This document shows, piece after piece, positions 1-64,000 of a stretch of DNA of 64,000 nucleotides. Both the position numbers and the translations under genes were made by a program. The notes below the pieces were generated by a model that saw only the letters and a program-made list of their open reading frames with translations, ran no database searches and had not been told where the DNA came from. Source of the DNA: Bacillota bacterium (GTDB taxonomy: Bacteria; Bacillota; Desulfotomaculia; Desulfotomaculales; Desulforudaceae). How positions within the stretch are numbered: the stretch's first letter is position 1; the number at the start of each line of letters is the position of its first letter. The stretch lies in the NCBI GenBank assembly GCA_040757205.1, contig JBFLXL010000002.1, forward strand, positions 1 to 64,000. Reading direction: 5' to 3'.

Positions 1-72
1 GCGGTTATTTCTCTCCACAAATAAAAAAACCAGGTCTATGGCCTGATTTCTGCATTTCGCTCCCTCAACTAC

Positions 73-1201
73 TTATCCCTGCCATCTTATCCCGTCAATC
101 ACTGACAAATAATCCTGGCAGGGACAAGCGGCGAGGTAAACGAACTCCGCGTGTTTAGCTGCATCAGGTCGAAGGACAGCAAACCCGGTGCTGCCCGTCA
201 GCCTGGGCTCGGAGATGAAGGCGTAGGAGCCGTTTGCAGGGCGCACGGTTCCGATTATTGTGTCTCCCGGCCGAAGCACTCGCTGTGCTCGGCTCGGTGC
301 ATGATTCGCGGAATACGTGGTGACCGCCTCGATTCGTCCCCACTTTGTGTTGGATAGATCGACGTATTTGATCTCGGATGGGCGGGTTTCCTTCGTCCAG
401 ACTTCGGGGTTCAGCGAGGAGAGATGGCCAAGTGTGCCCATATCCCACCCCTCCGGAATCTCGCCGAGTTCGGAGTCCACGAGGCGGTCGGGGAATAGGT
501 CGTGAAGGTGGGCAGGCAGGCGTGGGAGAGACTCGCCCCGGCGCCAGCCTGCCTGCCGCGCCGCTCCGCTTTGCGGCGCAGGCAGGCGGCCCTCCATCTT
601 GGCGCGGACGGGGTCGAAGTCCACGAACCACGACTTGAAGAGCGCCCGCGCCATTGCTTCCAGCGTCTCGCTCATCCGCCGGTTCAGTTCGATCTTGTCG
701 TCCAGCGTGCCGAGGATGTGGGCAATGGCGTGCTGTTCGGCGACTGGTAGCCAGCGGACCTGCAGCGATTCGAGGTCGCTTCCGCGAATTCCGGCGGCAC
801 CTGCACCTTGCTCAACGATGCTGCTCACTGCAGCTCGTCCGTGATGCGACTGCAGGTAGTAGAAGTAGAAGCGCGGATCGGCCTTACGTGGATCAAGTCG
901 CACGCGCGTGACATGCGACTCAAATGTTACCGCCTCGTCGTCACACAAGAAGATCGAGCATTTGCCCGCGCCATTGAGCACAAGCGACTGCCGCGCAAAT
1001 AGCAGGTCACCTGGCTTCAGAAGGAATCGCTCTGCTTCCGTCTGGTTCAGCGGAACTCGATCCATGGGAGCGTTACGCAGTCGCGGGTAAGCGAAGAGCT
1101 CCCCCATATTTACCATCTTCACGCCGGTTCCGCGAACGGCCTTTGGGCGCGTCAATCCGTTTCTTGTACGCTCTGCGAAGAGCTCGCCGAATGCCCGCAC
1201 T

Positions 1202-1212
<11 letters not shown>
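73..1212 (-). CDS. hsdS: Type I restriction-modification specificity subunit HsdS, C-terminally truncated
   Basis: This subunit recognises DNA for a type I restriction-modification complex. Residues 1-150 form the first target-recognition domain. Residues about 160-202 are the conserved central helical region ([20 protein letters not shown], then [12 protein letters not shown]). A second recognition domain begins near ELGEIPEGW (about residue 250) and stops at residue 379, roughly 40-70 residues short of a complete second domain with its distal helix. Residues about 205-232 are encoded by a GC-rich inverted repeat absent from usual family members. The ATG start overlaps the hsdM stop by 11 bases, so the two are translationally coupled. 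No hsdR lies in the window. Family assignment is firm. Truncation is inferred from family length, and the protein is probably impaired or altered in specificity. Confidence 0.85.
508..596. repeat. GC-rich inverted repeat inside hsdS
   Basis: GCCTGCCTGC and GCGCCGC are mirrored by GCGGCGC and AGGCAGGC around a short spacer (about 551-593), and another GGCAGGCAGGC lies near 509. The whole segment is read through in the hsdS frame and adds about 25 residues between the central helix and the second recognition domain. Related AGGCAGG words occur in the hsdM 5' end. Confidence 0.7.
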
Positions 1213-2930
<1,718 letters not shown>

Positions 2931-2953
<23 letters not shown>

Positions 2954-3254
2954 TTAACCTAGCCTGATATTCGGCAAACTCAGAGTCCAGAATGGCCTCT
3001 ATTTTGGAAAGAACGATTTTCTCCTGCCGATTTTTCTTCGCCTGTATCAGTTCCAATTTCCGCTTAAGCCGGAGAATAGCGCACTCGACCTCATAAGCTT
3101 TGTACTCAAGCCCACCGACGGAAAGCATATATGCCATTTCGATGTTCTTGCATTCCTGGTACAGGAGTTCATCCCGTTCGAGGACGAGCATAGAAAGCTC
3201 CGTGCGGAGCCTGTCAACGTCCGCCTTTAGCTTCTCAAAATGGGGGTGGAGCAC
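2931..3254 (-). pseudogene. N-terminal remnant of a conserved coiled-coil protein, cut by the restriction-modification locus
   Basis: A GTG start at 3254 opens about 108 residues of strongly helical, charged sequence (FEKLKADVDRLRTELSMLVL, then IEMAYMLSVGGLEYKAYEVE and LKRKLELIQAKKNRQEKIVL). It resembles the N-terminal coiled coil of a conserved bacterial protein of unknown function. After ARLNELVDK the frame runs into DNA that encodes the hsdM N-terminus in another frame and continues as arginine-rich nonsense to a stop at 2700. The 3' part of the gene is therefore missing, and the junction lies near 2930-2940. Calling it a remnant is inference from the abrupt composition change; function is unknown. 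Confidence 0.6.
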
Positions 3255-3297
3255 TATAACGTTAGACGAGTCTGGTGTGTCGCCACTGATCTTTGCC

Positions 3298-3351
3298 TGT
3301 CAAGAAATTACAGGCATTGCCGGACCGCGGGAAACGGCCCGGCAATGCCTG
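3298..3351 (-). terminator. Rho-independent terminator of the serine operon
   Basis: A 13-bp stem (CCGGCAATGCCTG paired with CAGGCATTGCCGG, 3311-3323 with 3339-3351) is followed on the minus strand by a T-rich tract (TAATTTCTT). It lies about 100 bases past the serS stop and ends the aminotransferase-serA-serS unit. Confidence 0.75.
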
Positions 3352-3451
3352 CTGCTCAAACACAATCTGGCTCATCAATCCGGTTGTCAATCACACTGCC
3401 GCCAACCCGTTCCAAGACCGGGATCCAGGGTCGGGGACCGGTTGGCAAAAC

Positions 3452-4735
3452 TTATTCTCTGGTGATCCTTTCCATCCCGCCCATGTACGGCCGCAGCGCC
3501 TCAGGCACGGCCACCGTGCCGTCGGCCTGCTGAAAGTTCTCCAGAACGGCCGCCAGCGTTCGGCCCACGGCCAGTCCCGAGCCGTTTAAGGTGTGCACGA
3601 AGTCGGCCCTCGCCCGCGGGTGCGCGCGGTACCTGATGTTCGCCCGCCGGGCCTGGAAGTCGGTGAAGTTCGAGCACGAGGAGATTTCCCGGTACAGTCC
3701 CTGTCCCGGCATCCACACCTCCAGGTCGTAGGTCCGGGAGGAACTGAAACCCAGGTCACCGGTGCAAAGAAGCACCGTCCGGTACGGAAGCCCCAAAAGC
3801 TGCAGCACTTCCTCGGCGTCGCGCACGAGCTTTTCCAGTTCGTCGTCGGAGTCCTCCGGCCGGGTGAATTTCACCAGTTCGACCTTGTTGAACTGGTGCT
3901 GGCGGATCAAGCCCCGGGTGTCCCGCCCGGCCGCGCCGGCCTCGGCGCGGAAGCAGGCGCTGTAGGCCGCGTACTTGCGGGGCAGGGCGTCCCCGTCCAG
4001 AATCTCGTCGCGCAGAAAGTTCGTGACCGGCACCTCGGCCGTGGGTACCAGGTAGTAGTCCTCATTTTCCACCTTGTACATGTCGGCGGCGAACTTCGGC
4101 AACTGTCCGGTGCCGGTCATACTCCGGGCGTTCACCAAAAACGGCGGAAAGAGTTCGGTGTATCCGTGCCGCCCGGTGTGCAGGTCCAGCATGAAATTGA
4201 TCAGGGCCCGTTCCAAGCGGGCGCCCGCGCCCCGGCAAAAACTGAAACGCGCCCCGCTCACCTTGCCGCCGCGAGCAAAGTCGAGGATCTCGAGCGCTTC
4301 CCCCAGTTCCCAGTGCGGGCGCGGCTCGAACCCGAACTCAGGCCGCCCGCCCCAGCGGCGCACCTCTTCGTTGTCCGTGTCCGCCCGCCCGAAGGGCACC
4401 AGCGGGTGGGGGATGTTCGGCACGTGGAGCAAAAGCGCCTGGAGGTTTTCGTCCACCTGCCGGATTTCTCCGTCCAGTTCCCGGATCTGCTGGGACACGT
4501 CCCGCATTTCCGCGATCAGCGCTACCGCTTCGGCCGGCCCGCCGGCCTTCTTCAGGCGGGCGATTTCCTCCGACACCGCGTTCCGGCGGTTCTTGAGCCT
4601 CTCCACCGTGAACAGCTTCCGGCGCCACTCGTCGTCCAAGTCCAGCAAGCGGTCCAGGTCGAAGCCGTTCCCCCGCTTCTCCAGGGCCGCCCGCACCGCC
4701 TCCGGGTGTTTCCGGATGAACTTTAAGTCCAGCAA
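3452..4735 (-). CDS. serS: Seryl-tRNA synthetase
   Basis: It charges tRNA-Ser with serine in the cytoplasm. The N-terminal antiparallel coiled-coil tRNA-binding arm covers about residues 30-110. The class II catalytic core carries motif 2 ([20 protein letters not shown]) and motif 3 ([18 protein letters not shown]) near the C-terminus. From TTG at 4735 the product is 427 residues and begins MLDLKFIRK, matching the family; GGAG at 4747-4750 sits 11 bases upstream. A GTG at 4747 would place the start directly on that Shine-Dalgarno, so it is less likely. It follows serA by a short gap, linking serine synthesis with its use. No T-box leader is visible, consistent with transcription from upstream. 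Confidence 0.96.
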
Positions 4736-4752
4736 GGGTTTACACACTCCAT

Positions 4753-6333
4753 CTACAGGCTCACCATCCGCACGTCGAGGATCCCGTCCACCCGGCGGAT
4801 CGCCTCCAGCGTCTCCGGGGGCACCGGCGAGTCGATCACGAGCACCATCACGGCCCGGCCGCCGATCACCTTGCGCCCGACCTGCATGGCGGCGATATTC
4901 ACGTCGTGCTGCCCGATCAGGGTGCCCACCGCGCCGATGATCCGCGGCCGGTCGATGTGCGGGACGATCAGCATGTGTCCCTCCGTCACGGCGTCCACGC
5001 GGTACCCGTCGATGAACACCACCCGGGGGTCGTTGCCCCGGAACAGGGTGCCGGCCAGTTCGTGCTCCCCCTCGCTGGACGCCACCTTAACGGTCAGCAA
5101 GCCGGCATAGTCCTCCACCCGGTCCACGCGGGTCTGGCTGATCTCAACCCCCCGGTTCCGGGCGATGACCGGGGCGTTTACGTAGTTCACCCGCTCCTGC
5201 AAAATGGTGTCCAAAAGCCCCTTGACCAGGGCCGTGGTGAGCGGGTCGACCTGTTTAAACCGCGCCAGTTCCCCGCTGTAGATCACCTCGATCCGCTTCA
5301 GGCGCCCCACCAGAAGCTGCGCGTGGAACCGCCCCAGTCTCTCGGCCAGCCCCAGGTACGGACCGATCTCCTTGAGGACGCCGGGCACAAGCGACGGGAT
5401 GTTCACCGCGTTTTTCACCAGTTCGCCGCGCAGGGCGGCGACTATTTCCTCGGCCACGTCGACCGCCACCGATACTTGCGCTTCTCGGGTCGACGCCCCG
5501 AGGTGGGGCGTGCAGATAAAGTTCGGCAGCGCAAAAAGCGGGCTCTTGGTCTGGGGCTCCTTTTCGAACACGTCCAGGGCCGCGCCGGCCACTTTGCCGG
5601 AAACCAGCGCCCGGTAAAGGGCCTCCTCGTCCACGATCCCGCCCCGGGCGCAGTTGATGATCCGCACGCCGTCCTTCATGACCGCGAAAGCAGCGTCGTC
5701 CAGCAGGTGGTGGTTCTCCTTGGTCAGGGGCATGTGGACGGTGATGAAGTCCGCTTTCCGGAACACCTCCGCCAGCGGCAGGAGGGTCACCCCCAGGTCC
5801 CGCGCCCTTTCCTCGGTGATGTACGGGTCGTAGGCCACCACGTCCATCTCCATGGCGTGCGCCCGGCGGGCCACGCCGCTGCCGATCCGGCCCAGGCCGA
5901 TAATGCCCAGGCATTTGTTCCGCAATTCCACGCCCACAAAACTCTTCTTGTCCCAAACCCCGGATTTCAAGCACGCGTCGGCCTGAGGCAGGTTTCTGGC
6001 CAGGGACAGCATCATGGCCATGGTGTGCTCCGTGGCGGCCATCGTGTTCCCCTCCGGGGCGTTGACCACGATGATCCCCCGTTCGGTGGCCGCGGGGACG
6101 TCGATGTTGTCCACCCCCACTCCGGCCCGCCCGACGACCTTCAGGTTCGGCGCGCTTTCCATCACCCGGGCCGTCACTCTGGTCGCGCTGCGCACGATGA
6201 GCCCGTCAAACTCGGGGATGACCGCGCACAACTCGTCCTCCGTCAGCTTGTTCCCGATCTCCACCCCGACCCCTTCCCGCAAGAGGACGTCCACGCCGTC
6301 CTGAGCCACGTTGTCGGTTACCAGCACCTTCAC
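4753..6333 (-). CDS. serA: D-3-phosphoglycerate dehydrogenase
   Basis: It oxidises 3-phosphoglycerate with NAD in the first step of serine synthesis. At 526 residues it is the long form. The substrate and NAD domains cover about 1-315, with [13 protein letters not shown] as nucleotide fold, [17 protein letters not shown], and catalytic His in CTPHLGAST. An intervening domain (about 320-450) precedes a C-terminal ACT domain (about 455-526, starting near [15 protein letters not shown]) that normally binds serine for feedback control. The GTG start overlaps the aminotransferase stop by 4 bases, so the pair is translationally coupled. Confidence 0.96.
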
Positions 6334-7484
6334 TGCCGCACACCTCCCAGGAACACTCTCTGGGCCGCGGCCACCCCGCCGCCCAGCGGGACTTCATAGC
6401 CAAGCTCGTAAAGGGCCATCTCCAGGGCCCCCAGAGCGGTGAGCACGTCGACCCGGTCCACGTAGCCCATGTGGGCGATCCGGAAGATCTTGCCTTTGAG
6501 CTCGGACTGGCCGCCCGCAAACAGCACGCCGTACTTGTCCAGCAGCAGTTTGCGCAAGTCGTCGACTTTCACGCCCTCCGGACCCTTCACCGCCGTCACC
6601 AGCGGCGACGCCGCCGCTTCCGGAGCCAGCAAGTCCAGTCCCAGGGCCTTGACCCCCTCCCGGGCCGCCGCGCCCAGAAGCCGGTGGCGGGCAAAAACGG
6701 CCTCCAGCCCTTCCTCCAGGATCAGGTCCAGGGCGGCGTCCAGTCCGAAGAACAGCGAGACGGCCGGCGTATAGGCCGTATTCCACTTGGCGTGCGCTTT
6801 TTTCGCCGCCTCCAGGCTGAAGTAATAACGCGGCGACCGGCACTCGCCCACCAGCGCCCACGCCTTCGGGCTTAAGCTGATCATCGCCAAACCGGGTGGG
6901 GTCATCAGCGCCTTCTGGGTCGCCGTGACCAGGATGTCCACGCCCCACTCGTCCGCCGGCAGGTCCGCGCCCCCCAGGCCGCTGACCGCGTCCACCGCCA
7001 GGGCCGCCCCGTGGTCCCGGCACAACGCCCCAAGGCCCCGGATGTCGTGCAGCACGCCGGTGGACGTTTCGTTCTGGGTGGCCAACACCAGTTTTGCGTC
7101 CGGATGGGCCGCCAGCGCAGCCCGCACCGTGTCCAGGTCCACCGGCCTTCCCCAGGGAAAAGCCAACTCCACCGCCTCGGCGCCGAAGACCCGGGCCAGG
7201 TCCCGGAAACGCTCGCCGAACTTGCCGGCCACCAGCGCCAGCACTTTGTCGCCCGGGTTGACCGTGTTGGCCACGGCCGCCTCCAGCCCTCCGGTCCCGG
7301 AGCTGGTCAGAATGAACACCTCGTTCTTGGTCTGCAGCACCCGCTGGAGTTTCTCGTGCAGTTTCGCGGTGAACTCCGCAAAGCCCTTGCTCCGGTGTCC
7401 GACCATCGGCCGGGCCATCGCTTCCGCCACCTGGGGCGGCACGGGTGTCGGACCCGGGATCATCAGGCGCAGTTTCCTTGACAT
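6330..7484 (-). CDS. Class V aminotransferase (serine-pyruvate / alanine-glyoxylate type)
   Basis: This is a PLP-dependent aminotransferase of 384 residues. PGPTPVPPQV at the N-terminus and the PLP-binding lysine in VTATQKALMTPPG (about 190-200) are typical of the serine-pyruvate/alanine-glyoxylate branch. Being translationally coupled to serA suggests it is the transaminase of the serine route, either the phosphoserine step or a serine-glyoxylate/alanine exchange. The substrate cannot be read from sequence alone. ATG at 7484 is preceded by GGAG about 10 bases upstream. It heads the operon. Confidence 0.88.
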   Translation of the reverse strand: MSRKLRLMIPGPTPVPPQVAEAMARPMVGHRSKGFAEFTAKLHEKLQRVLQTKNEVFILTSSGTGGLEAAVANTVNPGDKVLALVAGKFGERFRDLARVFGAEAVELAFPWGRPVDLDTVRAALAAHPDAKLVLATQNETSTGVLHDIRGLGALCRDHGAALAVDAVSGLGGADLPADEWGVDILVTATQKALMTPPGLAMISLSPKAWALVGECRSPRYYFSLEAAKKAHAKWNTAYTPAVSLFFGLDAALDLILEEGLEAVFARHRLLGAAAREGVKALGLDLLAPEAAASPLVTAVKGPEGVKVDDLRKLLLDKYGVLFAGGQSELKGKIFRIAHMGYVDRVDVLTALGALEMALYELGYEVPLGGGVAAAQRVFLGGVRQ

Positions 7485-7509
7485 TGATCCGCTCTCTCCT
7501 CGTTAAAAC

Positions 7510-7558
7510 TTAAAAAATAATAGAAAAACCCCCCGCCCTCGCAAAGAGAAAAGGGCTT
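7510..7558 (-). terminator. Probable terminator after pdxT
   Basis: On the minus strand, GCCCTTTT and GAGGGC can pair weakly and are followed by a G-run and then TTTTTCTATTATTTTTT. It fits the end of the pdxS-pdxT unit just upstream of the aminotransferase gene. The stem is short, so the call is moderate. Confidence 0.5.
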
Positions 7559-8128
7559 TTAATCTACAAAATCAAGGAAATACCGGTGCAGCCTCCTGTC
7601 GGCGGTCAGCTCCGGGTGAAAGGCACCGGCCAGGAGCGGGCCCTGACGGACCAGCACCGCTTTTCCGCCGAAGGAGGCCAGAGTCTCCACTCCCGGCCCC
7701 GCCACCGTCACCTGGGGCGCCCGGATGAACACCCCGCGCACCGGCTCCGGCCCCAGCACCGGGACGTCGATGCCGGCCTCGAAGCTGTCCACCTGGCGGC
7801 CGAACGCGTTCCGCCGCACCGTGATGTCCATGAGCCCCAGGCGGGTCTGCCCGGAACCTTCAATGTCCTTGGCCAGCAGCACCATCCCCGCGCAGGTGCC
7901 GAAAATGGGCCGGCCTGCGCACCCGAACCGGCGCACCGGCTCCAGCAGGTCGAAGGCGGCCATCAGTTTCCCGATGGCCGTGGACTCCCCGCCCGGAATG
8001 ACCAGCGCCCGGCACTCCCCCAACTGGCTGGCTTTGCGTATTTCCACGGGCAGCGCGCCGCAGGCCTCGACCGCCCGGGCGTGCTCCAGAAAGGCGCCCT
8101 GCAGCGCCAAAATCCCGACTTTAAGCAT
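7559..8128 (-). CDS. pdxT: Pyridoxal 5'-phosphate synthase glutaminase subunit
   Basis: It hydrolyses glutamine and channels ammonia to PdxS for pyridoxal phosphate synthesis. The 189-residue protein begins [13 protein letters not shown]. It carries PGGESTAIGKL, the nucleophile cysteine in FGTCAGMVLLA (about residue 80) and the catalytic His-Glu in AGAFHPELTAD near the C-terminus. The ATG at 8128 overlaps the pdxS stop (TGATG arrangement), so PdxS and PdxT are made together. The longer upstream frame is not family-like and is ignored. Confidence 0.96.
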   Translation of the reverse strand: MLKVGILALQGAFLEHARAVEACGALPVEIRKASQLGECRALVIPGGESTAIGKLMAAFDLLEPVRRFGCAGRPIFGTCAGMVLLAKDIEGSGQTRLGLMDITVRRNAFGRQVDSFEAGIDVPVLGPEPVRGVFIRAPQVTVAGPGVETLASFGGKAVLVRQGPLLAGAFHPELTADRRLHRYFLDFVD

Positions 8129-9012
8129 CACCAGCCGCGCTCCTGCATCCGCTCGTGCTCCGGAATCGTGCTGATCTCCAGGCCCTTCATCGCCTCGCCC
8201 AGGTCGCGGGAGATGTCGGCCAGGATCCGGGGATCGTTGTAGTGGGTGGTCGCCGCCACGATCGCCCGGGCGCGGGCCTCGGGGTTTGCCGACTTGAAAA
8301 TCCCGGACCCGACGAAGATCCCGTCGCAACCCAACTGCATCATCAGGGCCGCGTCGGCGGGAGTGGCGATCCCGCCGGCGGCGAAGTTGACCACCGGAAG
8401 CCGCCCGAGTTCGGCCACCTGCAGCACCAGTTCGTACGGCGCCCCCAATTCCCGGGCGGCGGCCACCAGTTCCTCCCGCGGCGCCGACTGCACCCGGCGG
8501 ATTTCATCCGTCACCATCCGCATGTGCCGCACGGCCTCCACCACGTTCCCGGTCCCGGGCTCGCCTTTGGTCCGGATCATGGCCGCCCCCTCGGCGATGC
8601 GCCGCAAGGCCTCGCCCAGATTGCGGCAGCCGCACACGAAAGGCACTTTGAAGGGGTGCTTGTTGATGTGGTACTGCTCGTCCGCCGGCGTCAGCACCTC
8701 GCTCTCGTCGATATAGTCCACGCCCAGAGCTTCGAGGATCTGGGCCTCCACGAAGTGGCCGATCCGCACCTTGGCCATCACCGGAATGGTTACGGTCTCC
8801 ATGATCTTCTGGATCACGGTGGGATCCGCCATCCGGGCGATGCCGCCGGCCGCCCGGATGTCCGCGGGCACCCGCTCCAGGGCCATCACCGCGCATGCTC
8901 CGGCCGCCTCGGCGATGCGGGCCTGCTCCGGAGTGGTGACGTCCATGATGACGCCCCCTTTTAGCATCTCCGCCAGGCCCTTCTTGACCGTCCAAGTACC
9001 CTTCTCAACCAT
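8128..9012 (-). CDS. pdxS: Pyridoxal 5'-phosphate synthase lyase subunit
   Basis: This TIM-barrel enzyme makes pyridoxal phosphate from ribose 5-phosphate, glyceraldehyde 3-phosphate and ammonia. From ATG at 9012 it has 294 residues, the normal length. It starts [20 protein letters not shown]; catalytic lysine is in [15 protein letters not shown] (about 80-90), followed by [14 protein letters not shown]. Upstream residues in the open frame are not family-like. It is followed by and coupled to pdxT. Confidence 0.97.
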
Positions 9013-9103
9013 GGTTTGCGCCTCCGACTGCCTTTTCTCGCCATTAATCTTATACCAGCGCCCAGGGAAAAACAAGCGCCCGGCACGCCTCAAACGCGCC
9101 TCA

Positions 9104-9136
9104 AAAATGAAAACCGGCCCCGTGGTCAGGGCCGTT
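9104..9136 (-). terminator. Terminator after gyrA
   Basis: On the minus strand CGGCCC and GGGCCG enclose an 8-base loop and are followed by GTTTTCATTTTTG. It lies about 20 bases past the gyrA stop. Confidence 0.65.
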
Positions 9137-9155
9137 TCAGAGTTTTGAGACGCTT

Positions 9156-11594
<2,439 letters not shown>

Positions 11595-11748
11595 ACACTT
11601 CACTCCCCCGTCCAGATTACGGCAACCCGTCCATTACTATCATTATACCAAAAAAAGTCCTGCACCCAAACGGTTAGGTTTAAGGGCGGCGGGAGCGGTT
11701 TTTGAACCGGGAGTTGCCGTCCAGATGGCTCGGCCGTGAAAAGAGGCC

Positions 11749-12054
11749 CTAAAAGCGGTCCCCGTTCCGCTTGAAACGCGGGCCGCGCACCGTGTCCAGG
11801 CTGCCCGCCTCCCGCAGGCGCCGCAGGAACATCATTCCCCCAACCCCGGCCAGGATGCCGGCCGCAAGCCACAGGAGCGGCGGACCGAACCAGGACGCCA
11901 CCGGACCGACCACCCGGGCTACGGGCTCGGAAAGCGACAACCAGCGCTCCAGGAGGATTCCGGCCGCAAAGGCCAGAACCACGAAGGCGCTCAACCTTCT
12001 TATGCTTATTTCCAGCAACCTTCTCACCGCCTCCGGTTTTGATGCCCGTATCAC
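11749..12054 (-). CDS. Small membrane protein of unknown function
   Basis: The product has up to 101 residues. Two hydrophobic helices are visible (about 22-38, LSAFVVLAFAAGILLERW; about 55-77, ending AAGILAGVGGMMFL) with a basic C-terminal tail. No family is recognised. It lies in the same direction as gyrA and pyrE and may be cotranscribed. GTG at 12054 is the longest start; in-frame GTG 12027 and TTG 12018 follow a GGAGG and are also plausible. Coding status is supported by the clean hydrophobic pattern but not by homology. Confidence 0.5.
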   Translation of the reverse strand: MIRASKPEAVRRLLEISIRRLSAFVVLAFAAGILLERWLSLSEPVARVVGPVASWFGPPLLWLAAGILAGVGGMMFLRRLREAGSLDTVRGPRFKRNGDRF

Positions 12055-12352
12055 GCTTACGCCTTGCGCCGTCGCGCCGGCCGGACCGGGCTTTTATGCA
12101 GTTGACTGGCCACCATTTTTTGGAATCATCTTACCATGTCCTGGCAAGCCGCGGATTTGGGCCTGGGACTTGGTCAGGGCCTGATGCCGTAAACCTGCTT
12201 CCTGCTGCTCGGCCTTGCTGCCTATTTTATCCAATTATGGAAGATTGGTGGTTGCGGGACGGATTGAACCGAAAAGGGGGTGATTTTACCCGGCCGAAGC
12301 TGTTCCGGGCCTGTGGATACGGAGGATAACTCTGTGGATAACTGCAAGCCTT
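12055..12352. other. Intergenic region between the small membrane gene and pyrE
   Basis: About 300 bases without a confident gene. A 46-codon frame on the minus strand (12094-12234, TTG start, no Shine-Dalgarno) is too weak to call. The pyrE-proximal end holds the DnaA-box-like cluster listed separately, and a single TTATCCAAT lies at 12226-12234. Confidence 0.6.
12312..12341 (-). promoter_or_regulatory. Cluster of three DnaA-box-like 9-mers
   Basis: Reading the minus strand, a perfect DnaA box TTATCCACA (12333-12341) is followed by TTATCCTCC (12321-12329) and GTATCCACA (12312-12320). All have the same orientation, and the outer two are 21 bases apart, about two helical turns. They lie directly downstream of pyrE. 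The match to the consensus is seen in the sequence; binding by DnaA is inference. Confidence 0.55.
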
Positions 12353-12916
12353 TTAGAGGCCGAAATCCCGCACCGTAAACACGGGAGCGACCGGAACGCC
12401 CTGTCCTTCCAGGGTCTCGGTCCCGCCCTCCAGGCGGTCCACCAGGACCACCGCCAGTACCGCCTGCCCTCCTGCTTCCCGGACGGCTTCCACGGCGGTC
12501 AAAATGGAAGCGCCGGTGGTGAGGACATCGTCGATCACGGCCACCTTTTCTCCCGGCGTTATCTTCCGGCCTTCAATGCGCGAACACTTGCCGTGTTCCT
12601 TCTGATCTTTGCGGACGATGAAAAGCCCGAGGTCGACACCCTCAAGCGCACAGACCACTCCCAGCGCCCCGACCATCGGGTCCGCGCCGATGGTCGGCCC
12701 GCCGACGGCCTGCACGTGTTTGCCCCACACCTTTTCCAAAACCGCCTTGGCCGTCAGCAAAGCCCCCTGAGGATGGAGCGTAACCTGCTTGCCGTCAAAG
12801 TAGTAGCTGCTTTTCTTACCGGAGGATAAGGTGAACTCCCCGAACTGGAAGGAGCGGGTCAGGAGCAACTGCCGAAGTGCCTCCCGGTCCCCGCCGGAAA
12901 GAACGGGACGGCTCAT
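12353..12916 (-). CDS. pyrE: Orotate phosphoribosyltransferase
   Basis: It joins orotate to PRPP to form orotidine 5'-phosphate in pyrimidine synthesis. From ATG at 12916 it has 187 residues. FTLSSGKKSSYYFDGKQVTL is the N-terminal signature and the PRPP loop is VIDDVLTTGASI (about 118-130). The start at MSRPVLSGGD has a GAGGGGG Shine-Dalgarno 7-8 bases upstream; a longer frame begins at 12952 inside the gyrB end. It sits just after gyrB, away from other pyrimidine genes. Confidence 0.95.
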   Translation of the reverse strand: MSRPVLSGGDREALRQLLLTRSFQFGEFTLSSGKKSSYYFDGKQVTLHPQGALLTAKAVLEKVWGKHVQAVGGPTIGADPMVGALGVVCALEGVDLGLFIVRKDQKEHGKCSRIEGRKITPGEKVAVIDDVLTTGASILTAVEAVREAGGQAVLAVVLVDRLEGGTETLEGQGVPVAPVFTVRDFGL

Positions 12917-12941
12917 CAGCCGCCCCCCTCCGCTTTCCCGA

Positions 12942-14885
<1,944 letters not shown>

Positions 14886-14946
14886 TCACTATCCCCGTTC
14901 TTTTGTTTGACTTTACCACAAAATGGAGCGGGGATAAATAAGCTGC

Positions 14947-15207
14947 TTAAAAGTCAATGAGTCCCGGATGTGCCAATCCCGTTCTCTTTTTCAACGTGCC
15001 GCAGGAGATGGGTGACAGGTAAACAGTGTCCGTGGTGATGACGTACGTCCGGACTTTTTCCGGCTCGCCGATAGTCTCCACCAGACCCTGGCTGCGGGCC
15101 ATCTTCAGGAAATCCCGGGTTGGGTCCACCAAGCCCGTGTACACGTCCAGGATGGCGATGATGTCTTGTTTGGGAATCATCACGTCGGCTCCCAGGTGCA
15201 AAAACAT
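14947..15207 (-). CDS. remB: RemB-type regulator (DUF370, YaaB family)
   Basis: The 86-residue protein begins MFLHLGADVMIPKQDIIAIL, characteristic of the DUF370 family next to recF in Firmicutes. In Bacillus subtilis RemB contributes to regulation of extracellular matrix genes, and the related RemA binds DNA. The C-terminal part (VRTYVITTDTVYLSPISCGT) is the usual strand-rich end. It lies between recF and gyrB in the classic origin-side order. Confidence 0.88.
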   Translation of the reverse strand: MFLHLGADVMIPKQDIIAILDVYTGLVDPTRDFLKMARSQGLVETIGEPEKVRTYVITTDTVYLSPISCGTLKKRTGLAHPGLIDF

Positions 15208-15213
15208 TTTTTT

Positions 15214-16296
15214 TCAACTCTCCTCCTGAATGTTTCCAGAATGGACGCAAAACACACGACCCGCGCCCAAAACAGCTTCCCCGGCGGTAATAAACGCCTG
15301 GATGTCGTCTTGGAGCGTTTCCAACACTTTATCACGGCGCTCCCGGTCAAATTCCGACAATACGTCGTCAAGCAGGACCACGGGAGCCTCACCGGTGTGG
15401 CGCCGCCACAGGAAGACCTGGGCCAGCTTCAACGCCAGGACCACCGACCGCTGCTGACCCTGGGAGGCAAAAACCCGGCTTTCCCGCCCGTTCACCAGGA
15501 AGGTGAGGTCGTCCAAATGCGGCCCGGCTTTGGTCTGCCCGGCCCGCACCTCTTCCCGGCGGACGGCGGCCAGTGTCTGCCGGAGGTCGTCGCTTCCCGG
15601 TTTTCGAGCCCCGTTTGAAAGTTCGACCGAACTGCGGTACCGGATGGACAGTTCTTCACCGGCCCAGGCCCCAAAAAGCCGGCAAGCCGCCGGGGCAAAC
15701 TCCCTTAGTATCTCCAGGCGCCCGGACAGTAACACCGTGCCGTACTCACAAACCTGGTCGGTCCACAGCTCCAAAGTATCAAAGGACTTGCTCCCACCAC
15801 CCATCCGCAGCAGGTGATTACGCTGTTCAACCGCCCGCCTGTACAGCCGCAGCGTGCTAAAATAACCGGGCACGAAAACGCCCAGTTCGAAATCCAAGAA
15901 CCGGCGCCGCTCACGCGGCCCACATTTCACCAAGTCAAGATCGGCGGGCGTAAAGAGGACCGTCCCCAATCGTCCTGCCCGTTCCGCTTTTCCAACCGGC
16001 TCTCCGGCCCAGACGGCTCTTTTGCCGGTCGAATCAAATTCCGTCCGCACTGTGGTACGACCGTTCCTATCCTCCAGGAGAGCCTCCACAAATGAGGTTT
16101 TTTGGTCCCAGGTCACCAGTTCCCGTTCGCGCTGGGAACGGAAGGAATACCCACGCAAAGCAAAGAAAACGGCCTCAATAAAGTTGGTCTTTCCTTGGGC
16201 GTTTCTTCCGCGCAAAACGTTGAGGCCTGCCGACGGCTGAACGTCCAGGTGCCGTAAATTCCTGAAGTTCCCGGCTTTGATCCTCAGCAAGCGCAA
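15214..16296 (-). CDS. recF: DNA replication and repair protein RecF
   Basis: This SMC-like ATPase loads RecA at gaps with RecO and RecR. Walker A is GRNAQGKTNFIEAV (about 30-43). The C-terminal signature and Walker B are ASQGQQRSVVLALKLAQ and VVLLDDVLSEFD (about 285-330). Length is 360 residues. The start is TTG with a GGAGGGCGGG upstream. It directly follows dnaN; the small S4-domain gene yaaA seen between them in many Firmicutes is absent. Confidence 0.96.
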   Translation of the reverse strand: MRLLRIKAGNFRNLRHLDVQPSAGLNVLRGRNAQGKTNFIEAVFFALRGYSFRSQRERELVTWDQKTSFVEALLEDRNGRTTVRTEFDSTGKRAVWAGEPVGKAERAGRLGTVLFTPADLDLVKCGPRERRRFLDFELGVFVPGYFSTLRLYRRAVEQRNHLLRMGGGSKSFDTLELWTDQVCEYGTVLLSGRLEILREFAPAACRLFGAWAGEELSIRYRSSVELSNGARKPGSDDLRQTLAAVRREEVRAGQTKAGPHLDDLTFLVNGRESRVFASQGQQRSVVLALKLAQVFLWRRHTGEAPVVLLDDVLSEFDRERRDKVLETLQDDIQAFITAGEAVLGAGRVFCVHSGNIQEES

Positions 16297-16310
16297 AGAT
16301 TCCCGCCCTC

Positions 16311-17468
16311 CTAGAACAGGCGGACCGGAAGCACCAAGGCCAGGTAGGTATCACGGTCTCCAAGGGGGCGGATGATCACCGGACCGGCGGGACCGTGAAA
16401 CTCCAAAACCAGCTGCGCACTTTCACACCAGCGGAGTGCTTCCTCGAGATACTTGGCATTGAAACTGATCTCCAACTCCTGGCCGGTCAGATCCACCGGC
16501 ATCTCCTCGTGAATGGAGCCGGCCTCCGATTGGGCGGTTATTTTCAGCACACCCGATCCCAACTGCAGGTTTATGACCGGTGAGCCGTCTTGGGCCAGGG
16601 TTGCTGCTCTTTCTACCATCTGCAGCAAAATAGACGCCTCAATCCCGGAAACTTTGGTGTGGTGAGCTCTTGGCATTATTTGCCGGTAATCGGGATAAGT
16701 ACCCACAATCAGCCGGGAGAGAATTCGAATCGGGCCGACCGAAAACATTACGTAGCTTTCGGTGATCGAGAGTTCAAACAACTCCTCTTCGGCCTGAGAC
16801 AGCACCCGAACCAGTTCCCCCAAAGCCCGTCCCGACACAATCACTTGCATTTTCCGGTTTTCGGGTTCACCCTCATAGTCCACACGGTGCATAGCCAGCC
16901 GGTGAGTATCGGTGGCCACGGTTCTGATCTCGCCCTCGTCTACTTCCAATAAAACGCCCGTGAAAATGGGGCGTAGGTCATCAGTCCCAACCGCGTAGAT
17001 CACGCGGCGAAAGAGGTTGTGAAAAAGCTTGGAAGGGGCGGTGATCGAAAGACGCTCCCCGCCTCCGGCGGCACCAGCGCGTGAACGGTCGGCCAGCCGC
17101 GGGAACTCGGCGGCGTGAAAGCCGTTGAGCCGCGCATAATTGTTTGCGTAGCTTAGTTCCACGGAGTTCCTCTCGCTGTCGGCCGTGACTACAACTGGAA
17201 CGTCGGGCAAGCGGCGCACTATTTCCGCCAATTGCCGCGCACCAATCACATAAGCTCCGGGATCGGTCACCTGAGCCGGAATGGTCCGCCAAATCGTAAG
17301 ATCCAAATTGCTGCCGGTCAGTGACACCTGGTCTTGGCCGCTCATCCCCCCGGTCGCCGCCTCAAAGAGAATCCCCGAAAGGACCGCTACCGGGCTTTTC
17401 GGGTTCACCGCGCGCACCACGGTGGTAACACCCGCCAGGAGGTTTTCGCGTGTGGTCTGGAATTGCAT
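16311..17468 (-). CDS. dnaN: DNA polymerase III subunit beta (sliding clamp)
   Basis: This is the ring-shaped processivity clamp. Three clamp folds span about 385 residues from ATG at 17468 (MQFQTTRENLLAGVTTVVRA), and the C-terminus YLALVLPVRLF keeps the family pattern. GGAGG sits 11 bases before this ATG, while a GTG at 17477 is only 3 bases from it. It is the second gene of the dnaA-dnaN-recF operon. Confidence 0.96.
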   Translation of the reverse strand: MQFQTTRENLLAGVTTVVRAVNPKSPVAVLSGILFEAATGGMSGQDQVSLTGSNLDLTIWRTIPAQVTDPGAYVIGARQLAEIVRRLPDVPVVVTADSERNSVELSYANNYARLNGFHAAEFPRLADRSRAGAAGGGERLSITAPSKLFHNLFRRVIYAVGTDDLRPIFTGVLLEVDEGEIRTVATDTHRLAMHRVDYEGEPENRKMQVIVSGRALGELVRVLSQAEEELFELSITESYVMFSVGPIRILSRLIVGTYPDYRQIMPRAHHTKVSGIEASILLQMVERAATLAQDGSPVINLQLGSGVLKITAQSEAGSIHEEMPVDLTGQELEISFNAKYLEEALRWCESAQLVLEFHGPAGPVIIRPLGDRDTYLALVLPVRLF

Positions 17469-17606
17469 CGGTCTCACTACCTCCAGACGTTGGGATAAAT
17501 CTTATATTGGATCAACCAGTAGTTCCAGTAGTAAGTGCTGGTGATTGTGTGCAAAATCGCTTCCGTCCCGGATGGTCCTCCGCACCGGCGGTGTGGACAA
17601 GACTGT

Positions 17607-18944
17607 TTATGGTTTCTGGATAAGCTGGATCAATTCGTTGATTATTTCCTGGACGTTGGGATCGTTTTGGATTTGCTGATTAATCTTTTCACAGGCGTGC
17701 AGGACGGTGGTATGATCCCGCCCTCCGAATTCGTCCCCAATCTTGGGGAGAGAGAGATTGGTCAGTTCACGGGTCAGGTACATGGCGATCTGGCGCGGAT
17801 AGGCGACGATTCGGGTCCTTTTTTTGGCCTTCAAGTCCTCCGGCCGCAGCTTGTAGTAGCCGGCCACCACCTGCTGAACGAGGGAGCAGGTAATTTGCTT
17901 AGGTTGGTGCGGCGGCAGGATGCCTTTTAATATTTCGGCCGCTTTTTCCGGAGACACGGTGGACTGGTTCAGGGAAGCGTGGGCAGAGACTTGGATAAGT
18001 GCCCCTTCCAGTTCCCGGATGTTGGCTTGAATTCGGTCGGCGATAAAAAGAATAGTCTCATCGGGAACGAGACCGTTTTCTTCAAACTGAAGCTTTTTGC
18101 GGAGAATGGCGATCCGGGTCTCGAGGTCGGGAGGCTGGATATCGGCGATCAATCCCCATTCAAAGCGTGAACGCAGCCTTTCTTCCAGCATTGGAATCTC
18201 TTTGGGCGGCCGGTCGCTCGAAATCACAATCTGCTTGGCATCCTCGTAAAGGCTGTTGAAAGTGTGGAAAAACTCCTCCTGGGTGCGTTCTTTGCCGGCC
18301 ACGAACTGGATGTCGTCAACCAACAAAATGTCGGTGCTGCGGTACTTACTGCGAAACTGTGGGGTTTGGTCGTTTTTGATGGCGTTAATCAGTTCGTTGG
18401 TGAAACGCTCGGACGTAACGTATGCCACCCGGTAGCGCCGGTGATGGCCGAGAATATGGTGTCCAACGGCATGCATGAGGTGAGTCTTTCCCAAACCCAC
18501 GCCGCCGTACAAAAACAGCGGGTTATAGGCTTTGACCGGGGTGTTGGCGACCGCGAACGAAGCGGCGTGGGCGAACCGGTTGCTGTTGCCGACCACAAAA
18601 GAGTCAAAAGTGTACTTCGGATTAAGTGCCGAAAGATCGGTGGGAAGCTTATCTGATGGTTTGGCGAGGTATTTTTCCACTTCCGGCACTTCACGCGTCA
18701 GCAGAAACTTGATGGCCACTTCATGTCCGGCCAGGTTTTCAAAAGAATGCTTAAGTAGAGGCGCGTAGCGTTCGTGCAGCCAATCACGGGAAAAATGATT
18801 GGGTACTTCAATCAGCAGGGTGTTATTGTGGTAAGCCGCGGGACGCAGCGGTTTGAGCCAGTAGTTGTAAGACTGCCGGTTCACCGACTTCTCAAGACCC
18901 TGCATCAGTTGCTTCCAGATAGACTCTATTTCGGCTGGAATCAT
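17607..18944 (-). CDS. dnaA: Chromosomal replication initiator DnaA
   Basis: This AAA+ initiator binds and melts the origin. From ATG at 18944 it has 445 residues. Domain I is about 1-85 (IWKQLMQGLEKSVNRQSYNY). The AAA+ domain has Walker A YGGVGLGKTHLMHA (about 145-160) and Walker B ILLVDDIQF. The C-terminal DNA-binding domain has the DnaA signature GGRDHTTVLHACEKI (about 410-425). The open frame extends 51 codons further upstream but without family similarity and past the promoter, so the internal ATG is preferred. Confidence 0.97.
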   Translation of the reverse strand: MIPAEIESIWKQLMQGLEKSVNRQSYNYWLKPLRPAAYHNNTLLIEVPNHFSRDWLHERYAPLLKHSFENLAGHEVAIKFLLTREVPEVEKYLAKPSDKLPTDLSALNPKYTFDSFVVGNSNRFAHAASFAVANTPVKAYNPLFLYGGVGLGKTHLMHAVGHHILGHHRRYRVAYVTSERFTNELINAIKNDQTPQFRSKYRSTDILLVDDIQFVAGKERTQEEFFHTFNSLYEDAKQIVISSDRPPKEIPMLEERLRSRFEWGLIADIQPPDLETRIAILRKKLQFEENGLVPDETILFIADRIQANIRELEGALIQVSAHASLNQSTVSPEKAAEILKGILPPHQPKQITCSLVQQVVAGYYKLRPEDLKAKKRTRIVAYPRQIAMYLTRELTNLSLPKIGDEFGGRDHTTVLHACEKINQQIQNDPNVQEIINELIQLIQKP

Positions 18945-19048
18945 AACGGCCTCCCGGAAAAAACTCGCTGGTGCACATCTATCCGAGTAAGTATGTTCAA
19001 ACGCTCCTGAATGGCCTAGACCACCCGGAAACAATATCTTAAAACATA

Positions 19049-19077
19049 AGGATACCAGATTCTTTACGGTTTGGCAA
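19049..19077 (-). promoter_or_regulatory. Housekeeping promoter for dnaA
   Basis: On the minus strand TTGCCA (19072-19077) and TATCCT (19049-19054) are separated by 17 bases, a good sigma-A match placed about 105 bases before the dnaA ATG. Confidence 0.6.
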
Positions 19078-19135
19078 CGAGTGCAAAACGCCGCCAAAAA
19101 ACCGTGGCGTGGCGGGGCGAGGGAATTTGGACGCC

Positions 19136-19165
19136 TTGACTGGGGTCGGAAGAATAAATTATAAT
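19136..19165 (+). promoter_or_regulatory. Housekeeping promoter for rpmH operon
   Basis: TTGACT and a perfect TATAAT are 18 bases apart, about 50 bases before the rpmH ATG. It likely drives rpmH-rnpA-yidD-yidC-jag and possibly the tRNA-modification genes beyond. Confidence 0.8.
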
Positions 19166-19214
19166 GAACGGTGACTCCTGATCGGTTTCCAGAAATGCCC
19201 GGAGGTGTAAGTCA

Positions 19215-19349
19215 ATGAAACGGACCTATCAACCCAAAAAGAGAAAAAGAAAACGCTTACACGGATTTCTAACCCGCATGCGGACCGGATCCGGGCGAAA
19301 CGTGATCAGGCGCAGGCGGGCAAAAGGCAGAAGAGTGCTTACGGCCTGA
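19215..19349 (+). CDS. rpmH: Large ribosomal subunit protein bL34
   Basis: This is a 44-residue, highly basic ribosomal protein starting [19 protein letters not shown] and ending [17 protein letters not shown] lies 7 bases upstream of the ATG. Its position next to dnaA and before rnpA is the widely conserved origin arrangement. Confidence 0.97.
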
Positions 19350-19401
19350 GTTGGCTTTCTTGTTGCCGGGGAAGAACTCTTGAGGATGCAGGACTTGGTT
19401 A

Positions 19402-19725
19402 ATGGGAATAATCACCATTAAGAAGAACCGGGAGTTTCGCCAGGTGTTTGCCCGCGGCAGATATAGTTCCGACCGGTTGCTGGTGGTATACCGAGCGGCC
19501 AATGGGAGCGGGCGGCGGCGTTTCGGCGTAACGGTGAGTAGGAAGTTGGGGGGCGCCGTCGTGCGGAACAGGGTACGGCGCCGCCTGAAGGAGATCTGCC
19601 GGCTGAACCAGGAAGCATTTCCTTCGGGATACGACTACGTGATAGTGGCCCGGCCCCCGGCTGCGGAATGTGACCATCAGGTGCTGGCGGGCAGCTTGTT
19701 GAAATTGGTGGGAAGCTTAAAATGA
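19402..19725 (+). CDS. rnpA: Ribonuclease P protein component
   Basis: This is the protein cofactor of RNase P, which matures tRNA 5' ends. Its 107 residues carry the RNR signature [13 protein letters not shown] (about 55-68), and the [16 protein letters not shown] strand precedes it. Its stop overlaps the yidD ATG by 4 bases. Confidence 0.95.
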
Positions 19726-19937
19726 ATGGGCCGCGAAAACTGGCCATCGGGTTGATAAAGGGATACCAAATGGCTGTTTCACCGTTGTTTCCGTCAACGT
19801 GCCGGTTTTACCCCACATGTTCCGAGTACGCCGTACAGGCGATCGGCAAGTACGGTCTCGTGCGCGGCGGGTTGAAAGCGGTGCGGCGCATTCTGCGGTG
19901 TCATCCGTTTTCGCCGGGTGGTTACGATCCGGCTTAA
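19722..19937 (+). CDS. yidD: Membrane protein insertion efficiency factor YidD
   Basis: The 71-residue protein has the conserved cysteine/proline core [15 protein letters not shown] and ends [13 protein letters not shown]. The family is linked to insertion of membrane proteins with YidC. It is coupled to rnpA by an ATGA overlap and followed by yidC. Confidence 0.95.
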
Positions 19938-19959
19938 GTCTTTTCTTGGGGGTTAAGAG

Positions 19960-20859
19960 TTGTTTGCAGCTTTAATCGACGGCATGACCGCCTTGATCAA
20001 CTGGCTGTACCACCTTACGGTGAGTATGGGCCTGCCCAGCTACGGTATAGCGATCATTTTGCTGACCATCTTAATTAAGCTCTTACTGCACCCGATCACA
20101 CGGATTCAGATGCGCTCCATGGCCAAGATGTCCCAACTGCAGCCGGAAATCAAGGCCATCCAGGACCGGTACGGCAAAGACAAGCAGCAGATGCAGACCA
20201 AGATCATGGAACTTTACAAGGAGCGGAAGGTCAACCCGATGTCGGGGTGTCTCTTGCTCCTGGTGCAGTTGCCGTTCATGATCGCCCTGTACCAAGCCTT
20301 ATGGAATTTTGCCTACGTCAACCCGGCCCACGCCGGGTTCCTGTGGGTGGAAAATCTGAGCCTCACGGATCCGCTGTTCATCCTGCCGGTACTGGCGGCG
20401 GTGACCACCTTCGTCCAGTTCAAGCTGACGATGTCGATAAACAAAGGCGGCGGCAACCCGAGCCAGGAACAAATGCAAAAGGTGATGCTCACCGTAATGC
20501 CGGTGTTTATCGGCTGGATCAGCGCCACGCTTCCGGCCGGCCTGTCGGTCTACTGGGTGACATTTAACCTGGTCAGTATCGTCCAGCAGTCTTTCATCAA
20601 CAAGCAAATCCTCGCGGACCGGTCGGCTATTGAGCAGGAGCGGGAGAAATCGCGCCTGGTGACGGCCCCGGCGGCGGCAGAGGTTGGGGCGCCGGCCTCC
20701 GGTGAGGGGCCGGGCGCGAAGCGCCCGGCGGCGGATCGGGCCGGGACGGCGAGACAAACCAGCGGCAAGGGCAAGCGAAGCAAGGAGGGAACGGCTCAGG
20801 GTGAAGGCAATCGAAGGAAGCGGAAAAAACGTGGAGGAGGCGGCCGAGGAGGCGCTTAG
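19960..20859 (+). CDS. yidC: Membrane protein insertase YidC/SpoIIIJ
   Basis: It inserts membrane proteins with or without SecYEG. The 299-residue Gram-positive form has five predicted membrane segments between about 10 and 215. The cytoplasmic hairpin after TM1 contains ITRIQMRSMAKMSQLQPEIK, whose arginine is typical of the hydrophilic groove. The tail from about 225 is long, alanine/proline-rich and then strongly basic, a usual ribosome-binding feature. The start is TTG at 19960 after a GGGGGT. No lipoprotein signal is apparent. The 3' end overlaps the jag start by 59 bases. Confidence 0.95.
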   Translation: MFAALIDGMTALINWLYHLTVSMGLPSYGIAIILLTILIKLLLHPITRIQMRSMAKMSQLQPEIKAIQDRYGKDKQQMQTKIMELYKERKVNPMSGCLLLLVQLPFMIALYQALWNFAYVNPAHAGFLWVENLSLTDPLFILPVLAAVTTFVQFKLTMSINKGGGNPSQEQMQKVMLTVMPVFIGWISATLPAGLSVYWVTFNLVSIVQQSFINKQILADRSAIEQEREKSRLVTAPAAAEVGAPASGEGPGAKRPAADRAGTARQTSGKGKRSKEGTAQGEGNRRKRKKRGGGGRGGA

Positions 20860-21421
20860 ACAACTTGGGGTGGCGCGCGACCGCGTCGAAATTGAAGTCC
20901 TTGAAGAGGCGTCCAGGGGTTTTCTGGGCTTGTTGGGAAGCCGCCCGGCCCGGGTCCGCGTGGTGGTGAAGGAGACCGTTACCGACCGGGCCCGCGGTTT
21001 TCTGGAACAGGTCGTCGGCGCAATGGGCGTGCAAGCGGACATCGTGGTGGAGGAGAAAGACGAAGAGATCAGTGTCGGCCTGGAAGGCAAGCACTTGGGC
21101 GTCCTGATCGGCCGAAGGGGCGAAACGCTGAACGCCTTGCAATATCTCTTAAACCTGTCGGCGAACAAGGATCAGGCCGAGCGCCGGAAGATCGTCCTGG
21201 ATGTGGAGGGCTACCGCAAAAAGCGGGAAGACACCCTGGTCAAGTTGGCGGTCAAGTTGGCCGAAAAGGCCGGACGGCGCGGGCGGAGCGTGGTGCTGGA
21301 GCCAATGAGCCCGCAGGAACGGCGGATCATCCACATGACACTCCGGGGAAGGGACGATATCTACACCTTCAGTGAAGGAGAAGAGCCCTTCCGCAAGATT
21401 ATAATCGCTCCCCGAAAGTAG
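20801..21421 (+). CDS. jag: RNA-binding protein Jag/KhpB
   Basis: This protein of 206 residues begins at GTG 20801 (VKAIEGSGKNVEEAAEEAL), with AAGGAGG 12 bases upstream inside the yidC 3' end. Domains in order are the Jag-N region (1-55), a type II KH domain (GRRGETLNALQYLLN, about 105-120) and an R3H domain (ERRIIHMTLRGRDDI, about 165-180). KhpB proteins bind RNA and affect cell elongation and division. The frame continues upstream but is arginine-rich and not family-like. Confidence 0.93.
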   Translation: MKAIEGSGKNVEEAAEEALRQLGVARDRVEIEVLEEASRGFLGLLGSRPARVRVVVKETVTDRARGFLEQVVGAMGVQADIVVEEKDEEISVGLEGKHLGVLIGRRGETLNALQYLLNLSANKDQAERRKIVLDVEGYRKKREDTLVKLAVKLAEKAGRRGRSVVLEPMSPQERRIIHMTLRGRDDIYTFSEGEEPFRKIIIAPRK

Positions 21422-22816
21422 GTGCGGGAACGGTTGCTGCACGACACCATCGCCGCCGTGGCCACGCCGCCGGGAGAAGGGGGCATCGGGATCATCCGGA
21501 TCAGCGGACCCGGCGCCTTGGACGTGGCCGGCCGGGTATTCAGGCCGGCGGGAAGGAGAGAATGGCGGGCGGGCCGCTTCCAGATGTACTACGGGCATGT
21601 GGTCGATCCGGGAACCGGGGAAACCGTTGACGAGGTACTGGTGTCCGTGATGTGCGCCCCAAAGAGCTACACCCGGGAAGACGTGGTGGAAATCAACGGC
21701 CACGGCGGGGTCTTGGCCCTGCAGCGGATCCTCAAGTTGGTGCTGGATTGCGGGGCCAGGTTGGCCACACCCGGGGAGTTCACGCAGCGAGCCTTTTTGA
21801 ACGGGCGGTTGGACCTGGTCCAGGCGGAAGCCGTTCTGGACGTGATCCGGGCGCGGACGGGCTCCGGGCTTCAGGTGGCGCTGAGCCAGTTGCGCGGTGC
21901 GCTATCGGATAGAATCGGGGCGGTACGGGAATCCCTGTGGCAGGTGCTGGCCGAAATTGAGGCCAGCATTGATTTTCCGGAAGAAGACGACGTGCCGAAA
22001 ACCGGACTGGAAGCGCTGGCTGATCGTCTGGCCGCGCTTGAAAATGATTGCGCCCAACTTCTGGAAGGGGCCGAGGCGGGAAGGGTGTACCGGGAAGGGC
22101 TGGGGGTGGCCATCGTTGGGAAACCGAACGTGGGCAAGTCTTCCCTGCTCAACGCCCTGCTCCGTGAAAAGAGGGCCATTGTCACCGACATACCCGGCAC
22201 CACCCGGGACGTCATCGAGGAAACGGTCAACATTAAGGGTCTGCCGGTGCGCCTGCTGGATACCGCCGGCTTAAGGGAGACCACGGACACCGTGGAGCGG
22301 CTGGGCGTGGCCCGGACCCGGGACGCGGCGTCCGGGGCCGATCTGGTGGTGGTGGTTTTGGACGCCGCCACCGGACTGGAGGACGAGGACCGCCGGGTAC
22401 TGGCGCTGGTCCACGGGAAACCGGCGGTGGTTCTGATTAACAAGGTCGACCTGGCGCCGGCCGGAATCGATCCGGAGGCCGTACGCGCCCTGGTGGACGG
22501 ACCGGTTTTGAAGGCGGCGGTGACTGAAGGCCGCGGCCTGGCGGAGCTTGAAGAAACGATTGCCGGTCTGGTCCTTGGCGGGCGGGTGACCGGACAGCAC
22601 ACCGTGCTTGTCTCGAACGTCCGGCACCAGCACGCCCTGGAGCAGGCGGGGCGCCACCTCGCGGAAGCCGGGTCGGCGGTGGTCTCGGGGATGCCCCTGG
22701 AGATGGCGGCGATCGACATCCGGAACGCTCTGGAGGCGCTTGGGGCCATCACGGGCGAGACGGCCGCCGAGGACCTTTTGGACCGGATTTTCAGCAATTT
22801 TTGTATCGGCAAGTAG
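21422..22816 (+). CDS. mnmE: tRNA modification GTPase MnmE
   Basis: With MnmG it modifies wobble uridine (U34) in several tRNAs. Order: formyl-THF-binding N-terminal domain ([20 protein letters not shown]), helical domain, and an inserted G domain with G1 [14 protein letters not shown] (about 228-241), G2/G3 TDIPGTTRD and [10 protein letters not shown], and G4 NKVD. The C-terminus FCIGK holds the catalytic cysteine. 464 residues, GTG start one base after the jag stop. Its end overlaps or abuts the mnmG start. Confidence 0.96.
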
Positions 22817-22824
22817 GTGGAACA

Positions 22825-24783
22825 ATGGCGTACACGGCGGGGAAGTATGAGGTGATCGTGATCGGCGGCGGGCACGCCGGGTGTGAGGCGGCGCTGGCTG
22901 CGGCGCGCCTGGGCTGCCGCACCCTGTTGCTCACGCTGAGCATTGATTTCGTGGCCTTGATGCCCTGCAACCCGGCGGTCGGCGGGCCGGGCAAGGGCCA
23001 CCTGGTGCGCGAAATCGACGCCCTGGGGGGCGAAATGGGCCGGAACACAGACCGGGCGGCGATCCAGGTAAGGATGCTGAACACGGGCAAGGGCCCGGCG
23101 GTGCGGGCCCTGCGGGCCCAAACCGACAAGAGGCTCTACCAGGAGGGCATGCGTTCGGCCGTCGAGGGCCAGCCCCTTCTCGACCTGAAGCAGGCGATGG
23201 TGGAAAAGATCATTGTGGACGGGAACGCGGCCCGGGGCGTGGTTACTCGTACCGGGGCGCGCTTTCTGGCGCCGGCGGTGATCGTGACCACCGGCACCTA
23301 CCTGCGGTCGCGCATCCTGGTCGGAGAGACCAGCTATGAGGGCGGCCCCAACGGGCAATTCCCCGCGGTTGGCCTGGCGGCAAACCTTCGGGACAACGGC
23401 TTTGAACTGGGGCGCTTCAAGACCGGTACGCCGCCGCGGATCGACCGGCGCACGGTGGAGTTTTCCCGGATGGCCCCTCAGCACGGCGACGAAGACGGCC
23501 CGGGCTTTTCCTTTGCGGCGGACTTGCGTGACCAGAAGCGGATCCAGGTGCCTTGCTGGTTGACTTATACCACCGCCCGGACGCACGAGATCATCCGCGA
23601 AAACCTGGACCGTTCCCCGCTGTATGCCGGGATCATTCAGGGCACGGGGCCCCGGTACTGCCCTTCCATCGAAGACAAGGTGGTGCGGTTTGCGGACCGG
23701 GAGCGCCACCAGGTGTTTGTGGAACCCGAGGGCCTCAATACGAACGAAATGTATGTGCAGGGGATGTCCACCAGCCTGCCCGAGGACGTGCAACTGATGT
23801 TGGTCCGCAGCCTGCCGGGGCTGGAAAAGGCCCAGATCGTCCGCTACGGCTATGCCATTGAGTATGACTACGTGGTACCGACGCAACTGGCGCCCACGCT
23901 GGAAACGAAGGCGGTCTCAGGGCTTTTTCTGGCCGGGCAGATCAACGGGACCTCCGGCTACGAAGAGGCGGCGGCGCAGGGAATTGTGGCCGGAATCAAC
24001 GCCGCCCAGTTCGTGAAGGGCAAAGAGCCCCTGGAGATCAGCCGCGCGGAAGGCTACATCGGGGTCCTGATCGATGATCTGGTCACCAAGGGCACCCGGG
24101 AGCCCTACCGGATCTTTACCTCGCGGGCCGAGTACCGGCTGGCCTTGCGCCAGGACAACGCGGACTTAAGGCTGACCGAGCGGGCCCACCGGATCGGGCT
24201 GGTTACCGGGAGGCGCTACGAACGCTTCGCGCGCAAGCGCGACCAGGTGCAGGCCGAGCTGGAACGCCTGGACCGGACCGTGGTGCCGGTGGAGGGCCGG
24301 GTGCAGGACTGGCTGGCCGCCCGGGGGTCAGCGCCGCTGTCCAGGCCGTGCCGCCTGTCCGAGCTGTTGCGGCGGCCGGAAATCCGGTATGCCGACCTGG
24401 CGGGGCTCGGAGCGGCCGATCCGGGGACGGCGCCGGACGTAGCGTCGGAAGTGGAAAACCAGGTCAAGTATGCCGGCTACATCCAGAAGCAGGCGGCCCA
24501 GGTTTTGCGGTTTGAAAAGCTGGAAGCGCGGCGGATACCGACTGATCTTGATTATGCACAAGTCCGCGGTCTTTCAAGCGAGGCGGCCCAAAAGCTGGCG
24601 GAAATCAGGCCTGTGTCCGTCGGCCAGGCCGGGCGTATCTCCGGGGTAAGCCCGGCGGACATCGCGGTGTTGCTGGTGTACTTGGAGAAGAGGCGCCGCC
24701 GGGAGGAGGAAGAAAGGGATGGATCCGCAAGCGCTCGGCCTCCTTCGGGAAGGGGCGGCAAGCTGGGGTCTGAAACTGGATAA
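22825..24783 (+). CDS. mnmG: tRNA uridine 5-carboxymethylaminomethyl synthesis protein MnmG
   Basis: This is the FAD- and NADH-dependent partner of MnmE. The FAD-binding motif [19 protein letters not shown] lies at about 13-31, the second conserved region [10 protein letters not shown] near 160, and the C-terminal helical domain ends near the GIDA signature (YAGYIQKQ, then [18 protein letters not shown]). ATG at 22825 has AGGTGG upstream; the open frame starts earlier at a TTG inside mnmE. 652 residues. The last 65 bases overlap rsmG. Confidence 0.95.
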
Positions 24784-25441
24784 CCGCGAGGCGGCTTTGT
24801 TTTCCCGATTGGCGGATTGCCTGTCCGCCGGGTCCGCCCGGCTCAATCTGACCGCGATCACCATCCCGGAAGAGATTGTGGTGAAGCATTTCCTGGACTC
24901 CCTGGCCGGCCTTCAGGTAATCGACCCGGCGGTCGGCAAACGGATCATAGACGTGGGCAGCGGGGCCGGATTTCCCGGACTGCCCTTAAAGATCGTCCGG
25001 CCGGAACTGGAACTGACGCTTCTGGAGTCCAGCCGGAAAAAGGCCGGCTTTCTGGAAGCCACCGTCCGGGAACTGGGCCTGGAGGGCGTGTTGGTGACGG
25101 GCATGCGGGCCGAGGAAGCCGGGCGGGATCCGGCCCACCGGGGGAATTATCACTGGGCCGTGGCGCGGGCCCTCGCCCCGGTGAGCGTTCTCGGCGAGTA
25201 CTGCCTGCCGTTTTTGCAGGTGCCGGGCGTCTTGGTGGCCTACAAGGGGCCTGCGGTCGGAGCCGAATTGGCCCGGGCGCGGCACGCCTTGGCTGTTCTG
25301 GGGGGTGTGGTGCGCGAAGTTCTGGAGTTTAAACTGCCCGGCGTGGAGGACCGGCGTTCTCTGGTGGTGATCGAGAAGACGGCCTCTACCCCGGAACGTT
25401 TTCCGCGGCGCGCGGGAGCGGCCGCCAAACGTCCCCTGTAG
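24719..25441 (+). CDS. rsmG: 16S rRNA (guanine527-N7)-methyltransferase
   Basis: It methylates G527 in 16S rRNA. The SAM-binding motif is [18 protein letters not shown] (about 80-97) with [19 protein letters not shown] before it. 240 residues. The ATG lies inside the mnmG 3' end after AGGAGGAAG. The mnmG-rsmG-parA-parB order is the classical origin arrangement. Confidence 0.95.
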
Positions 25442-25568
25442 ACCGGGGCCGGTTGCGGCAGGATTTTCATAACCGCCTGTGGAATTAGCGGTGTTGAACA
25501 CCGGTTTTAGCCCCGCCTGGAATCCGCGGGTCGGCATACACCCTGATCCTGTCGCGGGAGGTCAGTTC

Positions 25569-26333
25569 TTGGGCAAGGTTATCGCGGTCACAAACCAGAA
25601 GGGCGGCGTGGCCAAAACCACCACCTGCGTGAACCTGGCCGCGGCCCTGGCACTCAACAGCAAGCGGGTGCTGCTGGTGGACATCGATCCCCAGGGCAAC
25701 GCCACCAGCGGCACGGGGTTGAACCGGAACAGCCTTAAGCGGTGCATCTACAACGTCCTGATCACCGGGGATCCCCTGCGTAACGTGACGCACGCCTGCG
25801 CGTCCGTTGCGGGCGTGGACGTGGTGCCGGCCACGCTGCAACTGGCCGGGGCGGAGATTGAGATGGTGGGCATGCCGGAGCGGGAACTCCTCCTGAGAAA
25901 GGCGCTGGGCAAAGTCCGCGGCGGCTACGACTACACCTTGATCGACTGCCCCCCCTCACTGGGGCTTCTGACCCTAAACGCCTTGGGCGCCGCCGATTCG
26001 GTCCTGATTCCCATTCAGTGCGAGTACTATGCCCTTGAAGGCTTAAGTCACTTGATGAGCGCCGTACAACTGGTGCAGCGCCGGCTCAACCCGAGGCTTG
26101 AGATCGAGGGGGTGCTCCTGACCTTGTTCGACGGGCGCACGAACCTGGCTATTCAGGTGGTGGAAGAGGTCAAACGGCATTTCGGAAACAAGGTTTACCG
26201 GACGATTATTCCGCGCAATGTGCGGCTGAGTGAGGCGCCCAGTTTCGGTATACCCGTGGTGGTATATGATCCGAAATGCCGGGGGGCCGAGGTGTACGGC
26301 GATCTGGCAAAGGAAGTGATGGAACGTGGGTAA
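25569..26333 (+). CDS. parA: Chromosome partitioning ATPase ParA (Soj)
   Basis: This MinD/ParA-type ATPase segregates origins with ParB. The deviant Walker A is KGGVAKTTT at about 11-19, where alanine replaces the more common glycine; DIDPQGNATSGTG follows. TTG at 25569 gives MGKVIAVTNQKGGVAKTT and has GGAGG 7 bases upstream; the open frame reaches back to 25479 with no family similarity. 254 residues. It overlaps parB by 8 bases. Confidence 0.95.
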   Translation: MGKVIAVTNQKGGVAKTTTCVNLAAALALNSKRVLLVDIDPQGNATSGTGLNRNSLKRCIYNVLITGDPLRNVTHACASVAGVDVVPATLQLAGAEIEMVGMPERELLLRKALGKVRGGYDYTLIDCPPSLGLLTLNALGAADSVLIPIQCEYYALEGLSHLMSAVQLVQRRLNPRLEIEGVLLTLFDGRTNLAIQVVEEVKRHFGNKVYRTIIPRNVRLSEAPSFGIPVVVYDPKCRGAEVYGDLAKEVMERG

Positions 26334-27201
26334 GAAAAGAGCCCTGGGAAGAGGGCTGGACGCCCTGTTGCCCGGATTGCGGGTGGAGGCGGCCGCGGCG
26401 GCCGGAGAAGGACTGCGGGAGATACCCGTGGACCGGATACGGACCAACCCCCGCCAGTCACGCCAAGTGTTCGACCAGGAGCGCATGGCCGAACTGGCGG
26501 CGTCCATCGCCGAAGTGGGGCTGGTGCAACCGGTGGTGGTCCGGCAGTCCGGGGACGGGTACGAGCTGATCTCCGGGGAACGGCGCCTGCGCGCCTTTGT
26601 GGCGCTGGGCAAAAGCAGTATCCCGGCCCTGGTCCGGGAGTTGCCCGAAGCGCAAGTCGCAATGGCGGTGCTGATCGAGAACATTCAGCGGGAGAACCTG
26701 AACCCGCTGGAAGAGGCGGTCGCCTACCGGCGACTCGTGGATGAGTTCGACCTGACCCAGGAGGAGGTGGCGCGGCGGGTGGGTAAGAGCCGCGTGCACG
26801 TGACCAATACCCTGCGCCTGCTTTCTCTCCCCTTGCCGGTGCAGGAGGCCGTCGGTTCGGGGGCGCTTACCGCCGGGCACGCCCGGGTGTTGGGGGCGCT
26901 GGATGACGCCGCCCGTCAGGTTGAGCTGGCGCAGCGGGCGGTGGCCCGGGGCCTGTCGGTGCGGGCGCTGGAGGAAGAGGTGCGGAACGTGGCCGCTCAG
27001 CCCTCCCCCTCCGGAGGGGGGCCAAGGAGCCGCACGGAAAACGGCCTGAGGAACCTGCTGCGGGAGCGTGCCGGTGCGCTTGCCCCGCGGGTGAACATCC
27101 GCGGCGACCGGAACAAGGGGCGCCTTGAAATCCGCTACCGGAACGAACGCGAACTTGAAGAAGTGCTGGATTGGCTGGCCTATGTTTCACGTAGAACATG
27201 A
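26326..27201 (+). CDS. parB: Chromosome partitioning protein ParB (Spo0J)
   Basis: This CTP-dependent DNA clamp loads at parS. KRALGRGLDALLPGL is the N-terminal ParA-stimulating peptide. The CTP-binding domain has ELISGERRLRAFVAL (about 83-97) and ENIQRENLNPLEEA. The helix-turn-helix is around EEVARRVGKSRVHVTNTLRL (about 147-166). The C-terminal dimer domain ends LEEVLDWLAYVSRRT. 291 residues, GTG start. The stop codon lies inside the first parS-like site. Confidence 0.96.
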   Translation: MGKKRALGRGLDALLPGLRVEAAAAAGEGLREIPVDRIRTNPRQSRQVFDQERMAELAASIAEVGLVQPVVVRQSGDGYELISGERRLRAFVALGKSSIPALVRELPEAQVAMAVLIENIQRENLNPLEEAVAYRRLVDEFDLTQEEVARRVGKSRVHVTNTLRLLSLPLPVQEAVGSGALTAGHARVLGALDDAARQVELAQRAVARGLSVRALEEEVRNVAAQPSPSGGGPRSRTENGLRNLLRERAGALAPRVNIRGDRNKGRLEIRYRNERELEEVLDWLAYVSRRT

Positions 27202-27212
27202 CGGTGAAACAA
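27173..27212 (+). repeat. 40-base direct repeat, copy 1 (parB 3' end)
   Basis: This segment holds the last codons and stop of parB plus the first parS-like site. It is repeated without change at 27321-27360, 148 bases downstream. Confidence 0.9.
27183..27211 (+). promoter_or_regulatory. parS-like site 1
   Basis: TGTTTCACGTAGAACA (27183-27198) matches the parS consensus TGTTTCACGTGAAACA at 14 of 16 positions. A perfect second half-site GTGAAACA follows at 27204-27211, so intact half-sites are present but separated by 13 bases. It overlaps the parB stop codon. Confidence 0.65.
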
Positions 27213-27258
27213 ATGGGCGAGATCTTTTACGCTGGCGGTAGTGACTGCCACCGTGGGC

Positions 27259-27286
27259 GTTTCACGTAGAACATGGCGGTGAAACA
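27259..27286 (+). promoter_or_regulatory. parS-like site 2
   Basis: GTTTCACGTAGAACA (27259-27273) followed by GTGAAACA (27279-27286), with the same 13-base spacing between half-sites as in sites 1 and 3. The first base of the left half-site is C instead of T. Confidence 0.6.
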
Positions 27287-27320
27287 TGGGTGGGCTGAAT
27301 GACGGATTGCAATGGCGGTA

Positions 27321-27360
27321 GGCTGGCCTATGTTTCACGTAGAACATGACGGTGAAACAA
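27321..27360 (+). repeat. 40-base direct repeat, copy 2, with parS-like site 3
   Basis: Exact copy of 27173-27212. It contains TGTTTCAC (27331-27338) and GTGAAACA (27352-27359) and an untranslated duplicate of the last parB codons. Confidence 0.85.
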
Positions 27361-27373
27361 GTTGGTGGGAAAG

Positions 27374-27694
27374 ATGCGTGAGCTGGAACAGGGGCTTCTC
27401 CTGGGCATCTTGATCGGCGAGGGGCACTTCGGCGGCGACGGCCGCCAAGCGCATATCACGGTGCGCATGCACTCCCGGAACCGGCCCCTCTTTGAATGGC
27501 TCATGCAGGTGGTTCCCGGTTCGCGCCTGTACGGTCCGTACCGGCACGGCGGGCGGGACTACTGCCAGTGGATGGTGCGGGGGGCCGCGCTCCGGGAGCT
27601 TTTGCCGGTTCTCGACCGCCTTCCCCTCGGCGAGATCAGCCCCGACACCCACGCGCGCTACCGGCGGATGAAGGAAAGCTACCGCCTGCCCTAG
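27374..27694 (+). CDS. Small LAGLIDADG-like protein
   Basis: The product has 106 residues from ATG 27374 (GGTGGGA just upstream; TTG 27362 is an alternative). LLLGILIGEGHFGGDG resembles a single LAGLIDADG motif (ILIGEG core). The following HITVRMHSRNRPLFEWLMQV and DYCQWMVRGAALRELLPVLD show the alternating strand-helix pattern of that fold. A single-motif protein of this size would act as a homodimer. No interrupted intron or intein host is evident. It could be a homing-endonuclease relative or a domesticated DNA-binding protein near parS; function is not assigned. Confidence 0.6.
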   Translation: MRELEQGLLLGILIGEGHFGGDGRQAHITVRMHSRNRPLFEWLMQVVPGSRLYGPYRHGGRDYCQWMVRGAALRELLPVLDRLPLGEISPDTHARYRRMKESYRLP

Positions 27695-27749
27695 CTAGAT
27701 ACAGGTCGCCCGGTCAGTGGAGCCCGGGCCGTTCTTGGATCCCAGGGCA

Positions 27750-28973
27750 TTATTCTTGCTGCTCAGCGGGCAAGCCCTCGTGCTGCAGCAGGGCTTCCGC
27801 CGCCCGTTCAGCCGCCGTGCTGACGGTGCGTAACGGGACGCGGTGCTGGAGCGCACACGTGCGGCAATCCTCGAATTCGGGCTTCAACCGCAGCACCCGG
27901 CCATCCAGCAGGGCCATCTTCACCCGTACCGGACCGTAAGCCGTGTCCACCGTCAGCATCCGGCGGTCCAGAACAACCCGGTCCTCACGGCGCACACGTA
28001 GGCCCAGCGTGCCGGTTTCCTTCAGTATAACCGTCACCAATGAATTCCATTCATCCGCGTCAGCGATGACCGTCAGCTTGATCCCCGGACGGCCCTTTTT
28101 CATAATCAGGAGGGTCAGGTACGCGTCCAGCGCTCCGGCGGCCAGGAGCCGCTCCAGGACGTACGGGTGGTGTTCGGGATTGACATCGTCCAGCACCGTT
28201 TCCAGGACGGTGACTTGCCCCTCCGTCCGGAGGCGGCTTGGCAGCGGCGGTCCGGCCCGGCCCAGCACCGCCCGCAATAGGTTCGGGAAGGGAAGGGTCG
28301 CGGTCCCGGCTCCGTACCCGACCTCTTCGACGATGAGGCTCGGGAAGCCGCCGGCCGTCGAAGCCAGGGTGACGGCCAGGGCTGCGCCCGTCGGCGTGAC
28401 CAGTTCCGCCTCGACTGCGGCGGGGCGGGTTGGCAAGCCGCGGATGAGCTCGAGTACGGCGGGGGCCGGCACCGGGAGCGTGCCGTGGGCGCACTGCACG
28501 AAGCCCCTGGACAGCGGCAGGGGTGAGAGCCGCACCTGCTCCACCTGCAGCAAATACAGGGCGGCGACTGTGCCGACGACTTCGACGATAGCGTCCACCG
28601 CGCCCGTTTCGTGGAAGTGGACCCGGTCCGGAGAGACGCCGTGGACCCGGGCCTCGGCCCGGGCCAGGCGGGCGAAAACCCGGGTCGCGTCACGGGCCAC
28701 CGGTTCCGGCAGCCCGCCGGCCCGGATGATCTCCAGGATGTCGGGCAGGCGGCGTTCGGGCTGTTCCCGGCCGGTGAGCACCTTGACCTTGGTGGCCCGC
28801 AGGCCGCCTCGTTTCTCCTCGCGCAACTCCAGCGTCCAACCTTCGAGAGGGAGTCCGGAGAGCACGGCCCGAACCTCGTCGGGCGGGGCTCCGGCGTCAA
28901 GCAGGGAACCCAGGGCCATGTCCCCGCTGATTCCGGCAAAACAATCCCAGAAGAGGAGGCGCACGTCATTCAT
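27750..28973 (-). CDS. larC: Nickel pincer cofactor biosynthesis protein LarC
   Basis: It inserts nickel into the pincer nucleotide cofactor used by lactate racemase-like enzymes. The 407-residue product starts MNDVRLLFWDCFAGISGDMA, the family N-terminus (a shared second ATG lies 4 bases on), and contains HFHETGAVDAIVEVVGTVAA and VLDDVNPEHHPYVLERLLAAGALD. The C-terminal CTP-dependent domain runs to the end without an obvious frameshift. The ATG overlaps the stop of the larB fragment. No larA homologue lies in the window. Confidence 0.92.
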   Translation of the reverse strand: MNDVRLLFWDCFAGISGDMALGSLLDAGAPPDEVRAVLSGLPLEGWTLELREEKRGGLRATKVKVLTGREQPERRLPDILEIIRAGGLPEPVARDATRVFARLARAEARVHGVSPDRVHFHETGAVDAIVEVVGTVAALYLLQVEQVRLSPLPLSRGFVQCAHGTLPVPAPAVLELIRGLPTRPAAVEAELVTPTGAALAVTLASTAGGFPSLIVEEVGYGAGTATLPFPNLLRAVLGRAGPPLPSRLRTEGQVTVLETVLDDVNPEHHPYVLERLLAAGALDAYLTLLIMKKGRPGIKLTVIADADEWNSLVTVILKETGTLGLRVRREDRVVLDRRMLTVDTAYGPVRVKMALLDGRVLRLKPEFEDCRTCALQHRVPLRTVSTAAERAAEALLQHEGLPAEQQE

Positions 28974-29134
28974 TCCTTCCGGAGCGGATAATGGCACCGG
29001 CCAGGGTGATGATTCGGGCGGGCAAAGCCGAGTTCCTCGCAGGGCAGGATCCGGAGCGCCTCGACGGCCGCCTCCACCGTCACGCGGCCCGGTGCCACGT
29101 CCTGGAGGATGGCCGCCAATTTTTTCTTGTTCAC
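28970..29134 (-). pseudogene. larB: Truncated LarB (N-terminal fragment)
   Basis: A GTG at 29134 opens 54 codons: MNKKKLAAILQDVAPGRVTV, then EALRILPCEELGFARPNHHP, then a short unrelated end. The first about 43 residues match the N-terminal helix and GFARxDHHR segment of LarB, the pyridinium carboxylase/hydrolase of the nickel pincer pathway. The entire catalytic PurE-like domain (about 200 residues) is absent. The fragment sits exactly where larB belongs between larE and larC and its stop overlaps the larC start. It looks like an internal deletion that kept translational coupling. Confidence 0.7.
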
Positions 29135-29179
29135 GGTGTGCGCCCCCATTATAATGAGTGCAGGGTTCGACGCGCTTTG

Positions 29180-29977
29180 TCAGGACTCCCCATCGAAGCT
29201 TCCCGTCCGGTAGCCGGCGATGTCGGAGGTGACGAAAGTAAAGCCGAGGGTCCGCAAGTGATCGAGGACCAGGTCCCGATGGGGCGGGGTCACCAACCGG
29301 GTCAACTCGGACGGGTCGACCTCGATCCGGGCCAGCTCCCCGTGGTGGCGGAGCCGTACCGTAGAGTACCCGAGTGCGCGCAAAAACTCTTCGCCGGCCC
29401 GGACTTGTTCCAGTTTCTTCGGCGTGAGCGGGTCGCCGTAGGGAATGCGGGTGGCCAGGCAGCTCTCCGGCGGCTCGTTTCCGAAGTCCAGACCCAAGCG
29501 AAAGGCCAGGGAGCGGACATCCTTTTTTTCGACCCCGGCCTGAAGCAGGGGGCTGACGACGCCGAACTCGGCCGCGGCCCGCAGTCCCGGACGGTATTCG
29601 CGCGCATCTGAGGCGTTGGTTCCGTCGATAATACCAGTGAGGCCTTTGGTGCGGGTAATGTCCCGCAAGGTCTGGAACAAAAGCGACTTGCACCGGTAGC
29701 AGCGGTCGCGGGGGTTGGCCAAAAACAGGGGATCGGCGAGTTGACCGCCCGGGAATTCGAGGTGATGAACTCCCAGCCGGGCCGTCAGGGCGAGAGCCCG
29801 CCGCCGGTCGGCGCGGGCGTAGATTTCGCCCACGGCCGTAGCGGCCGCCACCCGCTCTCCGAGCACTTCCCGGGCCAGGCACAGCACTACGGCCGAGTCA
29901 ACTCCGCCCGACAGCGCCACGACCACACCGTCGAGTTTCCTGATTATGGCGCGGACACGTTCGTCGTTTCCAGACAC
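29180..29977 (-). CDS. larE: ATP-dependent sacrificial sulfur transferase LarE
   Basis: It adenylates the cofactor precursor and donates sulfur in nickel pincer synthesis. The PP-loop is ALSGGVDSAVVL (about 22-33), followed by RDRCYRCKSLLFQTL and DGTNASDAREYRPGL. ESCLATRIPYG (about 178-188) carries the cysteine used as sacrificial sulfur donor in one LarE type. 265 residues, GTG start with GGAGG 11 bases upstream. First gene of the larE-larB'-larC set. Confidence 0.92.
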   Translation of the reverse strand: MSGNDERVRAIIRKLDGVVVALSGGVDSAVVLCLAREVLGERVAAATAVGEIYARADRRRALALTARLGVHHLEFPGGQLADPLFLANPRDRCYRCKSLLFQTLRDITRTKGLTGIIDGTNASDAREYRPGLRAAAEFGVVSPLLQAGVEKKDVRSLAFRLGLDFGNEPPESCLATRIPYGDPLTPKKLEQVRAGEEFLRALGYSTVRLRHHGELARIEVDPSELTRLVTPPHRDLVLDHLRTLGFTFVTSDIAGYRTGSFDGES

Positions 29978-29995
29978 TGGTCATCCGGCCTCCCG

Positions 29996-30108
29996 GTTGC
30001 AGTGTAGAGCAGTCCGGGGGTGCGTGTCAAACGCAGAGATTGCCGCAGTTTAGCGTACCGCTTCCGGAGTTGCAGTGTAGGGCAGCCCGGGGGTGCGCGT
30101 CAAACGGG
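29996..30108. repeat. Pair of about 38-base direct repeats
   Basis: 29996-30033 and 30071-30108 share GTTGCAGTGTAG, GCAG, CCGGGGGTGCG and GTCAAACG with three or four differences, 75 bases apart. They fill the gap between larE and the DUF4446 gene. Confidence 0.8.
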
Positions 30109-30138
30109 GCCTGAACGCCCGATAAGGAGTGGAATGAA

Positions 30139-30633
30139 TTGCCTGCGGGCACTTTCGAGATCTTGATTGGAATGGTGGGGCTGCTGGCCCTTCTGAACAT
30201 TGTTCTTCTGCTGGCCCATCGCCGCATGGCCGGGCGGTTGCGCCGTTTGTCCCAGTTGCTGCGGCTGACTGACCGGGGCAGCCTGGACGAGTTGGTCAAC
30301 ACATTCGCCCTCAATATCGAAGAAATAAACCGCAAGCTGGACGGCGTGGCGGCCTGGCAGAGGGCCGCAGATGAAACCCTGGCGGGTTGCGCCAGGACTC
30401 CGGTGATGCTCCGCTTCTGCGCCTTTGAAGGTGTGGGCGGCGATCTCAGCTACTCGTGCGCTATCCTGGACGGCAAGGGCGACGGCGTGATCCTGACCGC
30501 CCTGCATTCGCAGAACGCTTCGTTTTCCTACGGGAAACCGGTGGAGGGCGGCCGGTCGGCCTACCAGTTCAGCACCGAGGAACAGGAAGCCGTCGGGCGG
30601 GCGATGAAGAACGCTCCCCCAGGTGACGGATAA
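30139..30633 (+). CDS. DUF4446 family protein
   Basis: The 164-residue protein has one N-terminal membrane helix (about 5-26, ILIGMVGLLALLNIVLLLAH), a coiled helical linker (about 30-70) and a cytoplasmic beta-rich domain (VMLRFCAFEGVGGDLSYSCA, then GVILTALHSQNASFSYGKPV). This pattern is DUF4446, a family often found next to parAB in spore-forming Firmicutes. Function is unknown. The TTG start follows AAGGAGTG. Confidence 0.85.
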   Translation: MPAGTFEILIGMVGLLALLNIVLLLAHRRMAGRLRRLSQLLRLTDRGSLDELVNTFALNIEEINRKLDGVAAWQRAADETLAGCARTPVMLRFCAFEGVGGDLSYSCAILDGKGDGVILTALHSQNASFSYGKPVEGGRSAYQFSTEEQEAVGRAMKNAPPGDG

Positions 30634-30733
30634 GCCTGCCGTCCCCGTCGCCGTCTGGCTGGAAGAGACTCACATCTACTCGACCCTTTTTTCGGAGGGA
30701 TAAGGTCTATTTTCGGAGGGAGGAGGTGGTTCG

Positions 30734-31369
30734 GTGTTTCGGGACCGGGTGGACGCGGGTCGGCGGCTGGCGGCCCGGTTGGCGGAGGAAGATTTGCCCG
30801 GCGGGCTGGTGCTCGGTATTCCCCGCGGCGGGGTGGTGGTGGCCGCGGTGGTGGCCGCGGAGCTGGCCCTCCCGTTGGACGTTATTGTGCCGCGCAAGAT
30901 CGGTGCCCCGGGTAATCCCGAGTTGGCCGTGGGCGCGGTAACCCAGGACGGCACCGTGATCTATAACGAGCAGTTGCTCCGGAGATTGAGGTTGAAAGCA
31001 GAGGACCTTGAAGGCCAGGTGCGGCAGCAAATCAAGGAGATTGAGCGTCGTACGGCCCTTTACCGCGGGTCCGGCGCTCCTCCCGCGTTAACCGGGCGGA
31101 CCGTCATCCTGATTGACGACGGCATCGCCACCGGGTACACGGTGCTCGCCGCCCTGCGGTCCTTAAGGCGCGCCGGGCCGCGAAGGGTAATACTGGGTGT
31201 GCCCGTGGCCCCCCCGGAGACCCTGGAACACCTGAGGCCGGAGGTCGATCAGCTGGTGTGCCTGGAGGCTCCGGAAGATTTCTACGCCGTGGGCCAATTC
31301 TATCTCCACTTCGACCAGAATTCGGACCAGGAGGTCATCGGCCTGCTCCGGGCCGGCCGAAACGCATAA
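30734..31369 (+). CDS. Phosphoribosyltransferase family protein
   Basis: The 211-residue protein has a PRPP-binding loop VILIDDGIATGYTVLAALR (about 117-135) and an N-terminal GLVLGIPRGGVVVAA segment, as in the predicted phosphoribosyltransferases related to ComF/hydrolase-fused families. The substrate is not predictable. The GTG start has AGGAGG upstream, and TTTTCGGAGGGA is duplicated just before it (30689-30721). Confidence 0.85.
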   Translation: MFRDRVDAGRRLAARLAEEDLPGGLVLGIPRGGVVVAAVVAAELALPLDVIVPRKIGAPGNPELAVGAVTQDGTVIYNEQLLRRLRLKAEDLEGQVRQQIKEIERRTALYRGSGAPPALTGRTVILIDDGIATGYTVLAALRSLRRAGPRRVILGVPVAPPETLEHLRPEVDQLVCLEAPEDFYAVGQFYLHFDQNSDQEVIGLLRAGRNA

Positions 31370-31414
31370 AAGCGCCCGCCGCCCACATAATAAGGGCGAC
31401 GGAGGTGAAGTTTC

Positions 31415-31678
31415 TTGCGAAAGAGAGTGGCGATCGCCGAGGGCCTGACCGGACTGGACGACTTCTTTCACCGGCGGGGCTACACGGTCGTGGCTCCGGA
31501 CGAGGCGGACAAATCGGTGGCGCTCGTAATCTCGGGGGCCACCCGTGATTTCACCGGGGTGCAGGAGCGGGCGCTCAAGGTGCCCGTGGTCAATGCCGAG
31601 GGCAAAACCCCGGAGGAGATATTCAGCCAAGTCGAAAGGATTTCCAAGATCGCGACCCCGGAACCCAGGCTTATATAG
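31415..31678 (+). CDS. UPF0180 family protein
   Basis: The 87-residue protein begins MRKRVAIAEGLTGLDDFFHR and continues GYTVVAPDEADKSVALVISG, the pattern of the YkuS/UPF0180 family of uncharacterised Firmicute proteins. The TTG start has GGAGGTG upstream. Its stop codon lies in the loop of a hairpin shared with yyaC. Confidence 0.85.
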   Translation: MRKRVAIAEGLTGLDDFFHRRGYTVVAPDEADKSVALVISGATRDFTGVQERALKVPVVNAEGKTPEEIFSQVERISKIATPEPRLI

Positions 31679-31688
31679 CCTGGGTTCC
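31660..31688. terminator. Convergent hairpin over two stop codons
   Basis: An 11-bp perfect stem (GGAACCCAGGC with GCCTGGGTTCC) encloses TTATATA. The yyaC TAA (31671-31673) is in the loop, and the UPF0180 TAG straddles the loop edge (31676-31678). No T-run follows on either strand, so it may act as an RNA-stabilising or weak bidirectional terminator structure. Confidence 0.6.
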
Positions 31689-32306
31689 GGCTATTCCGGC
31701 CTCATGCAGGCCCGGTTCGGTAATTACAGGCGGCCTCTGTTGGGATGCCAGCAGCCTCAAGCCGGTACAGACCACGTCGGAGATGCGCATTACCATATTC
31801 AGCCGGGTGTTCTGGAGCACCGTGAACTCCATAAAGCCGCCGACATTGACCACCCCTGTAATATGGACGTCGCCCACGGGCGGCAGCTCCTTTTTTACAC
31901 CGGCGCCGGGCCGCAAGGCGCCCGCGGCGATATTGACGCAACCGACACTCTCCAGTCTGCCGAGGCAGGCGTCCACCGCGATAATGAACGGATCGGCATA
32001 TTTCCGGCTGATGGTTTCCATTGCTTCCTGCAGGTTCGTGGCGTGAACCGGTTGCGCGAGCGTTCCGTACACCCGGAAGAAATTCTGGTCCAGGCTTTCC
32101 ACGCCCGAACCGATCAGGGGTCCGAGGCTGTCGCCGGTTGAGCGGTCCGAACCGATGCACAGCAGGATCACCGGCCTGCCCTTGTCCACGTGCTCGAGGT
32201 GGCGTCCAAGCTTGTCGGCCACCTTGGCCGGCGCGTTCGGGTCGTCTATGTGAATCCGCGTCTGGGCGGTATCATTTTCAATCTTGTAGAGGGTGGTTTT
32301 TTTCAT
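31671..32306 (-). CDS. yyaC: Spore protease YyaC
   Basis: DUF1256 family, related to the spore germination protease GPR fold. ILLCIGSDRSTGDSLGPLIG (about 46-65) and FIIAVDACLGRLESVG (about 108-123) are the conserved acidic blocks. From ATG 32306 (MKKTTLYKIENDT) it has 211 residues, with GGAG 9 bases upstream. It is present in spore-forming Firmicutes and implies sporulation ancestry. Confidence 0.88.
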   Translation of the reverse strand: MKKTTLYKIENDTAQTRIHIDDPNAPAKVADKLGRHLEHVDKGRPVILLCIGSDRSTGDSLGPLIGSGVESLDQNFFRVYGTLAQPVHATNLQEAMETISRKYADPFIIAVDACLGRLESVGCVNIAAGALRPGAGVKKELPPVGDVHITGVVNVGGFMEFTVLQNTRLNMVMRISDVVCTGLRLLASQQRPPVITEPGLHEAGIAGTQAI

Positions 32307-32412
32307 GGATGGTTCTCCCTTCGTGTACACAATTAAGTAATATATTTATTGCCGTCACCAGGAACGGTTATACCGAAAAGGCAGGGCATAACATGCCTTG
32401 AGGTGTCCTGAT

Positions 32413-33483
32413 TTGCGCAGCGGCAGCCTGAAAGTGGCGGTTCTTTACATCGGTGGAGTGATTGGGGCCGGCTTTGCCTCGGGTCAGGAAATCCTGCAGT
32501 TCTTCGCGGTCTTCGGCCTCCGGGGACTCTGGGGTGTGGCTCTCGCCACCGCCCTATTTGTCTATCTGGGGGTTGTGGTCCAGACCACCGCCGTGCGGCT
32601 CAAGTCCACTGGTTACCGCGAGGTGCTGGAACATCTTTTGGGCCGGGGTCCGGCTGCGGTGGTGGATTGCTTAAGCATGGGCATGCTTTTGGTGGGACTG
32701 GGAATAATGTTCGCCGGCAGCGGGGCCGTTTTTCAGGAACAACTGGGCTTGCCCCCGGCCGCCGGGGTGCTGGTGCTGGCCGTACTGACCGCGGCCATCC
32801 TTTGGGGCGGTCTCAACGGGGTCGTCGCTGTCAACGCTTTGCTGGTTCCGCTGAAGCTGGGACTGGTGATCGGCGTGGCGCTGCTGGTGCTCGTGGGGGC
32901 CTGGGGCGGTCCCGGTCCGTCCGCCCACACGGTTCCGTCACCGCCGGGGCTGCCGGCCGGCAACTGGGCCTGGGCCGCACTGTTGTACGTCTCCTATAAT
33001 ATGGTGGTCCCGGTGGCCGTGCTGTCCACCCTGGGGCGGCACCTGAGCCCGCCGGAAGCCGTCTGGGGCGCCGCGGCGGGCGGGGTGCTGCTCGGCCTGG
33101 CCGCGGGGGTGGTGGCGGCGGCGATTCTCGCCCATTACGGTGAGGTCCGGCCGTACCAGGTGCCCTTGCTGTACCTGGCGGGGACGGTGCATCCGGTCGT
33201 GGGGACCCTGTTTTCGGTGGTGATCTGGCTGGCGGTGTTCACCACCGGTATCGCCAACGCCCACGGATTTGCCGGCCGGCTGGCGCGGCCAGGTTCGGGC
33301 GGCTACCGGTTGGCCGGGATTGGAGCGGTCCTGATCATGGTTCCGGTCGCCCTGCTCGGGTTTGCGGATTTGGTACGGTTCTTCTACCCGCTCTTCGGGC
33401 TGGTCGGCCTGGTGTTGGTGGGAGCGCTGCTCTGCCGCCCGGTGGCAGGGTTTTGGCGGGCAAAGGCGAAAACAATCACTTAA
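32413..33483 (+). CDS. YkvI-type integral membrane transporter
   Basis: About 356 residues with ten hydrophobic segments and the N-terminal VLYIGGVIGAGFASGQEILQ motif of an APC-fold family related to BCCT/LIV-type carriers and Bacillus YkvI. The substrate is unknown. TTG 32413 has GAGGTG 8-9 bases upstream; an earlier TTG at 32398 overlaps that Shine-Dalgarno. Confidence 0.8.
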   Translation: MRSGSLKVAVLYIGGVIGAGFASGQEILQFFAVFGLRGLWGVALATALFVYLGVVVQTTAVRLKSTGYREVLEHLLGRGPAAVVDCLSMGMLLVGLGIMFAGSGAVFQEQLGLPPAAGVLVLAVLTAAILWGGLNGVVAVNALLVPLKLGLVIGVALLVLVGAWGGPGPSAHTVPSPPGLPAGNWAWAALLYVSYNMVVPVAVLSTLGRHLSPPEAVWGAAAGGVLLGLAAGVVAAAILAHYGEVRPYQVPLLYLAGTVHPVVGTLFSVVIWLAVFTTGIANAHGFAGRLARPGSGGYRLAGIGAVLIMVPVALLGFADLVRFFYPLFGLVGLVLVGALLCRPVAGFWRAKAKTIT

Positions 33484-33525
33484 AGGTTTGGTGCACCATA
33501 GACTTTTTGAGAGTGAGATGGGCGC

Positions 33526-34197
33526 ATGAACTGGCTGGACGGGGGACTGGTTATTCTGCTGGCCTTCAGCGCCTGGCGTGGTTTCGTCCGGGGTTTCGCC
33601 CGCAGTGCGCTGGGAGTGGTGGTCTTTGTTCTCGGCCTGTTCGTGGCGTTCAAGTACTACCGTCCCGTTGCTGAATACCTGGACCGCCGGTTCGGCCTGG
33701 GAGCCGGACTGGAGGAGACGGTGGCCGGCCTGGTGGCCGGGAAGGAAGTGCCCGCGGCTGCTCCCGCCGGGCAACCGGTCCCGGTTCCGCAGGACCTCGA
33801 CGGGGTAACCGGCCTGGTCGACCAGTTCCTGGCCGGGCAACTCGAGGGGACGGGCCGGGAGGTGATCGCCTCCACGGTGGCGCCTTCGGCGTTGGACGCG
33901 GTTGCCTTTGTCGGCTTGTTTTTCGCCGCGGCCTGGCTGGGGGGAGTCATCCTCTCGCGCGTGCCCCACCTGCCGCTTCTTGGACCCATCGATCGGGCCG
34001 GGGGTTTCTGCTTCGGTTTGGCCCGCGGATTCGTGTGCGGGCTGGTGGCCTTGGTGGCGCTGAAAATCTTCAGCCTGCCCAGCGCCTTTCTCGGCCCGAC
34101 CTTTATTTCCGGCGGGCTCGACGGCTCACAGCTGGCCGCGGCCTACTTCGCCTTTCTGCACTACATCTGGGCGTTCTTCATTCCGGTATCCCGGTAG
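33526..34197 (+). CDS. CvpA family membrane protein
   Basis: The 223-residue protein has four predicted membrane helices. GGLVILLAFSAWRGFVRGFA (about 6-25) is the CvpA signature, and a glycine-rich PLLGPIDRAGGFCFGLARGF segment precedes the last helix. The family (colicin V production protein) is linked to cell envelope homeostasis; its exact role is unsettled. Confidence 0.85.
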   Translation: MNWLDGGLVILLAFSAWRGFVRGFARSALGVVVFVLGLFVAFKYYRPVAEYLDRRFGLGAGLEETVAGLVAGKEVPAAAPAGQPVPVPQDLDGVTGLVDQFLAGQLEGTGREVIASTVAPSALDAVAFVGLFFAAAWLGGVILSRVPHLPLLGPIDRAGGFCFGLARGFVCGLVALVALKIFSLPSAFLGPTFISGGLDGSQLAAAYFAFLHYIWAFFIPVSR

Positions 34198-34233
34198 TTG
34201 CGTGCGGTTTGCTCCGCCAGGAGGCTTTGAGCC

Positions 34234-34446
34234 TTGATTCCGAAGTTCGAAGTGGGCGACGTGGTCGAGATGAAAAAGAAACACCCCTGTGGCGGGTGGG
34301 AATGGGAAGTGCTGCGTACCGGCGTGGACTTCCGCTTGCGCTGTTGTACCTGCAGCCGGGTGATTTTGCTTCCCCGCCCGCAATTCCTCAAGGGGGTCAA
34401 GCGCATCACCGGGGTTGCCGGAAGGGGTGAAGGGCCGTCAAGTTAG
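34234..34446 (+). CDS. DUF951 family protein
   Basis: The 70-residue protein reads [20 protein letters not shown] then [17 protein letters not shown], the signature of DUF951, small proteins with paired cysteines and predicted beta structure. Function unknown. In Firmicutes it is commonly beside ychF, as here. The TTG start follows AGGAGG. Confidence 0.88.
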
Positions 34447-35537
34447 GAATCATCGGCCTGCCCAACGCCGGGAAAACCACTCTTTTCAACGCCCTCACCG
34501 GAGCCGGGGCGGCGGTCGCGCCTTACCCGTTCTGCACCATTGAGCCCAATGCCGGAACGGTTCCCGTCCCCGATTCCCGCCTGGAAATCTTGGCCCGGAT
34601 GGTCCATCCGGAGAAGATCACCCCGGCGTCCGTCCACTTGGTGGACATTGCCGGCCTGGTACGGGGCGCCTCCCGCGGGGAAGGGCTCGGCAACCGTTTC
34701 CTGGCTCACATTCGTGAAGTGGACGCGGTCGTGCACGTGGTCCGCCTGTTTGCCGACCCCAAGGTGAGCCACGTCGAAGGCGTCGCGGACCCGGTCCGCG
34801 ACGTGCAGACGGTGGATACCGAACTTTGCCTGGCCGACCTGGAAACGATCGGCCGCCGCCTGGAACGCATCGAGAAAACGGCCCGTCTCGGTGACGCGGC
34901 CCACCGGTCCGAGGTGGCGGTCTTGCGCCGCATGGAAGCCGGACTCAACGCGGGCCTTCCGGTGCGCCGGCGGCCGCCGCCGGATGCCGTGGAGAGCAAG
35001 TACGCCCGGGGGCTGCACCTGCTTACGGCCCGCCCCGTGGTCTACGTCGCCAACGTCTCCGAGGCCGACCTCGGCCGCGCCCCGGCGCCCGCGCTCGCCG
35101 CCCTCTGCGGGCACGCCCGTGCTGAAGAGGCACCCGTGGTGGTGCTTTCGGCCTCTTTTGAGTTTGAACTGGCCGGACTGGAGCCGCCCGACCAAAAGGC
35201 CTTTCTCGCCGACGCCGGACTGACGGAACCGGGTGCACGGGCCCTGGTCCGGGCGGGCTCTCACCTTCTCGGCCTGATCACCTTCTTCACCACGCGCCGC
35301 CCTGAACTGCGGGCCTGGACGGTCAGGCGGGGCACGACGGCGGTGGAGGCGGCCGGAAAGATCCATACCGACTTCGCCCACGGCTTCATCCGCGCCGAAG
35401 TCCTGCCCTTCGCCGCACTGGAGAAAGCCGGCGACCTGAGCGCGGCCCGGGAGCAGGGCGGCATTCGCCTCGAAGGCCGGGACTACCGGGTTCGGGACGG
35501 CGACATCATCCACTTCCGGTTCAACGTCACGAGCTGA
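34437..35537 (+). CDS. ychF: Redox-regulated ATPase YchF
   Basis: This is an Obg-family ATPase that binds the ribosome. G1 is [17 protein letters not shown]3 is [19 protein letters not shown], and the C-terminal TGS domain runs from about 285 ([14 protein letters not shown]) to [13 protein letters not shown] and [10 protein letters not shown]. The conserved N-terminus [14 protein letters not shown] begins at GTC 34437; the frame upstream has an immediate TGA, and no ATG, GTG or TTG occurs before a TTG at 34590 that lies past the P-loop. A G-rich Shine-Dalgarno and the overlap with the DUF951 stop point to coupled initiation near 34437. Length would be 366 residues. Confidence 0.8.
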
Positions 35538-36136
35538 TCAATCCTGCCTTCCAGTTGTTGACAAGAAAGGCTGCATGTGGACGGGCTGAGGGCTCCGGAT
35601 GAGCGCGAGGGTGCTATTGTGCGTGGATCAATCCAGAGCAGGCTTGCGGCTGCATGGTATCATATGGAAAAACGCCGGTCCCGGGCGAGGGGGGTGGTGT
35701 TGGTGAAAGAGAGGATCAGGTCCCCTTCTTGAATGGGTTGATAAGACAAATCCGAAAACAACTTCATAAACAAAACCCCGGCGGCAGGTTCCAGCAGGCC
35801 TGCCACGTCAGCCGGGGCCGAAGATGCCCGTGAGGCACCGGAGAAGGGCCTCACGCCTGGGGTGAAAGCAGGTGGTCGGCAGGCATGGTTGGCGGCCGTT
35901 CAGGTGGCGCAGCGCGCGCGTGGGCCTGAACCCGCCGCCGCTGAGGTCCTTCCGGAGACCGGGGCTGCAGCCGGGACATTGGCTGCAATTACCTACTCGA
36001 ATCCGGGTTGCGTGAACCGAGGTCATTTATGGCAGGCCCAGCACGGCACTTTTGGATGTGGCAAGTATCCCGGGGAAGGCCGGGTTGGGCAGCGGGCCGC
36101 CCGCCGCAGGCCTTCCCGGAGGGGAGGATTGAAGTG
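35538..36136. other. 600-base intergenic region with strong inverted repeats
   Basis: No convincing gene is seen. It contains nested stems CCCCGGC (35776-35782) with GCCGGGG (35811-35817) and GGCAGG (35783-35788) with CCTGCC (35799-35804), then an 8-bp stem CGTGAGGC (35829-35836) with GCCTCACG (35848-35855). A TATCATATGG lies at 35658. A 91-codon plus frame (35862-36137) has no recognisable content. It may hold a structured RNA. Confidence 0.4.
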
Positions 36137-36808
36137 ATGTCCAGAATGGTGGATGTTGATCATAAACGGGTTCGAAAGTACCGAGTCCGGAGTCGGCGCC
36201 GGGACGGCCGGATAACGGCAGGCGCCGAGAAAGCGGAAACGGCCAGGTGGGCTTGTGTGGATTTGGGCACAAGCTACCGGGATGCCTACCGGGACGAAAG
36301 AAAGACGCCGGAGAGAGCCGAATACCGGCCGAAAGAACGGTCGGAGCCGGAGGAGCCCTTGTGGGACGAGCGCCATGAGCCCGACCTCGACTACTACTAC
36401 GACGAGGAGCCCGACGATTTCTACCAGCCCCAATCCAGGCGCGAGGGGATACTCGCCTTGACCGGTCGTTGGGGGGCTGAACTAGGATACCGGTCCCTGG
36501 ACCGCATCGGCCGGATAAGAACCGGCGGCTTGAAAGGACTCGCCGTCCTGGCCGGCGTCTTTGCCTTAGGCCTTATTATGGAGAGTCAGCTGCATTTTTT
36601 GGGGCGGGCGGCTGACCTGCTGGTGACTGCCGCGCTGGCGCTGCGTGGTTGGCTCAACCCGGGGGTTCCTGCCGTTCTGGTATTGACCGGCGCGGTCGCG
36701 GTGACCGGGGCCTGGTTGTTGAAGTGGGCCTTGCGCAGGCCCGCGGAAGCCCCGCGCCCCCGGAAGCCGGCATCCATCCCGCGGACCATGATGGATCGCC
36801 ACCGGTAA
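36137..36808 (+). CDS. Hypothetical protein with acidic linker and two membrane helices
   Basis: The product has 223 residues from ATG 36137, with GGAGG upstream. The N-terminal third is basic, followed by a charged stretch rich in Glu, Arg and Tyr (about 50-110, including LDYYYDEEPDDFYQP). Two hydrophobic helices lie at about 140-160 (GLAVLAGVFALGLIMESQ) and 180-200 (GVPAVLVLTGAVAVTGAWLL). No family is recognised. A strong terminator follows. Confidence 0.6.
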   Translation: MSRMVDVDHKRVRKYRVRSRRRDGRITAGAEKAETARWACVDLGTSYRDAYRDERKTPERAEYRPKERSEPEEPLWDERHEPDLDYYYDEEPDDFYQPQSRREGILALTGRWGAELGYRSLDRIGRIRTGGLKGLAVLAGVFALGLIMESQLHFLGRAADLLVTAALALRGWLNPGVPAVLVLTGAVAVTGAWLLKWALRRPAEAPRPRKPASIPRTMMDRHR

Positions 36809-36855
36809 AGGGCTCCAACTTAAAAAAGAGAAATCCACTTTTTCCTCAGCACATC

Positions 36856-36894
36856 GAGACCCTCCGGAAGACCGGAGGGTCTCCCGCCTTTTTT
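36856..36894 (+). terminator. Rho-independent terminator
   Basis: A 12-bp perfect stem (GAGACCCTCCGG, CCGGAGGGTCTC) with a 4-base loop AAGA is followed by CCGCC and six T residues. It ends the transcript of the preceding hypothetical gene. Confidence 0.92.
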
Positions 36895-37088
36895 CGCGGG
36901 CGACAATGCTCCCGGACCGAGCGGCCTCACCACGGCCTTTCGCCAAACAGGGCAAAAAGGCCGGCCGGATTTGGCGCGGCGGCTGCAGGACTGACGCACG
37001 ATCTTGGCTGGTCAAGGCCCAGTGGGGATTCCGGGACCGGCAGCGGCCGCGCGGGCGCTTCGCCGCGTTTATTCCCGCGTTTTTTCCT
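36895..37088. other. Intergenic leader before rpsF
   Basis: No gene or conserved element is seen in this stretch; it lies between the terminator and the rpsF promoter. Confidence 0.5.
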
Positions 37089-37117
37089 TGACGCTCCGGC
37101 GGAATTGGGCTATCATA
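37089..37117 (+). promoter_or_regulatory. Housekeeping promoter of the rpsF-ssb-rpsR operon
   Basis: TTGACG and TATCAT are separated by exactly 17 bases, about 70 bases before rpsF. Confidence 0.8.
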
Positions 37118-37191
37118 TGGAAGAGTCTGCCCTTCGTTTTTCCGCCCTGCCCTTTCGGGGGCCGTTAGTCCGTAGGGAGGAGGTGTAGTAA

Positions 37192-37479
37192 GTGCGGCAG
37201 TACGAGGTTATGTACATCCTGAAACCGGACCTGGAAGATGAAGAGTCAACACAGCTGATTGAGAAGTTCGGCAAGATCATCACCGACCGGAATGGCGAAA
37301 TCACCGAACTAAACCGCTGGGGCAAGAGGCGTCTGGCCTACGAGGTCAAGGATTACCGCGAAGGCCATTACGTGGTGATGAAATGCCGGGCGGAGCATGC
37401 CGCGGCCCAGGAACTGGACCGGGTGTTCAGGATCACGGACGGGTTGCTTCGGCACATGATCATCCGCGAGGATCAATAA
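37192..37479 (+). CDS. rpsF: Small ribosomal subunit protein bS6
   Basis: The 95-residue protein starts MRQYEVMYILKPDLEDEEST, with the WGKRRLAYEVKDYREGHYVV core of S6. The GTG start follows GGGAGGAGGTG. It binds the central domain of 16S rRNA with S18, whose gene is two positions downstream. Confidence 0.96.
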   Translation: MRQYEVMYILKPDLEDEESTQLIEKFGKIITDRNGEITELNRWGKRRLAYEVKDYREGHYVVMKCRAEHAAAQELDRVFRITDGLLRHMIIREDQ

Positions 37480-37498
37480 CCGAAACGGCGGTGGGATT

Positions 37499-37918
37499 AT
37501 GTTGAACAAAATAATCCTGATCGGGCGCTTGACGCGGGATCCCGAACTCCGGTATACGCCGGGCGGGACCCCGGTGGCCGGGTTCACCGTGGCGGTCGAC
37601 CGGCCTTTTGTGGACAAACAGGGAAACCGGGGTACCGATTTCATCGACGTGGTGGCCTGGCGCAAACTGGGAGAAACCTGCGCGCGGCATCTGGGCAAGG
37701 GGCGGCTCGTGTGTGTGGAGGGGCGCCTGGAGTTGCGGTCGTACGAGGACAACCAGGGCGTCAGGCGCAAGGTGGCCGAGGTGGTCGCCGACAACATCCG
37801 GTTTCTGGACGGACCAAGGGGTCAAGGCGCACCACACGACCAGAAGGATACCGGTGAGGGTCAGTCCTACCGGAACGAAATCGATTTCTCGGACGACGAT
37901 GAACCACTGCCGTTTTGA
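37499..37918 (+). CDS. ssb: Single-stranded DNA-binding protein
   Basis: The 139-residue OB-fold protein begins MLNKIILIGRLTRDPELRYT. The acidic C-terminal tip is SDDDEPLPF, the docking peptide for replication and repair partners. It lies between rpsF and rpsR, the standard arrangement. Confidence 0.97.
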   Translation: MLNKIILIGRLTRDPELRYTPGGTPVAGFTVAVDRPFVDKQGNRGTDFIDVVAWRKLGETCARHLGKGRLVCVEGRLELRSYEDNQGVRRKVAEVVADNIRFLDGPRGQGAPHDQKDTGEGQSYRNEIDFSDDDEPLPF

Positions 37919-37978
37919 AACAGAGAACCATTGAATAGCTTTTGAATAGCTTTCTCTTTCGTTTAAGGAGGTTGGCGA

Positions 37979-38206
37979 ATGAAACGTGACCGGGGTCGGC
38001 GCAAGAAGAAAATCTGCAGCTTTTGCGTCGACAAGATCGCGGTTATCGATTACAAAGACACGCCCCGGCTCAAAAAATACATCACCGAACGCGGCAAGAT
38101 CCTGCCGCGGCGGATCACCGGGAACTGCGCCCATCACCAGCGGATGCTCACGGTTTCGATCAAGCGGTCCCGGAACATGGCCCTGTTGCCCTATAGCACC
38201 GACTAA
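37979..38206 (+). CDS. rpsR: Small ribosomal subunit protein bS18
   Basis: The 75-residue protein has [19 protein letters not shown], the S18 signature with two cysteines as in zinc-type forms (only CxxC is obvious). Start ATG with AAGGAGG upstream. Confidence 0.96.
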
Positions 38207-38264
38207 GAAGTCCTTGGAGACGTGCTTGCACCGACCACCGACCACCGACACAGATCCGCACTCG

Positions 38265-38290
38265 AAAGCGCCGCTCATCCGGCGCTTTTC
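38265..38290 (+). terminator. Probable terminator after rpsR
   Basis: A 9-bp stem (AAAGCGCCG with CGGCGCTTT) and 6-base loop end in TTTTC. It lies about 60 bases past rpsR. Confidence 0.65.
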
Positions 38291-38336
38291 CCACGGGCCG
38301 AAAGGTGTCAGCGGCGGACCCAGCGAATTAGTGAGC

Positions 38337-39275
38337 ATGTTTCACGTCAAGAGGCCACGCGGGGTGATCTTTTTGTTCAAGCCGGGGGACCTGCGCGAAG
38401 GGGTCTTCCTGGTCCTGGCTTTCGCCGTGCTGTCCGCGGCCGGCATCCTGCTGCCGCTGTTGTTCCCTTTTTGCGGCCTGGCGATTACGGTGCTGACGGG
38501 TATGGCCGCCTACCGTCACGGTGCCTGGTATGCGGTGATGGTCCTCGGTGCGGCTGCGCTTCTGACGGCGGTGCTTTTCGGAGCCTTCATCACGTTGATG
38601 ATCCTGGCGGAGTCGGGCATTCTGGGGCTTTTGTTCGGGCTTCTTTTTAAGAAAGGCGTGGCCCACCGGAAGATTCTGGCCGCCGGACTGGTGCTGGCCG
38701 TATTCCTGGCCGTGATCAATATCGCCTCCTTCCTGGTGCTGGGGGAAAACCCCTATGAGCTGGCAGCGGCGGCGCTTATGAATGAGAATCATTCCGAGTC
38801 CCGGGAGCAGGTTCTCCCGGTGGTGGTGATGCTCCTGCCCGGGGGCTTCGTCGCCTGGGCCGTCGTGGCCGCCTGGGCCGGGTTTTTCCTGACCGCCGCC
38901 GGCCTGAAACGCCTGAACCACCTGCCGGAACCGGAACCGGAACTGCACCGCTGGCGGCTCCCGTGGCCTTTCATCTGGGTGGTGACCGCCGGCCTGGCGT
39001 TGACCCTGGGCGGCGACCAGTGGTCGTTCGGGGCGGCGGCCGTTACCGGCCGGAATCTCCTGTTCATCGCCGCTGTAACCTATATGCTGGCGGGTTTCTC
39101 GCTGGCCGCTTACCTGTACCGTGAGCTTACAGCGCCGCGGTGGCTGAAGTTCGTGCTTGTGGCGGGAGCGGTGCTCAACTGGCCGGTAACCGCGGTATTC
39201 TTGATTTGTGCCGGTTTTCTGGACGCCTGGGTGGATTGCCGGGCCTGTTTCGAGAAAAGGAGGCGGGAAATGTGA
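38337..39275 (+). CDS. DUF2232 (YybS-like) membrane protein
   Basis: About 312 residues with eight hydrophobic segments and FVLGENPYELAAAALMN in the middle, the pattern of the YybS/DUF2232 family located between rpsR and rplI in Firmicutes. The family resembles ECF transporter S components but its substrate is not known. The ATG at 38337 gives MFHVKRPRGVIFLFKPGDLR. A Shine-Dalgarno is weak, so the start is uncertain and GTG 38331 or a later TTG is possible. The stop overlaps the rplI GTG. Confidence 0.8.
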   Translation: MFHVKRPRGVIFLFKPGDLREGVFLVLAFAVLSAAGILLPLLFPFCGLAITVLTGMAAYRHGAWYAVMVLGAAALLTAVLFGAFITLMILAESGILGLLFGLLFKKGVAHRKILAAGLVLAVFLAVINIASFLVLGENPYELAAAALMNENHSESREQVLPVVVMLLPGGFVAWAVVAAWAGFFLTAAGLKRLNHLPEPEPELHRWRLPWPFIWVVTAGLALTLGGDQWSFGAAAVTGRNLLFIAAVTYMLAGFSLAAYLYRELTAPRWLKFVLVAGAVLNWPVTAVFLICAGFLDAWVDCRACFEKRRREM

Positions 39276-39718
39276 AAGTGGTGCTGCTAAAAGACGTGGC
39301 CGGTCTGGGCAGCCGGGGCCAAGTGGTGAAGGTGGCCGAGGGTTACGCCCGCAACTTCCTCATCCCCAAAGGGCTGGCCGAGGATGCCACACCGGGCCGG
39401 GTCAAGGAACTGGCCAAGCTGGACCAGGCCCGGATCGAGCGGGTCGAGCGGCTGACGGCCCAGGCCCGTAAGGTGGCGGGCAAGTTGAAAGGGCTCACCG
39501 TGCAGATCCCGGCACGGGCCGGGGAAGGTGGGAAGCTATTCGGTTCGGTGGGAAACAAGGACATTGCCGCCGCGCTGGCGGCCCGGCACAACCTGAGTAT
39601 CGACCGCAAGAAGTTGGAGTTGAAAGAGCCCATCAGAAGTCTGGGCCGATTCCCGGTGCTGGCCCGTCTGCATCCGGGGGTGCAGGTCGAGTTTGAAGTC
39701 GAGGTCGTGGAGCAATGA
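39272..39718 (+). CDS. rplI: Large ribosomal subunit protein bL9
   Basis: The 148-residue protein begins MKVVLLKDVAGLGSRGQVVK (GTG start), followed by YARNFLIPKGLAEDAT, the L9 signature, a long connecting helix (about 45-80) and the C-terminal domain. AGGAGGCGGG precedes the start. Confidence 0.96.
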   Translation: MKVVLLKDVAGLGSRGQVVKVAEGYARNFLIPKGLAEDATPGRVKELAKLDQARIERVERLTAQARKVAGKLKGLTVQIPARAGEGGKLFGSVGNKDIAAALAARHNLSIDRKKLELKEPIRSLGRFPVLARLHPGVQVEFEVEVVEQ

Positions 39719-41043
39719 GGCCCGAGCGGATCCCGCCCCAGAATATCGACGCCGAGCAAGCCGTGCTCGGGGCGCTTTTCCTGGAACCGGAAGCCTTCTA
39801 CCGGGTCGCGGACATCATTCGGCCGGGGGATTTTTACCAGCACGGCCATCGCCTGATTTACGAGGCGGCGGTCAGGCTGCAGGAGGACGGGGAACCGGTT
39901 GATCTCGTGACGGTCACCGACCGGCTCCGGCGTGAAGGGGTGCTGGAGAAGGTCGGGGGTGCGGCGTACGTGGCGTCGCTGGTTGAAATGGTGCCGACGG
40001 CGGCCAATATCGAGCATTACGCCCGGATCATCGAGGAAAAGTCGCTCTTGCGCACGCTGATTTTTGTAGCGGCGCGGATTTCCGAGATGGGGTACGACGA
40101 GCGGGAGGCGGCCGACCGCCTGGTGGACCAGGCCGAGCAAATGATCATGGAATTGGGCGCGCGGCGCACGCCCGGGTCCTTCGTGCCGCTGAAGGACATT
40201 CTGGCTCACGCCCTGGAGCGGATTGAGAGAACCTATCATAACAAGGGCCGGATTGCCGGCCTGCCCACCGGTTTTGCCGATCTGGACCGCCTTTGTTCGG
40301 GACTGCAACCCACCGACCTGATCATCCTGGCGGCGCGGCCGAGCGTCGGCAAGACGGCGCTGGCTTTGAACATCGCTTACGAGGTCGCGGCCCGCCAGGG
40401 CCTGCCGGTGGCCCTCTTCAGCCTGGAGATGGGGAAGGAGCAACTCGTCAACCGGCTGCTCTGCGCCGAGGGCCGGGTTGATCAGAACCGCCTGCGGACA
40501 GGAAACCTGCGCGACGAAGACTGGGAACGGTTGTCCGAAGCCGCGACCCAAGCTGAGGCCGTGCCGCTTTTCATTGACGACACCGGAGGCGCCTCCCTGC
40601 GTGATATCCGGGCGCGGGCGAAAAGGTTTCAGGCCGAAAGGGGGCTCGCCCTGGTGGTCATCGACTACGTGCAGCTGATTGAGCCAAATAAGCGCGCGGA
40701 GAACCGCCAGCAGGAGATCGCCCAGATCTCCCGGGGTTTGAAGGAGTTGGCCAAGGAACTGGACGTGCCGGTGCTGGCCCTCTCCCAGTTGTCCCGTGCC
40801 GTGGAGCAGCGCCAGGACAAGAGACCGCTTTTATCCGACCTGCGGGAGAGCGGCAGCCTGGAGCAGGACGCCGACGTGGTGATGTTTATCTACCGTGAGG
40901 AACTGTACAACAAGGAAACCGACCGGAAGGCCATCGCGGAGGTCATCGTGGCTAAGCAGCGCAACGGGCCGACCGGCAAGGTGGAGCTGGGCTTTTTCAA
41001 GGAGTTCCCCCGCTTTTTCCCCCTGCGGAAGGAGCCCGAATAG
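39715..41043 (+). CDS. dnaB: Replicative DNA helicase DnaB
   Basis: This hexameric helicase unwinds DNA at the fork. The N-terminal domain has NIDAEQAVLGALFLEPEAFY. The RecA-like domain has Walker A ARPSVGKTALALNIAYEV (about 207-224) and Walker B LALVVIDYVQLIEP, plus SQLSRAVEQRQDKRPLLSDL. 442 residues; no intein is visible. The ATGA overlap couples it to rplI. Confidence 0.97.
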   Translation: MRPERIPPQNIDAEQAVLGALFLEPEAFYRVADIIRPGDFYQHGHRLIYEAAVRLQEDGEPVDLVTVTDRLRREGVLEKVGGAAYVASLVEMVPTAANIEHYARIIEEKSLLRTLIFVAARISEMGYDEREAADRLVDQAEQMIMELGARRTPGSFVPLKDILAHALERIERTYHNKGRIAGLPTGFADLDRLCSGLQPTDLIILAARPSVGKTALALNIAYEVAARQGLPVALFSLEMGKEQLVNRLLCAEGRVDQNRLRTGNLRDEDWERLSEAATQAEAVPLFIDDTGGASLRDIRARAKRFQAERGLALVVIDYVQLIEPNKRAENRQQEIAQISRGLKELAKELDVPVLALSQLSRAVEQRQDKRPLLSDLRESGSLEQDADVVMFIYREELYNKETDRKAIAEVIVAKQRNGPTGKVELGFFKEFPRFFPLRKEPE

Positions 41044-41044
41044 T

Positions 41045-41074
41045 TTGACTTGCGGGGGGCTTATTTGCTAAAGT
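41045..41074 (+). promoter_or_regulatory. Housekeeping promoter for the FAD oxidoreductase
   Basis: TTGACT and TAAAGT are separated by 18 bases, starting just after the dnaB stop. Confidence 0.55.
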
Positions 41075-41105
41075 TTAAGCGCCACAAGGGTGCGGAGTTG
41101 AGCAA

Positions 41106-42482
41106 ATGTACGACGTGATTATCGTGGGCGCGGGGCCGGCGGGGATATTCGCGGCCCTTGAGCTTGTAGCGGCCAAACCGGATCTTTCAATAGTGATGCT
41201 GGAAAAAGGGCGGGACATCAAGAAGCGGGTCTGCCCGTCCCGCCAGGCACAACTGCCCTGCCGCCACTGCACTCCCTGCGCCACACTCTGTGGGTGGGGC
41301 GGCGCGGGGGCTTTTAGTGACGGAAAGCTGACCCTTTCGCCCGAAGTCGGCGGGGCCCTGGAAGACTACGTGGGGCGTGAGGCGCTGGAAGACCTGATTG
41401 CCTACGTGGACGGCATCTACCTGCGCTACGGAGCGCCCGAAGAGGTGTACGGACCCGCACACCGGGAACAATTCGAGGAGCTGCAGAAAAAGGCGACCCT
41501 GGCCGAACTCCGGTTGGTACCGTTGCCCATCAGGCATTTGGGGACCGGGCGGTGCGGTGAAGTTTTGCAGGAGATGTACGAACACCTGCAGCAGCACGTC
41601 GAGATCAGGACGGGTACGGTTGTCCACCAGATCCTGACCAGGGACGGCCGGGTGGCCGGGGTGGAGTGCGCCGACGGCGAAGTGCTTGAAGGCCGCTACG
41701 TCATCGTGGCTCCCGGACGGGAGGGCGCCGGGTGGCTGAACCGCGAGGCCCAGCGCCTGGCCGTTCCCACCACCAACAACGCCGTGGACATCGGGGTCCG
41801 GGTGGAATTGCCGGCCGTGGTCATGGAGCCCCTGACCCGTCTTTTCTACGAATTGAAATGCACCTACATCTCCCGCACCTTTGAAGACCGGGTGCGTACC
41901 TTTTGCATGAACCCCTACGGCGAGGTGGTCATGGAGAACAACGACGGCCTGATCACCGTGAACGGTCACACCCACGCTTACAATAAAACGGAAAATACCA
42001 ATTTCGCCATTTTGGTCAGCAAGAACTTCACGCAGCCCTTCAAGGAGCCGATCGCCTACGGCCGGTATATCGCCCGCCTGGCGAACCTCCTGGGAGGCGG
42101 GATCCTGGTCCAGCGGCTCGGAGACCTAAACGCCGGGCGGCGGAGCACACCGGAGAAGATCGACCGGGGAGTGGTCAGGCCCACACTGGCCGAAGCCACG
42201 CCCGGAGACTTGAGCCTGGTTTTCCCGTACCGGCATCTCCTGGGGATCGTAGAGATGCTCAAGGCGCTGGATCTGATCGCCCCCGGCGTCTACTCGCGCT
42301 ACACGCTGCTCTACGGGGTCGAAGTGAAATTTTATTCCTCCCGCCTGGCGCTCAACAGGAGTCTGGAAACACCCATCGCCAACCTGTTCGCGGCCGGAGA
42401 CGGGGTGGGGGTGACCCGGGGTCTGGTACAGGCTGGAGCTTCCGGAGTGGTTGCCGCCCGGGAGATACTGAGAAGAGTCTAA
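41106..42482 (+). CDS. FAD-dependent oxidoreductase (COG2509-like)
   Basis: The 458-residue protein has an N-terminal Rossmann motif VIIVGAGPAGIFAALEL (about 4-20) and a C-terminal IANLFAAGDGVGVTRGLVQA FAD-binding block. A cysteine-rich segment RVCPSRQAQLPCRHCTPCAT (about 40-60) is typical of this FAD dehydrogenase group, so iron-sulfur or disulfide chemistry is possible. The substrate is unknown. GGAG precedes the ATG. Confidence 0.8.
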   Translation: MYDVIIVGAGPAGIFAALELVAAKPDLSIVMLEKGRDIKKRVCPSRQAQLPCRHCTPCATLCGWGGAGAFSDGKLTLSPEVGGALEDYVGREALEDLIAYVDGIYLRYGAPEEVYGPAHREQFEELQKKATLAELRLVPLPIRHLGTGRCGEVLQEMYEHLQQHVEIRTGTVVHQILTRDGRVAGVECADGEVLEGRYVIVAPGREGAGWLNREAQRLAVPTTNNAVDIGVRVELPAVVMEPLTRLFYELKCTYISRTFEDRVRTFCMNPYGEVVMENNDGLITVNGHTHAYNKTENTNFAILVSKNFTQPFKEPIAYGRYIARLANLLGGGILVQRLGDLNAGRRSTPEKIDRGVVRPTLAEATPGDLSLVFPYRHLLGIVEMLKALDLIAPGVYSRYTLLYGVEVKFYSSRLALNRSLETPIANLFAAGDGVGVTRGLVQAGASGVVAAREILRRV

Positions 42483-42595
42483 GACCGAAATGATTTGCGG
42501 AAAAATGAGGGAGTACGGTAACCGTTGTGCCGGTAGGCCGGCTGGCCGGCCGGCGGCGTGCAGTCCGCACTAGTTGCCGGCCCCGTCATACTTGA

Positions 42596-43903
<1,308 letters not shown>

Positions 43904-43971
43904 CCGATTCACCGGCGTGACTTGTTTTAGCCCATCCTCCGACCAGGCCCATCTAGGCCCGTCCACCGACC

Positions 43972-44000
43972 TTGACAGCCCTCCGGGGCTGTAGTAAGAT
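43972..44000 (+). promoter_or_regulatory. tRNA promoter
   Basis: A perfect TTGACA is 17 bases from TAAGAT and about 22 bases before tRNA-Glu. Confidence 0.8.
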
Positions 44001-44022
44001 AGTCACGTGTCTCACGAAGCGT

Positions 44023-44098
44023 GGCCCCATGGTCAAGTGGACTAAGACACCGGCCTTTCAAGCCGGTAACGCGGGTTCGAATCCCGCTGGGGTCACCA
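44023..44098 (+). tRNA. tRNA-Glu (TTC)
   Basis: Acceptor GGCCCCA pairs with TGGGGTC, the anticodon stem CCGGC/GCCGG encloses CTTTCAA (anticodon TTC), and GGTTCGAATCC is the T loop. CCA is encoded. Confidence 0.95.
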
Positions 44099-44123
44099 AA
44101 TTAGTCGTTTGACCACCAATTAT

Positions 44124-44198
44124 GCGGGTGTAGCTCAACGGTAGAGCACCAGCTTCCCAAGCTGGGGGTTGAGGGTTCGAGCCCCTTCGCCCGCTCCA
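44124..44198 (+). tRNA. tRNA-Gly (CCC)
   Basis: Acceptor GCGGGTG pairs with CGCCCGC; the anticodon stem CCAGC/GCTGG encloses TTCCCAA (anticodon CCC); GGTTCGAGCC is the T loop. CCA is encoded. It is cotranscribed with tRNA-Glu. Confidence 0.95.
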
Positions 44199-44214
44199 AG
44201 AACCGCCTGAAGGG

Positions 44215-44243
44215 CCGGGGGTAACCCCCGGTTTCTTGTCTTT
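44215..44243 (+). terminator. Terminator after the tRNA pair
   Basis: CCGGGGG and CCCCCGG form a 7-bp stem with a TAA loop followed by TTTCTTGTCTTT. Confidence 0.8.
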
Positions 44244-44290
44244 GGGATCCTTGGTGACAACGGGTTTGAGGCTCTCAAGAGCGTTGTCTA

Positions 44291-44319
44291 TTGCCTGGAA
44301 CACCCCGGGAGGATATAAT
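44291..44319 (+). promoter_or_regulatory. Housekeeping promoter for the CBS-ACT gene
   Basis: TTGCCT and perfect TATAAT are separated by 17 bases, about 30 bases before the start. Confidence 0.75.
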
Positions 44320-44351
44320 GTAAACAAAACCTCTTAAGGGCGGTGAGAGCC

Positions 44352-44984
44352 ATGTTTGTGCAGGATTGTATGTCCAGCAATCCCATCACCATCACCCTGG
44401 ACACCCCCATTTTCCAGGCCTTGGACATAATGACCAGGCGCAAGGTGCGCCACCTGCCGGTATTCCAGGGTTCCCGCCTCGCGGGCCTGGTGACCGAGCG
44501 CGGTCTCCTGCAGGTCTCACCGTCCCCGGCCACCACGCTGAGCATGCACGAGTTGAACTATGTGCTGGCCAAGGTTACGGTGAAGGAAGCGTTGGTAAAG
44601 GACCCGGTCTGGGTCCCCCCGCAGATGCCGATCGAAGAGGCGGCCCAGGTAATGCGCCAGAAGAAGATCGGCAGCTTGCTGGTTATGGAGGACGGTAAAC
44701 TGGTCGGGATCGTCACCCAAACCGACATTGTCGAGGCGCTGGTCCGGTTGTTCGGTCTGCACCGGGCGGGTACCAGGCTCGTTATCGACACGAAGGACCG
44801 GGTTGGCGTGCTGGCCGACATCACCCAGTTTTTCAAGGAGCGGAGCATCAACATCATCAGCGTCGTCACCATGCGGCGGGATGAGGAGCGGTTTCACCTG
44901 GTGTTTAGGATCAGCGCGGCCGATGCCGGAACATTGGTGGCCGAGATCGAAAACCTGGGGTTCAAGGTGGTTTCGGTAGGCTAG
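44352..44984 (+). CDS. CBS-ACT domain protein (AcuB-like)
   Basis: About 210 residues. Two CBS motifs (about 1-60, MSSNPITITLDTPIFQALDI; about 80-135, GSLLVMEDGKLVGIVTQTDI) bind adenine nucleotides in this family, and a C-terminal ACT domain (about 145-205, VLADITQFFKERSINIISVV) senses a small ligand. Possibly an energy- or amino acid-responsive regulator. ATG 44352 is favoured; GTG 44343 sits on the Shine-Dalgarno. Confidence 0.82.
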   Translation: MFVQDCMSSNPITITLDTPIFQALDIMTRRKVRHLPVFQGSRLAGLVTERGLLQVSPSPATTLSMHELNYVLAKVTVKEALVKDPVWVPPQMPIEEAAQVMRQKKIGSLLVMEDGKLVGIVTQTDIVEALVRLFGLHRAGTRLVIDTKDRVGVLADITQFFKERSINIISVVTMRRDEERFHLVFRISAADAGTLVAEIENLGFKVVSVG

Positions 44985-45009
44985 CCGGTATTCAAGGGAG
45001 GGGTCGTTT

Positions 45010-45159
45010 TTGGGCAAACACATCCGGACGGTCAACAAGAGCGTGCTCGGTCGGCGGAAAGAAGAGGCCTGCGGTGAATGCCAGACTTCATGTCAGTCGG
45101 CCTGCAAGACTTCCTGCACCGTGGGCAACCAGGTCTGCCTCAAGGAGAAAAAGGAGTAA
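45010..45159 (+). CDS. scfA: SCIFF six-cysteine ranthipeptide precursor
   Basis: The 49-residue peptide begins MGKHIRTVNKSVLGRRKEEA and has six cysteines in a CxxCxxxCxxxCxxxCxxxxxxC pattern, the six-Cys-in-forty-five-residues family. TTG start with AAGGGAGGGG 6 bases upstream. It is a substrate of the radical SAM maturase encoded 160 bases downstream, which forms thioether crosslinks. The role of the mature product is not established; it is widespread in Clostridia. Confidence 0.93.
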   Translation: MGKHIRTVNKSVLGRRKEEACGECQTSCQSACKTSCTVGNQVCLKEKKE

Positions 45160-45169
45160 CCGTTCTGGG

Positions 45170-45192
45170 ATACCCGGTGATTAACCGGGTAT
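45170..45192 (+). promoter_or_regulatory. Hairpin after the SCIFF gene
   Basis: ATACCCGGT and ACCGGGTAT form a perfect 9-bp stem with loop GATTA just after the SCIFF stop. No T-run follows, so it may be a processing or stabilising structure. Confidence 0.6.
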
Positions 45193-45210
45193 TAGTCTGC
45201 CTTTGCCGAG

Positions 45211-45256
45211 AAAAGGGGACAGTCCCCTTTTCTTCCCGGGGACTGTCCCCTTTTTC
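45211..45256 (+). terminator. Palindromic terminator between SCIFF peptide and maturase
   Basis: AAAAGGGGACAGT pairs with ACTGTCCCCTTTT over 13 bases, followed by T residues. It is symmetrical and could act in both directions. It probably lowers maturase transcription relative to the precursor. Confidence 0.75.
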
Positions 45257-45317
45257 CGCGGATTGCGAATACCCAGGTCTTGTCTAAAATACGGGATTCC
45301 GGTGGCGAACAAGAGCT

Positions 45318-46682
45318 ATGATTCATTGTTTTGAGGTCCACAACACCCGGCTGGTCCTGGACGCGCACAGCGTAAGCCTGCACGAGGTTGACGGCCCGGC
45401 CTGGGAGATTCTCACCGGCCGGTTCGGCGGGCGGCCGGAAACAGTGCGGGCGCTCCGGGAGCGGTACCCGGCGGTCGAAATCGAAGGCGCCCTCGGGGAA
45501 ATCGAGGCCCTCCGGGACCAGGGATTGCTCTTTGCACCCGATCCGCATCCGAACTATCAACCTCCGCTCCCGGAAGTCAAAGCGTTGTGTCTTTATGTAT
45601 CCCACCACTGCAATTTGGCCTGCCGGTATTGTTTCGCCCGGGCCGGGCGTCCGGAGGCGGTCCGGAAACTGATGCCGCCCGGCGTGGCCCGCCGGGCGGT
45701 CGACCTGCTCATCAGGGGGTCGGGTGCCCGCCGCCGCGTGGAAATCGACTTCTTCGGCGGGGAACCGCTTTTGAATTTGCCGGTGGTTCGGGACACCATC
45801 CGCTATGCCCGGAATCGGGGCGAGAAGGCCGGCAAGCACTTTGGTTTCACCGTGACCACGAACGGGCTTTCGCTGACGCCGGAGGTGCGGCGTTTTCTTC
45901 TGGACAATGAGGTCAACGTGGTGTTGAGCCTGGACGGCCGCCCCGAGGCGCACGACCGGTGGCGCCGCACGCCGGGGGGAGGGGGGTCGCACCGGGAAGT
46001 CCTGCCCAACATCAGGGACTACGTTTTGGAGTGGAAGTCCGGCCCGGGTTCCCGGGGTTACTACTACATCCGGGGAACTTTCACCCGTCAAAACCTGGAT
46101 TTTGCCGCGGATTTCCGCTACCTGGCCGAACAGGGATTCCGCAACATCTCCCTCGAGCCGGTGGTCGCCCCGGAGGAGGAGGAATACGCCTTAAGTGAAC
46201 GGGATCTGCCCCGGGTCCGGGCCGAATACGAGCGGCTGGCGGCCGTTTATCTGGATGCCCTCCGCGCTGACCCCGCGGTCCGGTTTTTTCACTTTGACAT
46301 CGACCTGGACGCGGGATCGTGTTTGCCGAAGCGCTTGTCCGGCTGTGGCGCCGGTCACGCCTACCTCGCTGTCGACGCAGACGGCGGGCTTTTCCCCTGC
46401 CACCAATTCGTCGGTCAACGGGGGTTCCTGCTTGGTGATGTGTTCTCCGGAGTGGTGCGGGCGGACCTGGTTGATGATTTCCGTCAGGCCCACGTGTATA
46501 ACAAAAAGGAATGCTCGGACTGTTGGGCCAAGTTTCTGTGCAGCGGGGGCTGTCACGCGCAAGCCTTCCTGGAGAACGGCTCGATCCACCACCCGAGCCG
46601 GTTGGGATGTGCCGCTATGCGTCACCGGCTGGAGTGCGCCCTGTACGTACAGGCCAGGAAAAGTCAGGATGCCGGAGCCTGA
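45318..46682 (+). CDS. scfB: SCIFF peptide radical SAM maturase
   Basis: It installs thioether links in the SCIFF peptide. The RiPP-recognition region is in the first 90 residues. The SAM cluster motif is CNLACRYC (about 97-104). IDFFGGEPLL is the usual GGE segment, and the SPASM domain has CGAGHAYLAVDADGGLFPCH and CSDCWAKFLCSGGCHA. 454 residues. It is adjacent to the substrate gene. Confidence 0.94.
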   Translation: MIHCFEVHNTRLVLDAHSVSLHEVDGPAWEILTGRFGGRPETVRALRERYPAVEIEGALGEIEALRDQGLLFAPDPHPNYQPPLPEVKALCLYVSHHCNLACRYCFARAGRPEAVRKLMPPGVARRAVDLLIRGSGARRRVEIDFFGGEPLLNLPVVRDTIRYARNRGEKAGKHFGFTVTTNGLSLTPEVRRFLLDNEVNVVLSLDGRPEAHDRWRRTPGGGGSHREVLPNIRDYVLEWKSGPGSRGYYYIRGTFTRQNLDFAADFRYLAEQGFRNISLEPVVAPEEEEYALSERDLPRVRAEYERLAAVYLDALRADPAVRFFHFDIDLDAGSCLPKRLSGCGAGHAYLAVDADGGLFPCHQFVGQRGFLLGDVFSGVVRADLVDDFRQAHVYNKKECSDCWAKFLCSGGCHAQAFLENGSIHHPSRLGCAAMRHRLECALYVQARKSQDAGA

Positions 46683-46794
46683 ACGTGCCGGTGTTTTATG
46701 AAAAGGGATTAACGGGCTGCCGCTGGAAGTTTTTGTCTAGACCGGTGTTCAATTCTTATGGTACAATCCCGGTACACTGAGAGGGGGAGTGGTC

Positions 46795-48147
46795 TTGCCT
46801 CCGGAGTTCTTTTACAGCAAAGCGCCTCGAGTCCGGCGGCCCAATCCGCTGGGTATCGCCGTTTTTCTATTGTGCTTATTGGTCTTGGGCGGCAACAGTC
46901 TGGCGTTGGATAGTGGAACCTGGGCGGTGTCGGTTGAAGGTAAACCGGTGGCCCAGGTTTCTGATTTTGAGAGCCTGGAGCGGGCGCTTTACAGTCTTGC
47001 GTCTCAATATGGGGAAATTGAAGGCCGGCCTGTGCCCTGGGCCCGGGTCAACGCCGTGCGCGTATCGGGCGGGGGGGCCGCCGTCAGCGCCCAGGAACTC
47101 GAAGACCGGCTGGCGGAGGCGCTCGGGTTCGCCCGGGATGCGGTCGCGGTTCGTATTGACGGCCAGCAGCGTTTTGTGTTCGCGGACCGGCCCACGGCCA
47201 GGGAGTTCCTTGACCGGGTGTTGGATTCCTACACGGTCGAGGAGGGAGCCCAAAGGCGGTTCCTTGAGGACGTTCAGCTGGTGGGGACAAGGGTGCGCTG
47301 TGATGAGGTCGCCGGGTTGGATGAAGCGCTCTTCCTGGCCCGGCAGGACATTGAGAACGTACAGAAATACGTCGTTCGTGAGGGTGATACGCTCTGGGAC
47401 GTGGCCGCGGAACACCGCCTGTCGGTGGCGGAGCTTCTGGCGTCCAATCCGGCGGTTAAGGAGACCAGTATTCTGGGCATTGGGGACGAACTGGTCATTG
47501 CCCGGCACAAACCCCTCCTGACGGTGGTGACCACTGCTCAGGTGGTGGAAACCCGGGAGATACCGTACAGAACCACGGTCCGGCGTGACCCGGGCCTGCC
47601 TGTCGGTCAGCGGAAGGTGCTGGAGGCCGGGGCCGCGGGTCTGGAGGAGGTCACACTCCGGGTGGTGCGCCAAAACGGCCGCCTGGTGGCGCAGGAGCGC
47701 CTGGAAGCGCGGGAGATCAAGCCCGTGGTCAACCGGGTTGAGGTGGCCGGTTCGAAGATTATCCTGGCGTCCCGCGGTGGGGGCGGCCAGTTGGCCTGGC
47801 CCGCGGGGGGCGGGGTGATTTCCCCGTTCGGTCCGCGCGGCGGTGGCTTTCACAGCGGCATTGACATCGGCGCCGGGCATGGTGCGCCGGTGGTGGCCGC
47901 CGGACCGGGAGTGGTGGTCCGGGCCGGTTGGCACGGCGGCTACGGGAACGTGATCGACATCAGTCACGGCAACGGGGTGGTCACCAGGTACGCGCACCTT
48001 TCTTCGGTAGCGGAGTCGGCCGGGCAGGAAGTCGACCGCGGGCAGTACATCGGCGCCGTCGGCAGCACCGGCAGGTCGACCGGTCCGCACCTGCACTTTG
48101 AGGTGCTCATAAACGGCCGGGCCCAGAACCCGTTGAACTACCTGTAA
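46795..48147 (+). CDS. M23 peptidase with LysM and G5 domains
   Basis: About 450 residues. N-terminal hydrophobic anchor/signal (about 20-40), intermediate region, LysM motif VREGDTLWDVAAEHRLSVAE (about 195-215), G5 domain (about 245-320), and the M23 metallopeptidase with FHSGIDIGAGHGAPVVAA and HLHFEV zinc ligands. It probably cleaves peptidoglycan crosslinks at the cell surface. TTG 46795 has AGGGGGAG 6-8 bases upstream; GTG 46789 lies too close. Confidence 0.88.
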   Translation: MPPEFFYSKAPRVRRPNPLGIAVFLLCLLVLGGNSLALDSGTWAVSVEGKPVAQVSDFESLERALYSLASQYGEIEGRPVPWARVNAVRVSGGGAAVSAQELEDRLAEALGFARDAVAVRIDGQQRFVFADRPTAREFLDRVLDSYTVEEGAQRRFLEDVQLVGTRVRCDEVAGLDEALFLARQDIENVQKYVVREGDTLWDVAAEHRLSVAELLASNPAVKETSILGIGDELVIARHKPLLTVVTTAQVVETREIPYRTTVRRDPGLPVGQRKVLEAGAAGLEEVTLRVVRQNGRLVAQERLEAREIKPVVNRVEVAGSKIILASRGGGGQLAWPAGGGVISPFGPRGGGFHSGIDIGAGHGAPVVAAGPGVVVRAGWHGGYGNVIDISHGNGVVTRYAHLSSVAESAGQEVDRGQYIGAVGSTGRSTGPHLHFEVLINGRAQNPLNYL

Positions 48148-48474
48148 ACAGAACCGGTGCGGGCAAATTGCAGCTAAGGTGGGGACCAGGTCGCTCTTTT
48201 CCGGAAATGCCTTCCGGCTGCCGGGTTGGGACCAAAGCCGATTTGGAAGGCGCAACTCGCCCGGTTTGTATTTGTTGCTCACCCGGTGGATCTGGCTTTG
48301 CTTTCCGCTCTCGCACCTCGCGTCAGCGTTCCGTGCATTCTTGTTCCCGACGCACCTTTCCTCTGAATTCTGACTCCTGACTTCTGGATTCTTGGTTTTT
48401 GCCCTTCGCCGGTGAATAAGGTTATAATAATTCAGGCCTTCGGACTCCTTTGATTCACTACTCCGGTTGGGGTG
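48148..48474. other. Intergenic region with a dispersed repeat and a promoter
   Basis: About 325 bases without a gene. It holds a TGAATTCTGACTCCTGACTT repeat (48363-48395) like the units at 56138-56425, and the promoter below. Confidence 0.55.
48399..48428 (+). promoter_or_regulatory. Promoter for the TPR gene
   Basis: TTGCCC and TATAAT are 18 bases apart, about 45 bases before the start. Confidence 0.55.
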
Positions 48475-49059
48475 ATGACTTTGCCAAGACGGTGGAAAAC
48501 GTGGCAGAAGGTTGGTTTCTGGGCGATCACCGTCCTGATCGCCGTCGGTCTGGTAGCTCCTTCAGTCGTAGGGCTTTGGGGCTTGGAGGGTCAGGACCGG
48601 CCCGAAGTTCCCGGCCCGGCGCCCGCTCTGGACGACTTCGCCCGGGAGGTCCGGCAACTCGAACAAAAGGTCCGCGACAACCCCTCGGACGTTGAAAGCC
48701 GGATCCGCCTGGCCGTCGCTTACCGGGACATGATGGACTACGAGCGTTCCATCGCGTTGTTTGAAGAGACGCTCGCCCTGGAGGCGGGCAACCAGCGGGT
48801 GCGCCTGGACCTGGCGGAGATGTATCTGCAACTGGGCGAGCACGAACAGGCGATCGGGCAGCTCGAGGCGCTGCTGGAAACAAACCCGGAGCACCACCGG
48901 GCTCTCTACCTCTACGGATTGGCGCTCGGGTCCGGGCGGGAGGATTACCCGGAAGCGGTCCGCGCGCTGGAGCGTTTTCTGGCCCTGGTTGGCACCGGCC
49001 CCGAGGCCGAATACGCCCGGACCTTGATCCAGAAGTGGACCGCCGGTCAAAAGCGGTAA
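48475..49059 (+). CDS. Membrane-anchored TPR protein
   Basis: The 194-residue protein has a single N-terminal hydrophobic helix (about 12-35, VGFWAITVLIAVGLVAPSVV), then three TPR units (about 75-170, RIRLAVAYRDMMDYERSIAL; DLAEMYLQLGEHEQAIGQLE; ALYLYGLALGSGREDYPEAV). It is probably an extracytoplasmic or periphery scaffold. Partners unknown. Starts at GTG 48472, ATG 48475 and TTG 48481 are all possible. Confidence 0.75.
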   Translation: MTLPRRWKTWQKVGFWAITVLIAVGLVAPSVVGLWGLEGQDRPEVPGPAPALDDFAREVRQLEQKVRDNPSDVESRIRLAVAYRDMMDYERSIALFEETLALEAGNQRVRLDLAEMYLQLGEHEQAIGQLEALLETNPEHHRALYLYGLALGSGREDYPEAVRALERFLALVGTGPEAEYARTLIQKWTAGQKR

Positions 49060-49088
49060 CGCCCGGTTCGGTTTGCACAAAATACCTG

Positions 49089-49118
49089 TTGGCCCGGTCC
49101 GGAGACAAGGGTTATAAT
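49089..49118 (+). promoter_or_regulatory. Promoter for the metallopeptidase gene
   Basis: TTGGCC and TATAAT are 18 bases apart. The predicted transcription start near 49126 rules out a coding start at 49124. Confidence 0.65.
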
Positions 49119-49204
49119 TTGCGTTGAGACGGCCTAAGTTCGACCTGCTCCAGTCCGCCGCAATACTGTGGGGACAGCCGCCGGAGCAAAGAGGAGTGGC
49201 GCGA

Positions 49205-50071
49205 TTGTCCCGCAAAGCCCGCCTCCTGGCCCGGTTGACGATTGTATCCGTACTGGTTGGTTCGTTGGCACTGACGAAAATACCCGCCGCTCCCAATTTG
49301 TATATCAACTCCCTGATCCGGGAAATCAATAAACGAGTTCTGGTCTGGTACGGCTATGCCCGGGGAATGGACGCGCTCTCTGGGGAGCGGTTTGTCGTTT
49401 TGTTCCGGGACGGCCAAAAACGGGAAGCCGAAATGATTTTGGCGGCCGCCGAAGGTTTTTACCCGGCCCTTGCCGAACAGTTTGGACTGGAGATTCGGGG
49501 CCCGGTCCCGGTGCTGCTCTACGACGACCGGGAAAGCTTGAACAAAAGCTTCGGCTGGCCGGCTGACGCCGATACAATGGGTGTGTACTGGGCGGGCAGC
49601 ATCCGGGTGCTGTCTCCGGACGCCTGGATCGATCCGGCGGACGAGCGGGACTACTACCGGGTGTTCGCCGAACTTGGGCCCATGCCGCACGAGATTGCGC
49701 ATCTTTTTGTGGACCATCTTTCTATGGGCAACTGTCCCCGTTGGTTCAACGAGGGGGTCGCCCAGTATCAGGAGTACCGGCTTACCGGGTTCCATTTTGG
49801 GGAGGCGGGCCGCTTCCCGCTGGACAGAGCGTTTTCGCCGGCGGAATTGGCTGGTTTCGACACGCTGGAAAATCAGCATCTGGCTTACCACCAGTCGTTC
49901 AGTATCGTTGCCTTTTTGGTGGAAACCTACGGCTGGCCCGCCGTCGTCTCCGTCCTAAAAAAATTAGGGCGGGGGGCGACACTGGAGGAGGGTCTGAACG
50001 AAGCCTTCGAAATTGATCTCATTACTTTGGACGGAGAGTGGAAGCGTTGGGTAAAGCACCGGCAGGAATAG
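49205..50071 (+). CDS. MA-family metallopeptidase
   Basis: About 288 residues. TTG 49205 has AGAGGAG 8-9 bases upstream and gives MSRKARLLARLTIVSVLVGS, a basic-hydrophobic anchor or signal. The catalytic zinc site is PHEIAHLFVDHL with WFNEGVAQYQEY as third-ligand region (about 165-200), as in gluzincin peptidases. It is probably extracytoplasmic; the substrate is unknown. Confidence 0.8.
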   Translation: MSRKARLLARLTIVSVLVGSLALTKIPAAPNLYINSLIREINKRVLVWYGYARGMDALSGERFVVLFRDGQKREAEMILAAAEGFYPALAEQFGLEIRGPVPVLLYDDRESLNKSFGWPADADTMGVYWAGSIRVLSPDAWIDPADERDYYRVFAELGPMPHEIAHLFVDHLSMGNCPRWFNEGVAQYQEYRLTGFHFGEAGRFPLDRAFSPAELAGFDTLENQHLAYHQSFSIVAFLVETYGWPAVVSVLKKLGRGATLEEGLNEAFEIDLITLDGEWKRWVKHRQE

Positions 50072-51384
50072 ACCCGGCCCCCAAGAATATCAAGCTGGCC
50101 GTCGACCAATTGGGGGACAGGCGGACCCTGAACAAAATGGTGGTGTCCGGTTCCCGGCCGCTTCAGGGCCGGATTCGGGTCAGCGGGGCCAAGAACGCGA
50201 CCCTGGCCATTCTGTGCGCCTGTGTGCTGTCCAAGAACGAAGTGATTCTCGAGAATATCCCCGACATCAGTGATGTGCGGGTAATGCTGGAGATAATCTC
50301 CTACCTGGGGTTGCGGGCCGCCTGGCTCGGTGAGGACGTATTGAAGATTTCCGGCGCCGCCCGGGTGGGTGATGATACGCCGTACCAGTTGACCAAGAAA
50401 CTCCGGGCCTCGAACCTGTTGCTCGGACCCCTGATGGCCCGAAACACGGCGGCCCGGGTAGCCCTGCCCGGAGGGTGCGCCATCGGCAGCCGGCCCATGG
50501 ATCTCCACTTCAAAGGCTTGACCAGCATGGGGGCCGACCTGGAGATCCGCGGCGGTTATATCGAAGGACGGGTGTCGGGGCGGCTCCAGGGAGCCAGGGT
50601 TTACCTGGACTTTCCCAGCGTGGGGGCCACGGAGAACATCATGATGGCCGCCGCTTTGGCCGAAGGACAGACCATCCTTGAAAACGTGGCCAAAGAGCCC
50701 GAGATCGTCGACCTCGCCCATTTCCTGAACGCCATGGGGGCGAAGATACGCGGGGCCGGCACTGACGTGATCCGCATCGACGGCGTGCCTGAGCTTTTTG
50801 CCCCGGTTCGGCACAGTGTCATCCCCGACCGCATCGAGGCCGGAACTTTTATGGTGGCCGCCGCCGCCACCCGGGGCGACGTGACCCTGGAACATGTCAT
50901 TCCGCCCCACGTTGAGCCTGTGAGCGCAAAGCTCAGGGAAGCCGGCGTCCGGGTCGAGGAAGCCGAGGACACCATCCGGGTGTCCACTCCGGAGCCCTTG
51001 CTGCCGATCAGTATCAAAACGATGCCCTATCCCGGGTTTGCCACCGACATGCAGTCGCAGATGATGAGTCTTTTGTCGGTTGTTCCGGGAACCAGCATCA
51101 TTGTGGAGAATATCTTCGAGAACCGTTTCCAGGTCGCCCAGGAATTGCGGCGCATGGGCGCCCAGATCAAGGTGGAGGGCCGGGTGGCGGTTGTCGAGGG
51201 GATACCCCGGTTGCACGGTACCCAGGTCAAGAGCACCGATCTGCGGGCCGGGGCCGCTCTGGTGATCGCCGGCCTGATGGCCGAGGGCGTCACCGAAATC
51301 CAGAACGCCCATTTCATTGACCGCGGTTACCGTGATCTGGAAGCGCGGCTGGCAAGCCTGGGCGCCGATGTAAAGCGGATGTAG
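50038..51384 (+). CDS. murA: UDP-N-acetylglucosamine 1-carboxyvinyltransferase
   Basis: It catalyses the first committed step of peptidoglycan synthesis. ASNLLLGPLMARNTAARVAL precedes LPGGCAIGSRPMDLH, whose cysteine is the active-site residue targeted by fosfomycin. 448 residues from GTG 50038; TTG 50047 or ATG 50137 (MVVSGSRPLQGRIRVSGAKN) are alternatives and the latter gives the typical family N-terminus. It overlaps the metallopeptidase end. Confidence 0.94.
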   Translation: MEALGKAPAGIDPAPKNIKLAVDQLGDRRTLNKMVVSGSRPLQGRIRVSGAKNATLAILCACVLSKNEVILENIPDISDVRVMLEIISYLGLRAAWLGEDVLKISGAARVGDDTPYQLTKKLRASNLLLGPLMARNTAARVALPGGCAIGSRPMDLHFKGLTSMGADLEIRGGYIEGRVSGRLQGARVYLDFPSVGATENIMMAAALAEGQTILENVAKEPEIVDLAHFLNAMGAKIRGAGTDVIRIDGVPELFAPVRHSVIPDRIEAGTFMVAAAATRGDVTLEHVIPPHVEPVSAKLREAGVRVEEAEDTIRVSTPEPLLPISIKTMPYPGFATDMQSQMMSLLSVVPGTSIIVENIFENRFQVAQELRRMGAQIKVEGRVAVVEGIPRLHGTQVKSTDLRAGAALVIAGLMAEGVTEIQNAHFIDRGYRDLEARLASLGADVKRM

Positions 51385-51887
51385 TTTCTGCCTGGCGTGC
51401 ATGTAATACCCGGCACAAAAAAAATACCCCTTCAGGCAGGAATAATCAAAAACACCACGAAGTCTGTTCAAGTGAGTTATCATATCGCATCTGGCGCACA
51501 GACCCGTTTTGGGGAATGTGTCCAGCCTCTGGTGCCTTCCACCGCCGGTGGCCTTCGTTGTTGGGGGAACTGGGTGGGTTTTGGTGCCTTTTTGCCGAAA
51601 TCTTTGGCTGACTCAAAATCTAGTTATCCAGTTCGAAGGGGGGCAGTGAAGCGCTTCGGAAGAAAGCGCCATGCGGCATTCACCCGGATGGCGTTAGAAA
51701 GGGCGCCACTGGTCTCCCGTTGTGGAGTTGAGTGCAGTAAAAGCCGGGCAAAAAGGGACTTTCCATAAGTAGGTTCACACGGTTGTGGCAAGCGTTGAAT
51801 TGTTGTTCTGGAGGGGGGTGCAACCGAACCGATTTTGGCGCTTCCTGGGACCATTCTCGACGAGTACTTATCAAGGAGGTATTAAGT
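51385..51887. other. 500-base intergenic region upstream of dsrA
   Basis: No gene is supported. The sequence includes short inverted words around GCGCTTCGGAAGAAAGCGCC (51651-51671), but no convincing riboswitch motif and no clear housekeeping promoter. It ends with AAGGAGGT before dsrA. Confidence 0.45.
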
Positions 51888-53309
51888 ATGGCTTTTGAGC
51901 CGAAACGGCCACAGAAAACGTACACCTATGATGACGTGCGCCTCTTCACCGACGAAGAACTGAAGAACTACACGGCGGAAGAAGAGAAGAATTTTAAGAT
52001 AAAGCACGACATCCCGTTGCTGGAAAAGCTGGAAAGCGGCCCGTGGCCCAGCTTCGTGGCGGACGCCAAGCGCTATGCGCTTCGCCGGCGCAAGCTTGGT
52101 GAAGAGGGCAAGCTCCTGATCAGCCCGGACGTGGTTGAGGACCTGCTCGGCCAGGTGGAGTTGTCCTTTGTACATGGTGAGACGCACTGGAAGCACGGCG
52201 GCATCGTCGGCGTGATCGGTTACGGCGGCGGCGTCATCGGCCGCTATTCCGACCTGGCGGCGAAATATCCGGGCGTGGCGCACTTCCATACCGTTCGCGT
52301 CGCCCAGGTGCCCAGCAAGTTCTACAACACCGCTTTCCTGCGCGGCCTCGCCGACCTCTGGGAGTACCGCGGCAGCGGCATGCTCAACCTGCACGGCTCC
52401 ACCGGCGACATCATCCTCCTCGGCACCTTCACCGAGCAGTTGGAGCCCCTCTTCCAGGAACTTACCCAGGTCCTGGACGTGGACCTCGGCGGCTCCGGCT
52501 CCAACCTGCGCACGCCGGAGTGCTGTCTGGGCAAGGCCCGTTGCCAGTACGCCCTGTACGACACCCAGGAAATGTGCTACGAAATGACCATGCACTACCA
52601 GGACGAACTGCACCGGCCGGCCTTCCCGTACAAGTTCAAGTTCAAGTTCGACGGCTGCCCGAACGGTTGCGTGGCCTCCATCGCCCGCGCGGACCTCTCC
52701 TTCATCGGCACCTGGTGTGACGACATCCGGATCGACCAGGACGCGGTGCAGGGCTACATCAACGGCGAGTTCCCGCCCGGCGGCGGCAGCCACTCCGGCA
52801 AAGACTGGGGCAAGTTCGACATCTACGCGGAGGTCATCGACCGCTGCCCGACCGGCTGTATGTCCCTGGAAGGCGGCGAACTGGTGATCGACAACCCGAA
52901 CTGCACCCGGTGCATGCACTGCATCAACACCATGCCGCGGGCGCTCAGACCCGGCGTCGAGACCGGCGTCAGCTTGCTGTTCGGCGCCAAGGCGCCGATC
53001 CTGGAAGGCGCGCAGATGTCGGTGCTGGTGATCCCCTTCATGAAGGCGGAGCCCCCGTACGACAACGTCAAGGAAATGATCAACAAGATGTTCGAGTGGT
53101 GGATGGACGAGGGCAAGAATCGCGAGCGTCTCGGTGAAACCATCCAGCGCGTCGGCCTGCAGCGTTTCTGCGACATCATGGGCTTGCCGCCCGCGCCGCA
53201 GATGGTGAAGGAGCCGCGGACCAACCCGTACATTTTCTGGAAGGAAGAAGACGTGCCGGGCGGCTTCGAGCGCGATATCAACGACTACCGGTCCAGACAC
53301 GCAAGATAG
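51888..53309 (+). CDS. dsrA: Dissimilatory sulfite reductase alpha subunit
   Basis: It reduces sulfite with DsrB. The 473-residue protein has siroheme/[4Fe-4S]-binding cysteines in CCLGKARC and GCPNGC (about 210-260), and an inserted ferredoxin domain with CPTGCM and CTRCMHCINTMPRAL (about 320-355). ATG at 51888 has AAGGAGGT 9 bases upstream. It is followed by dsrB after 12 bases. Diagnostic of sulfite/sulfate respiration. Confidence 0.98.
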   Translation: MAFEPKRPQKTYTYDDVRLFTDEELKNYTAEEEKNFKIKHDIPLLEKLESGPWPSFVADAKRYALRRRKLGEEGKLLISPDVVEDLLGQVELSFVHGETHWKHGGIVGVIGYGGGVIGRYSDLAAKYPGVAHFHTVRVAQVPSKFYNTAFLRGLADLWEYRGSGMLNLHGSTGDIILLGTFTEQLEPLFQELTQVLDVDLGGSGSNLRTPECCLGKARCQYALYDTQEMCYEMTMHYQDELHRPAFPYKFKFKFDGCPNGCVASIARADLSFIGTWCDDIRIDQDAVQGYINGEFPPGGGSHSGKDWGKFDIYAEVIDRCPTGCMSLEGGELVIDNPNCTRCMHCINTMPRALRPGVETGVSLLFGAKAPILEGAQMSVLVIPFMKAEPPYDNVKEMINKMFEWWMDEGKNRERLGETIQRVGLQRFCDIMGLPPAPQMVKEPRTNPYIFWKEEDVPGGFERDINDYRSRHAR

Positions 53310-53321
53310 GAGGTTTGAAGG

Positions 53322-54512
53322 ATGGCGTTATCTAAAGACAGACTCGGCAGGTTCAACCCGGACAAACACATGGAAGGCCGGGTGACGGACATCGGCCCGC
53401 GTCACTACTGGCAGTTCTTCCCGCCCGTAATTCAGAACAACTACGGCAAGTGGGCCTACCACGAAATCCTGGAGCCGGGCGTGCTGGTACACGTGTCCGA
53501 GACCGGCGACAAGGCGTTCACCGTTCGGTGCGGCGGCATGCGGTTCATGACCGTCGACTTTGTGCGGGAGCTGTGCGACATCGCCGATCGGTTCTCCGAC
53601 GGCTATGTGCGTTTCACCACCCGCAACAATATCGAATTTATCGTAGACAGCCTGGAAAAGGTCGAGGCCCTGAAGGCGGAACTCGCCAAGCACACCTTCG
53701 CCATCGGCGGCAGCCTCAAATTCCCGGTGGGCGGGACGGGTGCGGGCGTGACCAACATCGTCCACACCCAGGGCTTCATCCACTGCCACACGGCGGCCGT
53801 GGACGCCTCCTCCATGGTGAAGGCGCTCATGGACGGACTGTTTGAGCACTTCACCTCGATGGACCTGCCGGCCCAGGTCCGGGTTTCCATGGCCTGCTGC
53901 CTGAACATGTGCGGCGCCGTACACTGCTCGGACATCGCGCTTCTCGGCTACCACCGCAAGCCCCCGGCTATCGACCACGAAGTCTTGCACAAGATCTGCG
54001 AGATTCCGCTGGCCATCGCCTCCTGCCCGACGGCGGCCATTTCCCCCGCCAAGACCGAGGACGGCCTGAAGACGGTCAAGCTCAAGGTGGAACGGTGCAT
54101 GTTCTGCGGCAACTGCTACACCATGTGTCCGGCGCTGCCGCTGGCGGACGGCCAAGGCGACTGCGTGGTCATGATGGCGGGCGGCAAGGTGTCCAACCGG
54201 ATCAGTATGCCCACGTTCTCCAAGGTCGTTATCCCGTACCTGCCGAACAACCACCCCCTGTTCCCGGAAGTGGTGGAGGCGACGAAACAGGTGCTGAACG
54301 CGTACGCGGCCGACGCCCGCAAGTACGAGCGCATCGGCGACTGGGCCCAGCGGATCGGCTGGGAGAAGTTCTTCGAGAAGTGCAACCTGCCCTTCACGGA
54401 GCACCTGATCGACGATTACCGGCTGGCGTACGACACCTACCGCACCAGCACGCAGTTCAAGTACACCGAGGCGGCGTGGGCGGTTACCAGGGCGGCCGAA
54501 GGAGAAGAATAG
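53322..54512 (+). CDS. dsrB: Dissimilatory sulfite reductase beta subunit
   Basis: Catalytic partner of Dsr[21 protein letters not shown] (about 188-207) supplies siroheme-[4Fe-4S] ligands, and the ferredoxin insert has [18 protein letters not shown] (about 247-264). The [10 protein letters not shown] segment is a substrate/siroheme arginine region of the sulfite reductase repeat. 396 residues, start with AGGAGG. Confidence 0.98.
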
Positions 54513-54541
54513 GACCATCAGATTAAGGGAGATGCTAACGA

Positions 54542-54775
54542 ATGGACGACCTTAAGCAAGCGATCGTGGAGTACTTGCAGAGCGGAAAGACCAAGACGAA
54601 GTTTTACTTCAACGAAATCGACAAGGCCGTTAAGGACAAGATTCCGAGCGCCAAAACCCTGCAAGTCAAAAAGGCCTGCTCGGCCCTGATCAATGAGGGT
54701 GTGCTGGAGTACTATTCCACCGGCAGCACCACATTGTACGGGCTGAAAGGCGCTGGTATCCGGTCGGAGGGTTAA
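54542..54775 (+). CDS. dsrD: DsrD, activator of sulfite reductase
   Basis: The 77-residue winged-helix protein begins MDDLKQAIVEYLQSGKTKTK. DsrD has been shown to stimulate DsrAB activity; it marks reductive rather than oxidative dsr systems. It directly follows dsrB, the usual dsrABD order. Confidence 0.95.
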   Translation: MDDLKQAIVEYLQSGKTKTKFYFNEIDKAVKDKIPSAKTLQVKKACSALINEGVLEYYSTGSTTLYGLKGAGIRSEG

Positions 54776-54809
54776 GGCCGGCGGACATTTTTGAAGCTAG
54801 GGTGAAGAG

Positions 54810-54846
54810 AGAGGCTGCCCCGGAGCTGCGGGCGGCCTCTTTCCCT
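54810..54846 (+). terminator. Attenuator-like hairpin after dsrD
   Basis: AGAGGCTGCCC pairs with GGGCGGCCTCT (one G-T pair) and is followed by TTTCCC. The T-run is short, so readthrough into the downstream TPR gene is likely. Confidence 0.6.
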
Positions 54847-54872
54847 GCCGTTGCGTAAAGGAGGTGAGGCGG

Positions 54873-55502
54873 ATGCCGCGAGAACCGCAAGGTTCCGAAG
54901 AATTCATCGCCGAGCAAAAGCGGATCCTGAAACAACACGAGGAGTGCGCCACCGCCGCCTACAACCTGGGGGTGGCGATGATGCAGCAGAACCGGCTTGC
55001 TGAGGCCCGGGAACACTTCGAGAAGGCGATCGAGACGGGCAGCCGGATGTTCGAAGCCTACGTCAACCTCGGTTACATCCACTTTAAAGAGGGCGACGTG
55101 GAAATGGTGGCCGAAGTCAACCGGAAGGCCGTGGAACTGGAGCCGCGCTACGCCCGTGGTTACGCGAACCTGGGCTTCGCTTATCTTCAAATGGCCCGGA
55201 CCGGTGAGGCGATCGAGGCCCTGGAAAAAGCGCTGGCACTCAACCCGGAGATCGTTCAGGCCTGGAACAACCTGGCCAACGCCCACCTGCAGCAGGGCGA
55301 CGCGGACAAGGCGATCGAAGCCGGCGAAAGGTTGGTGGCCCTTGCTCCGGACTTCGGTCTGGGACACAACAATCTGGCCGTGGCCTATTACCATAAGGGG
55401 AATTTCCCCAAGGCGCTCGAGCATGCCGATATCGCCGCGGGCCAGGGCTTCGCGCTGCACCCGGAGTTCGTGAAGATACTCGATACCTATCGCCAAGAGT
55501 AA
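54873..55502 (+). CDS. TPR protein of the dsr locus
   Basis: The 209-residue soluble protein has five TPR units in order (AAYNLGVAMMQQNRLAEARE; AYVNLGYIHFKEGDVEMVAE; GYANLGFAYLQMARTGEAIE; AWNNLANAHLQQGDADKAIE; GHNNLAVAYYHKGNFPKALE). ATG 54873 has AAGGAGGT 8 bases upstream; an earlier start at 54864 overlaps that Shine-Dalgarno. Such repeats bind partner proteins. Its place between dsrD and the YkgJ gene suggests a role in sulfite reduction or assembly; no direct evidence. Confidence 0.85.
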   Translation: MPREPQGSEEFIAEQKRILKQHEECATAAYNLGVAMMQQNRLAEAREHFEKAIETGSRMFEAYVNLGYIHFKEGDVEMVAEVNRKAVELEPRYARGYANLGFAYLQMARTGEAIEALEKALALNPEIVQAWNNLANAHLQQGDADKAIEAGERLVALAPDFGLGHNNLAVAYYHKGNFPKALEHADIAAGQGFALHPEFVKILDTYRQE

Positions 55503-55514
55503 AGGAAGAACACC

Positions 55515-56132
55515 ATGCCGGAAGAATTGTTCCGCGAATACGAGCAGCTGGTGGCGGGTGCGGACGCGGCGTTTCAGAAAATGGAGCGCGAGCACGGCGA
55601 GCGGATCCGTTGCGCCAGGCACTGCGTGGATTGCTGTCACGCCATTTTTGGCCTGTTCCTGATCGAGTCCGTCTATCTGAAGCAGCTTTTCGAGGAACTG
55701 GGGCCGAACGAGAAAGCGGCCGTACTTGTGCGGGCGGACAAGGCGGACAAGGCGCTGGCGGCGCTGGAGAAAAGCCTCAAGGAGCAGGACGACCCGCACT
55801 TGCAGTCCTACGCGCTGGCCCGGGAGAAAATCCGCTGTCCGCTGTTGGACGACCGGGACGAATGTGTGCTCTACCCCTTCAGGCCCATCACCTGCCGTGT
55901 GTACGGCATCCCGACGATGATCGGCGGCGGGGCTTTTGTCTGCGGCCAAGCCGGGTTCGAAGAGGGGCAGTCCTATCCGGCCTTCGATCTTGACGCCGTC
56001 TACCGGAGCCTGCACCAACTGTCGAAGGAGCTTCTGGCCAGGACCGGGGAGACAGACCTGGAGCGGGCGGACTTGTTGGTGTCCGTGTCCAAGACCTTGA
56101 AATCTTCCCTGGAAGAGCTGATCAAGCTTTAG
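55515..56132 (+). CDS. YkgJ-type cysteine-cluster protein
   Basis: The 205-residue protein has CARHCVDCCHAIFGLF, then REKIRCPLLDDRDECVLYPF and RPITCRVYGIPTMIGGGAFVCG, the CxxxCxxCC...C...C pattern of the YkgJ/UPF0153 family, likely a metal or Fe-S cluster site. Functional role unknown. It is 12 bases after the TPR gene and likely cotranscribed with it. Confidence 0.85.
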   Translation: MPEELFREYEQLVAGADAAFQKMEREHGERIRCARHCVDCCHAIFGLFLIESVYLKQLFEELGPNEKAAVLVRADKADKALAALEKSLKEQDDPHLQSYALAREKIRCPLLDDRDECVLYPFRPITCRVYGIPTMIGGGAFVCGQAGFEEGQSYPAFDLDAVYRSLHQLSKELLARTGETDLERADLLVSVSKTLKSSLEELIKL

Positions 56133-56137
56133 GGAAT

Positions 56138-56188
56138 AGAATTCAGAATTCAGGAGCCAGAATTCAGAATTCAGGAGTCAGGAGTCAG
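56138..56188. repeat. Tandem AGAATTCAG repeats
   Basis: Repeated AGAATTCAGAATTCAGGAG units followed by two GGAGTCA words. Related words appear on the opposite strand at 56320-56425 and at 48363-48395. Confidence 0.8.
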
Positions 56189-56255
56189 AAGGAGGGGACA
56201 GAGAACCGGGGCTGGAACCGCATAAAAGCCCCGGCCTGCTTGTTTCTCCTACTGG

Positions 56256-56282
56256 CGAAAAAGGGGCCAGGCCCCTTTTTTC
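56256..56282 (+). terminator. Terminator after the YkgJ gene
   Basis: GAAAAAGGGGCCAGGCCCCTTTTTTC is almost fully palindromic and ends in six T residues. It can act in both directions. Confidence 0.7.
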
Positions 56283-56284
56283 AC

Positions 56285-56425
56285 GTGTTGTATGTGGTGC
56301 CGCGCGGCGGCCACGGTTGTCTCATTCTGGATTCTGAATTCCGGCTTCTGAATTTTCATGTTGTGTGAGGCCGTGTGGCGGCCTGCTTTCTCTCATTCTG
56401 GATACTGAATTCTGGATTCTGCATT
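56285..56425. repeat. Two-unit dispersed repeat overlapping a gene 3' end
   Basis: Two units of about 70 bases share TTGT, TGTGG or TGTGTG words, CTCATTCTGGAT and CTGAATTC (56285-56358 and 56360-56425). The second unit is read as the C-terminus of the HEAT-repeat protein. Confidence 0.65.
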
Positions 56426-57588
56426 GGATCCCGGTTTCCGGCTTCCATATTTTCCAGGGCCTCCGCGGCCAGCCGGCCGACCGTCTTTGGCACGATTGCT
56501 CCGTCCTCGTGGAACCAAACCGTCTCATCCCGGCCGGTGATTGCCGCCAGGCCGGGTCTCGCTTCGGGGGCGGCCAAACGGCCGAGCACCCACGCCGTGC
56601 AACCACAGGTCTCCGGGTTGGGGTCCTGAAGGAAAGACAAAAGACGCGGGATAGTCCAGCGGATTAAATCCGGCCGGACCCGGGCGACGGTACCTATGCT
56701 CCTAACGGCTTGCGGCCGAAGGCCTTCGTCCTGCAAGAACTGGTACAAAACCGGGATGTAGCCGCCAAAAACTCTGGGCGCGCCGGCGATGATTTCACCG
56801 ATCGCCTCCAGGGCGCCCCAGTTCGACGCGGCGGAATACTGAAACGAGTTGGCCAGTTCGTGGAGCAGGTTGGCGACCGGGGCCGGGTCTTCCGCGGCGA
56901 TCACGGCGCAAACCCGGCCCAGGGTCTCGGTCACCCGGAAACGGAAAAGCCGGTCCCCTGAGCACAGGAGACGCTGCAGGTGCCGCAGGACCTTCTTGTC
57001 CTGCGCGGCGGCGGCCTCCAGGAGCGGGCCGATGCGGTTTTCACCTATCAGCTCTTCAACCTGTTTTTTGGTCAGCAGGCTTTTGCGGATGGCGGGAACC
57101 TTGGCGGCGGCCCGAACGAACGGTTCGGGCTCCGACAGGAGCAGTTTCCTTGCTGCTCCTTCACCGGTCACTTCACGGATGTCCCGGTGGAGGCGTACAA
57201 AGTACAGGGCGCCGGCGATCCTCCGCCCTTCGTAGGCACCCCCGGGCACAATATAGTGCGATTCGGCGTCGTATCTTTCAAGGATCTTGTCCGTGTAGTC
57301 CTCTCCGGACGCCAGGTCCGAGGCCAGCTCCCAATCCATGTCACAGGCCAGGACCAGCGCTTCCAGAAAGGCCGTCCCCAGGTTGTGTCCCGTAATGTCA
57401 AATATGTACACCGCGCCGCAGGCGCAAGCGCCCGCGGGCATCTCTCCGGGCCGGCGGGTCTTCAACTCGCGCGGCCGGTCAACGGCCAGCCCGCAAAAGG
57501 GGCAGGACACTTTTTTGACCGGTTCTTTGCCCAAGCTCACGTTGACCACGGCCTTACCTGGTCGGTCCCGGTAATTCCAGGGTGGCAC
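56356..57588 (-). CDS. DVU0298-like HEAT-repeat protein with zinc ribbon
   Basis: The 410-residue protein has an N-terminal CPFCG ... CACG zinc-ribbon-like segment (about 28-58), a middle domain (about 60-140), and HEAT-like helical repeats (about 165-385, e.g. RHLQRLLCSGDRLFRFRVTE; WGALEAIGEIIAGAPRVFGG; TCGCTAWVLGRLAAPEARPG). It resembles the family named after Desulfovibrio DVU0298, found in sulfate reducers. The final about 25 residues (starting NRDPMQNPEFSIQNER) come from repeat DNA. GTG 57588 overlaps the zinc-ribbon gene; GTG 57540 is another possible start. Confidence 0.7.
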   Translation of the reverse strand: MPPWNYRDRPGKAVVNVSLGKEPVKKVSCPFCGLAVDRPRELKTRRPGEMPAGACACGAVYIFDITGHNLGTAFLEALVLACDMDWELASDLASGEDYTDKILERYDAESHYIVPGGAYEGRRIAGALYFVRLHRDIREVTGEGAARKLLLSEPEPFVRAAAKVPAIRKSLLTKKQVEELIGENRIGPLLEAAAAQDKKVLRHLQRLLCSGDRLFRFRVTETLGRVCAVIAAEDPAPVANLLHELANSFQYSAASNWGALEAIGEIIAGAPRVFGGYIPVLYQFLQDEGLRPQAVRSIGTVARVRPDLIRWTIPRLLSFLQDPNPETCGCTAWVLGRLAAPEARPGLAAITGRDETVWFHEDGAIVPKTVGRLAAEALENMEAGNRDPMQNPEFSIQNERKQAATRPHTT

Positions 57589-57799
57589 AAGTGTTCCCCG
57601 AACTGCACGACTTGGTCGTGATCTTTGGTTTTTGCGGCTTACCGGAACCCATTACGTAATTGGTGCTGCTGATCACGCGCTCGAACGATTCCGAACGGCA
57701 TTGGGGACAGGCGATTTCCACCTTTTCGTCCGAATTGCGGAAGAGCTGCTCAAAAAGGTGGCCGCACTCCAGGCAGCGAAACTCGAATACAGGCACCAA
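57554..57799 (-). CDS. FmdB-type zinc ribbon protein
   Basis: The 81-residue protein begins MVPVFEFRCLECGHLFEQLF with paired CxxC motifs (CLECG, CPQCR) of the FmdB/regulatory zinc ribbon family. Its serine/threonine/cysteine tail ends KSCSSGNTCATLELPGPTR. It overlaps the start of the HEAT gene and lies opposite to the dsr genes. Confidence 0.85.
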   Translation of the reverse strand: MVPVFEFRCLECGHLFEQLFRNSDEKVEIACPQCRSESFERVISSTNYVMGSGKPQKPKITTKSCSSGNTCATLELPGPTR

Positions 57800-58189
57800 T
57801 ATCCCCTCCCTTAAAAAAGGACCGGCTAAAACGCGTTAATGCGCCACCGCACTCAGAATATCAGCAGTCCGGGGCGCTTGTCAATTGACGACGATCCGCA
57901 ACCGGCCACGGCGCCTTGTTGCGAACGACGTCGGACTATGCGCTTGGAGGCCATCGGGAGGTCTGGGGACGGGTGGAGCCGGAATCCCCTCAAGCGCCGG
58001 TGGAAAAGGGGGAGGCATTGTTGTTTGAAAAGTCAGACTGTGCAAAAAAGTTGTTCTTCATGAGCAGGAATATGGTTGGCGGTCACGAATACATGCGTGT
58101 GGAAATGGCTGTCCCTGGCCGGATGTCCGGCGAAAAACCGGCCGGTCGGCTAAATGAAAAAATTAATATCAAAGGGGGGGTAAGGGAGC
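57800..58189. other. Intergenic region between zinc ribbon gene and ferredoxin
   Basis: About 390 bases. No gene or strong structure is recognised; it must contain the divergent promoters for the zinc-ribbon gene and the ferredoxin-dsrM unit, but none matches the consensus well. AAAGGGGGGGTAAGGGAG precedes the ferredoxin ATG. Confidence 0.5.
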
Positions 58190-58372
58190 ATGTTCGTGGT
58201 GACCGTTGACCGGGATGTCTGCGACGGTTGCGGAGAATGCACGGAGTCCTGTCCGTCGGAAACCCTCAAACTTATCGATGGAAAGGCGCAGGTGGTAAAC
58301 GACGAGTGTATGGGCTGCGAGACCTGTGTCACCATCTGCCCGACCGGCGCGGTGACGCTGCAAGAGGTGTAG
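58190..58372 (+). CDS. 2[4Fe-4S] ferredoxin
   Basis: The 60-residue protein has CDGCGECTESCPSETLKLI and CMGCETCVTICPTGAVTLQ, two CxxCxxCxxxCP clusters. It lies immediately upstream of dsrM and may carry electrons to or from Dsr enzymes; the partner is inferred from location only. Confidence 0.93.
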   Translation: MFVVTVDRDVCDGCGECTESCPSETLKLIDGKAQVVNDECMGCETCVTICPTGAVTLQEV

Positions 58373-58500
58373 CGGCGGTCCAGACAGGTACCGGGGGGTG
58401 AATTTAAGGAAGGAGTTCGTAACCGTACATGGTCTGAGGGGGGTAAAAGACCCCTTTGTTTCACCATTTGACCATTTCCCAAAGAAGGAGGTGTTGCTAG

Positions 58501-59268
58501 GTGAACGTTTTTATCGGTCAGATTCTGCCTTACGTGGCGGTCACCGTGTTTCTGGGCGGCGTGGCCTGGCGGATCTGGCGCTGGATGATCCCGCGGATCG
58601 TGCATAACATCACCTTGTCCCCGTGGCCGAAGAGCTGGTCGGCGGCCATCGTTTGGATGCTTTGGCAACTGGCCACTTTCTGGAACCTCTTAAAGTTTGA
58701 CCGGCCGCTGTGGTTCGGTGCCTGGTTTATGCACATCGCCCTGTTTCTCATGCTGGCGGGGCATGTTCAGGCTTTTTACACCCTGGGGTTGCAGTTCCAC
58801 ATCCTGGTGCCCGGCTTGATCACTCCGGAGCTGAGCCTGTGGATGTCGTTCTGGTTCGGTACCGTCCTGGGTTTGGTCTTCCTGCTGGCGCTGCTGTACC
58901 TGCTGGGGCGGCGCCTGGTCAACGAGCCGGTCCGGGTCATCTCCTCGGCGAGTGATTATGTGCACCTGCTGCTGCTGATCGGCATCGCCACGCTCGGCAA
59001 TATCATGCGCATCTTCCCCGAGTACCACGTGGGTTACGTCCCGGTTCGGGAGTACCTCGCGGGACTTTTCCTTTTCCAGCCGCACCCGATGCCCGACAGC
59101 CTTTTGTTTCTAGCCAAGTTCACGCTGGTAATGATCCTGATGATTATCTTCCCGTTCAGCAAACTGATGCACTCTTTCGGCTTCTTCTGGGAGCGGTGGA
59201 TCGTCAACCGGCCGTTCCATGAACCGGCCCGCGGTCTGCCGGGCGCCGGGGTGCAGCTTCCCAAATAG
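58501..59268 (+). CDS. dsrM: DsrM, membrane cytochrome b subunit of DsrMK
   Basis: The 255-residue membrane protein has five or six hydrophobic helices. Histidines in helices (AWFMHIALFLMLAGH, SDYVHLLLLIGIA) are likely haem b ligands as in nitrate reductase gamma-type proteins. It oxidises menaquinol and passes electrons to DsrK. GTG start after AAGGAGGTG. dsrJOP are absent here, as in Gram-positive sulfate reducers with a minimal DsrMK. Confidence 0.94.
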   Translation: MNVFIGQILPYVAVTVFLGGVAWRIWRWMIPRIVHNITLSPWPKSWSAAIVWMLWQLATFWNLLKFDRPLWFGAWFMHIALFLMLAGHVQAFYTLGLQFHILVPGLITPELSLWMSFWFGTVLGLVFLLALLYLLGRRLVNEPVRVISSASDYVHLLLLIGIATLGNIMRIFPEYHVGYVPVREYLAGLFLFQPHPMPDSLLFLAKFTLVMILMIIFPFSKLMHSFGFFWERWIVNRPFHEPARGLPGAGVQLPK

Positions 59269-59295
59269 GCGTTTGAGAAAGGAGGTGTTCCTTAA

Positions 59296-60681
59296 ATGAG
59301 TGAAGCGAATGGGTTGAGGCAGCCCAAGCGGGCTACCGAAGACCTGTTTTTGAAACTGGGGGTCGTGCCCGTACCAGACGGCGAGAAAGCGGCGGCGGCA
59401 ATCGGGCATCTTGACGAGTTCCGGACCAAGGTACGTTCCTTTGTGATGGCCATGGAGTCGTGCGTCAAGTGCGGCGCCTGTGCCGAGAACTGCCACACCT
59501 ACCTGGGGACGCGGGATCCGAACAACATCCCGGCCGGCCGGGCGGACCTGATCCGTAAAGTCTACAAGCGCCACTTCACCGTGCAGGGGAAACTCTTCCC
59601 CGGTCTGGTGGGCGCCCAGGACCTGGACCTGGAAACTATTGAGAAGTGGTACAGCTACTACTACCAGTGTTCCGAGTGCCGGCGCTGCGCGCACGTCTGC
59701 CCGTTCGGCATCGACACCGCCGAGGTGACGATGATCGGGCGGCAGATCCTGTTTTGGCTGGGCATCGGGCCGCAACTCCACACCGCCACCTCGGGCGCGA
59801 TTTTAAAGACCGGCAACCATATGGGCCTGACCCAGGCCGGGATGATCGACACGCTCGACTTTCTGTCCGAGGAGATCGAAGAGGAGTACGAAGGACTCAA
59901 GGTCACGTTCCCGGTCGACAAGCCCAATTCGGACGTCCTGTACGTCCCGTCCTCGGCGGACTTCATGTTGAACGCCAACACGCTGAAGGGCGCGGCCATG
60001 TTCCTCCAGTACGTCGGCGCCAACTGGACCATCTCCAGCCGGATCACCGAGGCCGGTAACTTCGGCTACCTGATGGACCAGAACCGCATCATGCGGGAGA
60101 TGGTGACCAGGCTGATGGAGGAAACCACCCGCCTGGGCTGCAAGAAGATCGTCTGGGGCGAGTGCGGCCACGGCTGGCGGGCGACCAAGATGTACGTGCC
60201 GACAATGTCCGACATGCCGGCTTCCAGAAGGGTCCCGATGACCCATATCCATGACGAGATTGAGGCTTACGTCAAAGCCGGGCTGCTGGAGCTGGATCCA
60301 AAGCGCAACGCGCGGAAGATTACGCTGCACGATCCGTGCAACTACGCACGGGCCTGCGGGCACAGCGACAACATGCGCGTGATCATGAACGCGGTGGTGC
60401 CGAAGGGCGCCTTCACGGAAATGAGGCCCAACCGGGAGGCCAACTTCTGTTGCGGCGGCGGTTCCGGAATCCTGTTTGACGATAAGAAGATGTACGAATA
60501 CCGGATCTTGGCCTCCAACAAGAAGGCCGAACAGGTGCGGGCGACCGATGCGGAGGCCCTGTGCGCGCCGTGTTCCATCTGTAAAGCCCAGCTCTACCCC
60601 ATGGTTAAGGAACACAAGCTACCCGTGGAAGTGGTGGGGCTGGTGGACCTGGTGGGCAACGCGCTGGTATTTCGCGACTAG
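59296..60681 (+). CDS. dsrK: DsrK, heterodisulfide reductase-like Fe-S subunit
   Basis: The 461-residue protein has two [4Fe-4S] motifs (SCVKCGACAENCHTYLG, about 54-70; CSECRRCAHVCPFGID, about 125-140) and two C-terminal CCG-type regions (HDPCNYARACGH, NFCCGGGSG) that bind the noncubane cluster in HdrB/DsrK proteins. It reduces the DsrC trisulfide. Follows dsrM with AAAGGAGGTG. Confidence 0.95.
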   Translation: MSEANGLRQPKRATEDLFLKLGVVPVPDGEKAAAAIGHLDEFRTKVRSFVMAMESCVKCGACAENCHTYLGTRDPNNIPAGRADLIRKVYKRHFTVQGKLFPGLVGAQDLDLETIEKWYSYYYQCSECRRCAHVCPFGIDTAEVTMIGRQILFWLGIGPQLHTATSGAILKTGNHMGLTQAGMIDTLDFLSEEIEEEYEGLKVTFPVDKPNSDVLYVPSSADFMLNANTLKGAAMFLQYVGANWTISSRITEAGNFGYLMDQNRIMREMVTRLMEETTRLGCKKIVWGECGHGWRATKMYVPTMSDMPASRRVPMTHIHDEIEAYVKAGLLELDPKRNARKITLHDPCNYARACGHSDNMRVIMNAVVPKGAFTEMRPNREANFCCGGGSGILFDDKKMYEYRILASNKKAEQVRATDAEALCAPCSICKAQLYPMVKEHKLPVEVVGLVDLVGNALVFRD

Positions 60682-60693
60682 CGGCGGCCGTGT

Positions 60694-60699
60694 TATAAT
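60694..60699 (+). promoter_or_regulatory. Possible -10 box for dsrC
   Basis: TATAAT just after the dsrK stop, with only a weak TTCGCG at the -35 position. Would allow extra dsrC transcription. Confidence 0.4.
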
Positions 60700-60780
60700 T
60701 CGACTGACAAGCCGTTTGGTCCCGGGTACCGGCACTTTAAAAAGGAGTTCAATTTATTTTTTAAGGAGGTGTTTGGACAA

Positions 60781-61098
60781 ATGCCGTTTATCGAGGTTGA
60801 CGGAAAACAGGTGGAAGTCGACGAGGACGGTTTCATGGTCGACCCCGCGGCCTGGTGGCCGGGGTGGGCGCACTATGTGGCCAAATCGGAGGGGATCGGT
60901 GAGCTGACCGAGCGGCACTGGCACGTGATCGAGTTCCTGAAAGATTACTACGCCAAGACCGGTATCGCCCCGATGATCCGCAAGCTCTGCAAGGAAAGCG
61001 GCATCCCCCTGAAGGAGATGTACGAGCTGTTCCCCACGGGCCCCGCGAAAGGCGCCTGCAAATGTGCGGGTCTGCCCAAGCCCACCGGCTGCGTGTAA
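60781..61098 (+). CDS. dsrC: DsrC sulfur-carrier protein
   Basis: The 105-residue protein begins MPFIEVDGKQVEVDEDGFMV. The flexible C-terminal arm GACKCAGLPKPTGCV has the two conserved cysteines (penultimate residue, and 10 residues before) that form the trisulfide. ATG 60781 has AAGGAGGTG 9 bases upstream. It follows dsrMK directly, placing sulfur carrier and its reductase together. Confidence 0.97.
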   Translation: MPFIEVDGKQVEVDEDGFMVDPAAWWPGWAHYVAKSEGIGELTERHWHVIEFLKDYYAKTGIAPMIRKLCKESGIPLKEMYELFPTGPAKGACKCAGLPKPTGCV

Positions 61099-61119
61099 TC
61101 AGCGGCTATTTTGCCAAAG

Positions 61120-61149
61120 CTTAACCCGGGGACCCCACCCCGGGTTAAG
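61120..61149 (+). terminator. Hairpin between dsrC and dsrN
   Basis: CTTAACCCGGGG pairs perfectly with CCCCGGGTTAAG over 12 bp, loop ACCCCA. No T-run follows, so termination may be partial. Confidence 0.65.
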
Positions 61150-61243
61150 CGTGTCTATGAGGGCGGAGTCGAGCGTATCAAATCACCGGGGCAGTCGCCG
61201 GGCCTCCCGTCCCGATTTAGCTGTCTTTGAGGCGGGTGTTGAC

Positions 61244-62644
61244 GTGCAGGTGGAAGGAAGGCCGCGGGTGGTCATTGCCGCGCCGCAGGGCCGGTCGGGA
61301 AAAACAACGGTTACCGCTGCGTTGATCGCCGCCCTGCGTGGGCGGGGGTTGGCGGTTCAGCCGTTCAAAAAGGGTCCCGACTTCATCGACCCGAGCTGGC
61401 TGACGCGGGTGGCCGGCCGAAGTTGCCGCAACCTGGACCGTTTTCTGATGGACGAACCGACCCTGGTTGGTTCGTTCATGCGGGCGACGGCGGAGGCGGA
61501 TATCGCCGTGATTGAAGGGGCGATGGGCCTGTTTGACGGAGTGGACGTGGAGGGAAGCGGCAGCACCGCGGAGATCGCGCACCTTCTGGAAGCGCCGGTC
61601 ATCCTGGTGGTGAACGCGGTGCGGATGACCAGAAGCGCCGCCGCAGTCGTGCTCGGCTGCCAAATGCTCGACCCGCGGGTACACTTGGCCGGCGTGGTGT
61701 TCAACAACGTGGCCCGGCAGCGGCACCGGGACCTGCTGACGGCGTCCGTCGAGCGCTATTGCCGCGTGCCGGTGCTGGGGGCCGTGCCCAAGAACCGGTC
61801 CTATGAAGTGCCTGACCGGCACCTGGGTCTCATTCCCGCCGGCGAGGACGAAAAGCTCTTAAGTGCGGTCCACGCCTGGTCCGCCGACGCCCAGACTTTT
61901 CTGGACGTCGACCGTATCCTGGAAATCGCCCGCGCGGCACCGCCGCTCCCCGTGCCGCCACCGCTCCCGGCCGCCGCGGCGCCAAACGGGGATGAGCCGC
62001 TGATCGCCGTAGTCCGGGACCGGGCTTTCAGCTTTTACTACCCCGAAAACCTGGAGGCCCTGGAACGGGCCGGGGCCCGTCTGGTTTACATTGATGCCCT
62101 GCACGGCACCCTCCCGGAGGTGGATGGGCTTTATGTAGGCGGCGGCTTCCCGGAAGTGTTTGCCGCCGAACTGGAGTCCAATGAGCGCATGCGGGAAGCC
62201 GTCCGCAGGCGGGTCGAGGCCGGGTTGCCCGTTTACGCCGAATGCGGCGGGTTGATGTACTTGGGTAAGAGGCTGGCCTGGAAAGGGAAAAGCTACGCCA
62301 TGACCGGGGCGCTGCCCTTTGAGGTCGACCTGGATGAGCGGCCCCGGGGGCACGGGTACATGATTGTGGATGTCGTGCGGGACAATCCCTACTTCCCGGT
62401 CGGAACCACCATCAGGGGCCATGAGTTCCACCACTCGCGGGTGCACGCCTTGGACACCGGGACCGTCGCCATGGCGTTCAAGGTGCGCAAAGGATACGGC
62501 ATTGACGGCGAGCGGGACGGAATCGTTTACCGGAACGTACTGGCGGCCTACAACCACATCCACGCCTTGTCCGTACCCGGATGGGCGCCGGGGTTCGTGT
62601 TGCGGGCCGCTGCTTACAGGGTGCAGAAGAACAAGGAGGTTTGA
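61244..62644 (+). CDS. dsrN: DsrN, CobB/CbiA-like siroheme amidase
   Basis: This is a glutamine-dependent amidase of the CobB/CbiA family. The DRTBS P-loop is VVIAAPQGRSGKTTVTAALI (about 8-27). The C-terminal class I-like glutaminase domain has PVYAECGGLMYLG with its catalytic cysteine (about 330-342) and HEFHHSRVHAL. In dsr loci this family (DsrN) amidates siroheme to sirohemeamide; outside them it makes cobyrinic acid a,c-diamide. The position after dsrC favours DsrN. GTG 61244 gives 466 residues; ATG 61157 is an upstream alternative. Confidence 0.85.
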   Translation: MQVEGRPRVVIAAPQGRSGKTTVTAALIAALRGRGLAVQPFKKGPDFIDPSWLTRVAGRSCRNLDRFLMDEPTLVGSFMRATAEADIAVIEGAMGLFDGVDVEGSGSTAEIAHLLEAPVILVVNAVRMTRSAAAVVLGCQMLDPRVHLAGVVFNNVARQRHRDLLTASVERYCRVPVLGAVPKNRSYEVPDRHLGLIPAGEDEKLLSAVHAWSADAQTFLDVDRILEIARAAPPLPVPPPLPAAAAPNGDEPLIAVVRDRAFSFYYPENLEALERAGARLVYIDALHGTLPEVDGLYVGGGFPEVFAAELESNERMREAVRRRVEAGLPVYAECGGLMYLGKRLAWKGKSYAMTGALPFEVDLDERPRGHGYMIVDVVRDNPYFPVGTTIRGHEFHHSRVHALDTGTVAMAFKVRKGYGIDGERDGIVYRNVLAAYNHIHALSVPGWAPGFVLRAAAYRVQKNKEV

Positions 62645-62648
62645 AGCC

Positions 62649-62969
62649 GTGAGCGCGACTCTGGTTTACATTACGGCTCCCAATTTCGAGGAGGCGGAGC
62701 GGCTCGCCAGGGGACTGGTGGAAAACAGGCTGGCCGCGTGCGCCAACATCATCCCCCGGATTATGTCCACCTACTGGTGGGACGACCGGGTGCACGAAAC
62801 GGAAGAAACCCTGATCATCGCCAAGACCGTCGGCGATCTGGTGGACCGGGTGATTCTCTGGACCAAGGAAAACCATACCTACGAGGTGCCAGCCATCCTG
62901 GCCATCAACACCGTTGACGGGGACGCCGATTTCGTGAACTGGCTGCACGCCGAAGTGCGCAAGAAATGA
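62649..62969 (+). CDS. cutA: Divalent cation tolerance protein CutA
   Basis: The 106-residue protein starts MSATLVYITAPNFEEAERLA (GTG start after AAGGAGG), with ENRLAACANIIPRIMSTYWW and ENHTYEVPAILAI, the PII-like CutA1 signature. It forms trimers; tolerance to copper and other cations is the historical role. The stop overlaps the endonuclease V ATG by 4 bases. Confidence 0.94.
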   Translation: MSATLVYITAPNFEEAERLARGLVENRLAACANIIPRIMSTYWWDDRVHETEETLIIAKTVGDLVDRVILWTKENHTYEVPAILAINTVDGDADFVNWLHAEVRKK

Positions 62970-63658
62970 AGATTCATCCCCTGCACCCCTGGACGTTAGA
63001 GCCGGCCGGGGCGCGGGAACTCCAGCGGGAACTGGCCGGGTTGCTCCGGTTCCAGCTTCCGTTGGGGCTTTTGGTCAGGCACGTCTGTGGCGTTGATGTG
63101 TCTTCCGCCCGTAGGGATGACCGGGTTTACGCGGCCGCCGTGGTGCTCTCCTTTCCGGAACTCGACCTGGTGGAGGCGGCGACCGCCGCTTCCACCACTG
63201 CTTTTCCGTATGTGCCGGGCTTGCTGTCTTTCCGGGAAGGCCCAGTCCTGCTGGAGGCCCTGCAACACTTGCGCCGTGTTCCTGACGTGGTGCTGTGCGA
63301 CGGGCAGGGTGCCGCTCATCCCCGGGGCCTGGGGATTGCGAGTCACCTTGGGCTTTTCCTGGACCGGCCCACCATAGGTGTGGCCAAGACGGTTCTGGTG
63401 GGGGAGTACCACCCCCCGGGGCCCGAACCCGGGGCCAACTCGCCCCTGGTCTACCGGGGACGCGTCGTCGGCGCCGTCCTCAGGACCAGGCGCGCGATGA
63501 AGCCGGTGTTCATCTCCCCCGGGCATCTTATCGATCTAAATACCGCCTGTGAGCTGGCGTTCGCTTGCTGCCGCGGTTACCGCCTGCCGGAACCGGTCCG
63601 CCGGGCGCATCTTTTGTCCAACCGGCTGCGCACGGGGCATTTGAGAGGTGAGAAGTGA
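62966..63658 (+). CDS. nfi: Endonuclease V
   Basis: It nicks DNA one base 3' to deoxyinosine. 230 residues. Catalytic acidic residues are in CGVDVSSARR (about 41-50), LLSFREGPVLLEAL (about 90-100) and VLCDGQGAAHPRGLGIASHL (about 108-127); GVAKTVLVGEY follows. The last codons (RGEK) lie in a GAGAGGTGAGAAGTGAG repeat. Confidence 0.93.
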   Translation: MKIHPLHPWTLEPAGARELQRELAGLLRFQLPLGLLVRHVCGVDVSSARRDDRVYAAAVVLSFPELDLVEAATAASTTAFPYVPGLLSFREGPVLLEALQHLRRVPDVVLCDGQGAAHPRGLGIASHLGLFLDRPTIGVAKTVLVGEYHPPGPEPGANSPLVYRGRVVGAVLRTRRAMKPVFISPGHLIDLNTACELAFACCRGYRLPEPVRRAHLLSNRLRTGHLRGEK

Positions 63659-63676
63659 GAGGTTAGAAGTGAGATG
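63646..63676. repeat. Imperfect tandem repeat at the endonuclease V 3' end
   Basis: GAGAGGTGAGAAGTGAG followed by GAGGTTAGAAGTGAG; the first unit includes the nfi stop codon. Confidence 0.7.
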
Positions 63677-63954
63677 CGGACTGCCTGCCGGTCAATCGGC
63701 TCCCGCCACTTATCTCCCGGGTACACCCGCCAAACCCTACCCTGACCCTCTCCCTCTGGGAGAGGGTCAGGGTGAGGGGTTATTTTCATCCTTCCGGTGG
63801 TGCCGCTAGAGCGGCATGGTTGTCTGTTGGGTCTTTCAGCGCGTGCTCCAGTCACGCCTACCCGTCGGCCGTTACCGAAGCCCGTACCCTTCTGTAATTT
63901 TTTTGACCGTAACCGTGCACAATAACCGAAATAAACCAACGGAGGATTAGTCAC
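63677..63954. other. Intergenic region with a long palindrome
   Basis: No gene is seen. A 16-bp stem (ACCCTGACCCTCTCCC with GGGAGAGGGTCAGGGT, 63739-63754 with 63758-63773) dominates; this word family is common in intergenic DNA of many bacteria. GGAGGA precedes the next gene. Confidence 0.6.
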
Positions 63955-64000
63955 GTGAGTCGCCTACGCATACGCCGTGAGAGCGCGTTCTTCGTAGCGG
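63955..64000 (+). CDS. Start of an unidentified gene
   Basis: GTG 63955 follows GGAGGA by 8 bases and opens MSRLRIRRESAFFVA before the window ends. Too short to identify. Confidence 0.4.
   Translation, partial: MSRLRIRRESAFFVA

Follow-up and report, generated by a model that had tools for sequence, protein, structure and literature searches.

Downstream of dsrABD in a 64,000-nucleotide stretch of a Bacillota genome (contig JBFLXL010000002.1; here the window) lies a group of genes that accompanies DsrAB, the enzyme at the centre of microbial sulfate respiration, in one of its evolutionary types. The group encodes a five-repeat TPR protein, a YkgJ-type cysteine-cluster protein, and a HEAT-repeat protein, and in other genomes also a protein with a kinase-like fold. 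The TPR and HEAT proteins form the core of this module, and the YkgJ-type and kinase-fold proteins are optional. The DsrAB type concerned is the Desulfobacterota-like one, which many Desulfotomaculales carry as well. We propose, with a probability of roughly 0.4, that the TPR-YkgJ pair and the HEAT protein constitute an accessory module, made at low abundance, that acts on this type of DsrAB and most likely serves its maturation or assembly; to our knowledge, how the coupled siroheme-[4Fe-4S] centre of DsrAB is installed is not settled. That the gene group has travelled with one DsrAB type across several phyla suggests an overlooked helper system. It provides named candidates for DsrAB assembly or control, serves as a genomic marker of DsrAB type, and shows that the inheritance of dsr clusters has included genes beyond the textbook set.

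Comparisons of dsr clusters name DsrD, DsrN, DsrT, DsrV, DsrW, and others, and assign DsrN, DsrV, and DsrW to siroheme modification or synthesis (PMC10504309, PMC6018796). These named accessory genes, together with DsrR and DsrS, are likewise encoded in dsr clusters, but none is described in PMC6018796 or PMC10504309 as a TPR, YkgJ, or HEAT protein. The Pfam and NCBIfam matches of the TPR and YkgJ genes include no dsr model, and neither gene matches a curated Dsr family, in agreement with the initial annotation of this DNA, which had placed both outside the described Dsr set. A full-text search of the open-access literature found no description of a TPR-YkgJ-HEAT module. Conserved hypothetical genes near dsr were reportedly noted in a 2005 fosmid study (ws39f7).

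Organization of the dsr region

The dsrA gene (51888-53309, + strand; TIGR02064, 548.8 bits), with its start set at 51888 in an open reading frame that opens upstream at 51783, is followed by dsrB (53322-54512, +; TIGR02066, 488.9 bits), which the DsrB tree assigns to the long, Desulfobacterota-like type, and by dsrD (54542-54775, +; PF08679, 94.5 bits). Next come a gene for a 209-aa protein with five TPR stretches over the Pfam cut-off (54873-55502, +) and one for a 205-aa YkgJ-type protein with exactly eight cysteines (55515-56132, +; PF03692, 26.0 bits against a 23-bit cut-off), so that both products are of the kinds that the initial annotation had read from the sequence. Convergent with this pair is a gene (56356-57588, − strand; NF045662, 162.9 bits, cut-off 75) for a HEAT-repeat protein of the DVU0298 family with an N-terminal Cys-rich, zinc-ribbon-like region. 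A small zinc-ribbon gene (57554-57799, −), named FmdB-like from its sequence, stands behind the HEAT gene in most loci. Short degenerate repeats (GAATTCAGAATTCAGGAGTCAGGAGTCAG and its complement) occur at 56138-56195 and 56318-56430, between the YkgJ and HEAT genes.

Farther along the + strand, a 60-aa two-cluster ferredoxin (58190-58372; Fer4 matches) is encoded upstream of a short form of dsrM (58501-59268; PF02665, 68.3 bits; NF038037, 76.9 bits, below the cut-off of 300), and is followed by dsrK (59296-60681; NF045796, 394.8 bits, cut-off 400), dsrC (60769-61098; PF04358, 131.9 bits), and a cbiA/dsrN-like amidase gene (61064-62644; NF002204, 466 bits), the 5′ end of which is uncertain and overlaps dsrC. 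The scores of DsrM and DsrK (58501-60681) below the NCBI cut-offs for DsrMKJOP-type subunits, together with dsrC directly 3′, suggest a two-subunit DsrMK form.

A conserved hairpin between dsrD and the TPR gene

The TPR and YkgJ genes are separated by 12 nt, and dsrD and the TPR gene by 97 nt that contain a strong RNA hairpin (54803-54847, +; −30 kcal/mol), a putative attenuator, weak terminator, or 3′ stabiliser. The hairpin is present in nearly all of about 75 long-type loci and was not found in the other-type dsrAB loci searched. An alignment of 48 sequences has 14 pairs with 94% of cells standard-paired, and ten of the 14 have changed on both sides (51 cells), which neither any of 500 shuffles nor slid controls reach. 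A covariance model has a single match in the genome, at 54803-54847 of the window (E 5.7e-6; the next has E 0.2), and no Rfam family matches there at E up to 5. Where the TPR gene has moved off (loci L101, L105, and L091) the hairpin stays behind dsrD.

The stem is GC-rich and kept by compensatory changes, as in an intrinsic terminator; the sequence after it in the window, TTTCCC, falls short of the strong U-tract of such terminators. A terminator scan of the window omits the hairpin because this U-tract (CTCTTTCCC) is weak, and in many Desulfobacterota loci the U-runs after the hairpin are longer. In 35 of 51 loci fewer than 45 nt separate the 3′ end of the hairpin from the start codon of the TPR gene, which is not enough to fit both a standard promoter and a ribosome site. 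The simplest reading is that of a leaky terminator or 3′ stabiliser, with which dsrABD mRNA would be abundant and a fraction of polymerases would enter TPR-YkgJ. The TPR and YkgJ genes thus probably share one transcript, fed by attenuated read-through from dsrABD. The initial annotation had the pair cotranscribed with dsrABD; the conserved hairpin makes this doubtful rather than established, and plain dsrABD-TPR-YkgJ cotranscription is not accepted. The hairpin and the convergent HEAT/zinc-ribbon gene are both additions to the locus as first described.

Co-occurrence with dsrAB in Desulfotomaculales

We compared 60 Desulfotomaculales genomes, 48 with dsrB over cut-off (34 of the long type and 14 of the other type) and 12 without dsrB. 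In a profile search, the TPR gene was found in all 34 long-type genomes, in none of the 14 other-type genomes, and in none of the 12 lacking dsrB; scores in the 34 genomes are 340-397 bits, with no intermediate scores and no further match beyond E 1e-25. A YkgJ orthologue matches strongly (170-453 bits) in 27 of the 60 genomes, and all other matches are below 33 bits. All 27 have dsrB and belong to the 34 TPR genomes; in 26 of them YkgJ follows dsrB at a distance of 1.0-1.5 kb and in the same orientation, and the one remaining genome has it ahead of dsrA within the dsr locus. The association of TPR and YkgJ with dsrAB is far beyond chance. The HEAT (DVU0298) family, present in 46 of the 48 genomes with dsrB and in none of the 12 without, tracks dsrAB more tightly than YkgJ does.

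Because the module tracks the DsrAB type among genomes of a single order, DsrAB is indicated as its client; since TPR and YkgJ are absent with the other DsrAB type in that order, their cargo is most simply DsrAB or something specific to the type. The dsr cluster may be inherited en bloc, so that the association with the type fits other partners specific to it as well as it fits DsrAB.

YkgJ was considered as the core of the module and rejected, being absent from G014, G019, G028, G032, G038, G046, and G054, which all keep TPR and HEAT, and also from the genus represented by loci L184 and L185, which retains both. Of the TPR-YkgJ module first put forward, the TPR protein therefore stands as core; YkgJ does not, and the other constant member is the convergent HEAT gene.

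Distribution in other phyla and DsrB phylogeny

A scan with the YkgJ alignment of one genome per species, covering 84,980 species, gave 343 encoding stretches. Among the best 80 of these 343, the arrangement dsrA-dsrB-dsrD-TPR-YkgJ-(HEAT)-(FmdB) is found in nearly every case in which the contig extends far enough, and the order dsrABD-TPR-YkgJ-HEAT is common to Bacillota, Desulfobacterota, Nitrospirota, and Nitrospinota. Among 247 Desulfobacterota species, YkgJ (>120 bits) is present in 57 of 124 with dsrB and in one of 123 without (Fisher p ~1e-19, relatedness ignored), and 67 species with dsrB have no YkgJ. The co-occurrence with dsrAB that had been expected of both genes is thus seen across several phyla; they are neither confined to the window's genome nor equally frequent in organisms without dsr, the two outcomes named beforehand as refuting.

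The TPR gene scores at least 120 bits in 86 Desulfobacterota species, 84 of them with dsrB. Some of the Desulfobacterota matches of 108-130 bits may be to generic TPR proteins. In 59 cases the gene is no more than 7 kb from dsrB, placed downstream of it, upstream, or divergently. The HEAT family occurs in 105 of the 124 species with dsrB and in two of the 123 without, and TPR and HEAT genes are at most 3 kb apart in 45 species, in some of them far from dsrB. Strong YkgJ matches among 299 Bacillota species number only four, all in Desulfotomaculales; TPR is found in 12 of the 299, six of them from one further genus, in which both loci examined read dsrABD-TPR-HEAT and YkgJ is absent. In genome G104, YkgJ-TPR and HEAT-kinase-fold genes form one cluster 227 kb from dsrB (L176), and that these genes stay together once separated from dsrAB speaks for a functional module. 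The association has one main exception, the Desulfobacterota genome G273, in which no dsrB was detected; dsrB may be absent from the assembly.

A 100/100 branch divides an IQ-TREE phylogeny of 85 DsrB sequences into the 14 TPR-less sequences and a remainder that contains every TPR or YkgJ carrier, from all four phyla. Passage of the long-type dsr cluster from one phylum to another would fit this tree, and such transfer is described in the literature for some Desulfotomaculum lineages. The absence of YkgJ corresponds to about four separate changes among DsrAB-carrying lineages; because YkgJ has been lost about four times while DsrAB stays, it cannot be strictly required for DsrAB.

With a cluster that seems to have moved between phyla, the genes could be passengers that moved as part of the block and serve another anaerobic function, and the retention of YkgJ, TPR, and HEAT in G273 would fit. 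We regard this as very improbable: the association outlasts rearrangement, the genes being found upstream, downstream, divergent, and far from dsrB, they are absent in genomes without dsrB, and the conservation of the TPR protein equals that of DsrC.

The YkgJ-type protein

All eight cysteines of the YkgJ-type protein are invariant in the 27 orthologues, in the layout C33-x3-C37-x2-C40-C41, C108 (CPLL), C117, C127 (RPxTCRxYG), and C143. The CxxxCxxCC, CPLL-x5-C, and RPxTCR motifs are shared with the ‘putative zinc- or iron-chelating’ YkgJ-type proteins of PF03692, from which the eighth invariant cysteine, C143, sets the dsr-linked group off; its members are also distinct from other YkgJ-like proteins of the same genomes (170-453 against at most 32 bits). 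From the motif we infer that the protein binds metal. Its AlphaFold model is confident (pLDDT 90) and has no counterpart among solved folds by Foldseek and VIA-align, the top match being a meaningless Z of 2.1 to a Dps chain; no solved relative came up when PDB sequences were searched with the YkgJ profile, and no NCBIfam family, in a collection that may not include a FliB model, matches at E up to 0.1.

The flagellin lysine methyltransferase FliB has a CX4CX3CC motif, likened by its authors to PF03692, and eight conserved cysteines with one [4Fe-4S] cluster, required for lysine methylation (PMC8598068). The window protein likewise has eight conserved cysteines, arranged as CX3CX2CC plus four more, and differs from FliB in genomic context. 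Because FliB shares the motif and holds a [4Fe-4S] cluster, an Fe-S cluster is plausible in the YkgJ-type protein, which by this analogy is probably an Fe-S protein. It is half the length of FliB.

The same resemblance would allow YkgJ to be a compact, FliB-like [4Fe-4S] enzyme that moves a methyl or other group onto DsrA, DsrB, or DsrC presented by the TPR protein. The cysteine motifs of the two proteins speak for such a modification. We nevertheless think it improbable, given a protein of only 205 aa with no evidence of a SAM site, the empty NCBIfam search, and the repeated loss of YkgJ where DsrAB is kept.

The TPR, HEAT, and kinase-fold proteins

The TPR protein has Asn at positions 31, 65, 99, 133, and 167, a 34-residue period, and a single invariant cysteine, Cys25. 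There are 37 invariant columns among 44 sequences, and median identity to the window protein is 60-62% across phyla, similar to that of DsrC and above that of DsrD. As in canonical TPR superhelices (consensus TPR and the OGT TPR domain), the Asn position is the same in all five repeats and the profile match is strong; unlike those, the dsr-linked protein has a constant length of 209 aa and about 37 residues that never vary. The repeated Asn belongs to the general TPR consensus, and by itself therefore shows only an intact groove.

The dsr-linked DVU0298 protein is a long form of 370-420 aa with the Cys-rich region at its N-terminus. A short paralogue of ~228 aa (G000:C6:74871-75479) is present in most genomes with dsrB, those of the other DsrAB type included, and DVU0298-family genes taken together follow the distribution of dsrAB almost perfectly.

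A kinase-fold protein of 370-385 aa, with an invariant W-H-H-A-A-G-D-F motif region, is encoded between YkgJ and HEAT in Desulfobacterota, Nitrospirota, and Nitrospinota (e.g. L066:9599-10750, −, and 30 or more other loci), and is missing from the window and from most Bacillota loci. It has no Pfam or NCBIfam match. Its model (pLDDT 93) has its best VIA-align match, Z 13.1 over 215 residues, to APH(2'')-IVa; eukaryotic kinases, ranked first by Foldseek, were set aside for poor rmsd in favour of this APH-like match.

A partner with a protein-kinase-like fold raises the prospect that TPR and HEAT, with the kinase-fold protein where present, act as a complex that, by signalling or sequestration, adjusts the activity of DsrAB, or of DsrC/DsrMK, to redox or energy state, with YkgJ as an Fe-S redox sensor. 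TPR and HEAT are interaction scaffolds, YkgJ is dispensable, and, according to PMC10504309, the neighbouring DsrD activates DsrAB allosterically. Against this, the kinase is putative, given its lack of a family match, and its gene is wanting in the window and most Bacillota loci, and we consider regulation rather unlikely as the role of the module. We also know of no phosphorylation of Dsr proteins.

A possible route for DsrAB assembly

Assembly or maturation fits best with the low expected stoichiometry, a peptide-gripping TPR protein, a probable Fe-S protein, and a HEAT/zinc-ribbon scaffold. RNA polymerase would pass the hairpin at low efficiency, so that TPR-YkgJ would be made in far smaller amounts than the abundant DsrABD. 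The superhelix of the TPR protein would grip an extended segment of its client, most likely nascent or apo DsrA or DsrB, and the YkgJ-type protein, as an optional improver, would contribute metal or redox chemistry as cofactors are inserted or the enzyme is assembled. The HEAT protein, in Desulfobacterota also the kinase-fold protein, would scaffold or regulate the process.

A part for TPR and YkgJ in maturing siroheme-[4Fe-4S] DsrAB, as originally suggested, can fairly be inferred, with siroheme/[4Fe-4S] insertion as the assisted step its least supported part. Since other-type DsrAB does without TPR and YkgJ, and the 67 Desulfobacterota species with dsrB do without YkgJ, the siroheme-[4Fe-4S] centre needs neither in general. 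In a bolder version, the TPR, HEAT, YkgJ, and kinase-fold proteins would be a dedicated, as yet unnamed assembly line, its output set against that of DsrABD by the conserved RNA attenuator, and would supply what has been lacking for the production of siroheme-loaded DsrAB away from its native hosts; we hold this to be rather unlikely.

Variant loci

A plasmid search gave nothing informative. Where YkgJ is unlinked from dsrAB, it is followed by a conserved protein of ~118 aa (D118; ‘MSPRRQKHILK..YDxWDPF.EPKDPIDxRKDK’) that has no Pfam family (L137:9675-10034, +; also in L138, L136, L175, and L177), and the order YkgJ-D118-TPR is seen in L175 and L177. The former is the locus of G273, which thus keeps D118 along with YkgJ, TPR, and the DVU0298 family. 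Genome G015 (L183 / L134; L183 5298-6805) has a second dsrD copy, a YkgJ gene, and a partial HEAT gene upstream of dsrA, an arrangement that looks like what is left of a tandemly duplicated module.
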